Assembly: GCF_005925345.1 (NCBI RefSeq)
Contig: NZ_SSHJ01000022.1
Span: 1 to 64,000, forward strand
DNA from: Pedobacter ureilyticus
GTDB taxonomy: Bacteria; Bacteroidota; Bacteroidia; Sphingobacteriales; Sphingobacteriaceae
Direction of reading: 5' to 3'
DNA length: 64,000 nucleotides
Positions 1-64,000 of this stretch are shown one piece after another (position 1 is the stretch's first letter; each line of letters begins with the position of its first letter). The translations under genes and the position numbers were made by a program. The notes below the pieces were generated by a model. It saw only the letters and a program-made list of their open reading frames with translations, searched no databases and was not told the origin of the DNA.

Positions 1-140
1 TAATACGACGCTGTAATGGGGTAAAGAAATCCGAGCGATAGGTTTTTATTTACAGCCCGATAAAAATTGTCTTCGGGAACCATCGAATCCAAACTTTGAT
101 GGTAAAAAAGCTGTGGCGTAAGTTGTTACTTCCCTTGCAT
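1..140 (-). pseudogene. IS1182-like transposase, N-terminal fragment with in-frame stop
   Basis: On the minus strand an ATG at 140-138 opens a frame reading MQGK, then TAA, then QLTPQLFYHQSLDSMV and PEDNFYRAVNKNLSLGFLY up to the window edge. The phrases QLFYHQSLDSMVPEDNFYR and LGFLY match the conserved start of IS1182-family transposases, which typically begin MQGK followed by a QLF(Y/T) motif. The TAA is codon 5 in the same frame, so the copy is either inactivated or must start downstream, for example at ATG 83-81. The rest of the element lies outside the window, and no terminal inverted repeat could be identified. Confidence 0.7.
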
Positions 141-232
141 ATACTAAAATACAAACAAATAAATGATAATCAAATATTTAAATAAAACATTATCCACAGA
201 ATGCATTAAAATGTTTTCCGTACTTTAGTGTT

Positions 233-370
233 GTGCAACAAACACAGCAGTTTGGCAAAATGGCGGGTTCAGTGCTAAATTCAACGGCAGTTCTTCGATT
301 GAACTTTTGTACAAAACTGAACATTTGTGCTTCGATTTCCGCCACTTCGCCAAGCTGCAAACCGTTAGCA
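233..370 (+). repeat. attC-like inverted-repeat site upstream of a gene cassette
   Basis: Two 19-bp arms at 248-266 and 339-357 are imperfect inverted repeats (left CAGTTTGGCAAAATGGCGG; the right arm reads the same on the other strand with three changes). Outside the arms lie TTGTGCAAC (231-239) and CTGCAAACCGTTAGC (355-369), comparable to the R'' and R' core boxes of integron attC sites, with GTTAGC as the 3' core. Open frames on both strands here are shadows of this non-coding repeat. Confidence 0.5.
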
Positions 371-419
371 GAAATACTACAAAACGACTCAATTATTAAA
401 AATCTAGATCCAACCAATA

Positions 420-902
420 TTGAACTTTTTGCAAAAAATATTTAGACGAGAAAAGTCAACTATTGACTGGGAACAAATCAAAAATTCTGATTTAGCCTAT
501 CCCAAGCACTCATTCTCTATTTTGAAACTAACTATGCCAAGTGGTCAAATCGGGACAGGCTGGGTAGACAAAGGCTACAAGAAATATGATTATAAAGAAT
601 TTTGCCCTTATAACATTGAAATAGAAATTGACCTAACCGACCCGATAGCAGAAAGTAATGCAGACCTAGATATGGCGACTGTAGAAGATTTTTTTTCTGA
701 AAATCTGAAAAAAAATTGCATTTTCCATCTTGTTTCAAGAGTTGCTACTGAAAAAGGAATGAGCATTATAGCCTATACAGAGTACGAAGAACAAATAAAC
801 ATATTGTTACGAAATATTATTGCGGACAAAAAAAGGCTTGTGACATTTGAGTTTAAAATGACCTATGACCCTAAGTGGAAAAAAACACGTACTATACTCT
901 AG
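420..902 (+). CDS. DUF695-like cassette protein
   Basis: This is a 160-residue cytoplasmic protein without signal peptide or membrane segment. The C-terminal half (CIFHLVSRVATEKGMSIIAYTEY, then VTFEFKMTYDPKWKK) resembles the DUF695 family, whose function is unknown. The frame opens just after a stop at 405-407. The only usable start near the N-terminus is TTG at 420, because the first ATG would remove about 38 residues. It is the sole gene between two attC-like repeats, so it looks like the cargo of a mobile cassette. The DUF695 assignment rests on remembered motif style and is moderate. Confidence 0.6.
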   Translation: MNFLQKIFRREKSTIDWEQIKNSDLAYPKHSFSILKLTMPSGQIGTGWVDKGYKKYDYKEFCPYNIEIEIDLTDPIAESNADLDMATVEDFFSENLKKNCIFHLVSRVATEKGMSIIAYTEYEEQINILLRNIIADKKRLVTFEFKMTYDPKWKKTRTIL

Positions 903-917
903 TAATATCCGTACTTC

Positions 918-1052
918 TGCTAACAGCACGTTTAAGTTAAGCCTAGGGTGAAGTGTAGACACGGAAATTAGATGTTATTTATTTAGACTAGTGGTTTAGG
1001 TTCTGTTGTGCAACTAAAATAGGCTCAACTTAAACCTGCAAAACGTTAACGG
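918..1052 (+). repeat. attC-like inverted-repeat site downstream of the cassette
   Basis: GTTTAAGTTAAGCCTA (930-945) pairs with TAGGCTCAACTTAAAC (1020-1035) with one mismatch over 16 bp. Outside the arms are GCTAAC (919-924) and CTGCAAAACGTTAAC (1036-1050). The latter matches CTGCAAACCGTTAGC of the upstream site in 13 of 15 bases, and TTGTGCAAC (1006-1014) also recurs. The core-arm-loop-arm-core layout is that of an integron attC site. The R' box (GTTAACG) does not fully fit the classical GTTRRRY consensus. Confidence 0.5.
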
Positions 1053-1085
1053 TCAAGCTAAAACGAAACAACGCATAATTTCGAA

Positions 1086-1121
1086 AACAAAAAATCCTCG
1101 ATAAACGAGTTACCGAGGATC
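1086..1121 (-). terminator. Rho-independent terminator of the S9 peptidase gene
   Basis: Perfect 7-bp stem ATCCTCG (1094-1100) with CGAGGAT (1114-1120). Read on the minus strand it is followed by a T-rich run (1084-1093). It lies about 20 bp after the stop of the minus-strand peptidase gene. Confidence 0.75.
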
Positions 1122-1140
1122 AATAGCTAAATTGGGTTAA

Positions 1141-3645
1141 TTAATTCTTTCGCTCTACTTCCCTATCCATTTCGGTCATATTTACGTTGGTAGATTGCGA
1201 AAAATCGCCTAACAAATGATTATTGAAATAATCCGCCAAACGCCAGAACATGTATTCTGTCATATCGCCAAAACCGTGGCGCTGGCCAGGAACCAAAATA
1301 AAATCGAAACGTTTACCCGCTTTAATTAAAGCGTTAGCCACCCTTATACTTCCCGCTGGATGTACATTGTTGTCTACATCGCCATGCATCAGCAATAAAT
1401 GCCCTTTTAGATTTTTTGCCAAATCGGGGTTTTTATCAATCGAATATTTGAAAGAAGTATCGCCTTTTAGCGAAACAATTTCTTTTACGCCATGGTGTTT
1501 TTCGCTCCACCAACGGTTGTAAATGCTATTGTCGTGGTTACCTGCATTTGAAACCGCAACCTTAAAGAAATCTGGATAAACCAACATTGCCGCAGTAGAC
1601 ATGAAACCACCACCAGAGTGGCCAGTAATACCAACTTTATTTGCGTCGATATACGAATATTTATCTGCAAGTTGCTCTATGGTCGCTTTTTTGTCTGCCA
1701 AACCATAATCACGCAAGTTACCATAACCGTATGTGTGGTACCATTTAGATCGGGCCGGATGCCCTCCTCTATTGCCAACGGTAACCACAACATAACCTAA
1801 TTGGGCCAAGCGATCTGTTCTGTCCATACTTTTACCAAAAGATTTGTTTACCGCTTCGGTTTGTGGCCCAGGATAAACATACTCGATAACAGGATATTTT
1901 TTAGTTGCATCAAAATTGAAAGGCTTGTACATTACACCATACAAATCGGTAACACCATCGTCTGCTTTAACTTTAAATGGCTCAGGAAATTTGTAGCCAG
2001 AAGCCATCAATAACGATAAATCAGCAGTTTCCAATTCCATTACTTTCATACCATTGTTATTGTACAAGGTAGATTTTGGAACGGTGTTCACTCTCGAATA
2101 GTTGTCTACAAAGAAACGCCCAGCATCATTCATACTTGCTGCATGGTCAAAATCTCCTGCATTTAACAATTTCAAGCCAGAGCCATCAAAATTTACGCGA
2201 TACAAGTGGTAGTAGTACGGATCTTCTTTGGCTTCTCTACCGTTGGCAGTGAAATAAAGTACCCTAGCCTTTTCATCAATATTAACAATGTCTTCGCAAT
2301 GGAAAGATCCTTTGGTAATTTGATTTTTAAGCTTTCCATTTTCATCAAACAGGTAAAAATGGCCCCAACCATCACGTTCGCTCCAATGAATTAGTTCTTT
2401 GCCACCGTTTACCAAACCCGGGCGCTGCACCTCTACATAAGTATTAAATCGCTCTTCTATTACAGGTTTAATCGTGCCACTTTTTACATCAACTACACAA
2501 ATATCAATACGTTTTAAATCGCGGCTGGTACGGCCCATGTAAAACTTATTGTTGTCTCCTAGCCACAAAGCTGGGCGAAATTCATTATCCCTATCCGAAT
2601 TAAGCGCAGGCTTGCTGTAAGTATTTAAGCTTTGATCTTTAAACGCAGCCACATTTAACTTTTTCCCAGTTTTGGCAGCAAAATCGAACAGCCACACTTC
2701 ATCTTTTGGTGCTTCGGCCTCGCCTGGCATTTGATATTTGTAAGTTTCTAGCGTTGGCCTGCCTGCAGACACGCTGTTGATTACCCAAAGGTCCTTAACT
2801 TTACGACTATCAGAACGTTGGATCACAAAATATTTAGCGTCTGGCGACCACAACACGAAAGCTCTCCTACGTTTCTTGTCGTTTTTAATCACTTCTTCGT
2901 TATTTTCGCCGCTACCATCACTACCAAAAGAATAATACTTTACCCCTTCTTTGGTTAGTTGATGCTCTACAATAGTACTATCTTCTTCGTTTTTCAACGC
3001 TTTTTGATAGTTTGCCTTATCCATCCAGAACAAATTGTAATTACGGGTAAAAACAATTGCAGATGAATCTGGTGCTACTGCTCCCCAATTTGGTTTTGGC
3101 TTAGCTTTTTTGTAGTTTTTAATTTCAGTTAATTTTTGTCCAGCTAATTCATATTGAAACTTGAAGATCTTTTTCTGCATCGAATCTGCAGCTTTTTTGT
3201 CTTTCCTATCAGGTTTTACTTCTTCGATGGTACTTTTAATTTCAAATGTGATGTTTTTTTCATCCTCACTAAATTTCAGGTTTTCAATGGGTAAATGTTG
3301 CCCATCAAAGGGATCACGTATAATTAAGGTAATTTCTGCAGCTAGTTTTTCAGCATCAAAAAGTGCTTTTTTACTTCTAGCAGCTGGATCTACAATGTAC
3401 CAGCTTTTTCCATTTGGTGTTTCATATTCGTACCAAAAACGGTTACTCTGTTTTAGCCAATGCGGATCTACAGCGGTAGAATAGACCATTTTTTTAATTT
3501 TGCTTGGCGAAAACCTTGCCGCTTGTTGGTAATTGGCTTTTTGCGGAACTTGAACAGTTTCTGTTGTTGTAATGGTTTTAATTTGTGCTAAAACATTACT
3601 TGTAGAAAGTAAGCCCAACAAAGAAAAAAAGTAAATTTTCTTCAT
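1141..3645 (-). CDS. Secreted S9 family peptidase (dipeptidyl peptidase IV-like)
   Basis: The 834-residue precursor has a signal peptide (MKKIYFFSLLGLLSTSNVLAQ). The first two thirds form a DPP-IV-type beta-propeller (FVLWSPDAKYFVIQRSDSR, HFYLFDENGK), and the last third is an alpha/beta hydrolase. The triad is visible: Ser about 677 in GHSGGG, Asp about 758 in HGDVDNNVHP and His about 790 in GQRHGFG. Enzymes of this family remove dipeptides, commonly Xaa-Pro, from the N-terminus of oligopeptides in the periplasm. It is transcribed alone, divergent from the deacetylase pair, with a terminator after the stop. Exact substrate preference cannot be read from the sequence. Confidence 0.93.
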   Translation of the reverse strand: MKKIYFFSLLGLLSTSNVLAQIKTITTTETVQVPQKANYQQAARFSPSKIKKMVYSTAVDPHWLKQSNRFWYEYETPNGKSWYIVDPAARSKKALFDAEKLAAEITLIIRDPFDGQHLPIENLKFSEDEKNITFEIKSTIEEVKPDRKDKKAADSMQKKIFKFQYELAGQKLTEIKNYKKAKPKPNWGAVAPDSSAIVFTRNYNLFWMDKANYQKALKNEEDSTIVEHQLTKEGVKYYSFGSDGSGENNEEVIKNDKKRRRAFVLWSPDAKYFVIQRSDSRKVKDLWVINSVSAGRPTLETYKYQMPGEAEAPKDEVWLFDFAAKTGKKLNVAAFKDQSLNTYSKPALNSDRDNEFRPALWLGDNNKFYMGRTSRDLKRIDICVVDVKSGTIKPVIEERFNTYVEVQRPGLVNGGKELIHWSERDGWGHFYLFDENGKLKNQITKGSFHCEDIVNIDEKARVLYFTANGREAKEDPYYYHLYRVNFDGSGLKLLNAGDFDHAASMNDAGRFFVDNYSRVNTVPKSTLYNNNGMKVMELETADLSLLMASGYKFPEPFKVKADDGVTDLYGVMYKPFNFDATKKYPVIEYVYPGPQTEAVNKSFGKSMDRTDRLAQLGYVVVTVGNRGGHPARSKWYHTYGYGNLRDYGLADKKATIEQLADKYSYIDANKVGITGHSGGGFMSTAAMLVYPDFFKVAVSNAGNHDNSIYNRWWSEKHHGVKEIVSLKGDTSFKYSIDKNPDLAKNLKGHLLLMHGDVDNNVHPAGSIRVANALIKAGKRFDFILVPGQRHGFGDMTEYMFWRLADYFNNHLLGDFSQSTNVNMTEMDREVERKN

Positions 3646-3814
3646 TTTTATAAATAGTTAAGGGTGGTTTTAAAGGCGCTAATTTAATTCAAAAATGAAA
3701 TCTACAAGTTGTTTTTTATGTAATAATTGAGTGAGGTTAACAATTGATTTTTAGGCTATCGTACTAAGCGCTAATTATTTTATCAACACTACTATCAATT
3801 ATAAGGTTATTGCT

Positions 3815-3822
3815 TAGTTTTG
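3815..3822 (+). promoter_or_regulatory. Bacteroidota -7 promoter box (TAGTTTTG)
   Basis: TAGTTTTG fits the TAnnTTTG consensus of the Bacteroidota housekeeping sigma factor. Transcription would begin around 3828-3830, which favours the ATG at 3842 over the one at 3833 as start of the downstream gene. A clear -33 TTTG element is not obvious. Confidence 0.5.
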
Positions 3823-3841
3823 CTTCCTTATAATGTACTTA

Positions 3842-4729
3842 ATGAAGAAATTTTTCTTACCTCTAATTGCAATGGCACTTGTTTATGGTGTCGGATGCCA
3901 ATCTAAATCGCAATCTAGTAAAGCAAGCGATGTTAAAGATAGCGTGGAAACTTCTGCGGAAACTGCAACAAGTGAAAATAATACTACGCCTATTGATACC
4001 AAAAATATTAAAATAGCTGATGCCAAAACGATTTTGGCTAGACCGCAAGTACCTATTTTGTGTTACCACCAAGTTCGTAACTGGAGAGCTACAGACGGTG
4101 CAATGGGTAAAGATTATACGGTAGAAATACAAAACTTTAAAGATCAAATGAAGATGTTGTCTGATAGTGGTTATCACACCATTTTACCAGACCAGCTTTA
4201 TGCTTACTTAAACGAGGGCAAACCGCTGCCTAAAAAACCGATCATGTTGACCTTTGATGATACGGTTTTAGATCAATTTACGGTGGTAAACCCAACCTTA
4301 AAAAAATACGGCTACAAGGCGGCTTATTTTATCATGACGGTTTCTATTGGTAAAAAAGGGAAATTTGTAAACTACATGAGTGCAGAGCAGATTAAGCAGC
4401 TTGCGGATGAGGGAAATACCATTGGCAGCCATACCTATGATCATAAAAACTTTAAAAAGTACACAGGTAAAGATTGGGAAGAGCAATTAGATAAGCCGAC
4501 TAAAAAACTGGAAGAAATTACTGGTAAAAAGATCGAATACTTTGCCTATCCATTTGGTTTATGGAATAAGGAAGGCTTTCCGGAGTTAAAGAAAAGGGGC
4601 TTTAAAATGGCATTTGCTTTAGCAGATAAGCGTGATGAAAACGATCCATTGATGTGTGTGAGAAGAATTATTGCTAGCGGACATTGGAGTCCGAAGACTT
4701 TGCATAATAATATTGTAAAGAGTTTTTAA
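3842..4729 (+). CDS. Polysaccharide deacetylase (NodB) lipoprotein, copy 1
   Basis: A 295-residue lipoprotein: the signal peptide ends at the lipobox LVYGVGC (Cys about 19), followed by a Ser/Thr-rich linker. The NodB homology domain starts at PILCYHQVRNW. Metal and catalytic motifs are present: TFDD (about 137-140) and SHTYDH (about 196-201), then the AYPFG segment. NodB/PgaB-type enzymes remove N-acetyl groups from amino-sugar polymers (peptidoglycan, PNAG or chitin-like); the polymer here is unknown. An in-frame ATG at 3833 adds only MYL and sits almost on the predicted transcription start. A close paralogue follows 13 bp downstream. Confidence 0.88.
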   Translation: MKKFFLPLIAMALVYGVGCQSKSQSSKASDVKDSVETSAETATSENNTTPIDTKNIKIADAKTILARPQVPILCYHQVRNWRATDGAMGKDYTVEIQNFKDQMKMLSDSGYHTILPDQLYAYLNEGKPLPKKPIMLTFDDTVLDQFTVVNPTLKKYGYKAAYFIMTVSIGKKGKFVNYMSAEQIKQLADEGNTIGSHTYDHKNFKKYTGKDWEEQLDKPTKKLEEITGKKIEYFAYPFGLWNKEGFPELKKRGFKMAFALADKRDENDPLMCVRRIIASGHWSPKTLHNNIVKSF

Positions 4730-4742
4730 ACACGTTTAAGCT

Positions 4743-5603
4743 GTGAAAAGATTTTTAATTGGGGCATTTTTATGCCCCTTTGTATTTTCTGCTTGTCAGT
4801 CAACTTCTGCAGAAACTGATTCTACTACTTTGGTCACTAACGATACAGCTTTAAAAAAGCAGGTTAAAGCAGATGTGAGCATAAAACCTGCCGACGCTGC
4901 CACAATTTTAACAAAAAAAGAAGTCCCTGTTTTGTGCTATCATCAAATTAGAGAATGGACCGGTAACGATGGAAAAAGAGCTAAAGACGACATCATTTCC
5001 CCTACAAGATTTAAAGAACATGTAAAAATGTTGGCAGATAGCGGTTACCATTCCATTTTGCCAGATCAGTTGTACGATTACTTGGTATATGGGAAAGCTT
5101 TACCAGAAAAACCCATCATGTTTACTTTTGATGATACAGATTTGGATCAATTTACCGTGGCCTATCCAACCTTAAAACAGTACGGTTTTAAAGGAGTGTA
5201 TTTCATTATGACGGTTGCAATCGGTAAAAAAGGTAGAATTGCTTACATGAATGCGCAGCAAATCAAAGAACTTGCTGATAACGGAAATGTAATTGCCAGC
5301 CACACTTACGATCATAAAAATTTCGCAAAATTTACTGACGAAGATTGGAAAACGCAAATAGATGAACCTAATAAAAAACTGGAAAGAATTACCGGAAAAA
5401 AGGTAGAATACTTTGCTTACCCTTACGGAGTTTACAAAGCAAGTTTACTACCAAAACTAAAAGAACATGGTTTTAAGGCAGCTTTTATTCTATCTACCAA
5501 AAGGGATGAAAACTATCCGTTATACACCATCAGAAGAATTATTGATCCAGGAAATTATACTGCTAAAAACTTAATGCACAGCATTAAAAAGAGTTTTAAG
5601 TAA
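4743..5603 (+). CDS. Polysaccharide deacetylase (NodB) lipoprotein, copy 2
   Basis: A 286-residue tandem paralogue of the preceding gene, starting at GTG (4743). It has a lipobox at VFSAC (Cys 18), a short polar linker, then PVLCYHQIREW, TFDD (128-131) and SHTYDH (186-191), so the metal-binding set is intact. Large blocks are shared with copy 1 (SGYHSILPDQLYDYL against SGYHTILPDQLYAYL). The two are probably co-transcribed and arose by duplication. The stop overlaps the convergent elongation-factor gene by 8 bp, with no room for an intrinsic terminator between them. Confidence 0.87.
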   Translation: MKRFLIGAFLCPFVFSACQSTSAETDSTTLVTNDTALKKQVKADVSIKPADAATILTKKEVPVLCYHQIREWTGNDGKRAKDDIISPTRFKEHVKMLADSGYHSILPDQLYDYLVYGKALPEKPIMFTFDDTDLDQFTVAYPTLKQYGFKGVYFIMTVAIGKKGRIAYMNAQQIKELADNGNVIASHTYDHKNFAKFTDEDWKTQIDEPNKKLERITGKKVEYFAYPYGVYKASLLPKLKEHGFKAAFILSTKRDENYPLYTIRRIIDPGNYTAKNLMHSIKKSFK

Positions 5604-6039
5604 TCTCTTTAATTAGATAAGTTTTGCCGTTAAAATCAAACTGTTCTCCACTTGCTTTGCCAATTAGCATTTTACCAATGGGCGAAGCCGCAGAAATAGC
5701 AAAATAAGTTTGGCCCGCTAGCTGTAGTTGGCCTGCGCTAATACTAATATAGAAGTTGCCGTTATTGGTAATTACCAAATTTCCGCTTCTTGCTTTCGCT
5801 GTTTCTGCTACATCAGCGAGTGTTAACAAAACAGATTTTTGTTGCTGTGCATCGGCTAGTAATTGCTTGTTACGGTTAATATCTTGCTGTGCCATTTCTC
5901 GGCCAGTTTCAAACTTATCGCCAGCACTACTCTTTGTATCGTCGTTACTGGCTTCTTGTGCTTGCTGCAACGCCTCGGTTGCTGTAGCTATTCGTTTTTC
6001 AATAAATGCTAAGCACAGCTGATATAGTTGATTTTTCAA
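5596..6039 (-). CDS. GreA/GreB family elongation factor
   Basis: A 147-residue protein starting at TTG (6039). The N-terminal half is a coiled coil with an acidic stretch (SNDDTKSSAGDKFETGREMA) like the tip of Gre factors. The C-terminal half carries the GreA/GreB signature SPIGKMLIGKASGEQFDFNG. Gre factors enter the RNA polymerase secondary channel and stimulate cleavage of backtracked transcripts. This is a divergent paralogue type seen in Bacteroidota rather than canonical GreA (about 158 residues), so its exact role is open. It converges on the deacetylase pair with an 8-bp overlap. Confidence 0.8.
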   Translation of the reverse strand: MKNQLYQLCLAFIEKRIATATEALQQAQEASNDDTKSSAGDKFETGREMAQQDINRNKQLLADAQQQKSVLLTLADVAETAKARSGNLVITNNGNFYISISAGQLQLAGQTYFAISAASPIGKMLIGKASGEQFDFNGKTYLIKEIT

Positions 6040-6128
6040 GTTTTGGTTAACTGGTTAATTGCTGGTTTGGTTAATTGTTAAACTGTTGAGACGCTAACTG
6101 CCAACTGCTCTTTGATAATTGGTTATGG

Positions 6129-6520
6129 TTTTTATTTCCCCGCTGATGTTCGTAGATTTTAACCCGTTGATTTTTGGAGATTTTTTAGCTCTTTGATAAT
6201 TGGTTATTGGTTTTTGTTTCCCCGCTGATGTTCGCAGATTTTAACCCGCTGATCGTTGGAGATTTTCTAGCTCTTTTATAATTGGTTTTTATTTCCCCGC
6301 TGATGTTCACAGATTTTAAATCGCTGATTGTTGGAGATTTTTTAGCTCATTGGTTATTGGTTTTTGTTTCCCCGCTGATGTTCGCAGATTTTAACCCGCT
6401 GATCGTTGGAGATTTTCTAGCTCTTTTATAATTGGTTTTTATTTCCCCGCTGATGTTCGCAGATTTTAACCCGCTGATCGTTGGAGATTTTCTAGCTCTT
6501 TGATAATTGGTTATTGGTTA
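6129..6520. repeat. Tandem array of five ~75-82 bp repeats
   Basis: Units begin at about 6129, 6211, 6286, 6361 and 6436. Each holds TTTCCCCGCTGATGTTCGCA, then GATTTTAACCCGCTGATCGT and GGAGATTTT, separated by TAATTGGTTATTGG spacers. Units two, four and five are nearly identical. The array fills most of the 545-bp gap 6040-6584 between two minus-strand genes, and no open frame of note is present. The last ~60 bp of the gap hold CTAATCCCTAA-type short repeats. Confidence 0.9.
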
Positions 6521-6584
6521 TTGAAATTTGACTACATTATTTCTACTCCTAGCTCCTAATCCCTAACCACTAATCCCTGTCCCC

Positions 6585-7163
6585 TTACTCATCCATCCAT
6601 TTAACCTTATCGCTTATTGGTGTACGTTTGGCTTCTCTTGGCGCTGCATTATGATAGCCCATATAGAACAAACCGTAACATTTTTCAATTTCTTCCAAGC
6701 CCAAGAAATCCCCAAGATGATCTATTAAAGGTGGCGAACTCCAATAAGCACCAACATTTAGAGCTTCTGCTGTTAATGCCATATTTTGTACTGCGCAAGC
6801 TACTGCCGCAATCTCTTCCCAATTGGGCACTTTATCTTCATGAAACTGAATGTTGATTGCAATAATTACATCAGCTTGTGTTGTTTTTTGAGCAAAACTA
6901 TCGAATTTTTTTTGTAGGAACTTCTCCGCAGGAATAACTCTTTTATAAATATTCCCTAACTCCGCTCCTAGTTTTGCCTTAGTCTCTTTTCTAATTACAA
7001 TAAAACGCCAAGGCTCTGTTAATTTATGTGTAGGTGCATAATTAGCGCTTTCCAAAATTTGTTCAATAACATTACGAGGGATTTCCTCTTGCGTGTAGCT
7101 TTCTGGAAAAACACTTCGTCTGCTTTTGATGATTTCCGATAGGATTTCTGCTTTAGTACTCAT
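6585..7163 (-). CDS. Nitroreductase family protein
   Basis: A 192-residue cytoplasmic FMN enzyme of the nitroreductase fold. Visible features are the N-terminal RRSVFPESY motif (FMN phosphate contact), SANYAPTHKLTEPWRF, a central AACAVQNMALTAEALNVGAYWSSP segment and the C-terminal GLFYMGY. Length and pattern resemble the YdjA-like branch. Such enzymes reduce nitro groups or quinones with NAD(P)H; the natural substrate cannot be told. It is a single gene, upstream of the tandem repeats. Confidence 0.88.
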   Translation of the reverse strand: MSTKAEILSEIIKSRRSVFPESYTQEEIPRNVIEQILESANYAPTHKLTEPWRFIVIRKETKAKLGAELGNIYKRVIPAEKFLQKKFDSFAQKTTQADVIIAINIQFHEDKVPNWEEIAAVACAVQNMALTAEALNVGAYWSSPPLIDHLGDFLGLEEIEKCYGLFYMGYHNAAPREAKRTPISDKVKWMDE

Positions 7164-7294
7164 GTTTCAAAAGTAAGGTTTTAGGTAAGATTTTAATGTT
7201 TAGTGTGTGTAAAATTGAAACTTCAAAAATCTTTCATATTTATTTATCGTTTTTCAATAAATATTTATTTATAATTGCATATAATTATCAAAAC

Positions 7295-7846
7295 ATGAGG
7301 AAACAAGAAACCGCTACTTCTGGTAGAATTATAACTGTTATGAATGTGTTATTCTGGATTGTTTTTATCGGGTTATGCTACAAAACTGGAACCATACTTT
7401 TTTCTTTTATAGTTGGCTTGTTGGAAAATTCAATACCTACCGAAAAACTTTATTTAGAGCTAAATCTTTCAGAATTATACAATTTAGGCCTGTTTCATTA
7501 CCTTAATATTGGATTAATCTTGATCATTGTGCCTGCATTGAAAACCTATATGGCCTACTTAGCCATTAAAATTTCAATGAAAATTAATTTAAAAGAGCCT
7601 TTTAGCAAAGCAATTTGTAAATGGGTAGCGCAAATAAGCTATCTCGCATTAACAATAGGGATATTACAAATTTGTGGACAATCTTATTGCAAAGAACTCC
7701 TAAGGCGAGGTTTTTCTTTATCCAACATCTCCGGATATTTCGGTTATGGGGGCGAGTTTCTATTTTTAGCGGGAATTATCTTTATTATTGCACAAGTTTT
7801 TAAAAGAGGACTAGAAATTCAGTCGGAAAACGAACTAACGATATAA
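7295..7846 (+). CDS. DUF2975 membrane protein
   Basis: A 183-residue protein with four predicted membrane helices (VLFWIVFIGLCY, YLNIGLILIIVPAL, ISYLALTIGILQI, GEFLFLAGIIFIIA). The DUF2975 family has unknown function. The start is placed at ATG 7295 (MRKQETATSG), because the longer frame from 7196 would add a Lys/Phe/Tyr-rich stretch lacking family character. It is separated by 2 bp from a small HTH regulator gene; this DUF2975-regulator pairing recurs widely in Bacteroidota and Firmicutes. Confidence 0.8.
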   Translation: MRKQETATSGRIITVMNVLFWIVFIGLCYKTGTILFSFIVGLLENSIPTEKLYLELNLSELYNLGLFHYLNIGLILIIVPALKTYMAYLAIKISMKINLKEPFSKAICKWVAQISYLALTIGILQICGQSYCKELLRRGFSLSNISGYFGYGGEFLFLAGIIFIIAQVFKRGLEIQSENELTI

Positions 7847-7848
7847 TT

Positions 7849-8055
7849 ATGCCCATAGTAGTAAATTTAGATGTAATGATGGCGAAGCGTAAAATGTCGT
7901 TGAATGAACTTTCGCAAAAGGTAGATTTAACACTATCTAACCTTTCTATCTTGAAAACGGGAAAGGCGAAGGCAATACGTTTTAGTACTTTAGAGGCCAT
8001 TTGTAAAGCATTAAATTGCCAACCGGGCGATATTTTAGAATATATAGAAGATTGA
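7849..8055 (+). CDS. Small Cro/C1-type HTH regulator (YozG-like)
   Basis: A 68-residue protein that is essentially one Xre/Cro HTH domain: MMAKRKMSLNELSQKVDLTL, then LSILKTGKAKAIRFSTLEAI and CKALNCQPGDILEY. It begins 2 bp after the DUF2975 gene, so the pair is translationally coupled and the regulator probably controls the membrane partner or its own operon. Very small HTH proteins of this class bind DNA as dimers. The inducing signal is unknown. Confidence 0.88.
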   Translation: MPIVVNLDVMMAKRKMSLNELSQKVDLTLSNLSILKTGKAKAIRFSTLEAICKALNCQPGDILEYIED

Positions 8056-8195
8056 GTTTGCCGCAGATGCACGGATCAAATCTTTGGAAAATTGATAATT
8101 GCAACAACTCTAATTAAGCTAATAACTTTAAACTACGTCATATCATTATACGCTAAAAAGTTAGGTGAAAAAAATCTGCTTACCTGCGGCTAATA

Positions 8196-8750
8196 CTATC
8201 TACTTTTCAACTGCTTTCTTATTTGCTTTACTTTTGCAAAAAATGCAACACTTTCTTTATCCACCAAATAATCCATTGTTTCTATAAGCTCATTTTTAAT
8301 CCATGGGTGTTTTATAGATAAATTAGCCAAAATATTTAAGCAGTGCGATTTAATCGCCACAGGTACGTTTTCATCTATTAACCAAGCGAAAGCAGTTTCT
8401 ACAAGTTCGTCGGTTTGATAATGATTGATGACCTCTCTGATTTCGGGCAGCGCATTCTTTTTTGTTAATAAAGCCAATATTTTACTGAAATGCCTGCGGG
8501 CAGATAGGTTATCCTGACGAGAAAAATTAGCAAAGAAATGAGTTAAATAAGGTAGAAAGGCGCTAGGGTTATTTACGTAGATGTTTTCCAAAATCCATGC
8601 GGCTCTAAATCCAATTTGCTCTTCTTCGTGGAAAGTTAAATCGATAACTTCTTTTACAGCATTGGCTTGTTTGGCAGCAATTTGGGCCAATTGATCCACT
8701 TTTGTTTTTGCTAACGTAGTTTTGATATCTGCGATTAACTGATCTTTCAT
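8196..8750 (-). CDS. HEAT-repeat-like helical protein
   Basis: A 184-residue all-helical protein without signal peptide. Its pattern (EQIGFRAAWILENIYVNNPS, SRQDNLSARRHFSKILALL, VPVAIKSHCLNILANLSIKH) is that of HEAT/ARM-type alpha solenoids used for protein binding. No catalytic motif is visible. It stands alone between the HTH gene and a 360-bp gap; I do not recognise a specific family. Confidence 0.65.
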   Translation of the reverse strand: MKDQLIADIKTTLAKTKVDQLAQIAAKQANAVKEVIDLTFHEEEQIGFRAAWILENIYVNNPSAFLPYLTHFFANFSRQDNLSARRHFSKILALLTKKNALPEIREVINHYQTDELVETAFAWLIDENVPVAIKSHCLNILANLSIKHPWIKNELIETMDYLVDKESVAFFAKVKQIRKQLKSR

Positions 8751-9110
8751 TGGTAGTTCTTTAAGCTATTTTCAAATTTACGAAGTTTAGCTTTTGTTGT
8801 TTAATTATTTTCAGAAGTAAAGTTAAGAGCTTCGCCATTTTGCAACTTCGTAAGTCATGACAAAGAACAAAAGTGCCTACATTTTCATTTAGTTTGCCTT
8901 TGGTGCCAATCTCGAAAGGTACTTTCATTGCGGCTAACGTTGGCAACATTTTATAAGAGTTTAAAATTAGCGCAGATATTAGGTTGATTAACCATATATG
9001 AAACTAGGGTTATTGAAACCAATGTTACGTTATGAACATTTTAGAATAAAAGCAAGTTTCGGATTTTAAAACCGTTTTACTCTAGTGATATTTGTTTAAT
9101 TTTAAAGCTT
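8751..9110. other. Gap of 360 bp without a convincing gene
   Basis: It separates the divergent HEAT-like and AraC-MGMT genes and should hold both promoters. A 62-codon minus-strand frame (8761-8949) has no recognisable domain. The stretch CAACTTCGTAAGTCATGACA (about 8843-8862) looks structured but could not be assigned. No tRNA or strong terminator is seen. Confidence 0.5.
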
Positions 9111-9953
9111 ATGAACACGCAAGAGGAAGTAAATTACCAAAGAATTGCAAAGGCTATTGATTATATCAAAACGCATTTCAAAAATCAACCCAATTTAGAT
9201 GAAATAGCCGAAAAAATTAATTTGAGCCCATTTCATTTTCAAAGATTGTTTACAGAATGGGCTGGTGTAAGTCCGAAAAAATTTTTGCAATATGTGAGTG
9301 TAAACCACGCCAAAAGTTTACTGCAAACCGAGCAAGCTAATTTATTCGATGTGGCTTTTGAAACTGGACTTTCGGGAACCAGCCGCTTGCACGATTTGTT
9401 TGTGAACATAGAAGGCATGACTCCTGCCGAATATAAAAATGGCGGTAGCGAATTAACTATTAATTATAATTTTACAAGCACTCAATTCGGTGATTTACTT
9501 ACTGCTTCTACTGAGAAAGGAGTTTGCTATACGGCTTTCTATGAAGATGAAGCAATTGCTTTAGTTTTACTTAAAGCAAAATTTCCTAATGCAAAATATA
9601 TAGAAAAACTGGATATAGCTCAACAAAACGCACTGTTTATCTTTGAAAAAGATTGGTCTAAACTTAAAGAGGTAAAACTGCATTTAAAAGGCACCCATTT
9701 TCAGTTAAAAGTATGGGAAGCATTATTGAAAATTCCAATGGGAAAACTTTCTACTTATGGAAAGTTAGCTAACGAAATAGGTAATCCGAGTGCGGCCAGA
9801 GCCGTTGGCACAGCTATTGGCAGTAACCCAATTGCATTTCTAATACCTTGCCACAGAGTGATACAAAACAGCGGAGATTTTGGTGGTTACATGTGGGGAA
9901 ACACACGTAAAACTGCGATTATTGGTTGGGAGCAGGCTTTTGTTAGTGGTTAG
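9111..9953 (+). CDS. AraC-type regulator fused to O6-methylguanine-DNA methyltransferase
   Basis: A 280-residue two-domain protein. Residues about 1-105 are an AraC double HTH (NLDEIAEKINLSPFHFQRLF, TGLSGTSRLHDLFVNIEGMTPAEYK). Residues about 115-278 are the MGMT fold with the active-site motif IPCHRVI (Cys about 247) and the TYGKLANEIGNPSAARAVG recognition helix. It transfers alkyl groups from O6-alkylguanine to its own cysteine and probably activates alkylation-response genes. The N-terminal zinc Ada domain of E. coli Ada is missing, so the inducing methyl-phosphotriester sensor is absent. An AlkB-like gene lies 0.55 kb downstream. Confidence 0.93.
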   Translation: MNTQEEVNYQRIAKAIDYIKTHFKNQPNLDEIAEKINLSPFHFQRLFTEWAGVSPKKFLQYVSVNHAKSLLQTEQANLFDVAFETGLSGTSRLHDLFVNIEGMTPAEYKNGGSELTINYNFTSTQFGDLLTASTEKGVCYTAFYEDEAIALVLLKAKFPNAKYIEKLDIAQQNALFIFEKDWSKLKEVKLHLKGTHFQLKVWEALLKIPMGKLSTYGKLANEIGNPSAARAVGTAIGSNPIAFLIPCHRVIQNSGDFGGYMWGNTRKTAIIGWEQAFVSG

Positions 9954-9976
9954 GTATTAGGTATTAGGTATTAGGC
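9949..9976. repeat. TTAGGTA heptamer array
   Basis: About three copies of the heptamer TTAGGTA in direct series just after the AraC-MGMT stop. The same sequence on the other strand (CCTAATAC) recurs after the next gene and at 28.3 and 30.5 kb. Confidence 0.8.
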
Positions 9977-10028
9977 TTTAGTGAAGATTTTTTTTTAGTA
10001 GATTTATTCTTACATCAAACTACTACCT

Positions 10029-10385
10029 ATGTCTATTAAATGTTTTGAAGATGTTATTGCTTGGCAAAAAGCACAAGACATCGCAGTTATTGTATATAAA
10101 GAATTTAAAAATAATAACGATTGGGATTTTCGCAGCCAGATATGTAGAGCATCTGTTTCAATCTCGAACAATATTGCTGAAGGCTTTGACCGAGGTACTA
10201 AGCCTGAATTTAAAAGGTTCCTTTATATCGCCTTAGCATCAAATAGCGAAGTTAGATCTATGTTGCATTTAGGCTTACGATTGGGTTATATTAATGAAAA
10301 GACTTTCAAAACACTTTTATCACAATCTGAAGAAGTTGCAAAGATTATCAGCGGACTAATCAAATCTCTAATACCTAAACCCTAA
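10029..10385 (+). CDS. Four-helix bundle protein (S23/IVS-type)
   Basis: A 118-residue helical protein with the family signature: MSIKCFEDVIAWQKAQDIAV, RSQICRASVSISNNIAEGFD, RGTKPEFKRFLYIALASNSE. Such proteins were first found encoded in intervening sequences of 23S rRNA genes and are common as stand-alone genes in Bacteroidota. They form homopentamers, and their function is unknown. Here it is not near rRNA but is flanked on both sides by TTAGGTA/CTAATAC arrays, suggesting it may move or spread with these repeats. Confidence 0.9.
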   Translation: MSIKCFEDVIAWQKAQDIAVIVYKEFKNNNDWDFRSQICRASVSISNNIAEGFDRGTKPEFKRFLYIALASNSEVRSMLHLGLRLGYINEKTFKTLLSQSEEVAKIISGLIKSLIPKP

Positions 10386-10502
10386 TACCTAGCTACTAAT
10401 TAATCGACTTATAAAGTCACTAATACCTAATTCCTAATACCTAGCCACTAATTAATCGAATTATAAAGTCACTAATACCTAAATCCTAATACCTAGCCAC
10501 TA
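10381..10502. repeat. 52-bp direct repeat built on CTAATACCTA
   Basis: Units start at 10381 and 10433 with a third partial unit at 10485. Each contains CCTAATACCTAGC, ACTAATTAATCGA, TTATAAAGTCA and CTAATACCTAA. They fill the space between the four-helix-bundle gene and the AlkB-like gene, leaving almost no unique promoter sequence for the latter. Confidence 0.88.
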
Positions 10503-10504
10503 GA

Positions 10505-11113
10505 ATGAACTTATTCTCAAACCAACACTCGCCATTAACCAACCTCCTCCCCAAAGATGGAACCGTAAATTACTATGGTACCATTTTTAGCAAAGCTGAC
10601 GCTGATTTTTACTATGAACGTTTGTTAAACGACATGGCTTGGGAAAACGATCAGGCCATAATTTTTGGCAAGCTGATCACCACTAAACGAAAAGTAGCTT
10701 GGTACGGAGAAAAACCCTTTGAATATACGTACTCCAACATCAAAAAAATAGCGCTTCCATGGACTGAAGAACTATTAGCATTGAAGCAGAAAGTTGAAGA
10801 ACACTCTGGAGAAACCTTTAATTCTTGCTTATTGAACCTCTATCATAACGGCAATGAAGGGATGGCTTGGCACAGCGATGGCGAAAAAGATTTGAAGAAA
10901 AATGGGGCTATTGCTTCAATTAGTTTCGGTGCCGAAAGAAAATTTGCATTTAAACACAAAGTAGATAAAACTACGGTTTCGTTGCAGTTAGCTCACGGGT
11001 GTTTATTGATAATGAAAGATGAAACACAAACACACTGGCTACATCGCTTACCTCCTACTAAAATGATCAGTAAACCTAGAGTAAATTTAACTTTCAGAAC
11101 TATTGTTGGATGA
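10505..11113 (+). CDS. AlkB-like 2-oxoglutarate/Fe(II) dioxygenase
   Basis: A 202-residue protein of the AlkB family, closest in layout to the ALKBH2/3-like bacterial branch. The Fe(II) ligands are His about 123 and Asp about 125 in WHSDGE, and His about 180 in HWLHRLPP. The 2-oxoglutarate-binding arginines are in PRVNLTFR (about 192 and 198). NLYHNGNEGMAWHSD is the characteristic strand-loop. It reverses 1-methyladenine and 3-methylcytosine by oxidative demethylation. Together with the AraC-MGMT gene upstream it makes a small alkylation-repair cluster, although the four-helix gene and repeats sit between them. Confidence 0.93.
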   Translation: MNLFSNQHSPLTNLLPKDGTVNYYGTIFSKADADFYYERLLNDMAWENDQAIIFGKLITTKRKVAWYGEKPFEYTYSNIKKIALPWTEELLALKQKVEEHSGETFNSCLLNLYHNGNEGMAWHSDGEKDLKKNGAIASISFGAERKFAFKHKVDKTTVSLQLAHGCLLIMKDETQTHWLHRLPPTKMISKPRVNLTFRTIVG

Positions 11114-11128
11114 GAAAGTTAATAAGCA

Positions 11129-11209
11129 CGTCATTGCAAGGCACGAAGCAATCTTAAAGCAATAATAAGTAGCGACCGCTGTAAGATTGCTTCGTGCCTC
11201 GCAATGACG
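11129..11209. repeat. REP-like palindrome between convergent genes
   Basis: A 28-bp arm (11129-11156) containing GGCACGAAGCAATCTTA is the inverse of 11182-11209 with one mismatch, around a 25-nt loop. It lies between the convergent AlkB-like and DEAD-box genes and could act as a bidirectional terminator. Degenerate copies occur at 27255-27318 and 35503-35583. Confidence 0.92.
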
Positions 11210-11218
11210 ACCTGAGAA

Positions 11219-12529
11219 CTACCCGTGCTTTTTGGCCTTATTCATCTTCGCTTTTTCACCACTGCTATAATTGGTAGTTTTTGCATTGCTATCCTTTTTA
11301 GGCTGAAAAGCTGCATTTTTAAAAGCTTCCTCTTCAGCTTTTGCACGTTCCAGTTCTTTAGCGTGTTTGCTTTTCTTCTTGGTAGTTTTGCTGTAATCTT
11401 CTATTAGTAAATCTTCGGGCAATTCGGCCTCCTCAATTCTCTGTCCCAAAGCTTGCTCTATTTTCCTTAACTCTGGCAATTCTAAATCTGTAATAAAATT
11501 TAGAGAAACCAAATCAACTTCTTCTATTTTAATTACCCTGTTGATGTAACGTATTCTGTCTTCTGGCAGTTCAAAATGAAAAACGAAGGGAATTCCGCTC
11601 AAAGTTGCTTCTTCAAAATTTTCATTAGCTACAATCAACACCCTAGCTTTATCATTAACTTTAAAAGCATCTAAACTTTCGAACCCAGCTTCATCAAAAA
11701 ACAGAGGTTTATAAACAAAAACATCTTCAGCTTTGCCATCAAAAAGATCTTTTGATAAAGTTTGGGCAGTTAAACGAGTATTTACGAAAACAATTACCTT
11801 ATCAAAAACCTCAGTATCCTTTAACAACAGGTTAAGTAAATTGAGTTTTGTACGAAAATTTGGTACATGATAAACCATTTGTGGATAGGTTTCTACTTCA
11901 GCTTCCAATAGCTCATCTACTTCTATGGTAGCTGGCATTACCATAAAATCTTCGATCATGTATGCCAACTTCTCATGCATTACTTCGGTAAATACCAAAT
12001 GTTGGCATTTTTGGATACTTCTTGCCAGTTCATTTACCGGCAACTGTAGGCCTTGTTTTACTAAATCTGAAGCATCATCCAAAATCATCATCTGTATTTT
12101 ATTGGTGTTTAAACCCAATTTCAGATAAATAGCCCTAGCTCTAGACGGAATAGCAACTACAATGTCAACGCCATCGGTTAAATGTTCAACCTGCTCATCA
12201 ATAGGTGTATCTGCATGTATGCCCACAATTCTAAATGTATCATTTCTATTCAGCTTTTCGAAATAAGCTAATACTTCCAATACTTTTTCTTTAGTGGGCA
12301 CCAAAATCAAAGCCCTTGGCGCATCGCCCCCGCCAGTTTTTAAACGCATTAAAGTAGCCAATACATAAGTAGTTGTTTTTCCACTTCCCTCTGGACCAAT
12401 GGCAATTACATCTTGTCCACCCAAAATTCTGGACATGGTTTTTAACTGTACTTCTTTTGGCGACAAACATCCCAATGCACTCATGGCCGAAACCAATGGC
12501 TTACTTAATTTTAACTGCTCTAACGACAC
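11219..12529 (-). CDS. Degenerate DEAD-box helicase-like protein
   Basis: A 436-residue SF2 helicase-like protein starting at GTG (12529). The Q-motif region (GCLSPKEVQLKTM) and Walker A (GPEGSGKT, 45-52) are present. Motif II reads DDAS (151-154) instead of DEAD, motif III is not SAT, and motif VI HRIGRTGR is replaced by RYINRVIK. The C-terminal ~60 residues are Lys/Glu/Ala-rich and disordered (TTKKKSKHAKELERAKAEEE), typical of RNA-binding tails. It may bind ATP and RNA but have weak or no unwinding activity. A sequenced paralogue comparison would be needed to know whether the branch is conserved. Confidence 0.8.
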   Translation of the reverse strand: MSLEQLKLSKPLVSAMSALGCLSPKEVQLKTMSRILGGQDVIAIGPEGSGKTTTYVLATLMRLKTGGGDAPRALILVPTKEKVLEVLAYFEKLNRNDTFRIVGIHADTPIDEQVEHLTDGVDIVVAIPSRARAIYLKLGLNTNKIQMMILDDASDLVKQGLQLPVNELARSIQKCQHLVFTEVMHEKLAYMIEDFMVMPATIEVDELLEAEVETYPQMVYHVPNFRTKLNLLNLLLKDTEVFDKVIVFVNTRLTAQTLSKDLFDGKAEDVFVYKPLFFDEAGFESLDAFKVNDKARVLIVANENFEEATLSGIPFVFHFELPEDRIRYINRVIKIEEVDLVSLNFITDLELPELRKIEQALGQRIEEAELPEDLLIEDYSKTTKKKSKHAKELERAKAEEEAFKNAAFQPKKDSNAKTTNYSSGEKAKMNKAKKHG

Positions 12530-12701
12530 GCTTTGATTTTTATTGAAGCCACAAATTTAAGGAAATAAAAAAGAATAGGTTAATTTTAAAATCTTTGTAG
12601 CGTTTTATGTCAATAAGCCGTATAGACAGTAGATTAAGTTAAAGAACCGCTACATTTTGATGATGTAGCTAAGCCCAATCAAGAGGCTAATAGAAGAAAG
12701 A

Positions 12702-13250
12702 ATGCCAGACAACCAGAGCTTAGTTGAGCTCATTGCTTCTTGTAAAAAAGGTGATTTACGCCAACAGGAATTGTTGTACAAACAGTTCTATGGCTACGCT
12801 TTGGGTATTTGCATTCGTTACTTAAGCAATAGAGACGATGCGCTGGAAGCAGCAAATGATAGTTTTATCAAGGTTTTTAAATCTATCAATAGCTTTAACG
12901 AAGAAAACGACTTTAAGCCTTGGTTTAGAAAAGTTTTAGTGAACACATCGCTTGATTACAAACGAAAATCGATGCGATTTAGCGAAGCCATAGAGCTAAC
13001 TGATACCATTCCACAAAGTACACACACCTCTGCCATCGATAAATTGAGCGCTCAAGATATTTTGGCACTAATGAAAAACTTAAATGAAATGCAGCGAACG
13101 GTCTTCAACCTATATGAAATTGACGGCTACGCTCACAAAGAAATAGCAAGCATGTTAAATATCCCTGAAAGTTCTTCTAGAACCTACTTAACCAGGGCTA
13201 AACAAGCTTTACAACAATTATTAATTACCCACTCCATATACACTAAATAA
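12702..13250 (+). CDS. ECF RNA polymerase sigma factor
   Basis: A 182-residue sigma-70 family protein of the ECF type. Region 2 includes GICIRYLSNRDDALEAANDS and FIKVFKSINSFNEENDFKPW. Region 4 carries the HTH (MQRTVFNLYEIDGYAHKEIA followed by SMLNIPESSSRTYLTRAKQA). It is followed 3 bp later by a membrane protein gene likely to be its regulator. The target promoter set cannot be inferred. Confidence 0.92.
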   Translation: MPDNQSLVELIASCKKGDLRQQELLYKQFYGYALGICIRYLSNRDDALEAANDSFIKVFKSINSFNEENDFKPWFRKVLVNTSLDYKRKSMRFSEAIELTDTIPQSTHTSAIDKLSAQDILALMKNLNEMQRTVFNLYEIDGYAHKEIASMLNIPESSSRTYLTRAKQALQQLLITHSIYTK

Positions 13251-13253
13251 AGT

Positions 13254-14618
13254 ATGAAAATGAGTGACGAAGAATTAGCACATCAGATTAAATCTGTTTT
13301 CGAAGACTACGACGATGGTCTGGGAGAGCAAGGTTGGTCTGAGTTACGCAAAAAGTATCCTGAAAAGGAAAGTAAAAAGCTACCTATTTGGTGGTTAACT
13401 GGTATTGCAGCTACCCTACTGCTAGCGGTTGGCTTATATTTTAGCAATACATTTGATACCGATAAAGTAATTTTAAGCGCTGGAACTACACCAAAAGCAA
13501 ATGCATTACCAGAAAAAATTATCTCTGATGAAGTAAAGGGCGGCACTTCGCAAACACGATTAGATACGGTTAAAACGAACACGTATGCAATGCCCGAAAA
13601 ATCAGGAAATGAAAATATTGAGCCAGCAAAAGTTGCAAATACAGCTCAAAAATATATTGCACAGCACAATGCTATCGGCGATGTGAATGGTACACAAGAA
13701 TTGGATGTAGTGGTTTCAAATTCTGAGGTGGCACAAACAAAGCCGCTAACTGTAATAGATAAAAACACCCCGATAGTAGCGGTAACTAAACCCGATGACA
13801 AGGTAACAGCAAATGCCATAATGACTAAAGATGAGCAACCAACTGAAAAATCTGTAAAACTAAAATTGTCTACCGAAGAATTTTTGAAAGAAGAAAGTAA
13901 GGCTTTAGCAAACCACGCCAACAAGGATAGCAAGAAAAATGGGGCGCCTACAACTACATTAGACGTGTTTACCGGGACTTTTTTTAACTATCACGATGAT
14001 AATGAAGCAAAATTAAGTGCGGGAGTTGGGCTAAATGCAAACATTAAGGTTACTAAAAACTTGGTATTTAGCTTCGGCGCTGGCATTAGTCAGAATAAGG
14101 TGAGTTACGAAAACAATGTACCGGCAGAAATTTCACAAGCAATGTTCGCTTCGAAAAGTGACGGCACAAATGCCATGAATGCCCCTGTTACCGGTTTAGC
14201 TTATTCTGTTACCGCTACCAATGATGTAAGTTTCAACGGGCAGTTGTTAAGTATAGATTTGCCCATGGTAGTTAAGTTTTTTCCTTCTAAAAAGCAGGAT
14301 TTTTACATTTCAACAGGTATTAATTCTAGTTCTTATATTACCCAAAAATATACTTACAACTACAATCAGAGCAATTTTGGGATAAGAAATGGAGAGGCTC
14401 AACCAAAACGAGAAACAGAAAAAAGCAATTTAAAAGGATTTGATTTTGCCAATAGTGCCATTATATCTGTTGGTATAAACCAAAACGTAGGTAAAAATAT
14501 TTTGATTTTCGAACCGTATTACAAGCCTGCGCTTAGCGCCATGGGCGATAAAAACCTGAGAATTAGCTCGGCAGGAATTAACCTTAAATTCAATTTCAAC
14601 GGGAACAATAAAAAATAA
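13254..14618 (+). CDS. Single-pass membrane protein with anti-sigma-like N-terminus and beta-barrel-like C-terminus
   Basis: A 454-residue protein. The N-terminal ~40 acidic residues precede one membrane helix (LPIWWLTGIAATLLLAVGLY), the layout of ECF anti-sigma partners. A long Thr/Lys/Ala-rich linker follows. The last ~200 residues look like an outer-membrane beta-barrel or porin-like domain (LSAGVGLNANIKVTKNLVFS, SFNGQLLSIDLPMVVKFFPS, FYISTGINSS). It starts 3 bp after the sigma gene, so it is probably its regulator. A barrel-type domain joined to an inner-membrane anchor is topologically odd, although this fusion is seen in other Bacteroidota. Confidence 0.72.
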   Translation: MKMSDEELAHQIKSVFEDYDDGLGEQGWSELRKKYPEKESKKLPIWWLTGIAATLLLAVGLYFSNTFDTDKVILSAGTTPKANALPEKIISDEVKGGTSQTRLDTVKTNTYAMPEKSGNENIEPAKVANTAQKYIAQHNAIGDVNGTQELDVVVSNSEVAQTKPLTVIDKNTPIVAVTKPDDKVTANAIMTKDEQPTEKSVKLKLSTEEFLKEESKALANHANKDSKKNGAPTTTLDVFTGTFFNYHDDNEAKLSAGVGLNANIKVTKNLVFSFGAGISQNKVSYENNVPAEISQAMFASKSDGTNAMNAPVTGLAYSVTATNDVSFNGQLLSIDLPMVVKFFPSKKQDFYISTGINSSSYITQKYTYNYNQSNFGIRNGEAQPKRETEKSNLKGFDFANSAIISVGINQNVGKNILIFEPYYKPALSAMGDKNLRISSAGINLKFNFNGNNKK

Positions 14619-14623
14619 TTAAA

Positions 14624-14923
14624 GTGAGACAAATCTCTTATTTAGTACCATTATTGATGATGCTGTTAATTTCTTGCTATAAAGAAAGTTATACCAATGC
14701 AACCATCATTAAAAACTGCACCGGAACCTATTTGAAAGTTTTGGATAAGGAATATTTAGTTTGCGGCAGTATAAGCAACGGTACGTTTGAGAACGGGCAA
14801 GCAGTTTTGGTTAGCTTTAAACTTACTAAAGAATGTGCAACCTCAACTGCTATACCGGCTACTTGCTTTATGCTATATCCAAATGATGGTTTAGTAAATA
14901 TTATCGATATCAAGAAACTATAA
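14624..14923 (+). CDS. Small lipoprotein, third gene of the sigma-factor operon
   Basis: A 99-residue protein starting at GTG (14624), 5 bp after the previous stop. The signal peptide ends in a lipobox LLISC (Cys about 18). The mature part has four Cys (KNCTGTYL, VCGSI, KECATST, ATCFM) that could form two disulfides. I do not recognise the family. The tight spacing suggests co-transcription with the sigma factor and its membrane partner. Confidence 0.72.
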   Translation: MRQISYLVPLLMMLLISCYKESYTNATIIKNCTGTYLKVLDKEYLVCGSISNGTFENGQAVLVSFKLTKECATSTAIPATCFMLYPNDGLVNIIDIKKL

Positions 14924-15015
14924 ACCGAGCTCATCCAAAATTTTTGATACAAAAGCTTAAATTCATGAACTATATGTAAGTTTATATCATCAATTAAACT
15001 TTATTACACATTAAC

Positions 15016-17442
15016 ATGAAGAAAGTTATACTTAGCCTACTCTTTGCAGGTTTAGGTGGCGGTAGTATTTTAGCACAAGATGCCGTTACCTACCAGCTGC
15101 CGCCAAAAATCATGGCCGATTTGCTATTGGCAAAACCAACCCCAAGCGTTAGTATAGATAGCAAGGCAGAATGGATCTTATTTAGTGATCGTAATCCGTA
15201 CCCTTCTATAGAAGAATTGGCCATGCCTGAGTACAAAATTGCAGGTATGCGTATCAACCCTAACAACTACGCTCCTAGCAGGCAAACTTATGTAAATAGC
15301 TTTAGCTTAAAAAACATTAAAACAGGTAAAACTAGCACAGTTACGGGCTTACCTACCACTTTATTTGCTGGAAATGTACGTTGGAACCCTAGCGAAAACA
15401 AAATTGCCTTTACCCAAACTTCGCAAGATAGAATTGATTTGTATGTAATTGATGTAGTTACAGCAAAAGCAACCAGAATTAATAAGCAACCTTTAAATGC
15501 AATTTTAGGTGCTAGCATTATGTGGGTAGATGATGCTACGTTGATTTACCAAGTAGCTACCAAGCCGGCAAGTGCCGCTCCAAAACGTCCATTGGCGCCA
15601 AAAGGCCCAACGGTACAAGAAAATTTGGGTAAAGTAGCACCAAGTGCAACCATCCAAGATTTAATCAAATCTCCTTATGATGAGCAATTGTTCGAGTTTT
15701 TTGCCACTTCACAACTAGTGCAAAACAAAGCTGGTGTAGAAACTCCAATTGGTGCACCAGCAATTTACAGTACGGTAAGCTTATCTCCCGATAAAAACTA
15801 TTTAATGGTACGTACCATTAAGAAACCTTTTTCTTACTTAGTTTCAGCTTATGGCTTTCCTTCTACCGTCAAAATTATCAACAGAACTGGTAAAACGGTT
15901 AAAGTTTTGGCAGAGCTGCCATCTACCGAAGTTCGCCCATCTGGGTATGACAACGTGCAAAACGTACCTCGTGGTTTCGACTGGAGAGATGACGAGGCAG
16001 CAAGCGTAGTTTGGGCACAACCTTTAGATAGTGGCTTGATTAAGAAAAATGTGGAGTTTCACGATGCAGTCTACGAACTAAAAGCGCCATTTACAGGCAC
16101 TAGCAAAGAGCTTTTTAAAACTAAGGCTCGCTATGCTGGTACAAGTTGGGGAAATGCTACCTTGGCATTGGTAAGAGAAATGTCTAGGGCCAAACAAAGC
16201 AGCAGATTAAGCAGATTTAACCCAACTACCGGTACTTTAGAAACTTTATACGAATTAAATACAACTGATGCTTACAACAACCCTGGTTTTCCAGTAACCG
16301 AGAAAAACAAGTTTGGCCGTCAGGTAATTTTAACTACAGACAACGGTACTAAATTATTGTTAAACAACACCACGGGAGCTTCGCCAAAAGGCGATTTGCC
16401 TTTCATCGCTAAATTCGATTTGAATACTAAAAAATCTGAAATCTTATGGCGTTGTCAAGAAGGAACTTTCGAAGTAGTTACTGATGTTTTAGACCCTCAA
16501 AAATTAGTACTATTAACCCGCAGAGAAAGTAAAACTGAAGTTCCAAACTATTTTGTTAAAAATTTAATGCTTCGCATTGCGGATAGACAAATTACCAACT
16601 TTACTAATCCGTATACGGCCTTAGATGGAGTTACTAAACAAAAAATCACTTATAAACGTGCAGACGGCGTAGATTTAACCGGCGATCTTTATCTGCCAAA
16701 AGGATATAACAAAGAAAAAGATGGACCTTTGCCAACTTTAATTTGGGCCTATCCTCGTGAGTTCAATTCAGCAAGTGATGCTGCTCAAATTCGCGGTTCA
16801 GAGAATAAATTTATCACCATTAGCTCTGGCGGACCTATTTTTTACGTAACGCAGGGTTATGCAGTGCTAGATAACGCAGAAATGCCAATTGTGGCTGCAG
16901 CTGGCAAACGCCCTAATGATTCGTTTGTAGAGCAGTTGAAGTTAAACGCTGAGGCAGCCATTAACAAGTTAAGTGAAATGGGCGTAGGCGATAGAAACCG
17001 TATGGCAGTTGGTGGCCATAGCTACGGCGCTTTCATGACCGCAAATTTATTGGCACATACTAATTTATTTAAAGCCGGAATTGCCCGTAGTGGTGCATAT
17101 AACAGAACCTTAACACCGTTTGGTTTCCAAAACGAAGATCGTACTTACTGGCAAGCGCCTCAGTTGTATTACGAGATGAGCCCTTTCAGTTACGCCAATA
17201 AAATTAAAACACCTCTCCTATTAATTCACGGCGAAATGGACGATAACCAAGGTACATTCCCTATCAATAGCGAGCGTTTATTTAATGCCGTTAAAGGTCA
17301 TGGCGGCACTACACGTTTTGTGTACTTACCTTACGAAGCACATGGTTACCGAGCTAAAGAAAATATCTTGCACATGCTTTGGGAAACCAATAAATGGTTA
17401 GATACTTACGTTAAAAATGCTAAGCCTACATCGGCTAAGTAG
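15016..17442 (+). CDS. Secreted S9 family prolyl oligopeptidase-like peptidase
   Basis: An 808-residue precursor with a signal peptide ending ILAQ. The N-terminal ~500 residues form a beta-propeller; the C-terminal alpha/beta hydrolase has Ser about 669 in GGHSYGAF, Asp about 742 in HGEMDDNQG and His about 776 in EAHGYR. The GHSYGA nucleophile motif and propeller style resemble the S9D glutamyl endopeptidase/acylaminoacyl-peptidase-like group rather than the DPP-IV-like enzyme at 1.1 kb. It likely degrades peptides in the periplasm. It is a monocistronic gene with a strong terminator 37 bp after the stop. Confidence 0.92.
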   Translation: MKKVILSLLFAGLGGGSILAQDAVTYQLPPKIMADLLLAKPTPSVSIDSKAEWILFSDRNPYPSIEELAMPEYKIAGMRINPNNYAPSRQTYVNSFSLKNIKTGKTSTVTGLPTTLFAGNVRWNPSENKIAFTQTSQDRIDLYVIDVVTAKATRINKQPLNAILGASIMWVDDATLIYQVATKPASAAPKRPLAPKGPTVQENLGKVAPSATIQDLIKSPYDEQLFEFFATSQLVQNKAGVETPIGAPAIYSTVSLSPDKNYLMVRTIKKPFSYLVSAYGFPSTVKIINRTGKTVKVLAELPSTEVRPSGYDNVQNVPRGFDWRDDEAASVVWAQPLDSGLIKKNVEFHDAVYELKAPFTGTSKELFKTKARYAGTSWGNATLALVREMSRAKQSSRLSRFNPTTGTLETLYELNTTDAYNNPGFPVTEKNKFGRQVILTTDNGTKLLLNNTTGASPKGDLPFIAKFDLNTKKSEILWRCQEGTFEVVTDVLDPQKLVLLTRRESKTEVPNYFVKNLMLRIADRQITNFTNPYTALDGVTKQKITYKRADGVDLTGDLYLPKGYNKEKDGPLPTLIWAYPREFNSASDAAQIRGSENKFITISSGGPIFYVTQGYAVLDNAEMPIVAAAGKRPNDSFVEQLKLNAEAAINKLSEMGVGDRNRMAVGGHSYGAFMTANLLAHTNLFKAGIARSGAYNRTLTPFGFQNEDRTYWQAPQLYYEMSPFSYANKIKTPLLLIHGEMDDNQGTFPINSERLFNAVKGHGGTTRFVYLPYEAHGYRAKENILHMLWETNKWLDTYVKNAKPTSAK

Positions 17443-17478
17443 ATACGAATATTAAGTTGCGAGAAATTCAGTATGAAA

Positions 17479-17516
17479 ATATCCGATGGAGAATTAAATC
17501 CATCGGATATTTTTTT
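17479..17516 (+). terminator. Strong Rho-independent terminator
   Basis: Perfect 11-bp stem ATATCCGATGG (17479-17489) with CCATCGGATAT (17500-17510), 10-nt loop, then six T. It ends the S9 peptidase transcript. Confidence 0.95.
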
Positions 17517-17798
17517 GACTTGATAAACAAGGCCAGTACAAATTGAAAGATATACTCCTTCCATTTATTAACATCTTTTTGCCAATATTAGCCCAGTGCA
17601 ACCGACTTTCAAATAAATTTGTTTCGCAGCTATTGCATGGTTAGTGTCACAGTAAATTAAGCATCCGTTATGCTCAGTTTATTTCAGCATCAATTTTAAA
17701 ATATGATTATCAATCATTTAATAATGTAACTTAGGTTATCAGGTTTAAATTTCAAATAACTTACCGCATTTTCTAAAACTCACACTAAATGACCTCAA
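17517..17798. other. AT-rich intergenic stretch, nothing recognised
   Basis: After the terminator, about 280 bp lead to the ThuA-like gene. No open frame of note, tRNA or clear promoter consensus could be picked out; it probably contains the promoter of the downstream gene. Confidence 0.4.
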
Positions 17799-18638
17799 AT
17801 GATTTCTAAATTTAAAACCCAACTAGTAAGCACGTTATTGTTTTACATTGTATTTCACAATATTGCTTACGCTCAACAACCACAATTTAAGGTCATCGCT
17901 TTTTTCACGGGTAAAAATGATATGGCTCATGTAAGCTACGTAAAGGAAGCAAACCAATGGTTTCCTAAAATAGCCGAGAAATATAATTTCAGGTACGATA
18001 CGACCAGCAATTGGACAAACCTCAACGCAGCATTTCTTTCAAAATATCAAGTTGTTTTGTTTTTAGATACCAGACCAGAAGATCCTCAGCAACGCAAGGC
18101 TTTCGAAAACTACATGAAAAATGGTGGCGCATGGATGGGTTTCCATTTCTCTGCTTTTGCGCTAACCCCCTCTGCGTTTAACCAAAATTGGGACTGGTAC
18201 CACAATGAGTTTTTAGGCTCTGGCCAATACAGTGGTAACACATGGCGGCCAACATCAGCTACGCTAAGAGTAAACAAAAATCATCCCGCTACTAAAAAAC
18301 TACCCACCACATTTACATCACAACCTAACGAATGGTACAAATGGGAGAAAGATTTAAGGAAAAATGCTGATATAACCGTATTGTTGAGTATCGATCCGTC
18401 TAGTTTTCCATTGGGTACCGGGCCTAAAGCCCATGAAATTTGGCATCAGGGAGATTATCCGGTAGTTTGGACCAACAGAAAATATAAAATGATGTATGTA
18501 AACATGGGGCACAACGACATGGATTACGAGCGTAAGCATGCTAAAGAAATAACCTCATTGTCTCATACTTTCGAAAACCAAATGCAAAACCAAATGATTA
18601 TCGATGCTTTACTATGGCTCGGCAATGCAAAAAAGTAA
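17799..18638 (+). CDS. Secreted ThuA-like domain protein
   Basis: A 279-residue precursor with a signal peptide (LLFYIVFHNIAYAQQ). The mature part is a ThuA/trehalose-utilisation-like, glutamine-amidotransferase-type fold: VIAFFTGKNDMAHVSYVKEA, YQVVLFLDTRPEDPQQRKAF, NGGAWMGFHFSAFALT, and a C-terminal YPVVWTNRKYKMMYVNMGHN. ThuA domains are linked to sugar metabolism in other bacteria, but their biochemical activity is not settled. It has no sugar-metabolism neighbours here. Confidence 0.85.
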   Translation: MISKFKTQLVSTLLFYIVFHNIAYAQQPQFKVIAFFTGKNDMAHVSYVKEANQWFPKIAEKYNFRYDTTSNWTNLNAAFLSKYQVVLFLDTRPEDPQQRKAFENYMKNGGAWMGFHFSAFALTPSAFNQNWDWYHNEFLGSGQYSGNTWRPTSATLRVNKNHPATKKLPTTFTSQPNEWYKWEKDLRKNADITVLLSIDPSSFPLGTGPKAHEIWHQGDYPVVWTNRKYKMMYVNMGHNDMDYERKHAKEITSLSHTFENQMQNQMIIDALLWLGNAKK

Positions 18639-18673
18639 ATTTAGCACCTATACTTTTCTAGCTTAAAGAAAAC

Positions 18674-18681
18674 TATCTTTG
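18674..18681 (+). promoter_or_regulatory. Bacteroidota -7 promoter box (TATCTTTG)
   Basis: TATCTTTG fits TAnnTTTG and lies 7 bp before the ATG of the DinB-like gene, implying a very short or absent 5' leader. Confidence 0.5.
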
Positions 18682-18688
18682 TGGTATC

Positions 18689-19150
18689 ATGAACAAGATA
18701 TTTGAAGTAATTAGAGCGAGCCGCAAGGCCTTGTTAAGTTTGGTAGAAGGCTTAAGCACAGAGCAAATGAACAAAATCCCGGCGGGTTTTAGCAACAATT
18801 TAGCTTGGCAAATTGGGCATTTGGTTGTTAGTCAGCAGGTATTATGCTATAAACTATCAAACAACGAGTTTGTAATAGATGCCGGCCTAATCGATAAATA
18901 CAAAAATGGCTCTAAGCCCGAAAGTTTTATTTCGGCCCAGGAAATTGCCCAGTTGAAAACATATTTACTCGACACCATAGACCAACTAGAATTAGATTTA
19001 GCTACCAATAAGTTTGAAAATTACATACCTTATACCATCAGTACTTACAAGGGTTATAGGTTAGAAAAAATTGAAGATGCTATAAAGTTTATCGTATCAC
19101 ATGATGGTTTGCACTATGGCTGCAGCTTAATGATGAAAAAATTCGTTTAA
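18689..19150 (+). CDS. DinB-like four-helix metal-binding protein
   Basis: A 153-residue protein of the DinB/YfiT-like superfamily (unrelated to DNA polymerase IV). Helix motifs are ASRKALLSLVEGLSTEQMNK and NNLAWQIGHLVVSQQVL, and the C-terminal SHDGLHYG. The His in QIGHL and the His pair in HDGLH are placed to bind a divalent metal. Family members include thiol-dependent S-transferases, but the reaction here is unknown. It is followed 7 bp later by truA and is probably co-transcribed with it. Confidence 0.85.
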   Translation: MNKIFEVIRASRKALLSLVEGLSTEQMNKIPAGFSNNLAWQIGHLVVSQQVLCYKLSNNEFVIDAGLIDKYKNGSKPESFISAQEIAQLKTYLLDTIDQLELDLATNKFENYIPYTISTYKGYRLEKIEDAIKFIVSHDGLHYGCSLMMKKFV

Positions 19151-19157
19151 ATTTTTG

Positions 19158-19955
19158 ATGCGATATTTTTTTCATATTGGATATAATGGCCATACCTACA
19201 ATGGTTGGCAAAGGCACCCCAAAGCTCATAGCGTACAAGAAGCCATTGAAGCTAAGCTGAGTAATATTTTTAAAACACCAATTGCTATTAATGGCTGTGG
19301 CCGTACAGATACTAGTGTGCATGCCAGTCAGTATTTTTTTCACGTTGATATTGAACAAGATATAGACTTTGATCTCTTCTTTATCCTTAACAGGATTTTG
19401 CCCCATAACATTGCAGTTTTCGATATCATCCCGATGGAGGGGAAGCAACACGCTAGATTTGACGCTGTGCAACGCAAGTACGATTACTATTTCCATACCT
19501 ATAAAAATCCATTTCTAGGCCAGCTGAGTTCTTACTACAATGTAAAAAATCTTAACCTACAAGAAATGAAAAAAGCAGTGGCGTTGCTGCCTAAATACAA
19601 AGATTATAGGGCATTTTGTACCGCACCAGATAAAAATGAGCATACCATTTGCAATGTAATGGATGCTAAACTGTATTGCTCTGCAAATGAGCAACATTTT
19701 AGATTTCATATTTCATCTAATAGATTTTTAAGCAAAATGATTAGAATTTTAACTGGAAATCTATTAAAAATTGGAAAGAATGAGCTAAGCGTTGACCAAT
19801 TTGAGCATCATCTTTCTTCGAAAGAAATTCCAGAGAAGTTTGACATTGCACACCCTACCGGTTTGTACCTATCTAAAGTAACTTATCCCTACCTTAATCT
19901 AGAGCCAAGAACAGAGTTTAATAATTTCGCTAAAAGTGATTGGATAGAAATATAA
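19158..19955 (+). CDS. truA: tRNA pseudouridine synthase A
   Basis: A 265-residue enzyme that makes pseudouridine at tRNA positions 38-40. The N-terminal FHIGYNGHTYNGWQRHP and the catalytic motif GRTDTSVHA (Asp about 51) are diagnostic, as is the later FRFHISSNRFLSKMIRIL. The ATG at 19158 is preferred over the TTG one codon upstream. It lies directly downstream of the DinB-like gene. Confidence 0.95.
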   Translation: MRYFFHIGYNGHTYNGWQRHPKAHSVQEAIEAKLSNIFKTPIAINGCGRTDTSVHASQYFFHVDIEQDIDFDLFFILNRILPHNIAVFDIIPMEGKQHARFDAVQRKYDYYFHTYKNPFLGQLSSYYNVKNLNLQEMKKAVALLPKYKDYRAFCTAPDKNEHTICNVMDAKLYCSANEQHFRFHISSNRFLSKMIRILTGNLLKIGKNELSVDQFEHHLSSKEIPEKFDIAHPTGLYLSKVTYPYLNLEPRTEFNNFAKSDWIEI

Positions 19956-20016
19956 TTGATTGTTTAGAACATTCCGTCCTTTCCATTTGTTATTCATCAA
20001 ATATTGACCTATTAAG

Positions 20017-20208
20017 ATGAATATCACGGGAACTACGAAAGGTGGGAAAGATCCACAAAAAACAGATAAGAATATCAAACCTTTAAACTCAGTTAAAGAA
20101 GATATTGAAGATGGAAACATTAAGCCAATTAAAACACCTAATCCAGCTAAACAACGCGAACAAGCTGAACAGCCGGTCCATTCGGTTAAAAAAGCACCAA
20201 AGCAATAA
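20017..20208 (+). CDS. Small hydrophilic protein of unknown function
   Basis: A 63-residue frame rich in Lys, Pro, Gln and Asn (GGKDPQKTDKNIKPLNSVKE, NPAKQREQAEQPVHSVKKAP), predicted disordered. It starts at ATG 20017, 61 bp after truA. Similar short KP-rich proteins are common in Sphingobacteriaceae, but no domain is recognised and it could be non-coding. A weak hairpin (CCTCA with TGAGG) follows near 20217-20241. Confidence 0.45.
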   Translation: MNITGTTKGGKDPQKTDKNIKPLNSVKEDIEDGNIKPIKTPNPAKQREQAEQPVHSVKKAPKQ

Positions 20209-20248
20209 AAATAAAAACCTCAACAGCTTAACTGATGAGGCTCTTTCG

Positions 20249-20320
20249 TGCTCCCGACGAGATTCGAACTCATATCGATGGTACCGGAAACCATAATTCT
20301 ATCCATTGAACTACGGGAGC
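20249..20320 (-). tRNA. tRNA-Arg (CCG anticodon)
   Basis: The minus strand folds as a 72-nt cloverleaf: acceptor GCTCCCG with CGGGAGC, anticodon stem ATGGT/ACCAT with loop TTCCGGT (anticodon CCG, reads CGG), and a T arm containing GTTCGAATC. The discriminator base is A and CCA is not encoded. Confidence 0.95.
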
Positions 20321-20426
20321 AAAGTGTGCAAATATAGGTAACTCAACTTTTGTTTCCTAAACTGAAATTGCGGATAAATCAATTTTTTGTGCAATTTCAG
20401 TTTTATTAAATTTTTTATCATTCAAA

Positions 20427-21521
20427 TTAGAACAACAATCGCTGTTCTTCTATCCTATTACCTGTTTTAGGCTCGTTAAAGTTAGAAAAGCTAACACCAA
20501 GTAGTCGAACGGTTTTACCTTCAAATTCAGTATTTTCTACCAATGTCCTCGCTGCTAAAATGGCTTCATCTTCGTTTGTAATGGAGTGCTCAAAAGAATG
20601 ACTTCGGGTAATTTGCTTGAAATCTGCAAATTTTACTTTCACGGTAATGGTTCTTCCGTATAGTTGATATTGACTTACTCGCTTAAATGCCGCTTGCGTA
20701 ATCTGCATTAAACGCTCATAAAGCTCACTTCCCTTATCTAAATCGTAACCAAAAGTATCTTCCGAACTAATGGATTTAATCTCCCGATCAGGTTTTACGG
20801 CCCTTTTATCAATCCCTCTAACAATGTTGTAAAAAAACTTGCCCGATTTTCCGAAAAGCAAAGTCAAACGTTCTTCGGTAAGTTTCTTTAAATCGCTTCC
20901 TTTCCTAATACCCTGCATTTTCATGCGCTCTGCAGTAACTTTACCAACGCCATGAAATTTTTCTACAGGCAATTTCTCCATGAATTTTTCAATTTTTGAA
21001 GGTCCAATGAAGGTCAAACCATCGGGTTTATTCATATCTGAAGCAATTTTAGCAACGAACTTATTGATAGAAATTCCCGCAGATGCGGTTAAATTGAGTT
21101 CATCTTTAATGGCTTTTTTAATTTCTTCGGCAATGGTAATGGCAGAACCGATGTTCAATTTATCTTCCGTAACATCTAAATAAGCCTCGTCTAAAGAAAG
21201 TGGTTCGATTAAATCAGTATAGCGACTAAATATTTCTCTAATTTGTTTAGAAACCTCTTTATAAGCCGCAAATCTTGGATATACAAAAATGGCATAAGGA
21301 CAAAGTTGCTGTGCTTTTTTAGAAGACATGGCAGATCTAATACCGAAAGCTCTAGCCTCGTAGCTACAAGTAGCCACCACGCCACCTCTTCCCTCTGGCG
21401 AGCCCCCAACTACCAGCGGCTTGCCTCTCAGTTCTGGAAAATCTCTTTGCTCTACAGAAGCATAAAAAGCATCCATATCGATATGAATGATTTTTCTAAC
21501 TTTTGTTACGGGCCTTTCCAT
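20427..21521 (-). CDS. dinB: DNA polymerase IV (Y family)
   Basis: A ~364-residue translesion polymerase. Catalytic acidic motifs are IIHIDMDAFYASVEQ at the N-terminus and PLSLDEAYLDVT further on. SAGISINKFVAKIASDMNKP is the palm/thumb signature and KFHGVGKVTAERM the helix-hairpin-helix. The C-terminal EEQRLLF is a beta-clamp-binding peptide. ATG 21521 is preferred over GTG 21524 because it forms a TGATG overlap with the upstream hydrolase stop, implying translational coupling. It is the last gene of a minus-strand run starting at 24516. Confidence 0.95.
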   Translation of the reverse strand: MERPVTKVRKIIHIDMDAFYASVEQRDFPELRGKPLVVGGSPEGRGGVVATCSYEARAFGIRSAMSSKKAQQLCPYAIFVYPRFAAYKEVSKQIREIFSRYTDLIEPLSLDEAYLDVTEDKLNIGSAITIAEEIKKAIKDELNLTASAGISINKFVAKIASDMNKPDGLTFIGPSKIEKFMEKLPVEKFHGVGKVTAERMKMQGIRKGSDLKKLTEERLTLLFGKSGKFFYNIVRGIDKRAVKPDREIKSISSEDTFGYDLDKGSELYERLMQITQAAFKRVSQYQLYGRTITVKVKFADFKQITRSHSFEHSITNEDEAILAARTLVENTEFEGKTVRLLGVSFSNFNEPKTGNRIEEQRLLF

Positions 21522-22459
21522 CACTCTAAAATATAACTTTCGTAAGCTCGTTTATCCCAAAACTTGTAATTTTTATTTAAAAATTTAGTTCCATTCAACA
21601 AAAAATGGATAAAACCATTTCTTTCTACCAGCACGGTATGAAATATTTTAGCTTCCGGATTTTTAATTAGTGTAAACAAAGAAGTATTGCGCTTGTCCTT
21701 CCAAAATAAGAAATCTTGTGTTTCCTCAAATTTGAAGTTTCCTAAATCCCTCGCCATTAGCTTACTTCTGTACCAAGTTCCTCCGGTTGCAGAAACGAGT
21801 GGCTTTCCGTTATAAACTACCACACTGTCATTATAAGCAATTACCTGTATAGCGTTTTCTTTTTCTAGTAACCAGGTTGTAAGCTTTTGTTGGTGTTTCT
21901 CGGTTTCATAACCATACGTGGCATCTAAAAAGCCAAGTCTAGTAAGGTATTTAGGTAATTTCGCCTGCGCATTGATGTAGCCAAAAATAAAGCTACCGCC
22001 ACCGCTGTGGCCACTTAACATAAGCTGAGGGCTTAAATTGGCGTATTTTTTATACACATCATTAACCATTTGAAGAATAATGCTATCACTATTGTTGGTT
22101 TGTCTGCGCCATTGCGGCCAACTTTTTAAATTGTTTTCTAAGTAAACAACGATATAGTTGGTGTTTATATCTACATCTCTAACAAACTTAGTTTGTGCGC
22201 CAATATGTTGTATATCAAAATGCCAATCATCGGCTTTGCCCAGTTTTTTACCAAACGTTTGAGCAGTTGTATTGCCGTTTGGCAAGGCATATAGGATAAT
22301 TTTTGTAGGTTTCGAGCTAATGGATTTAGGTTCGTCGAAAGTAAGCGTAACGCCGTGATCTAACTTAGCAACTGGCATATTTTGCATTGCCTGGTCAAAA
22401 GGCAACTGAGCACCTGCGCTTATCGAGGCAAAAAACAGTATGATGAGGCAATACTTCAT
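21521..22459 (-). CDS. Secreted alpha/beta-hydrolase-like protein
   Basis: A 312-residue protein with a signal peptide (CLIILFFASISAGAQ). It carries a nucleophile elbow LMLSGHSGGGSFIFGY and an N-terminal strand pattern KIILYALPNGNTTAQ typical of alpha/beta hydrolases. The C-terminal FHTVLVERNGFIHFLLNG could hold the catalytic His. Substrate is unknown; an esterase or peptidase role is only a guess. It sits between the beta-barrel lipoprotein and dinB. Confidence 0.72.
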   Translation of the reverse strand: MKYCLIILFFASISAGAQLPFDQAMQNMPVAKLDHGVTLTFDEPKSISSKPTKIILYALPNGNTTAQTFGKKLGKADDWHFDIQHIGAQTKFVRDVDINTNYIVVYLENNLKSWPQWRRQTNNSDSIILQMVNDVYKKYANLSPQLMLSGHSGGGSFIFGYINAQAKLPKYLTRLGFLDATYGYETEKHQQKLTTWLLEKENAIQVIAYNDSVVVYNGKPLVSATGGTWYRSKLMARDLGNFKFEETQDFLFWKDKRNTSLFTLIKNPEAKIFHTVLVERNGFIHFLLNGTKFLNKNYKFWDKRAYESYILE

Positions 22460-22472
22460 ACCTCAAATTTAC

Positions 22473-23222
22473 TTATTTGCTTTTAGGTTTGCCACCTACA
22501 TTGATAACTGCTCCAATGGTAAAAACAGAATGGCCGGCATTTAAAAACTTACGATTACGCAAACCAATGTTGCTCCCGCTAGTGTATTGCAATTGAAATT
22601 GATCACTCAATACCATTCTGGTAAAGAAAACCGGCTCAATGAATATATTATCTTCATTAATTTGAGGTACGCCGTTTAGCTTGAAATCTTTCGTAGAAGC
22701 AAAACTTAAACGCCAAGCGGTTCCGTAGTTAAGTCCAAAATCTACCCCTAACAACCTTACTTTACTCGTTTTTTTTGAACTATAGTTGGCTTGCACAAAC
22801 ATTTTGGTATAATCAGCATCGTAGATATCTGTACTGATCAAAACGTCATCATCGAAGTTTCTAACCACACGTTTACTGCTTGCCGTGCCCATGCCTGCAT
22901 AAAACTCTAGTATTCTATTATCTTCAGGTCCGAAAGTTTTGAAATAGCCTCCACCAAACTCGAAATAGTTGTGTTTAACATCCCTTTTACTGCGCTCACT
23001 GTTCATAGCACCAAAGTTGACCATTGCCGCTAGATTATCGCTAAACGCATAGGCTGTATTAATGTTTACATTTCCTCTTAACGAAACGTGGGCACCAGCC
23101 GCAACTTCGCCTTTAGTGGTTAGCATTGGCGTATTGGGAACACCTGGCATGTAAATAGACGAACAACTGCTCATCAATAAGACAGCGGAAACGAGCGTAA
23201 GTAGCTTATATTTTAACGGCAT
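22473..23222 (-). CDS. Outer-membrane beta-barrel lipoprotein
   Basis: A 249-residue precursor with a lipobox (LLMSSC, Cys about 20). The mature part consists of alternating strands (EVAAGAHVSLRGNVNINTAY, YFEFGGGYFKTFGPEDNRIL, EFYAGMGTASS) and a C-terminal VFTIGAVINVGG, consistent with a small barrel. No enzymatic motif is visible, and the family is not recognised. Confidence 0.72.
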   Translation of the reverse strand: MPLKYKLLTLVSAVLLMSSCSSIYMPGVPNTPMLTTKGEVAAGAHVSLRGNVNINTAYAFSDNLAAMVNFGAMNSERSKRDVKHNYFEFGGGYFKTFGPEDNRILEFYAGMGTASSKRVVRNFDDDVLISTDIYDADYTKMFVQANYSSKKTSKVRLLGVDFGLNYGTAWRLSFASTKDFKLNGVPQINEDNIFIEPVFFTRMVLSDQFQLQYTSGSNIGLRNRKFLNAGHSVFTIGAVINVGGKPKSK

Positions 23223-23261
23223 AATTCTACTAATAACACAAATAATTCTTAAAAATTGTTT

Positions 23262-23945
23262 TTAGATGCTAAAATTCATTAAAATCATCATTCTCTTAAA
23301 CTCTTCTTGCACATCTGCGGTAATGGTAATTTGCCGCTTAGTTACAGGATGCTCAAAGGTTAAGCTCGAAGCATGTAGCATCATCGTGTTCATTTGAAGA
23401 TGCTCTTTAAAATAGCGATTTTGTTTATTACAACCGTGCGGCCTATCGCCAATAATTGGATGAAAAATATGTGCAAAGTGCTTGCGTAACTGGTGCATTC
23501 TCCCTGTTTTTGGGTTTGCTTTAACTAAACTGTACCTAGATGTAGGATGTTTCCCTATCTCCAAAGGAATTTCTGACTGCTGTAGCGTAATAAAACTGGT
23601 TTGTGCTTCTTGCAGCGTACCATTTTCCTTCGCTAAAGGATAATCGATTTCCATCTCTAAAGGCGCATAACCTCTTACAATGGCTAAATAGTTCTTATCT
23701 ACCAAGCTTTCCTGAAACTGTTTTTGCATAGCAATTTCTGTTTCCTTATCAAACGCAAAAAGTAAAACTCCCCCCGTTTTTCTATCTAATCTGTGGGTTG
23801 GGTTAACGTGACGACCAACCTGATCCCTTAACATTTGTAAGGCAAACTCCTTGGCATCATCAGCAATTTTAGAGCGGTGCACCAACAAGCCGTGGGGTTT
23901 ATTGATGGCGATAAGATATTCGTCTTGATATACTATTTCTAACAC
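23262..23945 (-). CDS. RluA-family pseudouridine synthase (TruC-like)
   Basis: A 227-residue protein beginning at GTG (23945). Catalytic motif HRLDRKTGGVLLF (Asp about 54) and the preceding AINKPHGLLVHRS are typical of RluA-type synthases. The short length without S4 domain, IYQDEYLIAINKP-like start and the GRMHQLRKHFAHIFHPIIGD segment resemble TruC, which modifies tRNA position 65. The exact target (tRNA or rRNA) is inferred. Confidence 0.85.
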   Translation of the reverse strand: MLEIVYQDEYLIAINKPHGLLVHRSKIADDAKEFALQMLRDQVGRHVNPTHRLDRKTGGVLLFAFDKETEIAMQKQFQESLVDKNYLAIVRGYAPLEMEIDYPLAKENGTLQEAQTSFITLQQSEIPLEIGKHPTSRYSLVKANPKTGRMHQLRKHFAHIFHPIIGDRPHGCNKQNRYFKEHLQMNTMMLHASSLTFEHPVTKRQITITADVQEEFKRMMILMNFSI

Positions 23946-23961
23946 AAGGCGAAGATAGAGA

Positions 23962-24516
23962 TTAATTCAAATCAAAAGGAACTACTTTTTTCAGTTCATG
24001 GAAGGTAGCTAAGTCTGCATCAGGATGACCGCCTTTGCTCAATTTTCCGTTTAAATCTGTAGTAAAATTGTGCTGCTCGGCCTTAATAATATCATTACCA
24101 GATTTTACTTCTGTAAAGTTTGTCCTATAGTTAAACCTCTGCTGCGATACATTAACCATCTTATTCATAAATTTATAGACATAATAAGACTTTCCAGTTT
24201 CTCCGTAAAAGGTAATTTCTATTTTGTCGATCTTATTTTCTTTATAAAATGCCTTTCCCTCATTACCTTCAGCACTAAAATCACCTTCTAAAATAAAAGT
24301 ATACCCCGTAGTATCGATACTATATTGATTGCGTATGAGCGCTTTAACAGAGTCCAAACCTGTCATCGCATCTTTAATCGAATTTTCTTGACGAAGTTGT
24401 AGTTTCGCTATACTATCTTCAAGTTTTAGATTAACTTCTTTTTTTGATTTCTCGACGTTACTGCAGCCAGCGTATAGAAAACTTAGTATAAGCATTGAAT
24501 GAAGTATCTTTACCAT
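23962..24516 (-). CDS. Lipoprotein of unknown function
   Basis: A 184-residue protein with a lipobox (LSFLYAGC, Cys about 18), a charged coiled-coil stretch (VNLKLEDSIAKLQLRQENSI) and a beta-rich C-terminal part (GYTFILEGDFSAEGNEGKAF, KIEITFYGETGKSYYVYKFM). No family is recognised. It is the first gene of the minus-strand run ending in dinB. Confidence 0.7.
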   Translation of the reverse strand: MVKILHSMLILSFLYAGCSNVEKSKKEVNLKLEDSIAKLQLRQENSIKDAMTGLDSVKALIRNQYSIDTTGYTFILEGDFSAEGNEGKAFYKENKIDKIEITFYGETGKSYYVYKFMNKMVNVSQQRFNYRTNFTEVKSGNDIIKAEQHNFTTDLNGKLSKGGHPDADLATFHELKKVVPFDLN

Positions 24517-24610
24517 TTATCTAAAATAGCTAATACATTTCTAACAATCTTTAAATCTCATCTTTTTTTCTAACTATCTAAATATTATTTTCGTAAACAA
24601 AACCTATGAT

Positions 24611-26215
24611 ATGCATCACGATTTACTTTTAGTTTTAGCCCTACTTTTTGTTGTTTTTCTTTTGGTCATGTTGGCTCAAAGAATTAGGGTAGCCTACCCT
24701 ATTTTTCTAGTTGTAGCCGGTTTGGGCATTAGTTTTATTCCAGGTATGCCTGTTTTACATCTAGATCCAGATCTAATTTTTCTGATTTTTTTGCCGCCTT
24801 TATTGTATGAAGCTGCTTGGTATACCTCTTGGAATGATTTCTGGAAATGGAGGCGACCAATAGCATTGTTAGCCTTTGGGCTGGTATTTTTTACTTCTAC
24901 CATTATTGCTTACACATCAGCGTCATTAATTCCAGGTTTTACTTTGGCGTTGGGCTTTTTATTGGGCGGTATCGTTTCTCCGCCAGATGCAGTAGCTGCC
25001 GCTACGGTATTAAAGGGGATAAAGGTACCGAAACGACTGCTTACTATACTAGAAGGCGAAAGTTTAGTGAACGATGCCTCATCGCTAATTGTGTTCAAAT
25101 TTGCTTTGGCAGCAGTACTAACGGGCACTTTTTCTATGCAGCAAGCTACTGGGCAGTTTTTCTTAGTAGCCGGAATGGGCATTGTAGTTGGCTTGGTGGG
25201 TGCAAATATCATGTACGTAATCCATCGCTTTTTACCAACTACCCCAGCAATTGATGCGGCTTTAACGGTAATGACACCCTACGTCTTGTTTTTAGGTGCA
25301 GAACAGTTTCATTACTCTGGTGTAATGGCTGTTGTTAGTGGTGGTCTTTTTATTTCTTGGCGTTCGCACGAAATATTTAGAACTGGCAACACCAGACTAA
25401 ATATGCTTGGCGTTTGGACTACGCTAATTTTCGTGATGAATGCCTTAGTTTTTATACTTATTGGTTTAGAACTGCCAGAGATTATACACGGGTTAGGAGA
25501 ATATTCGATATGGGATGGTATTAGATACGGATTAATTATCAGCGCTATCACTATCGCCTTACGTTTTTTATGGATTTACCCAGCGGCTTTTATACCGAGG
25601 TGGTTAAGCGCCAAAATTAGAAAAGATCCTTCGCCAGGCTGGAAAGGACCTTTGGTAATTGGCTGGGCAGGAATGCGTGGGGTAGTTTCTCTGGCTACGG
25701 CGCTGTCTATCCCGCTACTCATGGATGGCAACGCATTTCCACATCGAAATTTGATTATTTTCATCACATTTGTAGTTATTTTTATCACGCTGGTTGTTCA
25801 GGGATTAACGCTGCCATTTGTCATCAAGTTAATTAAGCTAAAAGAAATTGACAACATTGCACGTAGCGAAGAGCAGCAAACAGGCATTCAATTAAAGTTA
25901 GATGAATTGGCCTTAGCGTTAATCAATCAACAGCATTTAGATCAAGCTAAAGAAAACGAATTGGTCGGTTTTTATAAAGATGGATTAGAAACTAGCATTA
26001 CCGAAGGAAGAAAACAACTGGCGTCTTTAGAATGCAACGAAACGGAGATTGAGGAAATTCATGTGTACCAACATGTGTTATTAGGTATTTACGCAGAACA
26101 GAGAAAAGAGCTTTTTAAGCTTCGTAAGGGGAAGTTATATACCGATGAAGAAATTAGAAAAGCTGAACTACAACTAGATTTGAACGAATTAAAAATTACA
26201 GGCTTAGGCCACTAA
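24611..26215 (+). CDS. Na+/H+ antiporter, CPA1 family
   Basis: A 534-residue inner-membrane protein with about 12 hydrophobic helices. The ion-binding signature is LEGESLVNDASSLIVF, with the acidic pair ND of CPA1 exchangers; also GIVSPPDAVAAATVLKGIKV and PLVIGWAGMRGVVSLATALS. A ~120-residue cytoplasmic helical tail follows. It exchanges Na+ (or K+) for H+ in pH and salt homeostasis. A bestrophin-like channel gene follows 11 bp downstream, suggesting a joint ion-homeostasis operon. Confidence 0.93.
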   Translation: MHHDLLLVLALLFVVFLLVMLAQRIRVAYPIFLVVAGLGISFIPGMPVLHLDPDLIFLIFLPPLLYEAAWYTSWNDFWKWRRPIALLAFGLVFFTSTIIAYTSASLIPGFTLALGFLLGGIVSPPDAVAAATVLKGIKVPKRLLTILEGESLVNDASSLIVFKFALAAVLTGTFSMQQATGQFFLVAGMGIVVGLVGANIMYVIHRFLPTTPAIDAALTVMTPYVLFLGAEQFHYSGVMAVVSGGLFISWRSHEIFRTGNTRLNMLGVWTTLIFVMNALVFILIGLELPEIIHGLGEYSIWDGIRYGLIISAITIALRFLWIYPAAFIPRWLSAKIRKDPSPGWKGPLVIGWAGMRGVVSLATALSIPLLMDGNAFPHRNLIIFITFVVIFITLVVQGLTLPFVIKLIKLKEIDNIARSEEQQTGIQLKLDELALALINQQHLDQAKENELVGFYKDGLETSITEGRKQLASLECNETEIEEIHVYQHVLLGIYAEQRKELFKLRKGKLYTDEEIRKAELQLDLNELKITGLGH

Positions 26216-26226
26216 AAATCTAACTT

Positions 26227-27234
26227 ATGAATAGTGGAAGAATTTATAAACTACAACATTTCATCCCATGGACAAGGAAGAAAATATACTATTTGATTGT
26301 AATTAGTGCTATTCCTACCATCTTGTATTACTTTTTTGAATTGAAATGGCTAGCCATACCTTGGGTGCCAGTTGCCTTGGTGGGTACTGCAACAGCTTTT
26401 ATTGCAGGTTTTAGAAACACTCAAACCTATAACAGATTATGGGAAGCCCGACAAATTTGGGGAGCCATTGTAAATAATAGCCGCACTTGGGGCATTTTGG
26501 TTAAAGATATGGTTAGAGATACTGAGGTTGGCGCCGAAAAAAGTTTGCATCGAGATTTGATTTATCGACATTTTGCGTGGTTAACTGCTTTGAGATTTCA
26601 ATTGAGAGAAAGCAGAGGCTGGGAAAATGTAAAGACCAAAAGCTATAACAGAGAGTACCTAAACTATTACAAAGTACCGGAATGGGAAGGTAGTTTAGCT
26701 GAAGAACTTCAAAATTATGTAACAGCAGATGAGCTTGAGTATATTTTGAAAAAGAAAAATAAAGCCGCACAAATTTTGGCGTTGCAATCGGCACGTTTAC
26801 GAGATTTAAACCAACAAGGCAAAATAAACGATTTGAATTATGTAGAAATGCAGGCATTACTAAAAGAGCTTTATGACCAACAGGGCAAAAACGAGCGCAT
26901 AAAGAATTTTCCTTATCCAAGACAATTTGCGAGCATCAATGTGATGTTTGTATATCTGCTTTCAATAGTTTTACCATTGGGTTTTTTAAGCGAATTTGCT
27001 AAGATTAGCGCCAATTGCGTATGGTTTACTATCCCAATTAGTGTGATTGTGGGTTGGGTGTTTTTTACGTTGGAGCAAGTTGGAGAAAGTAGCGAAAACC
27101 CGTTTGAAGGTAGTGCGAACGACGTGCCAATTACTTCTATGAGCCGAGCCATAGAAATTGATTTACGTGATATGCTAGGAGAAGAAAATTTACCCGAACC
27201 TTTGGTTGCTAATACCAATAATATTTTGATGTAG
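26227..27234 (+). CDS. Bestrophin-like anion channel, copy 1
   Basis: A 335-residue protein of the bestrophin/UPF0187 family. Two N-terminal membrane helices (IYYLIVISAIPTILYYFFEL, VALVGTATAFIAGF) are followed by FRNTQTYNRLWEARQIWGAI, a conserved family signature, then a cytoplasmic domain and two further helices near residues 240-285. The PFEGSANDVPITSMSRAIEI motif near the C-terminus matches the family. Bacterial members form pentameric channels, some cation- and some anion-selective. Co-transcribed with the antiporter. Confidence 0.9.
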   Translation: MNSGRIYKLQHFIPWTRKKIYYLIVISAIPTILYYFFELKWLAIPWVPVALVGTATAFIAGFRNTQTYNRLWEARQIWGAIVNNSRTWGILVKDMVRDTEVGAEKSLHRDLIYRHFAWLTALRFQLRESRGWENVKTKSYNREYLNYYKVPEWEGSLAEELQNYVTADELEYILKKKNKAAQILALQSARLRDLNQQGKINDLNYVEMQALLKELYDQQGKNERIKNFPYPRQFASINVMFVYLLSIVLPLGFLSEFAKISANCVWFTIPISVIVGWVFFTLEQVGESSENPFEGSANDVPITSMSRAIEIDLRDMLGEENLPEPLVANTNNILM

Positions 27235-27254
27235 ATTGTTGTCTTTAAAAATAA

Positions 27255-27318
27255 CGTCGTTGCGAGGCACGAAGCAATCTATATACGCTTTAAGATTGCT
27301 TCGTGCTTAGCAATTACG
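27255..27318. repeat. REP-like palindrome, copy 2
   Basis: Left arm 27255-27280 and right arm 27293-27318 pair over 26 bp with four mismatches and contain GGCACGAAGCAATCT. It lies between the convergent bestrophin and deacetylase-like genes, like the copy at 11.1 kb. Confidence 0.88.
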
Positions 27319-27343
27319 CATATCGAGCAAATCTATTTATTTC

Positions 27344-28246
27344 TCAACTGATCAAATCAAAAGCTGTTCTGAAGGTATTGCAATGTGCATCCACAATAAC
27401 TTTAATATCTTCAGAATAGCCTCCGCCCATGCTTACCTGTACGGGCAAACCAGCTTTAATACAATTTTCGAAAACGATCTGGTCACGTTGTTTGCAAGCT
27501 GCTTTACTCAATGCTAATTTGCCTAGCTTATCGCTTTCTAGCACATCAACTCCAGATAAATAGAAAACAAAATCTGGCTGATGCTTTTGAATGATCAATG
27601 GAAGCTTTTCGTTCAGGATATGAAGAAACTCGTCATCTGTTGTTCCATCTGCCAAAGGTACATCTAAATCTGACTTTTCTTTTCTAAATGGGAAGTTCTT
27701 ATCGCCATGCATAGAAAATGTAAAAACCCGATCTTCATTTTCGAATATTTGGGCAGTGCCGTTACCCTGATGTACGTCTAAATCGACAATGAGAATGCGC
27801 TTTGCCAACTCATTATTGAGCAAATAATTTGCAGCTATTGCTTGGTCGTTGAGTAAACAGAAGCCTTCGCCCCAATTACTACCTGCATGGTGTGTACCAC
27901 CCGCTACATTAAAGGCAATACCGTTTTGCTGTGCATAGATAGCGCCATCAATTGTACCTTGCGCAATTCTAATTTCTCGTTCTACCAATTGTGCATCTAG
28001 TGGAAACCCTATTCTACGCTGTTCTTGATAAGGTAAAGTGAGTTCTTTTAATTGCCGCCAGTATTTGGCGTCATGAGTAGTTATTATATTTTCTTCATTC
28101 GTTGGTTCTGGGGCAAACAAATTACGTTCTTCTATAGTCCCTTCGTGTAATAATTGCGCAGGTATCAACTCGTATTTCAGCATCGGAAAGCGATGTCCAG
28201 CAGGTAAAGGATGTGCGTATACAGGATGGTAGGCTATTTTAATCAT
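27344..28246 (-). CDS. Histone deacetylase family (AcuC-like) hydrolase
   Basis: A 300-residue zinc amidohydrolase of the class I HDAC/AcuC/acetylpolyamine fold. Motifs: GGTHHAGSNWGEGFCLLND (catalytic His pair), ILIVDLDVHQGNG (Zn ligands Asp and His) and YLSGVDVLESDKLGKLALS (third Zn ligand Asp), then GGGYSED. The VDVLESDKLG form is common in bacterial members. It probably removes acetyl groups from proteins or small amines; the target is unknown. It lies in a minus-strand run with a bestrophin and kynureninase. Confidence 0.92.
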   Translation of the reverse strand: MIKIAYHPVYAHPLPAGHRFPMLKYELIPAQLLHEGTIEERNLFAPEPTNEENIITTHDAKYWRQLKELTLPYQEQRRIGFPLDAQLVEREIRIAQGTIDGAIYAQQNGIAFNVAGGTHHAGSNWGEGFCLLNDQAIAANYLLNNELAKRILIVDLDVHQGNGTAQIFENEDRVFTFSMHGDKNFPFRKEKSDLDVPLADGTTDDEFLHILNEKLPLIIQKHQPDFVFYLSGVDVLESDKLGKLALSKAACKQRDQIVFENCIKAGLPVQVSMGGGYSEDIKVIVDAHCNTFRTAFDLIS

Positions 28247-28257
28247 TTAAAAAAGTG

Positions 28258-28315
28258 GACAGGGATTAGGAGTTAGGTATCAGATAAACAATTAAGCAAT
28301 TTCAACACCTAACCG
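28258..28315. repeat. Short TTAGG-type repeat stretch
   Basis: GGGATTAGGAGTTAGGTATCAG and ACACCTAACC resemble the TTAGGTA/CTAATAC arrays at 9.9, 10.4 and 30.5 kb, in more degraded form, between the HDAC-like and bestrophin genes. Confidence 0.55.
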
Positions 28316-29176
28316 TCAACTCAAAATCTCCCCTACGTGTTTCTCAATATTGTTAGATATTTCATCTACAGGTAAATCATTTGCATCAACACCAAATGGA
28401 TTTTCAATTTCTTCTGCAATAAGCTCTAAACTGGCCAATACGTAAAGGATAAAAGGTACAATTGCCACCACAAAATAACCCAGACTAAACACCCATCCGA
28501 ACGGTAAAGTAATTACATAAACAAAAATGAATTTTTTAATGAAAGCACTATAAGAATATGGAATTGGCGTATTTTTAATCCGTTCGCAAGCACCGCAAAT
28601 ATCTGTAAACTGGGTGCTGTCTTTACTTAACGTAATTAACTGTTCTCCTGTGATTTTACCAGCTCTATTTAAATCAAAAAGTTTGTTGGTTATACTTACT
28701 GCCACTTGGTTTGGAATATGCTTGCCACCATCTATTTCTATTAAAATACTGTTTTTTCCAAAGTATTGTTTTTCACGTAAATGCTCTTTGAGCGCAAAAG
28801 CATATTTTGGGATGGCATACTTGAAAAATGCTCTGTCCTCTACGCTTAGGTTAAGTGCATTCAGTCTGATAGCAAAATTTCTACTTACATTTACCAATCC
28901 GCCAAGCAATTTCCTACCTTCCCACCACCTATCGTAAGAGGTGTTGGTTCTAAAAACCAGCAACATAGAGATCACAAAACCTAGTAAACTATGCATCATT
29001 CCTACATTTTTGATGTAAGTAGTTTCCGCTAATTTAATATGGTTAAGTTCTAGATAAGCAATAATTCCAGAAAATACAGAAACACTCAACATCAATTTCC
29101 AAAGCTTATGGAACGTATCAGCCTTGTGAAACTGAAATATAAAACTAATCCACTCTTTAGGGTTGTAATTAATCAT
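28316..29176 (-). CDS. Bestrophin-like channel, copy 2
   Basis: A 286-residue bestrophin-family protein, shorter than the copy at 26.2 kb. Signatures: GFVISMLLVFRTNTSYDRWW, EGRKLLGGLVNVSRNFAIRL, IKNTPIPYSYSAFIKKFIFV and a C-terminal NPFGVDANDLPVDEISNNIE. Four hydrophobic helices are predicted. The start overlaps the kynureninase 3' end by 8 bp, so the two are translationally coupled. It is not a recent duplicate of the other bestrophin, as similarity is limited to family motifs. Confidence 0.9.
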   Translation of the reverse strand: MINYNPKEWISFIFQFHKADTFHKLWKLMLSVSVFSGIIAYLELNHIKLAETTYIKNVGMMHSLLGFVISMLLVFRTNTSYDRWWEGRKLLGGLVNVSRNFAIRLNALNLSVEDRAFFKYAIPKYAFALKEHLREKQYFGKNSILIEIDGGKHIPNQVAVSITNKLFDLNRAGKITGEQLITLSKDSTQFTDICGACERIKNTPIPYSYSAFIKKFIFVYVITLPFGWVFSLGYFVVAIVPFILYVLASLELIAEEIENPFGVDANDLPVDEISNNIEKHVGEILS

Positions 29177-30461
29177 TGTTTACTGATTTACTAACGGCTA
29201 AAAGTAATTCTCCTGTGCTAAAAACATCTTCAAAACTGTTGTACATAGGCACGGCACTTAATCTAATCACATTGGGCTCTCTCCAATCGCCAAGTACATT
29301 ATTTTTTACCAAATGGTCGAAGATTTTCTTTCCATCTTTTTTTGCGATAATGGAAACCTGTGCACCTCGCTCATCCTGATTTCTTGGCGTAATGATCTTA
29401 AATTGCTCAAAACCAATTGCTTTATTTACCTCATCTACAATGAAAAACAAATATTCAGTTAAAATTCTACTTTTCTTCCTTACTGGCTCCATAAAACCTA
29501 CTTTCTCGAACAATTGCAGGGAAGCGTGATATAAAGCCATTGGCATTACCTGTGTGCAACTTACCTGCCAGCCATCTGCCCCTGTCTCCGGAACGAACCC
29601 TTTTTCCATTAAGAAACGGTTTTTTTCTTGGTAGCCCCACCAGCCCGCAAAGCGATGTAAAGACTGATCTGAAAAATGTTTTTGATGTACAAAAATACCA
29701 CTGATACCACCTGGGCCAGCATTTTGATATTTATAGGAACACCAACAAGCAAAATCAACGTCCCAATCGTGCAAATGTAAAGGAACATTTCCAGCTGCAT
29801 GAGCCAAGTCGAAACCAACTTTTGCACCAACTTGGTGGCCAGCTTTGGTAATGGTTTTCATATCAAACAACTGTCCCGTAAAGTAGTTGATCCCTCCAAA
29901 AAGTACTAAGGCGATTTCAGCGCCATTAGCTGCTATAGCAGCCACAATATCTTCTGTTTTTAGGGTGTATTCGCCTTCTTTAGGTGCTACTTCAATAATG
30001 GCTTCTTTGGGGTCGAAACCATGAAAACGTACTTGACTTTCTATTGCGTACTGATCTGAAGGGAAAGCTCCCGCTTCCATGATGATCTTAAAACGTTCTT
30101 TTGTTGGGCGATAAAAACTTACCATTAACAAATGTAGATTTACCGTTAAAGTGTTCATCGGGCAAACCTCATCCACAGAAGCCCCAACAATTGGCGCCAT
30201 CAGTCTTTTCAGTTCTTTGTGGTAGAACATCCAAGGTTCGTTACCTTCAAACCAGCCTTCTACCGCAAGGTTTTGCCAATTATCCAATTGTTTGCCTAAA
30301 ACCTCTTTTGCTACTTTAGGTTGCAGTCCTAAAGAGTTGCCACACAAATAAATAAAAGGTTTTCCATTTTGTTGCGGAAAAAGGTATTCTTCTCGCATAT
30401 CTTTCAGCGGATCTTGCAGATCCATCGATTTTGCGAAAGCTAAGGTATTTTCGAAAGTCAT
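29169..30461 (-). CDS. kynU: Kynureninase
   Basis: A 430-residue PLP enzyme that cleaves kynurenine to anthranilate and alanine, or 3-hydroxykynurenine to 3-hydroxyanthranilate. Signatures: YLCGNSLGLQPK, EAGAFPSDQYAIESQ, GFDLAHAAGNVPLHLHDWDV and the PLP lysine in CWCSYKYQNAGPGG (Lys about 244). Full length compared with known kynureninases. No other kynurenine-pathway gene is adjacent, so the pathway must be completed elsewhere if it operates. Confidence 0.94.
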   Translation of the reverse strand: MTFENTLAFAKSMDLQDPLKDMREEYLFPQQNGKPFIYLCGNSLGLQPKVAKEVLGKQLDNWQNLAVEGWFEGNEPWMFYHKELKRLMAPIVGASVDEVCPMNTLTVNLHLLMVSFYRPTKERFKIIMEAGAFPSDQYAIESQVRFHGFDPKEAIIEVAPKEGEYTLKTEDIVAAIAANGAEIALVLFGGINYFTGQLFDMKTITKAGHQVGAKVGFDLAHAAGNVPLHLHDWDVDFACWCSYKYQNAGPGGISGIFVHQKHFSDQSLHRFAGWWGYQEKNRFLMEKGFVPETGADGWQVSCTQVMPMALYHASLQLFEKVGFMEPVRKKSRILTEYLFFIVDEVNKAIGFEQFKIITPRNQDERGAQVSIIAKKDGKKIFDHLVKNNVLGDWREPNVIRLSAVPMYNSFEDVFSTGELLLAVSKSVNND

Positions 30462-30470
30462 TTTTATATA

Positions 30471-30547
30471 AGAGTTAGGAATTAGGTATTAGTTGGGCAA
30501 AGTTTGAAAAACACTAGTTCCTAATTACTAGCCCCTAATACCTAAAA
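30471..30547. repeat. TTAGG/CTAATAC array
   Basis: AGTTAGGAATTAGGTATTAG on one side and CTAATTACTAGCCCCTAATA on the other form an imperfect inverted arrangement between the kynureninase start and the exonuclease stop. Confidence 0.75.
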
Positions 30548-30548
30548 A

Positions 30549-31487
30549 CTATTTTCCAAATTTCATTTTCAGTTGATCCAACATATCATTGGTAACCGGT
30601 TTAGCAGGTTCAGATTTCCTAGGTTGAGGGTTTGGCTTTTGCGTAGAAGCTTGTTGGCTCCTAGCTTGTTTTTGCTCTTCCTTTTTCTTCGACCAACGCT
30701 TCCAAATTTCTTCTAATTTCTTTTTGGTAAACAAAGGAAAATCTCCCTGCATCATCCATGCATAGTAACTTGGTTCAGTATCAAAAATACTTTCTACGGT
30801 TTTACCTTTGTGTTTGCCAAAGTTGATACACTCCTCTCCTTTGTCGTTATATACGATACGCCCAGCATAATCTACCGACTTGTTCATGTTGGTAAAGGCA
30901 TGTAATGCTTCCACATCATTTTTTACAGGAATAGAAACATTTCCTTGTTTGTCTTCAAATTCCGTATGCTCATACTTGTCCAATTGCGCCAATAAAACTT
31001 CATAAGTAGCTCTGATATCGGCTTCTGCAGAATGGGCATTTACCAAATCTTTCTCGCAATAAAACTTGTATGCAGCTTTTAAAGTACGTTGTTCCATTTG
31101 ATGGAAGATATTTTGCACATCAACAAACTTTCGATCGCTCATATCCAAATCTACACCAACACGTAAAAATTCCTCCAATAACATCGGAATATCAAACTTA
31201 TTAGAATTGTAGCCTGCTAAATCTGCATCGCCAATAAAATCTGCTATGTCTTGAGCAACATCTCCAAACTTAGGTGCATCTTTAATATCTTCATCGTAAA
31301 TACCATGTATTAAAGAGGTTACCAATGGAATTGGCATTTCTGGATTGATACGTTTGGTTAAGATTTGTTCTGTACCATCTGGCATTGCTTTTAAAATAGC
31401 AATTTCCACAATTCTGTCTACTCCTACATTTATGCCTGTGGCTTCGAGGTCAAAAAATGCTAAGGGGCGTTTTAAATTTAATTTCAT
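30549..31487 (-). CDS. DnaQ-like 3'-5' exonuclease with C-terminal DUF3820-like region
   Basis: A 312-residue protein. Residues about 8-180 are a DEDDh exonuclease: FFDLEATG (Asp13, Glu15), AGYNSNKFDIPML and HSAEADIRAT (catalytic His and Asp). Residues about 220-270 (INFGKHKGKTVESIFDTEPS, YYAWMMQGDFPLFTKK) resemble the DUF3820 module found behind such exonucleases. The Lys/Gln-rich tail is probably disordered. It could act as a proofreading or RNA-trimming nuclease; polymerase III epsilon identity is not certain. Confidence 0.85.
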   Translation of the reverse strand: MKLNLKRPLAFFDLEATGINVGVDRIVEIAILKAMPDGTEQILTKRINPEMPIPLVTSLIHGIYDEDIKDAPKFGDVAQDIADFIGDADLAGYNSNKFDIPMLLEEFLRVGVDLDMSDRKFVDVQNIFHQMEQRTLKAAYKFYCEKDLVNAHSAEADIRATYEVLLAQLDKYEHTEFEDKQGNVSIPVKNDVEALHAFTNMNKSVDYAGRIVYNDKGEECINFGKHKGKTVESIFDTEPSYYAWMMQGDFPLFTKKKLEEIWKRWSKKKEEQKQARSQQASTQKPNPQPRKSEPAKPVTNDMLDQLKMKFGK

Positions 31488-31617
31488 ACCGATTTATATC
31501 TTCCAAATTTGCTAAAAACCTAGCGTAATTTTCTTTTTTAATTAAAAAAGCTATGAAAAAACTACTTATTTACGTCGCATATCTTAAATTGCAGTATCAT
31601 ATCATCTAAAATTATTT

Positions 31618-33594
31618 ATGCGTAAAGCCCTAGTTATCGCCCTTTTATTAGCACCCTTTTTTGCTGCGTCTCAAGAATTTGAATTTGGTAAGATCAGTAG
31701 TGAAGACCGTTTATTTGATAAAAACAAAATAGACAGTAATGCCAATGCTGTTTTTCTTAACGAATACGGTACCACTCGCTTTTCTTTTGATTCGGAAACG
31801 GGGCACATGAGGTTAATCCATAAATATCATGCTCGTATTAAACTTTTTAATAAAGAAAGCTTTGATGCCGCCAATATAGTAGTGCCTATTTACAAAAGCG
31901 GAAGCGGTAATAACGACCAAGAGTATATTTCCGATATACGGGCTTCCACATTCAATGATCAAAATGGAGAGTTAGTAGAAACCGAAATGTCAAATAAGGG
32001 CATTTTTCTTGAAGATAAATCTAAATACTTAAGCCTTAACAAATTTACCTTACCAAACATCAAAGAAAACTCTATTATTGAATATCAATACACCATAGAA
32101 AGTCCCTACCTATTCAATTTTAAAACTTGGCATTTCCAAACCAGTTTACCTAAACTCAACAGTACTTATGTAGCTTACATTCCAGCCAACTACAAATACA
32201 ATGTTTCTTTACGCGGTTTTTATAAGCTTACAGAAAACAAGGCCGAGTTAAGTTCTGGCTGTTTACGTATTGTTGGAAAAGACATGGATTGCTCTATGCT
32301 TACCTACAACATGAAAAATGTACCAGCGTTTGTAGAGGAAGACTACATGACGGCACCAAGCAATTACAAATCTGCTATTTACTTCGAACTGGAAGAAGTA
32401 CATTATCTCAATGGTTCTAGTCAAAAATACACCAAATCTTGGAAAGATATTGATTATGAATTAACTAGCAACAGAGAATTTGGTGCACAAATGAAACGCA
32501 AGGATGTTTTTAAGCAAATACTACCTGGTATTATTGCCAACAGTGCAGACGAACTGCAAAAAGCAAAGGCAATTTTCGATTATATTAAAAAACAGATTAA
32601 ATGGAATGGTTATACTGGAAAATATAGTGAAACAAGTGTTAAGGAAGCCATGGAAAAACGAAACGGAAATGTGGCCGACATTAACTTTGCACTTATTTCT
32701 GCTTTGGCAGCTGCTGATTTTGATGTGGAAGCAGTAATGCTATCTACTAGAGATAATGGAACAGCAAACAAACTTTATCCTATTATTAGTGATTTTAACT
32801 ACGTGATAGCTAAAGTAAATATTGGCGAAAACAGTTATTTGCTTGATGCTACCGAGCCACTATTACCTTTTGGGCTACTACCACTAAGATGCATTAACGA
32901 TCAAGGACGCGTAATTAATCTGAAGAAGCCTTCCTACTGGATAGACCTAAAAGCAACTAGAAGAAGTTCAGTAACACATAGTTTATTTGGCGAATTAACT
33001 AATGATGGAAAAATAGTAGGCACCATCACCTCTATTTCCTCTGGTTATGATGCTCTAAATAGCAGAAAAGAAATTAAACGATATACTTCTGTGGATGAAT
33101 ACGTTGAAAAACTTGATGAACGTTTAACTTATCTCAAAATAAAGGATTTTAAGATAACTAATGTAGATAGTGTGGAGCATACGCTAATAGAAGAATATAA
33201 AGTAGAATTTAGTATTGGCGAGCCAGGTCAAGAAGAGAACCGCTTTAGTCCATTCTTCTTAAATGCGATCAGAAAGAACCCGTTTAAACTGAATGAACGT
33301 AATTATCCAGTAGATTTGGGCGCTGCCAGTGAAGAGAGAATTTCTATTAGTATTGCTTTGCCAGATCATTTTAAGCTAAAAGAACAACCAAAAGATTTGT
33401 CTGTAGGTTTGCCCAATCAAGGTGGAAGGTATTTACTACAAACCAAGTTGTTGAATAATAACTTAACCGTCAATCAGCAATTACTGTTTAGTAAAGCAAT
33501 CTACACTTCAGAAGAATACCATTACCTCAAAGAGTTCTACAATAGGATTATTCAAGCACAAAAAACAGATATCGTTTTATCAAAAGCCAACTAA
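31618..33594 (+). CDS. DUF3857 protein with inactive transglutaminase-like domain
   Basis: A 658-residue secreted protein (signal peptide ending FFAASQ). The N-terminal half is the DUF3857 beta-sandwich (FDSETGHMRLIHKYHARIKL, NIKENSIIEYQYTIESPYLF). The middle carries a transglutaminase-core-like segment (KAKAIFDYIKKQIKWNGYTG). The position of the catalytic Cys reads RNGNVADINFAL with no Cys, and the usual NHV is NYV, so the thiol triad is lost. It overlaps the next gene by 1 bp (TAATG) and is a paralogue of it. DUF3857 proteins are common in Bacteroidota envelopes; their function is unknown. Confidence 0.88.
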   Translation: MRKALVIALLLAPFFAASQEFEFGKISSEDRLFDKNKIDSNANAVFLNEYGTTRFSFDSETGHMRLIHKYHARIKLFNKESFDAANIVVPIYKSGSGNNDQEYISDIRASTFNDQNGELVETEMSNKGIFLEDKSKYLSLNKFTLPNIKENSIIEYQYTIESPYLFNFKTWHFQTSLPKLNSTYVAYIPANYKYNVSLRGFYKLTENKAELSSGCLRIVGKDMDCSMLTYNMKNVPAFVEEDYMTAPSNYKSAIYFELEEVHYLNGSSQKYTKSWKDIDYELTSNREFGAQMKRKDVFKQILPGIIANSADELQKAKAIFDYIKKQIKWNGYTGKYSETSVKEAMEKRNGNVADINFALISALAAADFDVEAVMLSTRDNGTANKLYPIISDFNYVIAKVNIGENSYLLDATEPLLPFGLLPLRCINDQGRVINLKKPSYWIDLKATRRSSVTHSLFGELTNDGKIVGTITSISSGYDALNSRKEIKRYTSVDEYVEKLDERLTYLKIKDFKITNVDSVEHTLIEEYKVEFSIGEPGQEENRFSPFFLNAIRKNPFKLNERNYPVDLGAASEERISISIALPDHFKLKEQPKDLSVGLPNQGGRYLLQTKLLNNNLTVNQQLLFSKAIYTSEEYHYLKEFYNRIIQAQKTDIVLSKAN

Positions 33595-35492
33595 TGAAAA
33601 AGATTTTAACCTTTGCCTTATTATTGGTTTGTTTGGTAGCCGAAGCACAAAACTATGCTGTTGATCTTATTCCTACCGGTCTGAAAAATAGAGCTCATGC
33701 CATTATAAGAGATAGCAAAACTGTGGTGGATATGCGCTCTCCTGATCAAGTACTACTAAATGTACATACCAGTATCACGGTACTCAACAAAAATGGAGAC
33801 AGGCAGGCTCAGCTTGCTTTATTTTACGATAAGAATACCGTAATAAAATCGGCTAAAGGCGAAATTTATGATGAATTTGGAAAGCAAACCGGTAAATTTT
33901 CATTAAGCAATTTTAAGGATGAAAGCGCCGTTAGCGATTTTTCTTTATTTGAAGACGATCGGGTAAAATACTATATCCCGCAAGTAAATACCTACCCGTA
34001 TACCATTGTTTATCACTACGAAATTAAAAACAAACAAAACTTGATTATCCCCGAATGGAGGCCAATAGCAAATTTTGACGTTGCCGTAGAAAAAAGCAGT
34101 TATCAGTTCATCTATAATTTAACAGATGAGATTAGAATTTACACCAACAACTACAAAGGCCAAGCAGAAGAACAAACGTTAGAAAAACAAAAAAGCATGA
34201 CCTGGAGTGTTGAGGGGCTTCCTGCAGTTAAACACGAACCTTATTCTCCTAATCCAGATACTTATTTTACTTCTGTCAAGGTGGCTCCTAAAAATTTCAG
34301 CTATTATAATTTTAAAGGTAGCTATACAGATTGGCAAGGCTTAGGCAAGTTGAGTTATGATTATTTGTTAAAAGACCGACGTGCTTTGCCCTTAGAAACG
34401 GTTCAATTGATTAAAGATTTAGTTAAAGATGAAACGAGCGATAAAAGCAAAGCAAAAAAGATTTACGAGCATTTTCAGAAGAAGACACGTTACATTAGTG
34501 TGCAAATTGGAATTGGTGGCTTTATGCCAATAAAGGCTACTGAAGTGGATAAATTGGGTTATGGCGACTGTAAAGCGTTAGTAAACTACATGCAAAGTTT
34601 GCTAGATGTTGTGGGCATTGATTCATATTATTGCGTGGTAGATGCAGGGGAAGAAAAAACAGACTTAATACCCTCTTTTGCTAGCATGGAACAAGGCAAT
34701 CACGTTATTTTATGTTTACCATTAAATGGCGATACCACCTGGCTAGAGTGTACCAGTCAGGATGCGCCATTTGGTTATTTAGGTTCTTTTACCGATGATA
34801 GGTGGGTTTTAGCCTGCACTAAAGATGGCGGAAAGCTACTAAAAACGCCCAAGTTTGAAACCGCCAAAAGTCAGCAAGTTCGTACCGCCGAACTATTTTT
34901 ATCAAAAGATGGAAAAATTTCTGGCAATTTAACTACCACTTTTACCGGTTCCCAATTTGATAACCATTACTTCTTGATTAAAAAATCTTCAGCAGAGCAG
35001 CAAAAACAATTAAAATACCTGTATGACATCAATAATATTGAGTTTAACTCGATAAACTTAACCGCAAATAACGACGTTCCTATTTTTACAGAACAGCTAG
35101 CGGTAAGCATAGCGCATTATGGAAATCCTAATGATAGTAGGGTAAGTTTTATGCCAAATGTTTTTAACCTGAAACGTCCAGTTCCAGCCGTACGCAATAG
35201 GACTTTACCGTTACATTTAAAACGTGGCTACACCGATGTAGATAGCCTATTGTTCCAATTAGACGAAAATGTGATACCTGTTATTTTACCAAAAAAAATG
35301 GAAGTGACGGGTAAATTTGGAACTTACATAGCCGAAATAAAAATGAAAGACGGCAAGTTATTCTACTACAGAAAACTGATGATGAATGATGGCTTATTTA
35401 AACCTGTGGACTATGAAGCTTTCGAAAACTTTGTAAATGAGGTGGCCAGTTACGACAGAATTAGGGTTACGCTGGCGTTGAAGAACAAATAA
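33594..35492 (+). CDS. DUF3857 protein with intact transglutaminase-like domain
   Basis: A 632-residue secreted protein (signal peptide ending LVAEAQ). DUF3857 part: LNVHTSITVLNKNGDRQAQL, VNTYPYTIVYHYEIKNKQNL. Transglutaminase core: YISVQIGIGGFMPIKATEVD, then GYGDCKALVNYMQSLL with the Cys, NHVILCLPL with the His and TWLECTSQD with an acidic residue. All three sites are therefore present, in contrast to the upstream paralogue. It may act as a thiol protease or crosslinking enzyme in the periplasm; substrate unknown. Start and stop overlap (TAATG) suggests coupled synthesis with its partner. Confidence 0.88.
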   Translation: MKKILTFALLLVCLVAEAQNYAVDLIPTGLKNRAHAIIRDSKTVVDMRSPDQVLLNVHTSITVLNKNGDRQAQLALFYDKNTVIKSAKGEIYDEFGKQTGKFSLSNFKDESAVSDFSLFEDDRVKYYIPQVNTYPYTIVYHYEIKNKQNLIIPEWRPIANFDVAVEKSSYQFIYNLTDEIRIYTNNYKGQAEEQTLEKQKSMTWSVEGLPAVKHEPYSPNPDTYFTSVKVAPKNFSYYNFKGSYTDWQGLGKLSYDYLLKDRRALPLETVQLIKDLVKDETSDKSKAKKIYEHFQKKTRYISVQIGIGGFMPIKATEVDKLGYGDCKALVNYMQSLLDVVGIDSYYCVVDAGEEKTDLIPSFASMEQGNHVILCLPLNGDTTWLECTSQDAPFGYLGSFTDDRWVLACTKDGGKLLKTPKFETAKSQQVRTAELFLSKDGKISGNLTTTFTGSQFDNHYFLIKKSSAEQQKQLKYLYDINNIEFNSINLTANNDVPIFTEQLAVSIAHYGNPNDSRVSFMPNVFNLKRPVPAVRNRTLPLHLKRGYTDVDSLLFQLDENVIPVILPKKMEVTGKFGTYIAEIKMKDGKLFYYRKLMMNDGLFKPVDYEAFENFVNEVASYDRIRVTLALKNK

Positions 35493-35502
35493 GCTTAAAA
35501 AT

Positions 35503-35583
35503 GTTATTTCGAGACACGAAGCAATCTCCCAAATATTGAAAAATTAATAGTCGCTTGCGATTGCTTCATGCCTTACAATTACG
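35503..35583. repeat. REP-like palindrome, degraded copy 3
   Basis: The arm 35503-35527 (CGAGACACGAAGCAATC core) is inverted at 35559-35583 (GATTGCTTCATGCC core) with several mismatches. It sits between convergent genes, as do the copies at 11.1 and 27.3 kb. Confidence 0.8.
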
Positions 35584-35602
35584 AAAATGCACTATAAAAG
35601 TA

Positions 35603-36217
35603 CTACCTACTCATTTCTTTTTTCCATTTAATGGTACAACCAATAGCTTTAGTATTACTTACACTTGGCTTCTCCCCTTTCAACAATTGATTTACGGCAT
35701 TTTGCACATAATTCTCTCTTTCTGGATTTGCCTCTTGCTGGTCGTTATCTATAGCACCAATGTAAACCACCTCATTTCCTTTAGCTGTTTTCTGTAAAAC
35801 GAATACGTGAGGTGTACGCATTGCACCATATTTTTTGGTGTAAACATGATCCGGATCTTCTAAATAAGCAAAGCTGAATTTCTTCTCTTTGGCTCTTTCC
35901 TGCATTTTAGCATAGGTATCTCCGGGAGAAGCCACCGGGTCATTGGTATTTAAAGCTACCACTGGATATCCCTTTGTAGCGTACAATTTATTCAAGTTTT
36001 CTACACGAGCCTCGTAAGCTTTAGAAACAGGGCAAGTATTGCAAGTAAATACCACAATATACCCTTTCGCATTTTGATAACTAGCCAAAGAAATTTGCTT
36101 TCCGTCTACATTTTTTAAATTAAAATCTGAAGCTACATCGCCTACTTTATAACCAGTTTGGGCATTTGCCGCAGTAACCATAAATAAGGTTAAACTTGCC
36201 AATATTAACTTTTTCAT
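35603..36217 (-). CDS. Secreted redoxin (AhpC/TSA-like) protein with CxxC
   Basis: A 204-residue precursor starting at ATG 36217 (a TTG two codons upstream is less likely). Signal peptide MVTAANAQ; thioredoxin fold with VVFTCNTCPVSKAYEARVE, a vicinal Cys pair (CNTC), and the cis-Pro region RTPHVFVLQK. Likely a thiol-disulfide or peroxidatic oxidoreductase of the periplasm. It is last of a run of three thioredoxin-fold genes with 14-20 bp spacing. Confidence 0.86.
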   Translation of the reverse strand: MKKLILASLTLFMVTAANAQTGYKVGDVASDFNLKNVDGKQISLASYQNAKGYIVVFTCNTCPVSKAYEARVENLNKLYATKGYPVVALNTNDPVASPGDTYAKMQERAKEKKFSFAYLEDPDHVYTKKYGAMRTPHVFVLQKTAKGNEVVYIGAIDNDQQEANPERENYVQNAVNQLLKGEKPSVSNTKAIGCTIKWKKEMSR

Positions 36218-36237
36218 ATTCAATTATATTTAAATGA

Positions 36238-36726
36238 TTAAGGTTTAATTGCTGTCGATATGGTTTTCGTAAGTTGCTCGTAGGTAAATGTTCTTTCGTG
36301 AAATGATCTTACTTTTTTGTTTGTATTTAAGATTAATGTTGCAGGTAAAGCGCCCGACCAATTTTTATCTACACGGTCTATCATTTTTTGTTGATCTGTT
36401 TCATTAACCACATAAACTTCAGATTTGATTTGATGCTTAGCTACAAAAGGTATCACATCAGTTTTTAATTTCGATTTAAAATCTAAACTCATCAGTATTA
36501 CCTTCAATGGGTTTTTCGCATTTTCATTGTTCAATCTTTCAAAATACGGCAATTCTTCTACACATGGCCCGCACCAAGTAGCCCAAAAGTTAACCACGTA
36601 AGTAGTGTCTTTTCCGTTGGCTACCCTTTGCTCTAATTCATTTAAAGTTAGTAATTTAACCTGTGCACTGGCAATGTATCCTACAAAAACCAATAACATT
36701 GTTACGATAATTTTAAACATAAGCAT
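36238..36726 (-). CDS. TlpA-like thiol-disulfide oxidoreductase
   Basis: A 162-residue secreted or membrane-anchored protein. The N-terminal hydrophobic stretch MLLVFVGYIASAQ is a signal peptide; the active site is VVNFWATWCGPCVEELPYFE (WCGPC). The cis-Pro site is SGALPATLILN. TlpA/ResA-like proteins reduce disulfides in exported proteins such as cytochrome c. It is the middle gene of the thioredoxin-fold trio. Confidence 0.9.
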   Translation of the reverse strand: MLMFKIIVTMLLVFVGYIASAQVKLLTLNELEQRVANGKDTTYVVNFWATWCGPCVEELPYFERLNNENAKNPLKVILMSLDFKSKLKTDVIPFVAKHQIKSEVYVVNETDQQKMIDRVDKNWSGALPATLILNTNKKVRSFHERTFTYEQLTKTISTAIKP

Positions 36727-36740
36727 CTGTTATTTAGTAA

Positions 36741-37301
36741 TTAACGAACATCGATCAACAGTAATTTGTTTACTGCCATCTCAACATATCTCTTTTTAGG
36801 CACTTTCTTTTCGTTAGGTTCGTCATCAATATTACCAATATAGGTTACCAAAAAGCCGTTTTTATTTCTTTTGATTACAACAGCTTTGGGTGGTTGTTTA
36901 ATATCAAAAAGCCAAGTGTATTTAAATTTTTCATCTGCCAAATAAGGAAAAGTAAATGCTTTTTCTTGCGCTAGCTTTTTCATTGCCGGCATGGCATCAT
37001 AAGGGTAATCTTTCTCATTATCTCCGTAAGGGCCAATAGCAACAACTGGAAAACCCTTGGCTTGATACTTTGCATTAAGCGCCAATACTCTACTAACATA
37101 GGCTAGGCAATGGTCACAACTTGGCGTCATAAAGACGATAATGCAACCCTTTGTTTTATTCTGATTAAGATCGTAAACAACCCCATTTGTACTTTTAAGG
37201 TTGATATTAGTTAACGTATCGCCTACTTTTTTAACTTCTTGTGCGTTAACAAATAATGCAGTAGCAAAGAGCATAAAAAGTGTGCCTATCAACTTTTTCA
37301 T
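36741..37301 (-). CDS. Secreted redoxin-like protein with CxxC
   Basis: A 186-residue precursor with signal peptide MLFATALFVNAQ. Thioredoxin fold: IIVFMTPSCDHCLAYVSRVL (active-site CDHC), VVAIGPYGDNEKDYPYD and KQPPKAVVIKRN. Its ATG overlaps the NlpC/P60 stop by 1 nt, so it is translationally coupled to it. Related to the 35.6-kb member by fold and by the YIGNIDDEPNE / YIGAIDNDQQE segment, showing an ancient duplication. Confidence 0.86.
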   Translation of the reverse strand: MKKLIGTLFMLFATALFVNAQEVKKVGDTLTNINLKSTNGVVYDLNQNKTKGCIIVFMTPSCDHCLAYVSRVLALNAKYQAKGFPVVAIGPYGDNEKDYPYDAMPAMKKLAQEKAFTFPYLADEKFKYTWLFDIKQPPKAVVIKRNKNGFLVTYIGNIDDEPNEKKVPKKRYVEMAVNKLLLIDVR

Positions 37302-37798
37302 TAATTTAAGGTTCCGGTTTTCACAATCGCTTTTTGGTACACAGGCAATGTCAAATCATCAACAATAACTCCTCTAGAGGTAGAGGCATGCACAAAAAAA
37401 TCATTATTTAAATAAATGCCCACATGATCTACTTCTCTACCACCAAAGGAAAAGAAAATCAAATCTCCCTCCTTTAAATTAGCCAAACTCTTTTTTTTGA
37501 TGGCATCTGCCTGATCTCTGGATCTTCTTGGAAGTGATTTTCCATAGATATCACGCTGTAGCAAAAGTGCAAAACCAGAACAATCTATTCCGCTTTTGTC
37601 TAAACCACCAAACTTGTATCTTACACCAGTCCAGTTGTTAATAAAGCGATAAAGTGGTTTGCTTTTTAAATTAGCCATAGCATCGGCAGCTCGGGCCGCT
37701 TTGGTAGTACTGGTAGGTTTTCTGCTACCGCACGACGATAAAGAAACCGTAATTATTAAAAATATAGAAAAGAAAAATAGTACTCTTGATTTTATCAT
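37301..37798 (-). CDS. NlpC/P60 peptidoglycan endopeptidase lipoprotein
   Basis: A 165-residue lipoprotein (lipobox LSSC, Cys about 23). The NlpC/P60 triad is visible: Cys in GIDCSGFALLLQRDIYG, His in VDHVGIYLNNDFFVHAS and a third polar residue after it. It cleaves D-glutamyl-meso-DAP or nearby stem-peptide bonds in the wall. It lies 47 bp downstream of mutS and starts the redoxin operon. Confidence 0.92.
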   Translation of the reverse strand: MIKSRVLFFFSIFLIITVSLSSCGSRKPTSTTKAARAADAMANLKSKPLYRFINNWTGVRYKFGGLDKSGIDCSGFALLLQRDIYGKSLPRRSRDQADAIKKKSLANLKEGDLIFFSFGGREVDHVGIYLNNDFFVHASTSRGVIVDDLTLPVYQKAIVKTGTLN

Positions 37799-37845
37799 TT
37801 GCTAAACTTTAGTTTGCGATGCGGCAACTTATATCTTCAATCCTT

Positions 37846-40455
37846 TTAGTTTTTTATCAGCCTTTGAATTTCGTCTAATTTCAATAACGCTTCTACAGGT
37901 GTTAATATATTTACATCTAGGTTGTTCAACGAATCGCGTATTTTAACCAACACGGGGTCATCTATGGCAAACATCTGCAACTGATAGGCTTGATTTTGAA
38001 CCTTCTTGATACTGTCTTTAATACTTTGCCCTTCGGTTCTATCAATCTCCAAACGCTTTAGTATTTCATTTGCTCTACCAATCAGCTTTGCTGGCATGCC
38101 CGCCATTTTAGCTACCTGGATACCGAAGCTATGCTCGCTACCACCTGGAACTAATTTACGTAAAAAAATGATTTTATTTTGCAGTTCCTTGCTGGTCACA
38201 TTGTAATTCTTAATGCGGCTCATGGTATTTTCCAAATCATTAAGCTCATGATAATGCGTAGCGAATAAGGTCTTTGGCCTCGCCGTGGGATGTTCATGCA
38301 GGTATTCTGCAATAGCCCAAGCAATAGAAATGCCGTCGTAAGTACTGGTGCCACGACCAATTTCATCTAATAAAATCAAACTTCTATCAGAGATATTATT
38401 CAGAATGCTGGCGGTTTCGTTCATTTCCACCATGAACGTACTTTCTCCACTCGAAAGATTATCCGAAGCTCCTACCCTAGTAAAAATCTTATCTACAATA
38501 CCAATTGTTGCCGATTTTGCAGGCACAAAACAGCCCATTTGCGCCATCAAAACAATTAATGCACTTTGGCGCAGAATGGCCGACTTACCCGACATGTTAG
38601 GTCCGGTAATCATCATAATTTGTTGTGTATCATTATCCAAATACACATCGTTGGTAATGTACTCCTCGCCTACTGGCAAACGTTTCTCAATTACCGGATG
38701 GCGACCACCTTTGATATCTAACTCTTTTTTGTTGTTGAGCTCTGGTTTAGTGTAATAATTTTTAACGGCCAGTTGAGCAAAGCACAATAAAACATCCAGT
38801 TGCGCCACCAAATAAGCATTAAGTTGTATCGGCTTAATAAAATGCGCAACCTGATACATCAACTCATTATATAAACGAACTTCAATAGCTTGGATTTTTT
38901 CTTCGGCACCTAAAATCTGCTCTTCGTACTCTTTCAATTCTGGCGTAATGTATCGCTCTGCGTTAACCAAAGTTTGTTTACGTATCCAGCCTTCAGGAAC
39001 TTTATCTTTGTGAGTATGGGTTACCTCTAAATAATAACCAAAAACGTTATTAAACGATATTTTTAAGGATGGAATACCGGTAGCTTCTATCTCACGACGT
39101 TGAATTTCTACCAAAAACTCCTTACCACCAAAAGCTATTTTACGCAGCCTATCCAGCTCGTCATCAATGCCATCGGCAATTACATTTCCTTTTACCAATA
39201 AAGCAGGCGGGTCGGCCTGTAATTCTCTTTCTAACTTATCTTTTATGGTAGTGCACGGGTTAAGTTGCGAAGCTAAAACCTCTAAATACGGGTTTTTACT
39301 TTCTTCAGCCAACCGTTTAATCTCTTCTGTATGGGTTAGGGCACGTTTCAATTGCAGCAATTCCCTCGGGCCAGCTTTTTGTAAACCCACCTTAGATATC
39401 AAACGTTCCAAATCTCCAATGGGTTTAATGTGTTGTAGCAACTCATCGGCAAGCATTTCATTTTTCACCAAATAATCTACCATACCTAAACGCTCCTGAA
39501 TTGGTTTCAGTTCCTTTAGCGGCATGATGATCCATTTGTGCAACAACCTTGCGCCCATTGGCGTACAAGTATCATCTAAAACCTCAAATAAGGTGACGGC
39601 ATTATCGTTAGCAGAACTTACCAACTCCAAATTTCTAATGGTAAAGCGGTCTAGCCACATGTATTTTTCTTCTTCTACACGAGAAATTGAAGTGATGTGC
39701 TGGAGATTTCTGTGTTCAGTTTCGCCAAGGTAGTAAAGCACCACACCAGCAGCTACAATGCCCGCAGTAAGTTTATCTACGCCAAAACCTTTTAGTGAAT
39801 TTACCTCAAAATGTTTGGTCAATATTTCGGTAGCATAATCTTCAGTAAAAGCCCAATCATCAATATGGTAAGTATAAAATTTATCGCCAAACAAAGTGGC
39901 AAAATCAACTCTTTTACTTTTTTGAAAAACTACTTCTGTAGGCTTAAAGCTCTGTAATAGTTTATCTACATACTCGGCACTGCCTTGGGCTACTAAAAAT
40001 TCTCCAGTAGAGATATCGCAGAAAGCCACACCCATAGCATTTTTTTCAAAGTAAACAGCAGCGAGGTAATTGTTTGATTTTTGGCTAAGAATGTTATCGC
40101 TATAAGCAACACCAGGGGTAACCAATTCTGTAACACCACGTTTAACAATAGTCTTGGTCGTTTTGGGGTCTTCCAATTGGTCGCAAATCGCTACCCTTTG
40201 CCCTGCCCTTACCAATTTCGAAAGGTAATTTTCTAACGAATGATGCGGAAAGCCAGCTAGCTCTAATGCGCCATTGGGTCCAGTACCGCGTTTGGTTAAA
40301 ACAATTCCTAAAATATTGGCAGTTTTAATGGCATCCTCACCAAAAGTTTCGTAAAAATCTCCTACTCTAAATAACAATAACGCACCAGGATATTTTGCCT
40401 TAATGGTATTGTATTGCTGCATTAACGGGGTAACTGTTTCTTTTGCTTTGGCCAA
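37846..40455 (-). CDS. mutS: DNA mismatch repair protein MutS
   Basis: An 869-residue full-length MutS. The mismatch-reading loop is [12 protein letters not shown] (Phe34, Glu36). The ATPase has Walker [14 protein letters not shown], the Walker B segment [16 protein letters not shown] and [12 protein letters not shown]. It binds mispairs and recruits MutL. The downstream NlpC/redoxin genes may be co-transcribed by proximity only. Confidence 0.97.
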
Positions 40456-40766
40456 AATCTTAAAAATTTACTAAAGTGTAAAGATAACATCTTGCTTGGT
40501 AGCCTTAATGTTTTTGTGGAGAAAATATCAAGATGTTGAGAGGAAAAACAAAATTTATTTTTTTGAAAAGCAAATGCCATCGATTTTATTAAAGTAAGCC
40601 CTGCTGTTCATTATAGCCCTCATGCTTCGGGGCTGCCATTTCCATCAGGTTTATTTAACTTAGGCTAGTGCAATAACCTTGTCTATCTTATAAGCAAAAC
40701 GAAAATCAACATTGACAAAGCTCAATTTGGCTATTTCTGTAAAAAAATGGCTCTCTTTACTGAGCT
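40456..40766. other. 311-bp intergenic region without gene
   Basis: It lies upstream of mutS and after the 2H phosphoesterase, and should hold the mutS promoter. AGCCCTCATGCTTCGGGGCT (about 40613-40632) can form a short hairpin. It looks like a decayed dispersed repeat; no ORF or RNA gene is recognised. Confidence 0.45.
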
Positions 40767-41342
40767 TTAAAATAAACTTTGCTGTGTCTCCTCTATACGC
40801 GTTAATCCCAAAAACGGAAAATCCTCCGAAAAAACTACATACTGTTTGATCTTGTGATTAAATTTCCTCAACACTAGATTAGCGCAGTTAAATTCTAACT
40901 TAGCCCCTGCAAACATGTCCAATGCTAGCGCTACATTTTCCTCGCTCAGCTTTCTTCCTATAGACATGTGTGGCGATTTGCTTTTATATTGATTTGTAAC
41001 ACCTAGATTTTTCTGAACCCTAACCATCAACGCTGTTAAGGGAGCCTTGGTTTCGGCATCAGGTTTTAAGAATACCGCTCCATTAGCATAACTATCTACG
41101 CCATCAAAAACCAAATGATGTGGAACTTCATAGCTGGCAATCTCTTTCAAATCATTAATAACTCGATCCAATTCATCCAAATCGGCAGTAAATTCACATA
41201 CGGTAACGTGCGCTTTGGCATTTCTACTATTATACCATCCTATTTTATCATTTAGCTGATTTTTTAGGTTAGCAACATAGTCAATTCCTTCTTGTGGAGG
41301 AAGCAGTACGATAGAATATTGTGGCTTTGCAGACAGAATCAT
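40767..41342 (-). CDS. 2'-5' RNA ligase-like 2H phosphoesterase
   Basis: About 191 residues. The two HxT/S motifs of the 2H superfamily are AHVTVCEF and SPHMSIGR. YSIVLLPPQEG at the start fits the family N-terminus, so ATG 41342 is preferred; ATG 41399 is possible, and the longer frame overlaps the divergent gene. 2H enzymes hydrolyse or ligate cyclic or 2'-5' phosphodiesters in RNA and nucleotides; the substrate here is unknown. Confidence 0.83.
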   Translation of the reverse strand: MILSAKPQYSIVLLPPQEGIDYVANLKNQLNDKIGWYNSRNAKAHVTVCEFTADLDELDRVINDLKEIASYEVPHHLVFDGVDSYANGAVFLKPDAETKAPLTALMVRVQKNLGVTNQYKSKSPHMSIGRKLSEENVALALDMFAGAKLEFNCANLVLRKFNHKIKQYVVFSEDFPFLGLTRIEETQQSLF

Positions 41343-41432
41343 TCGTCTAAAATAAGTAAATCTACCGTATGCAGCACAAAAAACAATAATTAGCTTCATT
41401 TTTAAGCATTTTATGAGCCGAATACTAATCCT

Positions 41433-41440
41433 TATATTTG
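41433..41440 (+). promoter_or_regulatory. Bacteroidota -7 promoter box (TATATTTG)
   Basis: TATATTTG matches TAnnTTTG, 20 bp upstream of the ATG of the Lys-rich tailed protein. Confidence 0.55.
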
Positions 41441-41460
41441 TAAACATATAAAATATATAC

Positions 41461-42006
41461 ATGGCAATTTTACATCGCAAAGAAGAAAAAATACAAGTAG
41501 TATTAGGTAGGTTGCCTAAGAAATATACCCATGAGCAGTTTGTGGAAATGTTTATCAAACTTTATTCTAAAGATTGGGGAAAAATTAAATCGGCTTACAT
41601 TAAACAATCTCAAGACAAAGAACCTGGAACGGTAATAACCATGCCAAAACCAGATTTATACCTTAAACAAGTGTTAGACGCATATTTAACGGCTGCTCCA
41701 ATAAAACCTGAAGCCCCTGCACAGCGTATTGCACATGAGAAAGAAAGTCAGGTCATAAATGCTGAGGTGGCAGTAAAAAAACCAATAAAAACTACCAAAA
41801 AATTAGCTCCAAAGCAAATAGAAGCTACAGAGGCTGATACAGCCCCCGTTAAAGAAGCTAAAACAGCTACAAAGAAAAAAGTAGTTAATAAAGGGGCTAC
41901 AGCAGAAACAGTTAAGGAAGTTAAAATGAAGGCACCCGCGAAGAAAAAGGTAGCAAGCGATGAATCTCCTGTAAAGGTTAAAAAGGCAAAAGCTGTAGAT
42001 AAATAG
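41461..42006 (+). CDS. Protein with histone-H1-like Lys/Ala-rich tail
   Basis: A 181-residue protein. Residues 1-85 form a compact domain (KIQVVLGRLPKKYTHEQFVE, MFIKLYSKDWGKIKSAYIKQ) without recognised family. Residues about 95-181 are Lys/Ala/Pro/Thr-rich with repeated TKK, APKQ, KAKK and KKKVASDE patterns resembling histone H1 and bacterial Hc1/AlgP tails. It probably binds DNA or RNA nonspecifically; that is inference from composition. It is divergent from the 2H phosphoesterase and followed by a strong terminator. Confidence 0.75.
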   Translation: MAILHRKEEKIQVVLGRLPKKYTHEQFVEMFIKLYSKDWGKIKSAYIKQSQDKEPGTVITMPKPDLYLKQVLDAYLTAAPIKPEAPAQRIAHEKESQVINAEVAVKKPIKTTKKLAPKQIEATEADTAPVKEAKTATKKKVVNKGATAETVKEVKMKAPAKKKVASDESPVKVKKAKAVDK

Positions 42007-42078
42007 AAAAAAATTCTAATACTTACAATAAAATAATCTTTTAGATGTTTATATATCTGAGAGCGTTAATTTAGATGG

Positions 42079-42117
42079 CGGGGATCAAATCCATAGTGAT
42101 TGATCCCCGTTTCTTTT
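42079..42117 (+). terminator. Rho-independent terminator
   Basis: 9-bp stem CGGGGATCA (42079-42087) with TGATCCCCG (42101-42109), 13-nt loop, then TTTCTTTTT. It ends the histone-like gene. Confidence 0.93.
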
Positions 42118-42232
42118 TGCCTATAGCATGTACACTTTTTTAAGAAAGGTTGATAACTCTATCATTGTGAACAATTAACGTAAACTACTGATTTACAACT
42201 TTTGTTCATATAGCAAACTAAAGTTTAAAGTT

Positions 42233-42610
42233 ATGGAAGCAACAGATAAAAAATGTGTTTATGTGTTGGAAGATAATGCCAACATAGCAGACATTATTGA
42301 GTTTTTGTTAGTGGAAGAACTCTACGAAGTGAAAGTTTGCAAGAATGCAAATACCTTTTGGAAAGAGATGCAACAGCATACTCCAGACATGATCGTATTA
42401 GATGTTATTTTACCCGATGCCAATGGCTTGGAAATTTGTACAAAATTGAAAAGAGACATCAGAACACATCGCATTCCAATTATGATGATGTCTGGAAATA
42501 ATTATTTGAGTAAAGTCAAATCTAAGTGCGATGCAGATAGCTATATCAATAAGCCTTTTGATTTAAACGACTTTATGGAACGTGTTAACTACTACAGTCA
42601 TATCGCATGA
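42233..42610 (+). CDS. Single-domain response regulator
   Basis: A 125-residue CheY-like receiver without output domain. The acidic pocket (LEDNANIAD), phosphorylation site DMIVLDVILPDANG (Asp57), Ser in MMMSGNN and Lys in YINKPFDLNDF are all present. It probably relays phosphoryl groups or controls a partner by binding. No histidine kinase gene is adjacent. Confidence 0.9.
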   Translation: MEATDKKCVYVLEDNANIADIIEFLLVEELYEVKVCKNANTFWKEMQQHTPDMIVLDVILPDANGLEICTKLKRDIRTHRIPIMMMSGNNYLSKVKSKCDADSYINKPFDLNDFMERVNYYSHIA

Positions 42611-42805
42611 AGTTGAAAATAGTAGCAAATGCATAAAAAGTTAAATGCACAAAAGTGTATGCGTTGGCAGCTATGTTAAAGATTATAGTATAGCAACAGT
42701 ACTATTTTAGCCATACTATCATCCATTAAATTTAGTCGTTACCAAAAAATAATAAAACAAGGCAGATTGCAACCGTGTGCACAATAGCTTGTCTTTTCTT
42801 CCTAA

Positions 42806-43303
42806 TCAGATTCTATTGATGGAAGGAGCTAGAAATTTGCTCCAATTAGCGGGATACTTAGCATCAAGATATACTTGTTTACTGGCAATTTCTTTCAACT
42901 CTCCATTAGGTTCTTCTCGTAGCAATTTATAGCAATTTAAACCTTTAGCAGGCTCAACATCATGAAAAATATAGAGTGATGGTTCACTGGCATCTGCCAA
43001 AATTAACTTTTCGCCTATTTTGGAAAAATTTTGTTGTCCCTCACTTCTATAAATCAAGTATTTGCCCCCTCTAACATCAATACCAGACCACGTTAAGATC
43101 GTTTGGTTCGATTGAACGATGATATTAAAATTGGCTTTCCTTTTAGAAAAAGTGTCTAACGAAAATGGAGTAAATTTAGTTTTAGAAATTCCACTTTTTT
43201 TATCCGTGGTAGGATTTTTAGCAAAAGAAGAAGAGGTAATAACACAAGCAAACAACACACAGCAAAGCTTGCATTTCAGATTTTGAAATGTATTTTTAAT
43301 CAT
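42806..43303 (-). CDS. Secreted protein with fibronectin-III-like domain
   Basis: About 165 residues from ATG 43303 (MIKNTFQNLK), with a signal peptide (CKLCCVLFACVITSSSFAK). The longer frame from 43351 would overlap mqnA. The mature part has an FN3-like strand pattern (NFNIIVQSNQTILTWSGIDV, RGGKYLIYRSEGQQNFSKIG, YIFHDVEPAKGLNCYKLLRE). Such domains in Bacteroidota often mediate surface or T9SS-associated binding. Function is not known. Confidence 0.68.
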   Translation of the reverse strand: MIKNTFQNLKCKLCCVLFACVITSSSFAKNPTTDKKSGISKTKFTPFSLDTFSKRKANFNIIVQSNQTILTWSGIDVRGGKYLIYRSEGQQNFSKIGEKLILADASEPSLYIFHDVEPAKGLNCYKLLREEPNGELKEIASKQVYLDAKYPANWSKFLAPSINRI

Positions 43304-43347
43304 ATAAGTTTTTAATAGATAGCGTGTTGCAAAACTACTAATAAAAA

Positions 43348-44073
43348 TCACAATTCTGTAACGTATTTCAAAAAAAGGTCTTTAGCTTTTATTTTTTCTG
43401 CTGTAAGCTCGAAGTTTAATTTATCACTAAGATAATCTGCAATATCTATTCCTTTAATAGCAGGCAATTGATTTATTACTGTCGGAATATTAGCAATGCC
43501 TTCTGCCAACGCCATATCAAAATCCTTTAAAAATTCTTTTGAAATGGCTTTGTTAGCCACCCAAGCGGCATACATAAACGGTAGACCTGTAAAGTTCATC
43601 CACTCTTCTCCCATATCGTAAACGTAGTTGAAGTCTGGCTTACGGCCAAAAGTTCTATCGCCAATTAGTACAATTGCATCTGTAGTAGCAGTTTGATCTG
43701 TGGTATAGGTAACCTCTACCTTAAAGTGGTGCTTTAATAGCACTTTTGCTAAATTGTTGGAAGTACGAGATTGAGGATCTAGTTTAACTGTCTTGATTTT
43801 GTTTACAGGTACATCAGAAAAAATAAATACTGAATTTACAGCACCAATGGAGCCAATACAAAATGAACTGATAATTTGTGCGTTCGGTACAAATGGAATT
43901 GCCGCAACCGGAATTAAGCCAATATCCACTTGGTTTTCTATGAGCTTCTTAGCGCAATCTGATGGAATATCTAAGCTTAAGTCTATTTGTTTCAATACCT
44001 GCGCATGTTGGATGCCGTAAATAAACGGCTTGGTATTGGTGTAAGAAACGGCAGAAATTTTTATCTTCTCCAA
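43348..44073 (-). CDS. mqnA: Chorismate dehydratase (menaquinone, futalosine route)
   Basis: A 241-residue protein of the MqnA family: KISAVSYTNTKPFIYGIQ, DIGLIPVAAIPF, LDPQSRTSNNLAKVLLKHHF and AIVLIGDRTFG. MqnA converts chorismate to 3-enolpyruvylbenzoate, the first step of the futalosine pathway. It lies close to mqnE, which performs the next step, with a phosphatase gene between. Confidence 0.93.
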   Translation of the reverse strand: MEKIKISAVSYTNTKPFIYGIQHAQVLKQIDLSLDIPSDCAKKLIENQVDIGLIPVAAIPFVPNAQIISSFCIGSIGAVNSVFIFSDVPVNKIKTVKLDPQSRTSNNLAKVLLKHHFKVEVTYTTDQTATTDAIVLIGDRTFGRKPDFNYVYDMGEEWMNFTGLPFMYAAWVANKAISKEFLKDFDMALAEGIANIPTVINQLPAIKGIDIADYLSDKLNFELTAEKIKAKDLFLKYVTEL

Positions 44074-44079
44074 AACGAT

Positions 44080-44694
44080 TTATAATTGTGCTAAGTGAGA
44101 AGTATTGTTCGAGTCAATTAGGTCGAACTTCTCTCCATCGTATTGTAAACGGTATAAAGTGGTATTTGAATGTGGAAACTCCTCCATGTCACTCATTGGC
44201 CTATCCAACAGTAGGCATAAAAGTAAGCGCATTGCCCTACCATGCATACAGACCAAAATTAACTTTTCTTCAGTTTGTTTTTTAATATGATCCATGGCTT
44301 TTGCCATACGGGCGGCCACTTCGTTCGGACTTTCACCGCCACCAAATTTAGCATCATAATTACCCAATTGCCATTCTTTAACCACTGCTCTAAAAGCTAT
44401 CCTAGCTTCTTCGGTATTGGGTTTGCCTTCCCATTCTCCCCAAGCCAATTCGTCTAATCCGTCTAGTTGTTCCCAAGGTAAACCTAAATCTATAAAGCCT
44501 TTAACTGTTTGGTGCGTTCTAACTAAAGATGAAGTATATACTTTATCAAATTTAACTGACTTATACTTATTAAAGAATGCAGCGGCTTGTGCAATTCCAG
44601 TATCATTTAAGTCGGCATTCACGCCTCTTCCCTGCACTATGCCTAATCTGTTCAGTTCTGTTTCTCCGTGGCGTATAATATAAAGTTCTTTCAT
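44080..44694 (-). CDS. Histidine phosphatase family protein
   Basis: A 204-residue phosphoglycerate-mutase-like enzyme. The phosphohistidine motif is IIRHGET (His9), the second histidine is in VCMHGRAMR. Family members hydrolyse phosphate from sugars, cofactors or proteins. It lies between mqnA and mqnE in the same orientation, 6 bp from mqnA, which suggests but does not prove a role in the same operon. Confidence 0.9.
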   Translation of the reverse strand: MKELYIIRHGETELNRLGIVQGRGVNADLNDTGIAQAAAFFNKYKSVKFDKVYTSSLVRTHQTVKGFIDLGLPWEQLDGLDELAWGEWEGKPNTEEARIAFRAVVKEWQLGNYDAKFGGGESPNEVAARMAKAMDHIKKQTEEKLILVCMHGRAMRLLLCLLLDRPMSDMEEFPHSNTTLYRLQYDGEKFDLIDSNNTSHLAQL

Positions 44695-44717
44695 TAATGA
44701 GTGAATTTTGACTTATA

Positions 44718-44770
44718 GAATGATTGAATTTTGGATAGTAATCGTTTACTTATTCTAAATTCAGTCATTC
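44718..44770. repeat. Long-armed inverted repeat between mqnE and the phosphatase gene
   Basis: GAATGATTGAATTT (44718-44731) is inverted as AAATTCAGTCATTC (44757-44770) with one mismatch over 14 bp, around a 25-nt loop. It fills the 82-bp gap and could form a transcript hairpin that protects or attenuates the mqnE-mqnA message. Confidence 0.75.
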
Positions 44771-44776
44771 GAAATT

Positions 44777-45961
44777 TTAATTGACCACAGGTAATTTATA
44801 ATAAGACGGTTTTACCTCTTCTTCAAAAACAACTTCTGAGTAATCAGTAATTACATTGTATAGCGTATCTCTTTCAATTGGTTTGCGCTTTACGTTCTTA
44901 ATCAATTCTACCAATTCTTTAGTACTCATGGCCGGTGTTTGTTCTTCCGCACCCGCCATTGAATAGATTTTCGTGGTATCATCTAAAGTACCATCAATAT
45001 CATCTACGCCAAAATTTAAACTCAATTGAGCGGTCTCTCTACTAATCATGGCCCAATACGCTTTAATATGTTCAAAATTATCTAGGTAGATACGTGCGAT
45101 AGCGTAGTTACGTAAATCTTCTACTACAGATACTTCAGCTACATCACTCATTTGGTTGTTTTGGTTTCTAAACTTCAAAGGAATGAAAGCTTGAAAACCA
45201 CCAGTTTTATCTTGTAACTGGCGCAAACGCTCCATGTGATCTACCCTGTGCCAAAACTGCTCAATATGACCATATAGCATGGTGGCATTAGAGCGCATTC
45301 CCAATTTGTGAGCCTGCTCGTGAATATCTAGCCATTGTTCCGCATTACATTTATCATGGGCAATTTTTTCTCTAACCTCTGGATGAAAAATCTCTGCACC
45401 ACCACCAGGCATCGAATCAAGTCCTGCTTCTTTTAGATATTTCATACCATCATAGTGACTTAATTTTGCTTTTTTGAAGATGTAGTAATACTCTACTGGC
45501 GTTAAGGCTTTAATATGTAAATCAGGGCGATGTGCTTTTGCTTTGCGGAAAAAATCAGCATAAAAATCTAAGTTTTGCTTAGGTACCACGCCACCAGTAA
45601 TATGTACTTCAGTTACCGGTTCATCATCATATTTCTTAAGGATATCGATCATGCCATCCACTTCCATCTCCCAACCTTCTTCACGCTGCTTAATCATCCT
45701 GCTGTAAGAGCAAAACTTACAATCGTACACACAGATATTGGTTGGCTCAATATGGAAATTCCTGTTGAAATAGGTTTGATCTCCATATTTTTGCTCACGG
45801 ATATAATTGGCCAATGTGCCTAAATAACCTAATTCGGCATGTTCGTATAAATAAACCCCTTCATCAAAACTGATACGTACGCCATCTTTTACTTTAATAG
45901 CGATATCTTTTAATGGTTGAGCTAAATTTGGATTTTGTATCAATATATCTAACGACTGCAC
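44777..45961 (-). CDS. mqnE: Aminofutalosine synthase (radical SAM)
   Basis: A 394-residue radical-SAM enzyme starting at GTG (45961). The 4Fe-4S motif is NICVYDCKFCSYSR (Cys 77, 81, 84). Other signatures are HITGGVVPKQNLDFY, LDSMPGGGAEIFHPEVREKI and RSNATMLYGHIEQFWHRVDH. It joins 3-enolpyruvylbenzoate with S-adenosylmethionine-derived adenosine to make aminofutalosine. Together with mqnA nearby it shows the organism uses the futalosine menaquinone route. Confidence 0.93.
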   Translation of the reverse strand: MQSLDILIQNPNLAQPLKDIAIKVKDGVRISFDEGVYLYEHAELGYLGTLANYIREQKYGDQTYFNRNFHIEPTNICVYDCKFCSYSRMIKQREEGWEMEVDGMIDILKKYDDEPVTEVHITGGVVPKQNLDFYADFFRKAKAHRPDLHIKALTPVEYYYIFKKAKLSHYDGMKYLKEAGLDSMPGGGAEIFHPEVREKIAHDKCNAEQWLDIHEQAHKLGMRSNATMLYGHIEQFWHRVDHMERLRQLQDKTGGFQAFIPLKFRNQNNQMSDVAEVSVVEDLRNYAIARIYLDNFEHIKAYWAMISRETAQLSLNFGVDDIDGTLDDTTKIYSMAGAEEQTPAMSTKELVELIKNVKRKPIERDTLYNVITDYSEVVFEEEVKPSYYKLPVVN

Positions 45962-46090
45962 TGCTTTTTCTCCTTAAATTTTACGCAAAAGTACGTTTAA
46001 TTGTTTAATAGTCGGAGGTTAGAAGTCCGAAAGTCGGATGATATTGACGGACAATTGACGAAGCCCAAGCAACAAACCAACTAAACAACT

Positions 46091-46098
46091 TACCTTTG
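46091..46098 (+). promoter_or_regulatory. Bacteroidota -7 promoter box (TACCTTTG)
   Basis: TACCTTTG matches TAnnTTTG and lies 4 bp before the thioesterase ATG, implying a nearly leaderless message. Confidence 0.5.
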
Positions 46099-46102
46099 TG
46101 CA

Positions 46103-46522
46103 ATGATACAGAACCAATATAGCATTTTTGAAAGTGAGTTAACTGTTCGTCCAGATGATATTGACATGTTTAACCATGTACATAACAGCAAATATTTAGA
46201 TTATGTACTAGCTGCACGTTATGAGCAAATGGAGAAATTTTATGGTATGAGCTGGGAGAAATTCGAGGAAATGGGTTTTGGTTGGGTGGTCTCTAAAGTG
46301 ACCATCGCTTTTAAACGCCCCTTAAAAATGGGCGACCAAATGCTGATTAGAACTGGTATTTTGGAAATGAACGAAAAAGGCAGCAACGTTCAATTCGAAA
46401 TCATCAACAAAAAAACTAGCAAAGTAGCTTCAGATGGTGTATTTGAATATGTGATGATTGATTTAAAAACGCAGCGTTCTTGTAAGGTAACGCAAGAAAT
46501 GATTGAAGCTTATAGTATCTAG
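46103..46522 (+). CDS. Acyl-CoA thioesterase, hotdog fold
   Basis: A 139-residue 4HBT-type protein. VRPDDIDMFNHVHNSKYLDY carries the conserved Asp and the NHVHN active-site segment; KVTIAFKRPLKMGDQMLIRT is the central strand. It hydrolyses acyl-CoA or acyl-ACP thioesters. It is unrelated in detail to the second thioesterase at 52.5 kb. A REP element begins 10 bp after its stop. Confidence 0.9.
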   Translation: MIQNQYSIFESELTVRPDDIDMFNHVHNSKYLDYVLAARYEQMEKFYGMSWEKFEEMGFGWVVSKVTIAFKRPLKMGDQMLIRTGILEMNEKGSNVQFEIINKKTSKVASDGVFEYVMIDLKTQRSCKVTQEMIEAYSI

Positions 46523-46532
46523 AAAATGGTAA

Positions 46533-46557
46533 GCACACGCCGCAGGCGTGCGCTAGC
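46533..46557. repeat. REP element 1 of the RAYT unit
   Basis: GCACACGCC (46533-46541), loop GCA, GGCGTGCGC (46545-46553), then CTAG. Same orientation as the copy at 47754-47774. Confidence 0.9.
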
Positions 46558-46589
46558 AGAGTATGGATTGTTTAGATAATAATAATTTC

Positions 46590-47084
46590 ATGAGACATTT
46601 ATTTCTTTATTTATTTGCTGTTATGATAAGTTATTCTTGTAATAGTAAGCCTACTAATAAGATAGATAATTTGTTAATTCTTGATAGGGATGTAAGAAAG
46701 CATACGTCATTAAATCAATTTACAAGTTTTTGTGTTTCCAAGAAGACAATAAATAATACTGCAGTATGCGATTCTCGGAGTGAAAAATGTCGACCAGGTG
46801 AGCATGACTATAAAAAAGTTTTGAAAAAGATTGGTATTACTGTAAAAATCTTTGACTCACTAAACCAAAGACTTTGTAGAGATGGGTTCAAGACTTATTA
46901 TCGATATGGAGACTATTCAATTTGGGTTGAGGATGGTGCTTTTGGCGATATTTATGGATATCTCATCAATCACAACCATTTGATTTCAGAAGTAAAATCT
47001 TTCGAGTTCGATAATAAATACCATATTGGAATTGGTAAGAAGGTTGACAAGAATGTTTATTATTTTTCAAGTAATTTTAATTAA
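46590..47084 (+). CDS. Small lipoprotein enclosed by REP elements
   Basis: About 164 residues from ATG 46590 (MRHLFLYLFAVMISYSC), with a lipobox at ISYSC. ATG 46563 is possible but adds a hydrophilic MDCLDNNNF before the signal. The mature part has conserved-looking Cys (SFCVSKK, AVCDSRSEKC, RLCRDGF) and a beta-rich C-terminus. No family is recognised. Codon use is more AT-rich than its neighbours, and it lies between two REP copies, so it may have moved with the RAYT unit. Confidence 0.62.
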   Translation: MRHLFLYLFAVMISYSCNSKPTNKIDNLLILDRDVRKHTSLNQFTSFCVSKKTINNTAVCDSRSEKCRPGEHDYKKVLKKIGITVKIFDSLNQRLCRDGFKTYYRYGDYSIWVEDGAFGDIYGYLINHNHLISEVKSFEFDNKYHIGIGKKVDKNVYYFSSNFN

Positions 47085-47139
47085 TTAATATTAAGCGGGG
47101 CTTATAGCATTTAGAAGATAGTAAGCATACCCCATGCTG

Positions 47140-47160
47140 GCGCACGCCTGTGGCGTGTGC
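47140..47160. repeat. REP element 2 (inverted)
   Basis: GCGCACGCC, loop TGT, GGCGTGTGC. It is in opposite orientation to the copies at 46533 and 47754, and lies between the lipoprotein and the stop of the RAYT gene. Confidence 0.9.
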
Positions 47161-47172
47161 ACACAAATATCA

Positions 47173-47715
47173 TTACAGATGAGTAACTTCTATTAAACCT
47201 TTTCCGCCACTATAATCAATAGCACTACTGCGCCACTCATGCGGCTCGTTCACAAAACCCGCTACCACTGGATTATAGTGTATGTAGTTAGCTTTTTGCT
47301 CAATTACTTCAACACTCCATAGCTCAATTGGATGATTATCGTGTTGCCAAAATTGATATCCTTTTACGTTACTACTTTTAGCACCTGCTCGTTTGAACAT
47401 CCACAGCATCCACTCTCGCCTACTTTCTTTTGCATTTTCTTGAATAGCTTTCACTATTTGTTTTGAAGTGGGCTCTTTCAACCTGCCCAAAACCATTTGT
47501 GGGCTTTTATCATCTGTTCTAAATATTAAATGTACATGACTAGGCATGATGCACCAACAAAACACCTCCATTCCTAAGTTTTTTCTGCAATAATTAAAAC
47601 TCTCCAATAAAATCTCGCTGTAAATAGGCCGAACGAATACATCAATCCAATTTACTACTGCAAAGCTCACGAAATATAAGCCTTCTTTATTATGAAATTT
47701 ATATTTGCTACTCAT
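47173..47715 (-). CDS. REP-associated tyrosine transposase (RAYT, Y1/IS200-like)
   Basis: A 180-residue Y1 transposase. HUH motif in WCIMPSHVHLIFRTDD; catalytic Tyr in the C-terminal helix region (ANYIHYNPVVAGFV). GYQFWQHDNHPIELWSVEVI is typical of RAYT-group members. RAYTs nick single-stranded REP hairpins and are thought to spread them. The gene is enclosed by REP hairpins in opposite orientation at 47140-47160 and 47754-47774, the expected arrangement. Length is intact, so it may be active. Confidence 0.93.
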   Translation of the reverse strand: MSSKYKFHNKEGLYFVSFAVVNWIDVFVRPIYSEILLESFNYCRKNLGMEVFCWCIMPSHVHLIFRTDDKSPQMVLGRLKEPTSKQIVKAIQENAKESRREWMLWMFKRAGAKSSNVKGYQFWQHDNHPIELWSVEVIEQKANYIHYNPVVAGFVNEPHEWRSSAIDYSGGKGLIEVTHL

Positions 47716-47753
47716 ATTAGATAAATGAATTTACGATTTTCTTTTAATTAAAA

Positions 47754-47774
47754 GCACACGCCAAAGGCGTGCGC
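47754..47774. repeat. REP element 3
   Basis: GCACACGCC, loop AAA, GGCGTGCGC, then TAGCGC. It lies 38 bp upstream of the RAYT start codon and is inverted relative to REP 2. Confidence 0.92.
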
Positions 47775-47866
47775 TAGCGCTGAGAAATTTTAAAAGCGAT
47801 TTACCTAGGCTCAGTAAGTTTTAAAAGTTTCGATTTTTTTTATTTCTATTTTCAACTTTTTTCCTA

Positions 47867-47874
47867 CTTTTGAG
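47867..47874 (+). promoter_or_regulatory. Bacteroidota -7 promoter box (TACTTTTG)
   Basis: TACTTTTG matches TAnnTTTG, 19 bp upstream of a short leader ORF and 139 bp upstream of the MATE gene. Its position predicts a transcribed leader of about 130 nt. Confidence 0.55.
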
Positions 47875-47893
47875 TATCAAAATCTCAACAACC

Positions 47894-47929
47894 ATGAAGT
47901 TTTTTGCAGTCCGCATCAGAATAGCTTAA
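47894..47929 (+). CDS. Candidate 11-residue leader peptide MKFFAVRIRIA
   Basis: An ATG-TAA frame of 11 codons placed just after a promoter box and before a hairpin, ahead of the MATE transporter gene. The peptide contains Arg-Ile-Arg, an R-x-R pattern of the kind at which macrolide-bound ribosomes are known to stall (as in Erm leader peptides). Too short for family recognition; translation is inferred. Confidence 0.45.
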   Translation: MKFFAVRIRIA

Positions 47930-47963
47930 CAAAGCAGGGCTTCTACATCTTAAAACAATTAAT

Positions 47964-47982
47964 GATGCTAGCTTTTAGCATC
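47964..47982 (+). promoter_or_regulatory. Leader hairpin upstream of MATE gene (attenuator candidate)
   Basis: GATGCTA (47964-47970) pairs with TAGCATC (47976-47982) around a 5-nt loop. GCATC inside the leader ORF (47913-47917) can pair instead with GATGC (47964-47968), so two alternative foldings exist. A T-rich stretch follows from 47989, but not immediately, so it is not a classical terminator. Confidence 0.45.
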
Positions 47983-48013
47983 TCATGGTATTTCCTTTTT
48001 ATTATCTTTATAT

Positions 48014-49438
48014 ATGACACAACCTATTGAGGCAAAATCACGTTTGTCTAATTTTTTTAACGTACTTGTACAGGCATTTAAAGGTGCCGAAATCGATTAT
48101 ACTTCCATCAGTATCAGAAAAGCTATTGTACTTTTGGCAATTCCAATGATGTTGGAAATGATTATGGAATCGGTTTTTGTATTGGTAGATCTTTACTTTG
48201 TAGGGCATTTACCTAATAGCGCCGAAGCCATCCAAATTGTAGGCTTAACCGAATCTGTTTTAACTATTATTTACTCTTTAGCTATGGGTTTGGGCATGGC
48301 CGCTACGGCTGTAGTTGCCCGCAGAATTGGCGAAAAAAATACCGAAGCAGCATCAAGAGCTGGTATGCAAACCATTGCTATCGCCGCAACAATAGCTATC
48401 GTAATCAGTATTATAGGTTTAATTTTTGCCAAGGATATTTTATTACTGATGGGCGCTACAGAAAGTACTGCTACAGAAGGAATTACCTTTGTAAGAATAA
48501 TGATGGGTACCAGCATAGCCATCATGTTACTGTTTCTTATTAACGGTATTTTTAGAGGCGCTGGTAACGCAGCTATCGCTATGCAAAGTTTGTTTATAGC
48601 TAATATCATTAACATTACCTTATGCCCTATTTTAATACGTGGCCTAGGCCCAATACCCGCCCTAGGTTTAACCGGCGCTGCTTTGGCTACTGCAATTGGT
48701 CGTAGCACAGGTGTGCTGTATCAAATTTTCCATCTGGCAAGAGGCAGTAACAATTTACAAATGAAGCTGGCTTACCTAAAGCCTCAGACGGCTCAAATTA
48801 AAGCGATCGTCAAAATTGCAGCGCCGGCAGTTTTTCAATTTAGCATTGCTTCTTGTAGTTATATTTTTTTACAAGAATTGGTAGCTACCACCGCCGGGGA
48901 AGTTGGTTCTGCGGGCTTTTTAACTGGGTTGCGGTTAATGATGTTTTTCATTTTACCAGCTTGGGGACTGAGCAATGCAGCCGCCACTTTAGTTGGTCAG
49001 AACATGGGAGCTGGAAGAATGGACAGAGCAGAACAATCTGTATTGGTAACGGTAAAGTATGCTGCAATTTTTATGGCAGTAGTTACTATATTGTTTTTAA
49101 CCTGTGGACACTTATTTGCGTCGTTCTTTACAGAAAACCAAGAAGTTAGGAAGGTAGCCGTTGAAGCTTTAAGGATAATGAGCTACGGATTTGTACTTTA
49201 TGGTGTAGGAATGGTGCTTATAAGTGCATTTAATGGCGCTGGCGATACTTGGACACCCACTAAAATTAACGTGTTTGTATTTTGGTTGTTCCAAATACCT
49301 TTAGCCTACTTCCTCGCTAAATATTTAACAATGGGACCAACGGGTGTATTTATAGCCATTCCAGTAGCCGAAATTGGAATTACTATTGCTGCTTATTTTA
49401 TCTTTAAGAAAGGTAATTGGAAGAAAATAGCGGTTTAA
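48014..49438 (+). CDS. MATE family efflux transporter
   Basis: A 474-residue inner-membrane protein with about 12 helices in two related halves. Typical MATE segments: KAIVLLAIPMMLEMIMESVF, VLVDLYFVGHLPNSAEAIQI, GNAAIAMQSLFIANIINITL, and the second-half WGLSNAAATLVGQNMGAGRM. It exports drugs or metabolites using Na+ or H+ gradients. The substrate is unknown, but the short ORF and hairpin in its leader suggest inducible, possibly antibiotic-sensing, control. Confidence 0.93.
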   Translation: MTQPIEAKSRLSNFFNVLVQAFKGAEIDYTSISIRKAIVLLAIPMMLEMIMESVFVLVDLYFVGHLPNSAEAIQIVGLTESVLTIIYSLAMGLGMAATAVVARRIGEKNTEAASRAGMQTIAIAATIAIVISIIGLIFAKDILLLMGATESTATEGITFVRIMMGTSIAIMLLFLINGIFRGAGNAAIAMQSLFIANIINITLCPILIRGLGPIPALGLTGAALATAIGRSTGVLYQIFHLARGSNNLQMKLAYLKPQTAQIKAIVKIAAPAVFQFSIASCSYIFLQELVATTAGEVGSAGFLTGLRLMMFFILPAWGLSNAAATLVGQNMGAGRMDRAEQSVLVTVKYAAIFMAVVTILFLTCGHLFASFFTENQEVRKVAVEALRIMSYGFVLYGVGMVLISAFNGAGDTWTPTKINVFVFWLFQIPLAYFLAKYLTMGPTGVFIAIPVAEIGITIAAYFIFKKGNWKKIAV

Positions 49439-49448
49439 TCGTTTAAAA

Positions 49449-49516
49449 CTGTCATTCTGAGCGCAGCGAAGAATCTACTTAATTGATTAAGATTTCTCGT
49501 AGCCTCGGAATGACAG
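49449..49516. repeat. Second-type REP palindrome
   Basis: The arm 49449-49476 (CTGTCATTCTGAGCGCAGCG core) is inverted at 49490-49516 (GCCTCGGAATGACAG core) with several mismatches. It lies between the convergent MATE and ddl genes and may act as a bidirectional terminator. Its sequence differs from the GGCACGAAGCAATC type and from the RAYT-flanking type. Confidence 0.85.
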
Positions 49517-49531
49517 TAGGTTAATGTTCCT

Positions 49532-50512
49532 CTAAATAGTTTCCTCTATTACCTGCGTGTAAAAATCTTGCAATTTCATACCCATAGCAGCTACTTGTTG
49601 TGGTATAAAGCTGGTAGCAGTTTGTCCAGGAATGGTATTGATTTCTATAAAATAAAATTTGCCGGTATGATGCTCCAAGAAGTAATCGATACGCACAATG
49701 CCGCGACAGTTCAGTTTTTGGTAAACGTCGGCCACTACCTGCTCTACCCTAGCCTTCTCTTCTTCGCTCATATCGCCAGGCGTAATTTCTTCGGTAACTC
49801 CGGGAGTATATTTGGCATCAAAATCGAAGAACTCATTTTTGGTTTTAACCTCGGTAGTTGGCAAAACCACAATCTTTCCTTTGGTTTTAAAAACACCAAT
49901 AGAAAACTCTCTGCCTTCTACAAACTCTTCAACCAATACTTGCGTGTCCTCATTAAAAGCTTTATCCAATGCAGCCTGTAAGTCATCAAAGTTTTTAACC
50001 TTACTCATCCCAATACTACTTCCGCCGTTGTTGGGCTTTACAAAAAGTGGGAGTTTCAATTGCGATTTTACCTCTTCTATACTATAATCTTCCTTAAATA
50101 GCTGTAAAGATTTTGCCACGTTTAGGTTTTTGATACCATCTACAATTGCCTTAGTATAGCCTTTGTTCATGGTAATTGAACTAGTTAAGGCATTGCACGT
50201 GGTGTAAGGAATACCCAACATATCGAAATAACCTTGCAATTTACCATCTTCGCCTGGCGAACCATGAATAGCGATAAACACCCCATCAAAAACGATTTTT
50301 TTTCCTTTCAGATGTAAAGAAAAATCATTTTTGTCTACTTCTATTTTTACCGAATCCGCAGGTTCATAAAACCACCCGTTTTCGGTAAGCATAATTTTAT
50401 ATACTTCGTATTTTGTTGTATCTATGTTATGGGCAATAGTTGCAGCACTTTTAACGGAAACAACCCACTCTCCGGTTGTTCCTCCTGTTAGTAACGCAAT
50501 GGTTTTTTTCAT
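49532..50512 (-). CDS. ddl: D-alanine--D-alanine ligase
   Basis: A 326-residue ATP-grasp enzyme. Motifs: AIHGSPGEDGKLQGYFDMLG, LPLFVKPNNGGSSIGMSKVK (ATP loop) and GKFYFIEINTIPGQTATSFI (metal ligands Glu and Asn). It makes the D-Ala-D-Ala dipeptide of peptidoglycan. A TATTTTTG box at 50558-50565 on the minus strand could be its promoter. It is divergent from the PASTA-mltG genes, which also serve the wall. Confidence 0.95.
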   Translation of the reverse strand: MKKTIALLTGGTTGEWVVSVKSAATIAHNIDTTKYEVYKIMLTENGWFYEPADSVKIEVDKNDFSLHLKGKKIVFDGVFIAIHGSPGEDGKLQGYFDMLGIPYTTCNALTSSITMNKGYTKAIVDGIKNLNVAKSLQLFKEDYSIEEVKSQLKLPLFVKPNNGGSSIGMSKVKNFDDLQAALDKAFNEDTQVLVEEFVEGREFSIGVFKTKGKIVVLPTTEVKTKNEFFDFDAKYTPGVTEEITPGDMSEEEKARVEQVVADVYQKLNCRGIVRIDYFLEHHTGKFYFIEINTIPGQTATSFIPQQVAAMGMKLQDFYTQVIEETI

Positions 50513-50606
50513 TATATTTTAAGGTTGGTTAACTGGCTAATCGCCTCTTTTCAAATCCAAAAATAGATAGATTTGTTTTTAATTCACTATAAATATTTTT
50601 TTAAGC

Positions 50607-50614
50607 TAAATTTG
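50607..50614 (+). promoter_or_regulatory. Bacteroidota -7 promoter box (TAAATTTG)
   Basis: TAAATTTG matches TAnnTTTG, 29 bp before the PASTA gene start. Confidence 0.5.
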
Positions 50615-50643
50615 GGCTTCAATTTATAAAACATATACTGCTA

Positions 50644-51411
50644 ATGGGCAACTTTATCGAGTACCTTAAAACCAAATCATTCAGAAGAAATTTAATCGCT
50701 GCGATTTGTACATTTTTTGGTCTACTATTAATTGCGTTTTTTAGTCTTCGCTATTACACCAAACACGGCGATGGCCTAAATGTACCTAACTTAAAAGGAC
50801 TTAAAATTGAAGATGCTATTAGTAAATTAGAAGGACTAGGCTTACGTTACGAAATTGATTCGGTATATATCCAAGATCAACCTCCAGGTATAGTAACCGA
50901 TCAAGACCCTGACCCACAAACATTTGTAAAAGACAACAGAACCATTTATTTAACAATTAACACAAATCAGGCTCCAAATGTGAGGTTTCCAGATATAGAA
51001 ATGAAATCGCTTCGTGAAGCCAAATCTATTATAGAAAGTTACGGATTAAAATTAGGAGATACTACCTACAAACCAGATGTAGCTAAAGATGTAGTTTTGG
51101 AGGTGGTGTTTGGCGGCCAACCAATTAGATCAGGAGAAAGTTTACCCAAAGGCTCAAGAATTAATTTGGTGCTAGGCGACGGGCGTGGCAGCGAAGAGAT
51201 AGAATTGCCTAATTTAACTGGATTAACCATAGATGAAGCTAAGTTTTCATTAAAGGGCGCCATGTTAACCTTAGGCACCATTAATTATGAAGGTACCATC
51301 ACAGATACTGCCAACGCGGTAATTATTTCTCAATTTCCGTTAGTAGCCGATAGTATAACGAAAGTTCGTATCGGTACACCGATAAACTTAACGCTGGCAA
51401 ACAAACCCTAA
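50644..51411 (+). CDS. PASTA domain membrane protein
   Basis: A 255-residue protein with one N-terminal membrane helix (FLIAAICTFFGLLLIAFFSL region, residues about 15-36) and three extracytoplasmic PASTA repeats: VPNLKGLKIEDAISKLEGLG, PDIEMKSLREAKSIIESYGL and LPNLTGLTIDEAKFSLKGAM. PASTA domains bind peptidoglycan stem peptides or beta-lactams in kinases and PBPs. No kinase or transpeptidase domain is attached. It is next to ddl and mltG, supporting a role in wall synthesis. Confidence 0.92.
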   Translation: MGNFIEYLKTKSFRRNLIAAICTFFGLLLIAFFSLRYYTKHGDGLNVPNLKGLKIEDAISKLEGLGLRYEIDSVYIQDQPPGIVTDQDPDPQTFVKDNRTIYLTINTNQAPNVRFPDIEMKSLREAKSIIESYGLKLGDTTYKPDVAKDVVLEVVFGGQPIRSGESLPKGSRINLVLGDGRGSEEIELPNLTGLTIDEAKFSLKGAMLTLGTINYEGTITDTANAVIISQFPLVADSITKVRIGTPINLTLANKP

Positions 51412-51419
51412 ACACTACA

Positions 51420-52469
51420 ATGAAAACAAATCAGAACAATAAAAAAACACTTCAAATTGCTGCTGTAATTTTGGCACTAGTATTGGCCATAGGCGGATAT
51501 TTTAGCTTCAAATTTTACAGCGTTTATTTTGCACCCAACGTAACCGCCAATCAAAAATATCTTTATGTAAAAACGGGCTTTGTATTTGAAGATTTAGTGA
51601 CCGACCTCCGAAACAAGGAGGTATTGCATGATATAGGTAAATTTTGGGAAGCCGCAGAAAAGATGAACTTACAAGGCGTTTTAAAACCTGGAAAATATCG
51701 CCTAAAAGAAGGCATGAATAACCGTACTTTGATTAATATGTTAAAAGCCGGCAATCAGGAAGCTGTAAAACTGAAATTCCAAAACATTAGAAAAATAGAC
51801 GGTTTAGCGAGTTTACTGGCCAAGAATTTAGAACCAGACTCGGCAGCTTTTATGCGCTTGCTAGACTCTGCCGCTTACGTGGAGAAATTTGGTTTCAACA
51901 CCGAAACGGTTTATACCATGTTTATTCCAAATACCTATGAAATGTGGTGGAATACCTCTCCAGAAGAATTTTTCAAGAAAATGAATACAGAGTACCTTAA
52001 ATTCTGGAATGATGAACGCAGAAAGAAAGCAGCTGCCGTAGGTTTAGATCCTATTAAGGCAACGATATTAGCCTCTATAGTAGATGCAGAAGCACTTTAC
52101 GATAAAGAAATGCCAACTATTGCTGGCCTTTACTTAAACCGCCTAGAAAGAGGTATCTTATTACAGGCCGACCCAACGGTAATTTTTGCCAATAATGATT
52201 TTACTGTAAAACGTGTTACCGGAGAATTGTTGAGGGCAGACTCGAGATATAACACCTATAAGTATGCTGGTTTGCCTCCTGGACCAATCAACATGCCAAG
52301 CATTAAGGCTATTGATGCTGTATTAAATAAAGAAGACAACAATTACCTTTATATGTGCGCTAAAGAAGATTTTTCTGGTTACCATAACTTTGCTGCAACG
52401 GTACAAGAACACAATATTAACGCTAAAAAATATAGAGAGGCCTTAAATAAAAGAAATATATTTAGATAA
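51420..52469 (+). CDS. mltG: Endolytic murein transglycosylase MltG
   Basis: A 349-residue protein with one N-terminal membrane helix (IAAVILALVLAIGGYFSFKF), a LysM-like region (TANQKYLYVKTGFVFEDLVT) and the YceG domain: ATILASIVDAEALYDKEMPT, AGLYLNRLERGILLQADPTV, then AGLPPGPINMPSIKAIDAVL. It cleaves nascent glycan strands and sets their length. The catalytic segment reads SIVDAE where many members read SIVEKE; the second Glu is kept. Translationally overlaps the next gene by 1 nt (TAATG). Confidence 0.93.
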   Translation: MKTNQNNKKTLQIAAVILALVLAIGGYFSFKFYSVYFAPNVTANQKYLYVKTGFVFEDLVTDLRNKEVLHDIGKFWEAAEKMNLQGVLKPGKYRLKEGMNNRTLINMLKAGNQEAVKLKFQNIRKIDGLASLLAKNLEPDSAAFMRLLDSAAYVEKFGFNTETVYTMFIPNTYEMWWNTSPEEFFKKMNTEYLKFWNDERRKKAAAVGLDPIKATILASIVDAEALYDKEMPTIAGLYLNRLERGILLQADPTVIFANNDFTVKRVTGELLRADSRYNTYKYAGLPPGPINMPSIKAIDAVLNKEDNNYLYMCAKEDFSGYHNFAATVQEHNINAKKYREALNKRNIFR

Positions 52470-52876
52470 TGTTTACCTACGAAACACAAGTTAAAGTTAG
52501 ATACGCAGAAACCGATCAGATGGGTGTAGTGTACCACGGCAACTACGCACAGTATTACGAAATAGCACGTACAGAGTGTTTTGAAGCTTGTTCTGGCATG
52601 ACTTACGCCTCCATGGAAGCAGATGGTGTAATGTTGCCTATATTAGAGTTGCAATCTAAGTATTTAAAGCCCGCTTTATATAATCAAGTATTAACGATTA
52701 AATCTATTGTAAAAGAACTGCCTACCGTACGCTTACACGTAGAATATGAAATTTATAACGAAGCAAAAGAACTGATTAATATAGGCAAAACAACTTTAGT
52801 TTTTGTGGATAAAGAAACCCGTAGACCTTGTCATCCGCCAGAGAATTTCATGAAAAATGTAAGGCAATACTTTTGA
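52469..52876 (+). CDS. YbgC/FadM-like acyl-CoA thioesterase
   Basis: A 135-residue hotdog protein: VRYAETDQMGVVYHGNYAQY (conserved Asp and HGNY), YEIARTECFEACSGMTYASM and FVDKETRRPCHPPENFMKNV. It hydrolyses short or medium acyl-CoA. It is coupled to mltG by a 1-nt overlap, an unusual partner for a wall enzyme. Confidence 0.92.
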   Translation: MFTYETQVKVRYAETDQMGVVYHGNYAQYYEIARTECFEACSGMTYASMEADGVMLPILELQSKYLKPALYNQVLTIKSIVKELPTVRLHVEYEIYNEAKELINIGKTTLVFVDKETRRPCHPPENFMKNVRQYF

Positions 52877-53013
52877 TCAGATAGGTATAAGATTGCGATT
52901 TTAAAAAGACAGCTTTAGATCGAACCGCAAATTGGCAAATGGTAAGCTTTTAAAATTTTAAATGAGTGGTAGAACAATCGTAATTCATAAATCTAAAACC
53001 GTAAGTATAGCTA

Positions 53014-54000
53014 ATGAAATGGTTACACAAACATCTTTTAAAGTTTAAGCCTTACTCCTTATTTATAGAGTGGACCAAGGCTTGTGTATTGCCAGGCTTT
53101 AGTCCGCTGCCCTTATATACCGTTGCTACATTTTTTTTTAGGGAAATTGGGAAGGAAACCCTAGTTAATAAAGCTTCTTCCCTAGCCTATAATTTTATGT
53201 TGGCTATTTTTCCTGGCATCATTTTCTTGTTTACAGTAATACCTTATATACCCAAACGTATTGGTTTTCAAGAAGGATTGATGTCTTTATTAGCTCTGGT
53301 GCTGCCAACAAATGCTTATGTTGCTTTCGAAGAAACCATTGAAGATATTGTAAATAAGCAAAATGGAAGTTTGTTATCTATCGGCTTTTTTCTCTCGTTA
53401 TTTTTTGCTACCAACGGGGTGCACAATCTTATGATTGCGTTCAATAAATCATCTTTAATAGTAGAAACAAGGTCACTCTTAAAAAGAAGGTTAGTAGCTT
53501 TAATTTTAACCATCGTATTGGTACTATCGATGATTGTTTGCATTACCGCAATGACAGTCGGCGTAATTTCTATCAATTACCTAAAAGAGGAAATGAACTA
53601 TGATGGCAATTTAACCATTTACGCCATACAACTTACCCAATGGGCACTGCTGGGGACACTTTATTTCATCAACGTTTCTATATTATACAGGTACGGCCCT
53701 GCACATGCCAAAAAATGGAAGTTTTTTAGTGCAGGATCTTGGCTAGCCACCATTTTGGCCTTTTTAACCATCTGGGGATTTTCTTTCTACATCAATAACT
53801 TTAGTGCTTATAACAAACTTTATGGCTCTATAGGTACTTTAATGGTAGTTATGATTTGGCTTTACCTTAACTCCCTAATTTTGCTGATTGGTTTTGAGCT
53901 TAATGCCAGCGTGGATTTATCCAAAAGAAGTGTTAAAATTATTAGGCCTAATTTTAACTTGTTCAAAAGCAATACCGAAAATACAAAGAATAGAAACTGA
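53014..54000 (+). CDS. YihY/BrkB-family membrane protein
   Basis: A 328-residue inner-membrane protein with about six helices. Family signature: NKASSLAYNFMLAIFPGIIF, and the C-terminal YGSIGTLMVVMIWLYLNSLI followed by LIGFELNA. The family was once misnamed ribonuclease BN; its activity is unknown. Likely the last gene of the PASTA-mltG-thioesterase group, but with a 137-bp gap. Confidence 0.9.
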   Translation: MKWLHKHLLKFKPYSLFIEWTKACVLPGFSPLPLYTVATFFFREIGKETLVNKASSLAYNFMLAIFPGIIFLFTVIPYIPKRIGFQEGLMSLLALVLPTNAYVAFEETIEDIVNKQNGSLLSIGFFLSLFFATNGVHNLMIAFNKSSLIVETRSLLKRRLVALILTIVLVLSMIVCITAMTVGVISINYLKEEMNYDGNLTIYAIQLTQWALLGTLYFINVSILYRYGPAHAKKWKFFSAGSWLATILAFLTIWGFSFYINNFSAYNKLYGSIGTLMVVMIWLYLNSLILLIGFELNASVDLSKRSVKIIRPNFNLFKSNTENTKNRN

Positions 54001-54218
54001 TATTTTTAAATAAGCTGATATTTCCATTTTTATACACTACGCGTTACCCCTCTCTCAATTCATAATTTTTGGTTTTACTAGACCTATCAGCTATTATTTC
54101 GCTGTAAACCTCTTGCCATTTATATTTTTTCAGACTGATAACTAAGCTCTTAAAACAAAGTTTAGGAAATAGCAATTCTTTAGTTTGTAGAATTGCTCAG
54201 AGTTTGTACTTTTGCAGC

Positions 54219-54306
54219 GGAGAGCTGGCAGAGTGGTCGAATGCGGCAGTCTTGAAAACTGTTGACTGTAACAGGTCCGGGGGTTCGAATCCCTCGCTCT
54301 CCGCCA
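54219..54306 (+). tRNA. tRNA-Ser (TGA anticodon)
   Basis: An 88-nt cloverleaf with long variable arm: acceptor GGAGAGC with GCTCTCC, anticodon loop CTTGAAA (anticodon TGA, reads UCA), T arm GGTTCGAATCC, discriminator G and encoded CCA. Confidence 0.96.
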
Positions 54307-54313
54307 GAAAAAT

Positions 54314-54349
54314 ACAAAGGGGATGTCTTTTTATAGACGTCCCCTTTGT
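54314..54349. terminator. Bidirectional Rho-independent terminator
   Basis: 14-bp stem ACAAAGGGGATGTC (54314-54327) with GACGTCCCCTTTGT (54336-54349), with one G-T pair. T runs follow on both strands. It ends tRNA-Ser on one strand and the sensor kinase gene (stop at 54356-54354) on the other. Confidence 0.95.
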
Positions 54350-54353
54350 GTTT

Positions 54354-56174
54354 TTAGCTATTAAAAGCCAAAGGAATAGAAACAATTACCTCGGTGCCTT
54401 TATCATTCGAATTGATCTGTGCTCGACCATTGAGGAGCTCGGCTCGTCGAAAAATAGACTGTAAACCAATATTTGATTTCAGACCACCTGATACATCCCT
54501 ACCCAAACCAATTCCATCATCACTAATGTGTAACAACAATGTATTTTCTTCTTCATAAACCAAGATATTTACGCATTTTGCCTTAGCATGCTTAATGATA
54601 TTGGTTACCGCCCCCTGTATAATGCGAAGTAGCGAAATTCTGGTATCCATATCCACACCCGCAAGCGAATTATCATCTATTAAAATAGTTTTGGTATAAC
54701 GATTATCTGGAAGGGAGATTTCGGTAAGTAATTTAATCTGTTTTTCAAAAGACTGTTCTTGTTGCCCATCAGCTTGTATAAACCACTCGTGGCTTTTATT
54801 TCGAGCTACCATATAGGCTCTTTCTGTTTCAATCTGTAGCTTGGTTAACTTAGATTTCAATTCATTGCTATCAGCATCCATTATCAACACTTCTAACTGG
54901 TGCTTTATAGCGGCAATTGATGATGACAGACCGTCATGTAGATCCTGTCCCAATCTTTGTTGTTCTTCCCTTACTGCCTGATATTTCGCTTCCTCCATTG
55001 CCATAACCTGTAACCTAGTGGCCTCATCTAGAGCCGCCAACTGCTCACTTACTTTCTTTTTTTGGCGCAGCATTATTAAATAAATGCTAAGTACAATCAC
55101 TACCGATACAGCTGATATGATGATTAACCAAAGTGTAATTTGTGTAGTTTTTTTACTTAAAAGGAGATTATCAGTCTGTATGGCATTGTATTTCACATAA
55201 TCGCCCATAAACTTTCTGGATTTTTCCCAATCTCCAGACATAGCTTTATCTAGCTGTGCATACACTTTAATAATTTCGTCCTTATTATTTATATTTTTTG
55301 CTATAGCTAAGGCATTATTTAAAATATAGATCTCGATGTAGCTATAGCCACTTGCATTTGCCGCCTCATAGGCTTTGTAGCAATGCTCTAATGCCATCTT
55401 AGGATTAGTTTCTGCATAACCAACCATTAAAAATCGAGCGTTGATTTCTATGTCCCTATTACCAATATGCTGCGCTTCGGTGATCAATTGTTTCACTAAA
55501 GGAAATGCTTTTGATAATTTTCCATCTAAAATTAATAATCGGGCCTCCCATATCCGATTAAACATCATCATGTGCTCGTCTTTATAACGATGTGCAATTT
55601 CTCTTGATTTGCTTAAATAATAATGAACACTGTCTGTTGATAGACTTGGATTTCTATTACAATAACTTAAATAAACCTGCGACATTATACTATCTTTTTT
55701 AAGGTTTTTTCCTAAACGTATTGCTTTTTGCATTAACGATATGATTTTCGGCCTTTCGGAAATTCCTTTGTTAAGCACCTCTACCATATTCAGGTATATT
55801 TTAATAATGTTTTCTGTGTCGTTATTTTGCTCGTAATAAGGTAATGTTTTGCTAAGTAATTCAAGAGATTCTGCATATATACCCATTTTAAAAAAGGAGA
55901 AGGCAATTATCAAATCTGCATCCGCTTGCCCTTTTTTGTAACCTATATTAACTGCTAACTTCTTAGATTTTAAACCGTAGTAAAAGCAACTATCGGCATT
56001 TCTAGTTGTATAAAGACTGCCTATTCTGTTAAAAACATCTACTAATTGAGTACGCTCTTTTGTTGCGGCAGCTATTTCTAATTCTTTTCCAATTTGTTTA
56101 ATTTGTGCATTTACCGCATTGATCAGAAAGAAAAAGAAAAAAAGTGAACCAAAAATATTTTTAAAAAGTTTCAT
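54354..56174 (-). CDS. Sensor histidine kinase with N-terminal TPR-like repeats
   Basis: About 606 residues from ATG 56174 (signal [20 protein letters not shown], then VNAQ); the longer frame upstream has no family character. Periplasmic TPR-like helices (residues about 25-340) precede one membrane helix ([20 protein letters not shown]) and a coiled coil. The HisKA_3 dimerisation domain holds the phospho-acceptor in [18 protein letters not shown]. The HATPase domain includes [20 protein letters not shown] and [20 protein letters not shown]. No response regulator is adjacent; its partner is probably a NarL/LuxR-type regulator elsewhere. Confidence 0.9.
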
Positions 56175-56482
56175 TGTTACGTATCGTCTAGTTGCTAAGA
56201 TAGTGCATTTGAGATATAATCTTAACGCTCTCTTTTTATCACTTTTTAAATTAGATGACAATTTTGTTTGTAACAGATATAAAAATTTGATTCGGATATA
56301 GACATTCTTCAAGGAAAAATCTATTCAAGACGAGACCCCTAAAAAAAGATGATGATTAATGTGATTGTAGCTAAAGAATAATTTAGATCATGGGCATTAT
56401 GAAAAACAAATGCTCATGCTAAGATAGCTATTGATGTATATATTTCACCAGTATACAACTGGCACTTGATAAATCTAAAATA
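56175..56482. other. 308-bp intergenic region, nothing recognised
   Basis: Between the start of the sensor kinase gene and the stop of mtaB, both on the minus strand. It should hold the kinase promoter and mtaB 3' end. No tRNA, strong terminator or open frame was identified. Confidence 0.4.
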
Positions 56483-57805
56483 CTAATGATGTGCGTAAAC
56501 AGTTTGCAGTTCTGCAACCTCGACCTCTCCTTCTGGACTGAGCTCAACCAACTTTACATTTTTAAGCTCGTTAACCATTAACGGATCATATTTGGCCTTT
56601 ACCTTTACATAGTTCTTGGTAAAACCGTGCATAAATCCATTTTTCTGATCATCTTCAAAAAGTACTTGAGCCTCGGCACCTATTTGAGATTGATAAAATG
56701 CCCTTCTCTTTTTATCAGATAAAATATGAAGCATTTTGTTGCGCTCAAAACGTGTACTTCCAGCTACTTTGCCTTGCATTACTGCAGCTTCGGTTTGCTC
56801 GCGTTCGGAATAGGTAAATACGTGCAGGTAAGAAATATCCAAAGCATTTAAAAACTCGTAGGTATCTAAGAAATCTTCTTGCGTTTCACCCGGAAAACCC
56901 ACAATCACGTCTACACCTATACAACAGTTAGGCATCAACTCTTTTATTTTAGCTACCCTATCTACGTACAGTTCCCGTTGATACCGGCGTTTCATTAAGC
57001 CTAAAATCTTATTAGAACCAGATTGTAAAGGAATGTGAAAATGTGGCACAAATCGTTTAGAGGTGGCTACAAACTCGATGATATCGTTGCTCAATAAATT
57101 AGGTTCTATGGAAGAAATACGAATTCTTTCAATACCTTCAATTTCATCTAAGGCTTTTACCAAATCAAAGAATCGATCCTCTCGCCTGCCTTCTCTAATC
57201 CCAAAATCTCCCAGATTAACACCAGTAAGCACAATCTCTTTAACACCGCTGGCTGCAATCTGCTGCGCCTTTTGGACAACACTTTCAATAGTGTCACTTC
57301 TGCTGCCACCACGAGCTAAGGGAATGGTACAATAGGTACATGGGTAATCACAACCGTCTTGAACTTTCAAAAAAGTACGCGTTCTATCCCCAATAGAATA
57401 AGCGGCAATAAAATTATGATTTACTTTTTCAATATCCTGCTGATGTACAACTGCTTTCGGTTGCTTAGTTAAATCGGTGATAAATTCGACAATACGAAAT
57501 TTTTCTGCCGCACCCAAAACCATATCTACCCCCTCTATTTCGGCAATTTCTTGAGGTTTTAATTGTGCATAACAGCCCACAATAGTTACGTAGGCATTTG
57601 GCGAATATTTAAGTGCTTCTTTTACTACTTTTCGGCATTTCTTGTCGGCATGATCGGTTACAGAACAGGTATTAATCACGTACACATCAGCTGCGTCTGT
57701 AAATTCTACCACACGATAACCAGCATCGGTAAATAACCTACCAATGGTCGAAGTTTCAGAGAAATTCAACTTACAGCCAAGCGTATAGAAAGCAACTTTT
57801 TTCAT
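56483..57805 (-). CDS. mtaB: tRNA t6A37 methylthiotransferase MtaB
   Basis: A 440-residue radical-SAM methylthiotransferase. UPF0004 domain with Cys in YTLGCKLNFSE, INTCSVTDHADKKC and IVGCYAQLKPQEI; radical SAM motif GCDYPCTYCTIPLARGGSRS (CxxxCxxC); C-terminal TRAM. The TLGCKLN motif with the ITDxA-type layout marks MtaB rather than MiaB or RimO. It adds the 2-methylthio group to t6A37 in tRNA. ATG 57805 is chosen because MKKVAFYTLGC matches family starts; ATG 57817 adds MRIN. Confidence 0.93.
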   Translation of the reverse strand: MKKVAFYTLGCKLNFSETSTIGRLFTDAGYRVVEFTDAADVYVINTCSVTDHADKKCRKVVKEALKYSPNAYVTIVGCYAQLKPQEIAEIEGVDMVLGAAEKFRIVEFITDLTKQPKAVVHQQDIEKVNHNFIAAYSIGDRTRTFLKVQDGCDYPCTYCTIPLARGGSRSDTIESVVQKAQQIAASGVKEIVLTGVNLGDFGIREGRREDRFFDLVKALDEIEGIERIRISSIEPNLLSNDIIEFVATSKRFVPHFHIPLQSGSNKILGLMKRRYQRELYVDRVAKIKELMPNCCIGVDVIVGFPGETQEDFLDTYEFLNALDISYLHVFTYSEREQTEAAVMQGKVAGSTRFERNKMLHILSDKKRRAFYQSQIGAEAQVLFEDDQKNGFMHGFTKNYVKVKAKYDPLMVNELKNVKLVELSPEGEVEVAELQTVYAHH

Positions 57806-57913
57806 ATTAATGCGCAAAGATAAGAAATTGTAGTAAGTTGTTAGTTCTAAGTGGTAAGTTTTAAGTCATATCTCAACACTATAGCACTACTTTGAACGTT
57901 GCTTTTCCATCCC

Positions 57914-58480
57914 TCAGTCGTTCCAACGGTAGCTCGACTTTTCTAAACCAGCCAAGTCGATTACCCTATCTACCACCGTTTGAGCGAGCGCTTCAATGGA
58001 GTTAGGCAAACTGTAAAACGACGGGCTTGCCGGACAAATGATCCCTCCTGCTTCGGTTATTATTTTCATGTTATTTAAATGGATCAGGCTAAGTGGTGTA
58101 TCCCTTGCTACTGCAATCAGTTTTCTGCGCTCTTTTAAAATTACATCCGCCGCCCTAGAAATCAAATCGTTAGATATACCGTGTGCTATGCGCCCTAGCG
58201 CCCCCATGGAGCAAGGCACAATAATCATCGTGTCGTACTTAGCCGAACCGGATGCAAATGGAGCATTAAAATCCATCTTTGCGTAAAAATCAAAATCGTA
58301 GTTGTTGTAGTCATCATTGCCCAACTCGTAACGCCATACTTCTTTGGCATTATCAGACATTACCACACCCACTTTATCAACTTGCTGATGTAGTGCCTTT
58401 AAATTATCTAAGAGTAATTTGGCGTAAATAGCGCCGCTGGCACCAGTAATGGCTACAACAATTTTCTTTTTGTTTTGCAT
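57914..58480 (-). CDS. ubiX: Flavin prenyltransferase UbiX
   Basis: A 188-residue flavoprotein: IVVAITGASGAIYAKLLLDN (FMN-binding GASG), MIIVPCSMGALGRIAHGISN (CSM) and ERRKLIAVARDTPLSLIHLN. UbiX makes prenylated FMN for UbiD-type decarboxylases. As this organism uses the futalosine route, it may serve a MqnP/UbiD-like decarboxylation of menaquinone precursors. Start at ATG 58480; the TTG two codons upstream is less likely. Confidence 0.93.
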   Translation of the reverse strand: MQNKKKIVVAITGASGAIYAKLLLDNLKALHQQVDKVGVVMSDNAKEVWRYELGNDDYNNYDFDFYAKMDFNAPFASGSAKYDTMIIVPCSMGALGRIAHGISNDLISRAADVILKERRKLIAVARDTPLSLIHLNNMKIITEAGGIICPASPSFYSLPNSIEALAQTVVDRVIDLAGLEKSSYRWND

Positions 58481-58688
58481 AAACAAATATACAACCTCTA
58501 AGCGCTAGCCAATATCAAAAAACTATTTATGTTACATTATGCTGTTTTTTCAACCAAAAGCTACAAATTCTGCCTATCCTATTTTCAAAATAATTAAACT
58601 CTAAATCAATGCACTACAACTTATCTTTCTTTTTTATTTGGAGGTAACTGATCATGTTTCTATATTCGCAGCTCCTTAAACAAAGGAA

Positions 58689-58761
58689 GATTCCGTAGCT
58701 CAGCTGGTAGAGCATTACACTTTTAATGTAGTGGTCCTGGGTTCGAATCCCAGCGGGATCA
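58689..58761 (+). tRNA. tRNA-Lys (TTT anticodon), island integration site
   Basis: A 73-nt cloverleaf: GATTCCG acceptor, D arm AGCTCAGCTGGTAGAGC, anticodon loop CTTTTAA (anticodon TTT), T arm GGTTCGAATCC, discriminator A, CCA not encoded. A hairpin follows at once, and a tyrosine recombinase gene begins 227 bp downstream, as in islands that insert at tRNA 3' ends. Confidence 0.96.
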
Positions 58762-58763
58762 CG

Positions 58764-58788
58764 AAAGGCGCAAGAAATTGCGCCTTTT
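58764..58788 (+). terminator. Terminator after tRNA-Lys
   Basis: 10-bp stem AAAGGCGCAA / TTGCGCCTTT with GAAA tetraloop and a short T run. It may be host-derived or part of the island junction. Confidence 0.88.
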
Positions 58789-58861
58789 CTGTTTAAAAGA
58801 TATTTTAAACCGCAATTCTGAAAAAATAATAAGTCATTTCAAACCATCTTAAACCACTACA

Positions 58862-58912
58862 ACTGGTGCCCTAACTGGTGCCCAATTTTAGTTGGTAAAT
58901 TTGGGCACCAGT
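58862..58912. repeat. ACTGGTGCCC direct and inverted repeats upstream of the integrase
   Basis: AACTGGTGCCC occurs twice in tandem (58861-58871 and 58873-58883). ACTGGTGCCCAA (58874-58885) is inverted as TTGGGCACCAGT (58901-58912). They could be binding sites for the recombinase or its directionality factor. Confidence 0.75.
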
Positions 58913-58988
58913 CATACCTGATCGAATTGATCTAAGTACTGAAGAACAATCTGAAAACAAACAAAATGTTTTACAAAAAGATTGAGAA

Positions 58989-60275
58989 ATGAAAAGTAAC
59001 CAAACCCTTAAAATCCTGTTCTGGCACCGTAAATCAAAGGCCGATTCGAAAGCCTTTGCCCCTATTATCTGTAGAATATCTATAGATGGAAAAGATGCAG
59101 AATTTTCTACCTCACAAAAAGTACATCTATCGGAATGGGACGTTAAAACCAAAAAGGTCATAGGATCTATCAATTCAAAAAAAATCAATTCAGCACTCAA
59201 TCACATCGAGAGTTCCTTGGAAATTAATTTTACGGTACTCAAAACCAAATTTGATGATGTCACACCAATAATGCTGAAAAATGTATTTCTGAATTTTCCT
59301 AGGGAAAACGACAATAACAAAATTGAACAAGAAATTCCTCAATTACTGGAATTAACCAATATCCACATCAATGATTTTGCTGAACTGGTAGAAAAAAAAC
59401 TAAGGTCGAGCGAGACATTAAAGCAATGGAAAGCAACAAAGAAGAAAATAGTTGAATTTCTGAGATTTGAGTTCAAAGCCAACGACATTGAATTATCATC
59501 CATTCAGTATTCATTCGCACAGAAATTTTATAAGTTTCTTGCCGTAAAAAGAATTCCTGCACTAAAAGATCCTGCTGCAATGAAACAGATCAAAAATTTG
59601 AAACAGATATTAAATATAGCAGAGGCTAACCTTTGGATTGCAAAGAATCCAATTGCGAAATTCAAATGTGGCTCAGAAGATCCGGAAATAATGCCTCTTG
59701 AAATTTTTGATGTGGAAAAACTGTGGCGAAAAAAAATCAGTATCGAGCGTATCGCTAAAGTCAGGGATGCATTCATATTCCAATGCTTCACTGGATTTGC
59801 CTATCAGGATATCTATAACCTAAGCAAGGACCACATTATATACGTAGGACCACAAAACGAACCTTGGCTGGTAAAAGAACGGGGAAAAACAAAAGTTACT
59901 GAAATGGTACCTATACTTCCGATTGTAGCCGAACTAATTGAGAAATATAAGAATGATAAATATTGTAGGGTTTACAACAGATTGATGCCTGTAAACAGTA
60001 ATTTTAGGTACAACGTTTATCTCAAAGAACTATCTGATATATGTAACATAGGAAGATCTTTAAATAGTCATTTAGCGAGGCACACATTTGCCGATATGAT
60101 GCTAAATGTGCTAAACTTTTCATTAGAGGATGTAAGTAAAATGTTGGGGCACAAGAACATTCGCACTACTCAGAGATATGCCAGAGTAAAGAAAAGCAGG
60201 ATTGGTAAAAAGATGAATGAATCAAAAAGTATATTATTTGATAAAAAAGGAGAACTGAGAAACACTTTTCAATAG
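58989..60275 (+). CDS. Tyrosine recombinase / integrase
   Basis: A 428-residue site-specific recombinase of the Bacteroidota tyrosine type. The N-terminus carries an arm-binding region (ILFWHRKSKADSKAFAPIIC), the middle an SAM-like core-binding domain and the C-terminus the catalytic domain. Visible residues: HLARH (His about 361, Arg about 364), GHKN (His about 388) and the nucleophile Tyr about 397 in TTQRYARV. The first Arg is not obvious (FTGFAYQDIY where others read TGLRxxDI), as in other members of this branch. Located next to tRNA-Lys, it probably integrated the island to its right. Confidence 0.92.
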   Translation: MKSNQTLKILFWHRKSKADSKAFAPIICRISIDGKDAEFSTSQKVHLSEWDVKTKKVIGSINSKKINSALNHIESSLEINFTVLKTKFDDVTPIMLKNVFLNFPRENDNNKIEQEIPQLLELTNIHINDFAELVEKKLRSSETLKQWKATKKKIVEFLRFEFKANDIELSSIQYSFAQKFYKFLAVKRIPALKDPAAMKQIKNLKQILNIAEANLWIAKNPIAKFKCGSEDPEIMPLEIFDVEKLWRKKISIERIAKVRDAFIFQCFTGFAYQDIYNLSKDHIIYVGPQNEPWLVKERGKTKVTEMVPILPIVAELIEKYKNDKYCRVYNRLMPVNSNFRYNVYLKELSDICNIGRSLNSHLARHTFADMMLNVLNFSLEDVSKMLGHKNIRTTQRYARVKKSRIGKKMNESKSILFDKKGELRNTFQ

Positions 60276-60549
60276 ACCAATTAGCTACCGATCAGGGAGT
60301 TTATTTTTGACATCTAAAGCGTTTTTTAATGCTTACAGAGGAGATTACTGAAGATTTAATTTGCACCTAGCAACTTCAATGCTATCTGCTTCCACGGCGT
60401 CAACCTGTGATTTTGCTATGTTTGTACCTCCAATAACGAATACTCTGAGCAGTAACGCCTTAAAATTAATTCCTATTCCTTTTCCGTGATCTATATAACT
60501 GACACGAAAAATAGAATGGAAATCCATAGTAATCCTGTGGCTTAAACGC

Positions 60550-62967
60550 TTAAAACTTATAGCTATACCCTAGCCTAAAAACCTGTGTTTCCAAGTAATC
60601 TGTACTGTTGTAGGTGAAACCATTTCCAATAATGCTCCTCTTTGTTTTAAGTGTACCCAAAATATCTGTTCCATTTAGGAAGAGTTCGCCTTTTCCTTTT
60701 TGAATCTGTTTCTTAATGCCCATATCCACAGAAAATCTTGAACCTATTGTTCCCTGCGGGATGATATCTTTGGCCAGATAAACACCGGAAAGCTGTACCT
60801 GTGTTCCGCCTTTTAGCTTGAATATATTGTTGAGCTTAAAATTTCCAGAGGTGATGCTTTCTTCTGCCATGTTATAAACCGTTGGCACGGGATATCTATT
60901 GGTGATCGTAAAAGCATCGATTTTGTTTCGATAGATTGCCGCACTGGTGTTAAATGAGTACCAAGGTGCGAGTTCCTGTTGAAGAACAACCTCTCCACCT
61001 GTTTGATAGCTTTTTCCAGCATTTTGGAAAATATTATAAAGTATGGTACTGCCCGGAACCTGTGTTGCAATCCGAGTAATCGTTGCATTGATCATTTTGT
61101 GGTAGAGAGATGAATAGATGTTTCCCTTTTTCCAGTTCAAACGGTAGCCCAGTTCAACTGTATTTGTAAACTGTGGTCGCAATGTCGGATTACCCACTTT
61201 TAACAGTTCGGGCTCATCATACTTCGGAAAAATACGGATATCAACCTCGTTAGGCCTATCAACCCTCCTATTGTAAAATATCGAAAGTTTGTTGTTCCCG
61301 TCAATTTTATAGGCCAATCTCAAATTTGGAAAGGGACGAGCATAATCATACCCATCGCTCTGATAGGTATTGTGGTTGGAATTAACATCATATTGTACTT
61401 TTACATATTCAAACCTTAAACCTGCTTCCATCTCAAAATGATTGGTCTCCAGCACATAATTGGCATAAGCGGCAGGAATGGTTTCCTTGTAATCTGCCCA
61501 TCCACCTGCGTTAACATCTATAGGCGAATTAAGACCTGGAAAAAACTGCATATCAGTCGGGATGGTTCTCCTCCTAAATTTTAGTCCCATTTCTATTCGT
61601 CCCTGTTTTAATGGTCTGATATAATCGAGGTTAAAGTCCGCTACATGTTCATCTGATAATAGTGCAAACGAATCCTCGCCCGTAAAAGTAGGCATGATGT
61701 TGGTGAAGAAATACTTTTCGTCTTCCCTATGCCAGGTGTAGTTAAAGCCTATGTTGAGCAAATGCCCTGGCTGACTGAATTTATGTTGATAGCTTGCCGA
61801 TCCTGTTGCCGTATATTTCACTTCATCCTCTAAAAACTGCCACAATCTTAACCGTTGCATGCCTCCATTGAAATACGGTATATCTCCCTTATCGATAATC
61901 TTTTCCCTGTTGAAATACCCAGAAATTGTCAAAGAATTATTGTCATTTGGATTCCAGTCAATGCCCGTTTTTACGGTTGTATAATCAGTTGTCCTGTTCC
62001 TTTTTACCTGTTGGTTGATGATAGTTCCATCAGTATAGGTTCTTGTTGCAAACTCGTTCCTATTTAAAGTTTGCGTATAAAGGTAATCGCCCTGCAAAAA
62101 GGTGTTCAGCTTGTTTTTCCTGTAATTGAGAGAGAGTGAGGGATTGATTTTTGGAGTTGCCTGAAACTGCGGACGGATGGTAGGCAGATTTTCTCTTCTT
62201 TCCCAAAGTGAGCCAAGTCCTGTCGTCAATCCGATCTTTCCATTAAAGCCTTCCTGTTTGTTCTTTTTATAGATGATATTGATAATCCCTGCATTACCAT
62301 TTGCATCATATTTTGACGATGGATTATTTATGATCTCTATTCTTTCTATTGCAGAGGCTGGAATATTGTCCAAGCCTGTTTGGGTGCCGAAACCTGTCAT
62401 CGCATTCTGCTTTCCATCAACCAGAACTGCAACCTTATCATTTCCACGAAGTTGGATCTTACCGTCCTGCAAGGTTACTCCCGGCAGGTTCTGCATCGCC
62501 TGCAAAACCGATCCTCCCGATTGGGCAACATTGTTTGCAAGGGTAAACGTTTTTTTGTCCATCTTATCCGATAGCCCATCTGTATTATTTTGACCGACAA
62601 CATTAACCGTATTCAGGGTCTGTGCATCTTCTGTTAAGATGATTTCGCCCAGGTCTAAAAAAGCATTTAGTGAGCCGACTGTAATATCTTGGCTTTTCTT
62701 CTGATAGCCAACAATGGTAAATTCAAGCGAGTAGTTTCCAGCTGAAAGATCTGCCAGTTTGAACCGACCTAGCGAGTCGGTGATCGTACCTGTGACAAAT
62801 TTCTGATCAGTTTTCTGTTTAACTATAACATTTGCATATTCAATCGGTGCCCTGTTCTTTGCATCCTTAACAATTCCAGATACGGTTACTTTTATACTTT
62901 GTGCATTTGAAAAGTAACATGTAAAAATCAATAACAAGAGCAGCAAAAATTTCTTCTTAAAAATCAT
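60550..62967 (-). CDS. TonB-dependent receptor-like outer-membrane beta-barrel protein
   Basis: An 805-residue precursor with a signal peptide ending CYFSNAQ. Residues about 25-120 are a carboxypeptidase-regulatory-like domain (VSGIVKDAKNRAPIEYANVI, GRFKLADLSAGNYSLEF). Residues about 130-230 are a TonB plug (VLQAMQNLPGVTLQDGKIQL, ERIEIINNPSSKYDANGNAG). The rest is an OMP_b-brl_3-type barrel ending FRLGYSYKF. The substrate is unknown; the class often imports peptides or metal complexes. It is cargo of the island, with 274 bp to the integrase stop. Confidence 0.92.
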   Translation of the reverse strand: MIFKKKFLLLLLLIFTCYFSNAQSIKVTVSGIVKDAKNRAPIEYANVIVKQKTDQKFVTGTITDSLGRFKLADLSAGNYSLEFTIVGYQKKSQDITVGSLNAFLDLGEIILTEDAQTLNTVNVVGQNNTDGLSDKMDKKTFTLANNVAQSGGSVLQAMQNLPGVTLQDGKIQLRGNDKVAVLVDGKQNAMTGFGTQTGLDNIPASAIERIEIINNPSSKYDANGNAGIINIIYKKNKQEGFNGKIGLTTGLGSLWERRENLPTIRPQFQATPKINPSLSLNYRKNKLNTFLQGDYLYTQTLNRNEFATRTYTDGTIINQQVKRNRTTDYTTVKTGIDWNPNDNNSLTISGYFNREKIIDKGDIPYFNGGMQRLRLWQFLEDEVKYTATGSASYQHKFSQPGHLLNIGFNYTWHREDEKYFFTNIMPTFTGEDSFALLSDEHVADFNLDYIRPLKQGRIEMGLKFRRRTIPTDMQFFPGLNSPIDVNAGGWADYKETIPAAYANYVLETNHFEMEAGLRFEYVKVQYDVNSNHNTYQSDGYDYARPFPNLRLAYKIDGNNKLSIFYNRRVDRPNEVDIRIFPKYDEPELLKVGNPTLRPQFTNTVELGYRLNWKKGNIYSSLYHKMINATITRIATQVPGSTILYNIFQNAGKSYQTGGEVVLQQELAPWYSFNTSAAIYRNKIDAFTITNRYPVPTVYNMAEESITSGNFKLNNIFKLKGGTQVQLSGVYLAKDIIPQGTIGSRFSVDMGIKKQIQKGKGELFLNGTDILGTLKTKRSIIGNGFTYNSTDYLETQVFRLGYSYKF

Positions 62968-63056
62968 AACTTAAATTTATGGGGTATTAATAGATTCCGT
63001 AATTTCAGTACATAGTTAATAGGCAAATCTGTTGGAAATTAGAAGTTGAAAACGCC

Positions 63057-63470
63057 ATGTGGAAATTTTATGCAATACTTTCGGCTTTTTTTGCGGCTGC
63101 AACTGCAATCTTGGCCAAAATCGGTATCAAAGGAGTAAGCGGAAATCTTGCAACCGCAGTAAGAACGATCATTATCCTTTTTATTGCCTGGGGAATAATC
63201 TCGGTTACAGGAGAAGTCCGCGAATTAAAGACACTTACAAAGAATAACCTCCTATTCCTTGGGTTATCTGGGATAGCAACTGGTCTTTCATGGATCTTCT
63301 ATTTCAAGGCACTGGAAACCGGAGAGGTATCAAAGGTTGCCCCGATAGATAAATTGAGCGTAGCAATTGGACTTGGTTTGGCATTTTTGATCTTAAAAGA
63401 ACCTATCGAAATCAAGACCCTGATTGGGGCTACACTTATTATAGCTGGAACAATTGTTATAATTTTATAG
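63057..63470 (+). CDS. Half-size EamA-family transporter
   Basis: A 137-residue membrane protein with about four to five helices, one EamA unit only (usual transporters have two). Motifs: AILSAFFAAATAILAKIGIK, SWIFYFKALETGEVSKVAPI and FLILKEPIEIKTLIGATLII. Single-domain members probably work as dimers, exporting metabolites or drugs. It is divergent from the receptor gene with 89 bp between them. Confidence 0.88.
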   Translation: MWKFYAILSAFFAAATAILAKIGIKGVSGNLATAVRTIIILFIAWGIISVTGEVRELKTLTKNNLLFLGLSGIATGLSWIFYFKALETGEVSKVAPIDKLSVAIGLGLAFLILKEPIEIKTLIGATLIIAGTIVIIL

Positions 63471-63595
63471 GAATACTGATTTGCTACAGAATTTAAACGT
63501 TAATTTACTTTAATGAACCATAATTGGCATACCTCTTAAAAAATATTGACACTTGCCAATTATAGCTCATCACCATTAAAAAGCAATAAACACTA

Positions 63596-64000
63596 ATGAA
63601 AATATTGGTCATAGAAGATGAAGAATCGCTTAGGGAAAGTATTGTTGTCTATCTAAAAGGTGAAGGCAACATTTGTGAAGTGGCAGGCACTTATTGGAAT
63701 GCAATGGAGAAGATCAACCTTTATAGTTATGACTGCATTCTGCTCGACCTTACTCTTCCCGGGGGCGATGGGCTTAAGATCCTGAGCGAAATCAAAAACC
63801 TGAACAAAACCGAAGGTGTGCTGATCATTTCCGCCAGGCATTCGCTGGATGATAAACTAAGTGGGCTGGAAATGGGTGCAGATGATTATCTGGTCAAGCC
63901 TTTCCATCTTTCAGAACTTAAGGCAAGGATCATGGCCATAGTAAGGAGAAAGAATTTTAGCGGAAGCAATTTAATGTCCTTCAACGAAATAAACTTAGAC
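63596..64000 (+). CDS. OmpR-family response regulator, truncated by window end
   Basis: 135 codons from ATG 63596 to the window edge. The receiver domain is complete: ILVIEDEESLRESIVVYLKG, DCILLDLTLPGGDGL (Asp about 51) and DDYLVKPFHLSELKARIMAI. The C-terminal DNA-binding winged helix would follow outside the window. A sensor kinase may lie next. It is part of the integrase-receptor-EamA island and may control the receptor. Confidence 0.92.
   Translation, partial: MKILVIEDEESLRESIVVYLKGEGNICEVAGTYWNAMEKINLYSYDCILLDLTLPGGDGLKILSEIKNLNKTEGVLIISARHSLDDKLSGLEMGADDYLVKPFHLSELKARIMAIVRRKNFSGSNLMSFNEINLD

Follow-up and report, generated by a model that had tools for sequence, protein, structure and literature searches.

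Arrest leaders of the RLR class are already known, as are leaders located before efflux genes. Ribosomes translating ErmDL (MTHSMRLRFPTLNQ), the leader of ermD, are reported to arrest when Leu7 occupies the P site and Arg8 the A site; the same study states that arrest by telithromycin requires Arg6-Leu7-Arg8, that arrest by erythromycin is much less dependent on Arg, and that any substitution of Ser4 other than Ala or Gly lowers erythromycin arrest (PMC8298421). MefAL (MTASMRLR) is described as the +x+ leader of the streptococcal mefA/msrD efflux operon (PMC10314930). In Bacteroidota, the phylum of Pedobacter, the tetQ attenuator of Bacteroides is a drug-responsive leader classed as translation control; it involves tetracycline and a ribosome-protection gene, and the excerpted source describes no +x+ leader for tetQ (PMC5418344). 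A transcript map of Flavobacterium psychrophilum is reported to contain 64 structured 5' regions (PMC9723704).

Here, we analyzed a 64-kb stretch of Pedobacter ureilyticus DNA (hereafter, the window) that contains a short leader ORF upstream of a gene encoding a drug-efflux transporter of the MATE family. The [RK]x[RK] motif (+x+) of this ORF is shared with ErmDL and MefAL, in which it serves in macrolide/ketolide arrest. Like ErmDL, leaders of this kind have an RLR(F) motif and a small residue three positions before the P-site residue; however, ErmDL controls an erm methyltransferase gene, whereas the Pedobacter leader precedes a transporter gene and its arrest is a prediction. Like MefAL, the Pedobacter leader is short, has a +x+ motif (RLR in MefAL), and is located upstream of an efflux gene. 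In contrast, MefAL acts by ribosome-mediated transcription attenuation of an operon encoding MFS (mefA) and ABC-F (msrD) proteins in streptococci, while the Pedobacter leader precedes a MATE gene, and a simple consensus scan of the + strand from 47894 to 48014 found no terminator-like site. Among the matches listed in literature searches covering titles and abstract openings, neither a leader peptide before a MATE gene nor the Pedobacter leader itself was found. Our best reading of what is new here is a conserved RLR-class leader before a MATE gene in Bacteroidota, a chromosomal variant of this class. We estimate a probability of about 0.6 that the peptide belongs to the +x+ (RLR) class and senses an antibiotic by arrest, in that a drug-bound ribosome would stall on it so that MATE expression rises.

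Leader locus

The locus comprises the following features, all on the + strand.

47865..47872, +: Bacteroidota-type -7 promoter box TAnnTTTG (TACTTTTG), read from the sequence
47891..47897, +: 5' strand of helix P1, ACCATGA, containing the leader start codon; partner at 47983-47989 (RNAfold of the window sequence)
47894..47929, +: leader ORF MKFFAVRIRIA*, 11 codons, ATG to TAA, read from the sequence
47912-47920, +: codons of the +x+ motif Arg7-Ile8-Arg9 of the leader, read from the sequence
47908..47912, +: 5' strand of helix P2, AGTCC, in codons 5-7; partner at 47937-47941, GGGCT (complementarity, alignment)
47924..47927, +: 5' strand of helix P3, GCTT, last codon plus first stop base; partner at 47932-47935, AAGC (complementarity, alignment)
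47932..47941, +: 3' strands of P3 (47932-47935) and P2 (47937-47941), just past the leader stop (complementarity)
47964..47982, +: helix P4, a perfect 7-bp hairpin, GATGCTA (47964-47970) with TAGCATC (47976-47982) (sequence, RNAfold)
47983..47989, +: 3' strand of P1, TCATGGT, 25-31 nt 5' of the MATE start (RNAfold, alignment)
47990..48013, +: segment rich in U and almost devoid of G, leading up to the MATE start (composition over 28 clusters)
48014..49438, +: MATE family efflux transporter, 474 aa, ATG at 48014 (TIGR00797, 248.8 bits vs cutoff of 147.4)

An earlier note on this DNA had described a promoter box, the 11-codon ORF MKFFAVRIRIA, and the hairpin GATGCTA/TAGCATC before the MATE gene, and all three can be read at 47865-48014, the region given in the note beginning at 47867; its observation of a leader ORF with a macrolide-type R-x-R upstream of a transporter extends from the window to relatives. 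We take TAnnTTTG to be the Bacteroidota -7 promoter consensus, on which the naming of the box at 47865-47872 is based, and transcription would accordingly start near 47880. Within the window, +x+ was present in 38 of 327 ATG ORFs of 9-14 codons, the leader being the sole short ORF with this motif that had TAnnTTTG a short way 5'. Given these 38 ORFs, and given that 64 kb of first-order Markov sequence contains on average 0.6 ORFs that combine the motif with the promoter box, the leader is not beyond chance when the window is considered alone. It does stand above chance because it is conserved in relatives, always before the same gene among the fetched loci.

No family scored above its gathering score in an Rfam scan of 47700-48100; the best of two matches, probably due to chance, was to RF03532 on the minus strand at 47740-47955 (23.6 bits vs gathering score of 100). 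A 180-aa transposase-like ORF on the minus strand (47173-47715), by eye resembling REP-associated/IS200-type transposases, is located between a thioesterase-like gene and the MATE promoter, and a GC-rich palindrome occurs nearby, at 47753-47775.

Conservation of the leader

MATE-family matches at E ≤0.001 were obtained in 58 of 59 genomes, including the window's own, many of them representing distant family members. At the 30 best MATE loci (L001, L003-L031), 22 had a leader ORF of the same kind, six had none before the MATE gene (L007, L019, L021, L024, L028, and L030), L031 gave a false ORF only, and L025 was left unscored. Given that several relatives have the MATE gene without the leader, the leader is dispensable. 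A first covariance model, built from 20 leaders, matched 88 of 399 genomes of the same family, 84 of these in the same genus, and the MATE gene was present at all 70 loci that were fetched out of the 88 matches. With a second covariance model, we detected the leader in 107 of 145 Pedobacter genomes, once per genome. Of 395 genomes from across the class, the same model matched five, each of them from this genus; the additional fetched matches sit before MATE in 15 of 15 cases. When named genomes were searched with a DNA pattern for the RLRF/RFRF forms, 53 contigs matched, 52 of them labelled Pedobacter and the other a Sphingobacteriaceae bin, and the pattern began 99-125 nt 5' of the MATE alignment in every one. 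In other genera, the leader was recognized in 8 of 36 MATE upstream regions, many of those MATE genes being distant.

For leader counts, 101 loci were reduced to 84 by dropping seven exact duplicates, six loci without a leader ORF, L002 (a distant MATE paralogue), L025 (no MATE ATG found), L031 (ORF MVILTTY inside the thioesterase gene), and L068 (an RLRF reading without an ATG start). These 84 plus eight leaders from other genera constitute a set of 92, with later-fetched leaders, including L207, L224, and L225, kept outside; given that leaders are related by descent, such counts are not independent. L068, from another genus, combines its RLRF reading with P2-like complementarity, and a GTG or TTG start would yield ...QYAVRLRF.

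The conservation check that the earlier note had proposed held in part: ORF, motif, and hairpin position are kept in relatives, but the exact RIRIA ending occurs in 8 of 92 leaders, all in the window's clade. In 79 of the 84 leaders, the promoter box begins 20-36 nt 5' of the start codon of the leader, and in 1 of 84 a box of this type is located after the leader stop and before the MATE start. This argues against a MATE transcript starting after 47930, the case that the note had considered damaging to its proposal. From this box position, leader and MATE gene would be on one transcript. Relatives in which the leader comes closely after the end of the gene upstream include L022 and L026.

RNA structure

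Covariation backs the four predicted helices P1-P4, P1 modestly. In the alignment of 89 leaders, 88.0% of cells are paired, and sliding the strands by 1-3 columns lowers this to 19-43%. Changes on both sides are seen at 15 of the 19 pairs. By helix, paired cells amount to 79.9% for P1 (alignment A2), 96.3% for P2, with a both-side change at one pair in 42 of 89 sequences, 92.5% for P3, and 84.0% for P4, with both-side changes at all five modelled pairs; pair counts from A2 lean towards the hand-drawn structure, since A2 was fitted to model R1, which was built with it. Of 92 loci supplied to R1, 89 were matched, the exceptions being L173, L175, and L207. In an alignment-free test, own partners were compared with partners exchanged between clusters, and swapped partners did as well in 0/5000 trials for P2, 1/5000 for P3, and 98/5000 for P1, a modest result, whereas the P4 score is biased given that P4 was picked as the best hairpin. 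On alignment A1 (20 leaders), the hand-drawn structure outscores shuffles in three of five measures, namely covariation score and the counts of paired and of covarying cells, while its number of covarying pairs was matched in 179 of 500 shuffles and its pair types in 353 of 500. RNAalifold on A1 gives P2 only, and the best RNAfold structure of the window sequence has P1, P3-like, and P4 pairs with P2 absent.

The switch proposed in the earlier note relied on GCATC in the leader ORF (47913-47917) pairing with GATGC in the first hairpin arm (47964-47968). These segments are indeed complementary in the window, but within the window's clade 3 of 8 leaders have such pairing (at least five Watson-Crick pairs), and elsewhere 1 of 84 does, which rules it out as a conserved switch. 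Instead, the conserved helices expected to be opened by a stalled ribosome are P2 (47908-47912/47937-47941) and P3 (47924-47927/47932-47935), both predicted to pair the +x+ region with bases just past the leader stop, where a ribosome stalled on the motif would sit.

Three further candidate helices were rejected because swapped partners were as good: P5, pairing codons 3-4 with the stretch before P4 (973/5000); P6, pairing AACC past the stop with the 3' strand of P1 (1904/5000); and P2', a GAGG/CCTC hairpin past the stop (970/5000, 21 clusters). Leaders of the AACCGC clade, L022 and L079 among them, may have their start codon inside a short hairpin (by eye, of the TAC-GATGAAA-GTA type; z -4.7).

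Peptide motif and alternative explanations

The +x+ motif is present in 85 of 92 distinct leaders, 77 of these 85 being RxR, compared to the 38 of 327 short ORFs of the window. It occurs in 21 of the 28 sequence clusters that the 92 leaders form, and in 13 of 15 leaders fetched later. Peptide forms include M[IK][VF]xA[VI]R[LF]R[FS], MKFFAVRIRIA, MIVSR[EGA]KFGC, and MIVLKARYVQ, as well as MIVVAT[LR]RIR, MKIAIVPMRF[KR]IRG, MIVSVVRIR, and MKFLVVRTR. A MATE protein tree was inferred from 68 rows (≤6 per cluster) plus 16 without a leader, over ≤220 residues. There, the MIVSR[EGA]KFGC clade (six rows, support 100/95) is nested in a 15-row clade (100/99) with the window's RIRIA leaders, in a tree with 16 rows under half filled and bootstrap values not yet settled. 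The nesting of REKFGC with RIRIA leaders indicates that the peptide was rewritten while +x+ was kept. Seven of the 92 leaders retain the ORF without +x+ (L023, L064, L065, L070, L165, L171, and L175) and represent seven separate tips on the tree, so that the motif looks to have been lost repeatedly; L207, L224, and L225, outside the 92, also have no +x+. A shuffle test over 19 leader types gave 11 of 19, with shuffles averaging 4.51 and reaching that value in 7 of 20000, and a five-register test gave 0.00085; both use hand-picked leader types and are illustrative only. L173 (MKIAIVPMRFKIRG) and L174 (MKIAIVPMRFRIRG) have two overlapping +x+ motifs.

As an alternative explanation, a constitutive uORF or RNA structure could set translation or mRNA stability, the peptide mattering only as part of P2 and P3. 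Both helices do include leader codons, and L023 and L207, judged by eye, retain P2-like complementarity with a different peptide that has no +x+. However, +x+ survives rewriting of the surrounding RNA in the REK, KAR, TLRIR, and RFKIR leaders. Moreover, in the 73 leaders chosen for Arg at codons 7 and 9, codon 9 is AGG in 64, AGA in 8, and CGC, two bases away from AGG, in one, while the third base of codon 7 and codon 8 (Leu, Ile, or Phe) vary and the Arg used for selection stays constant. In L227, RTR is encoded by CGC-ACA-CGC. We consider this alternative unlikely.

The leader could also sense a different ribosome drug, such as a phenicol or oxazolidinone, through a conserved Ala5, with the Arg residues secondary. 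These drugs preferentially arrest ribosomes when the neighbor of the residue in the P site is Ala, Ser, or Thr. Of the 73 leaders, 67 have Ala and 2 have Ser at residue 5, three positions N-terminal to the predicted P-site residue; TLRIR leaders have Ala5-Thr6, and REK leaders carry Ser4. On the other hand, residue 5 is Met, Val, His, or Tyr in the remaining four, Val in MKFLVVRTR, and Arg in the REK clade, with +x+ kept in these four and in MKFLVVRTR. Sensing of such drugs through Ala5 seems quite improbable. Finally, attenuation by arginine supply, in which Arg shortage would slow the Arg codons, stall the ribosome, and control the gene, is very improbable: most leaders do have two Arg codons among 10-11 (RxR in 77 of 92), but these are usually just two, Lys replaces one Arg in REK, KAR, and RFK leaders, the gene encodes an efflux pump rather than a protein of amino-acid metabolism, and the locus has no run of codons for one residue before a biosynthesis gene as in amino-acid biosynthesis attenuators.

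Proposed drug-dependent arrest and its possible regulatory output

Drug-dependent arrest on +x+ remains our preferred reading. The locus has the traits of this class, namely a short ORF before an efflux gene behind a promoter box and a conserved Arg/Lys-x-Arg/Lys. We propose that the leader is translated from 47894 and that, with a macrolide- or ketolide-like drug on the ribosome, presumably a macrolide-like tunnel binder, the ribosome would stall once Ile8 is in the P site and Arg9 has reached the A site, the +x+ pair being hard to join. This stall codon is suggested by ErmDL, and given the analogy to ErmDL and MefAL, arrest of the Pedobacter leader would be expected at codon 8, with P2 and P3 being opened. 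Residue 5, at the place corresponding to Ser4 of ErmDL, is Ala or Ser in 69 of the 73 leaders with Arg at codons 7 and 9. The stalled ribosome would cover ~47902-47930 (an assumed footprint) and hold both helices open, and the freed strands would refold so that MATE expression is probably induced rather than repressed. In the absence of drug, the leader would be read through and P1-P4 would form. The motif ACGGAAAGACCCC, which by its numbering we take to be at the macrolide site of 23S rRNA, was found within the 23S rRNA locus of the same genome, and therefore the site looks unmutated and drug binding plausible; a longer pattern with a different start had no match in the genome in this search. 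Given that erythromycin arrest on ErmDL needs +x+ much less, strict conservation of +x+ does not by itself point to erythromycin.

If true, a MATE pump encoded on the chromosome of environmental Bacteroidota would be subject to drug-specific nascent-chain sensing, and macrolide-like compounds would be suggested as a regular signal for these bacteria. The locus would also provide dozens of natural leader variants, with +x+ and RNA helices mostly constant, and make it testable whether, and by what output, ribosome-stalling control works in Bacteroidota, which are not known to rely on Shine-Dalgarno pairing.

As for the output, P4 has no U-run directly after the hairpin, and together with the scan above, the locus seems to lack the intrinsic terminator of MefAL/MsrDL-type attenuators. 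Sequestration of the MATE start was rejected: in a thermodynamic model of 80 leaders, the mean unpaired probability from -20 to +15 of the MATE start was 0.710 when free and 0.715 with the assumed-footprint mask of a stalled ribosome, so that the start is predicted to be already open and the locus does not resemble a start-sequestering translational attenuator. Given that the mask leaves accessibility the same and that the + strand has no terminator-like site in the scan, no actuator was found. Candidate outputs are termination of the Rho type, an effect on mRNA stability, and a standby site used in MATE initiation; the ribosome may control exposure of either a C-rich tract (Rho-type) or the U-rich region at the MATE start. 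A C-rich, G-poor tract follows P2 in 12 of 28 clusters (one leader each), compared to 4.7% of 18-mers in the window, and speculatively would suit Rho-type control. Only tentatively, we suggest a vertically inherited, genus-wide, antibiotic-sensing arrest leader of Bacteroidota acting on an intrinsic MATE pump, with an output unlike those of known arrest leaders, given that an intrinsic terminator and a hidden start codon both seem to be absent. In the early MATE coding region, a small hairpin at 48029-48050 was observed in the window and relatives, with own partners better than swapped ones (z -5.4), a signal that may reflect coding constraint.
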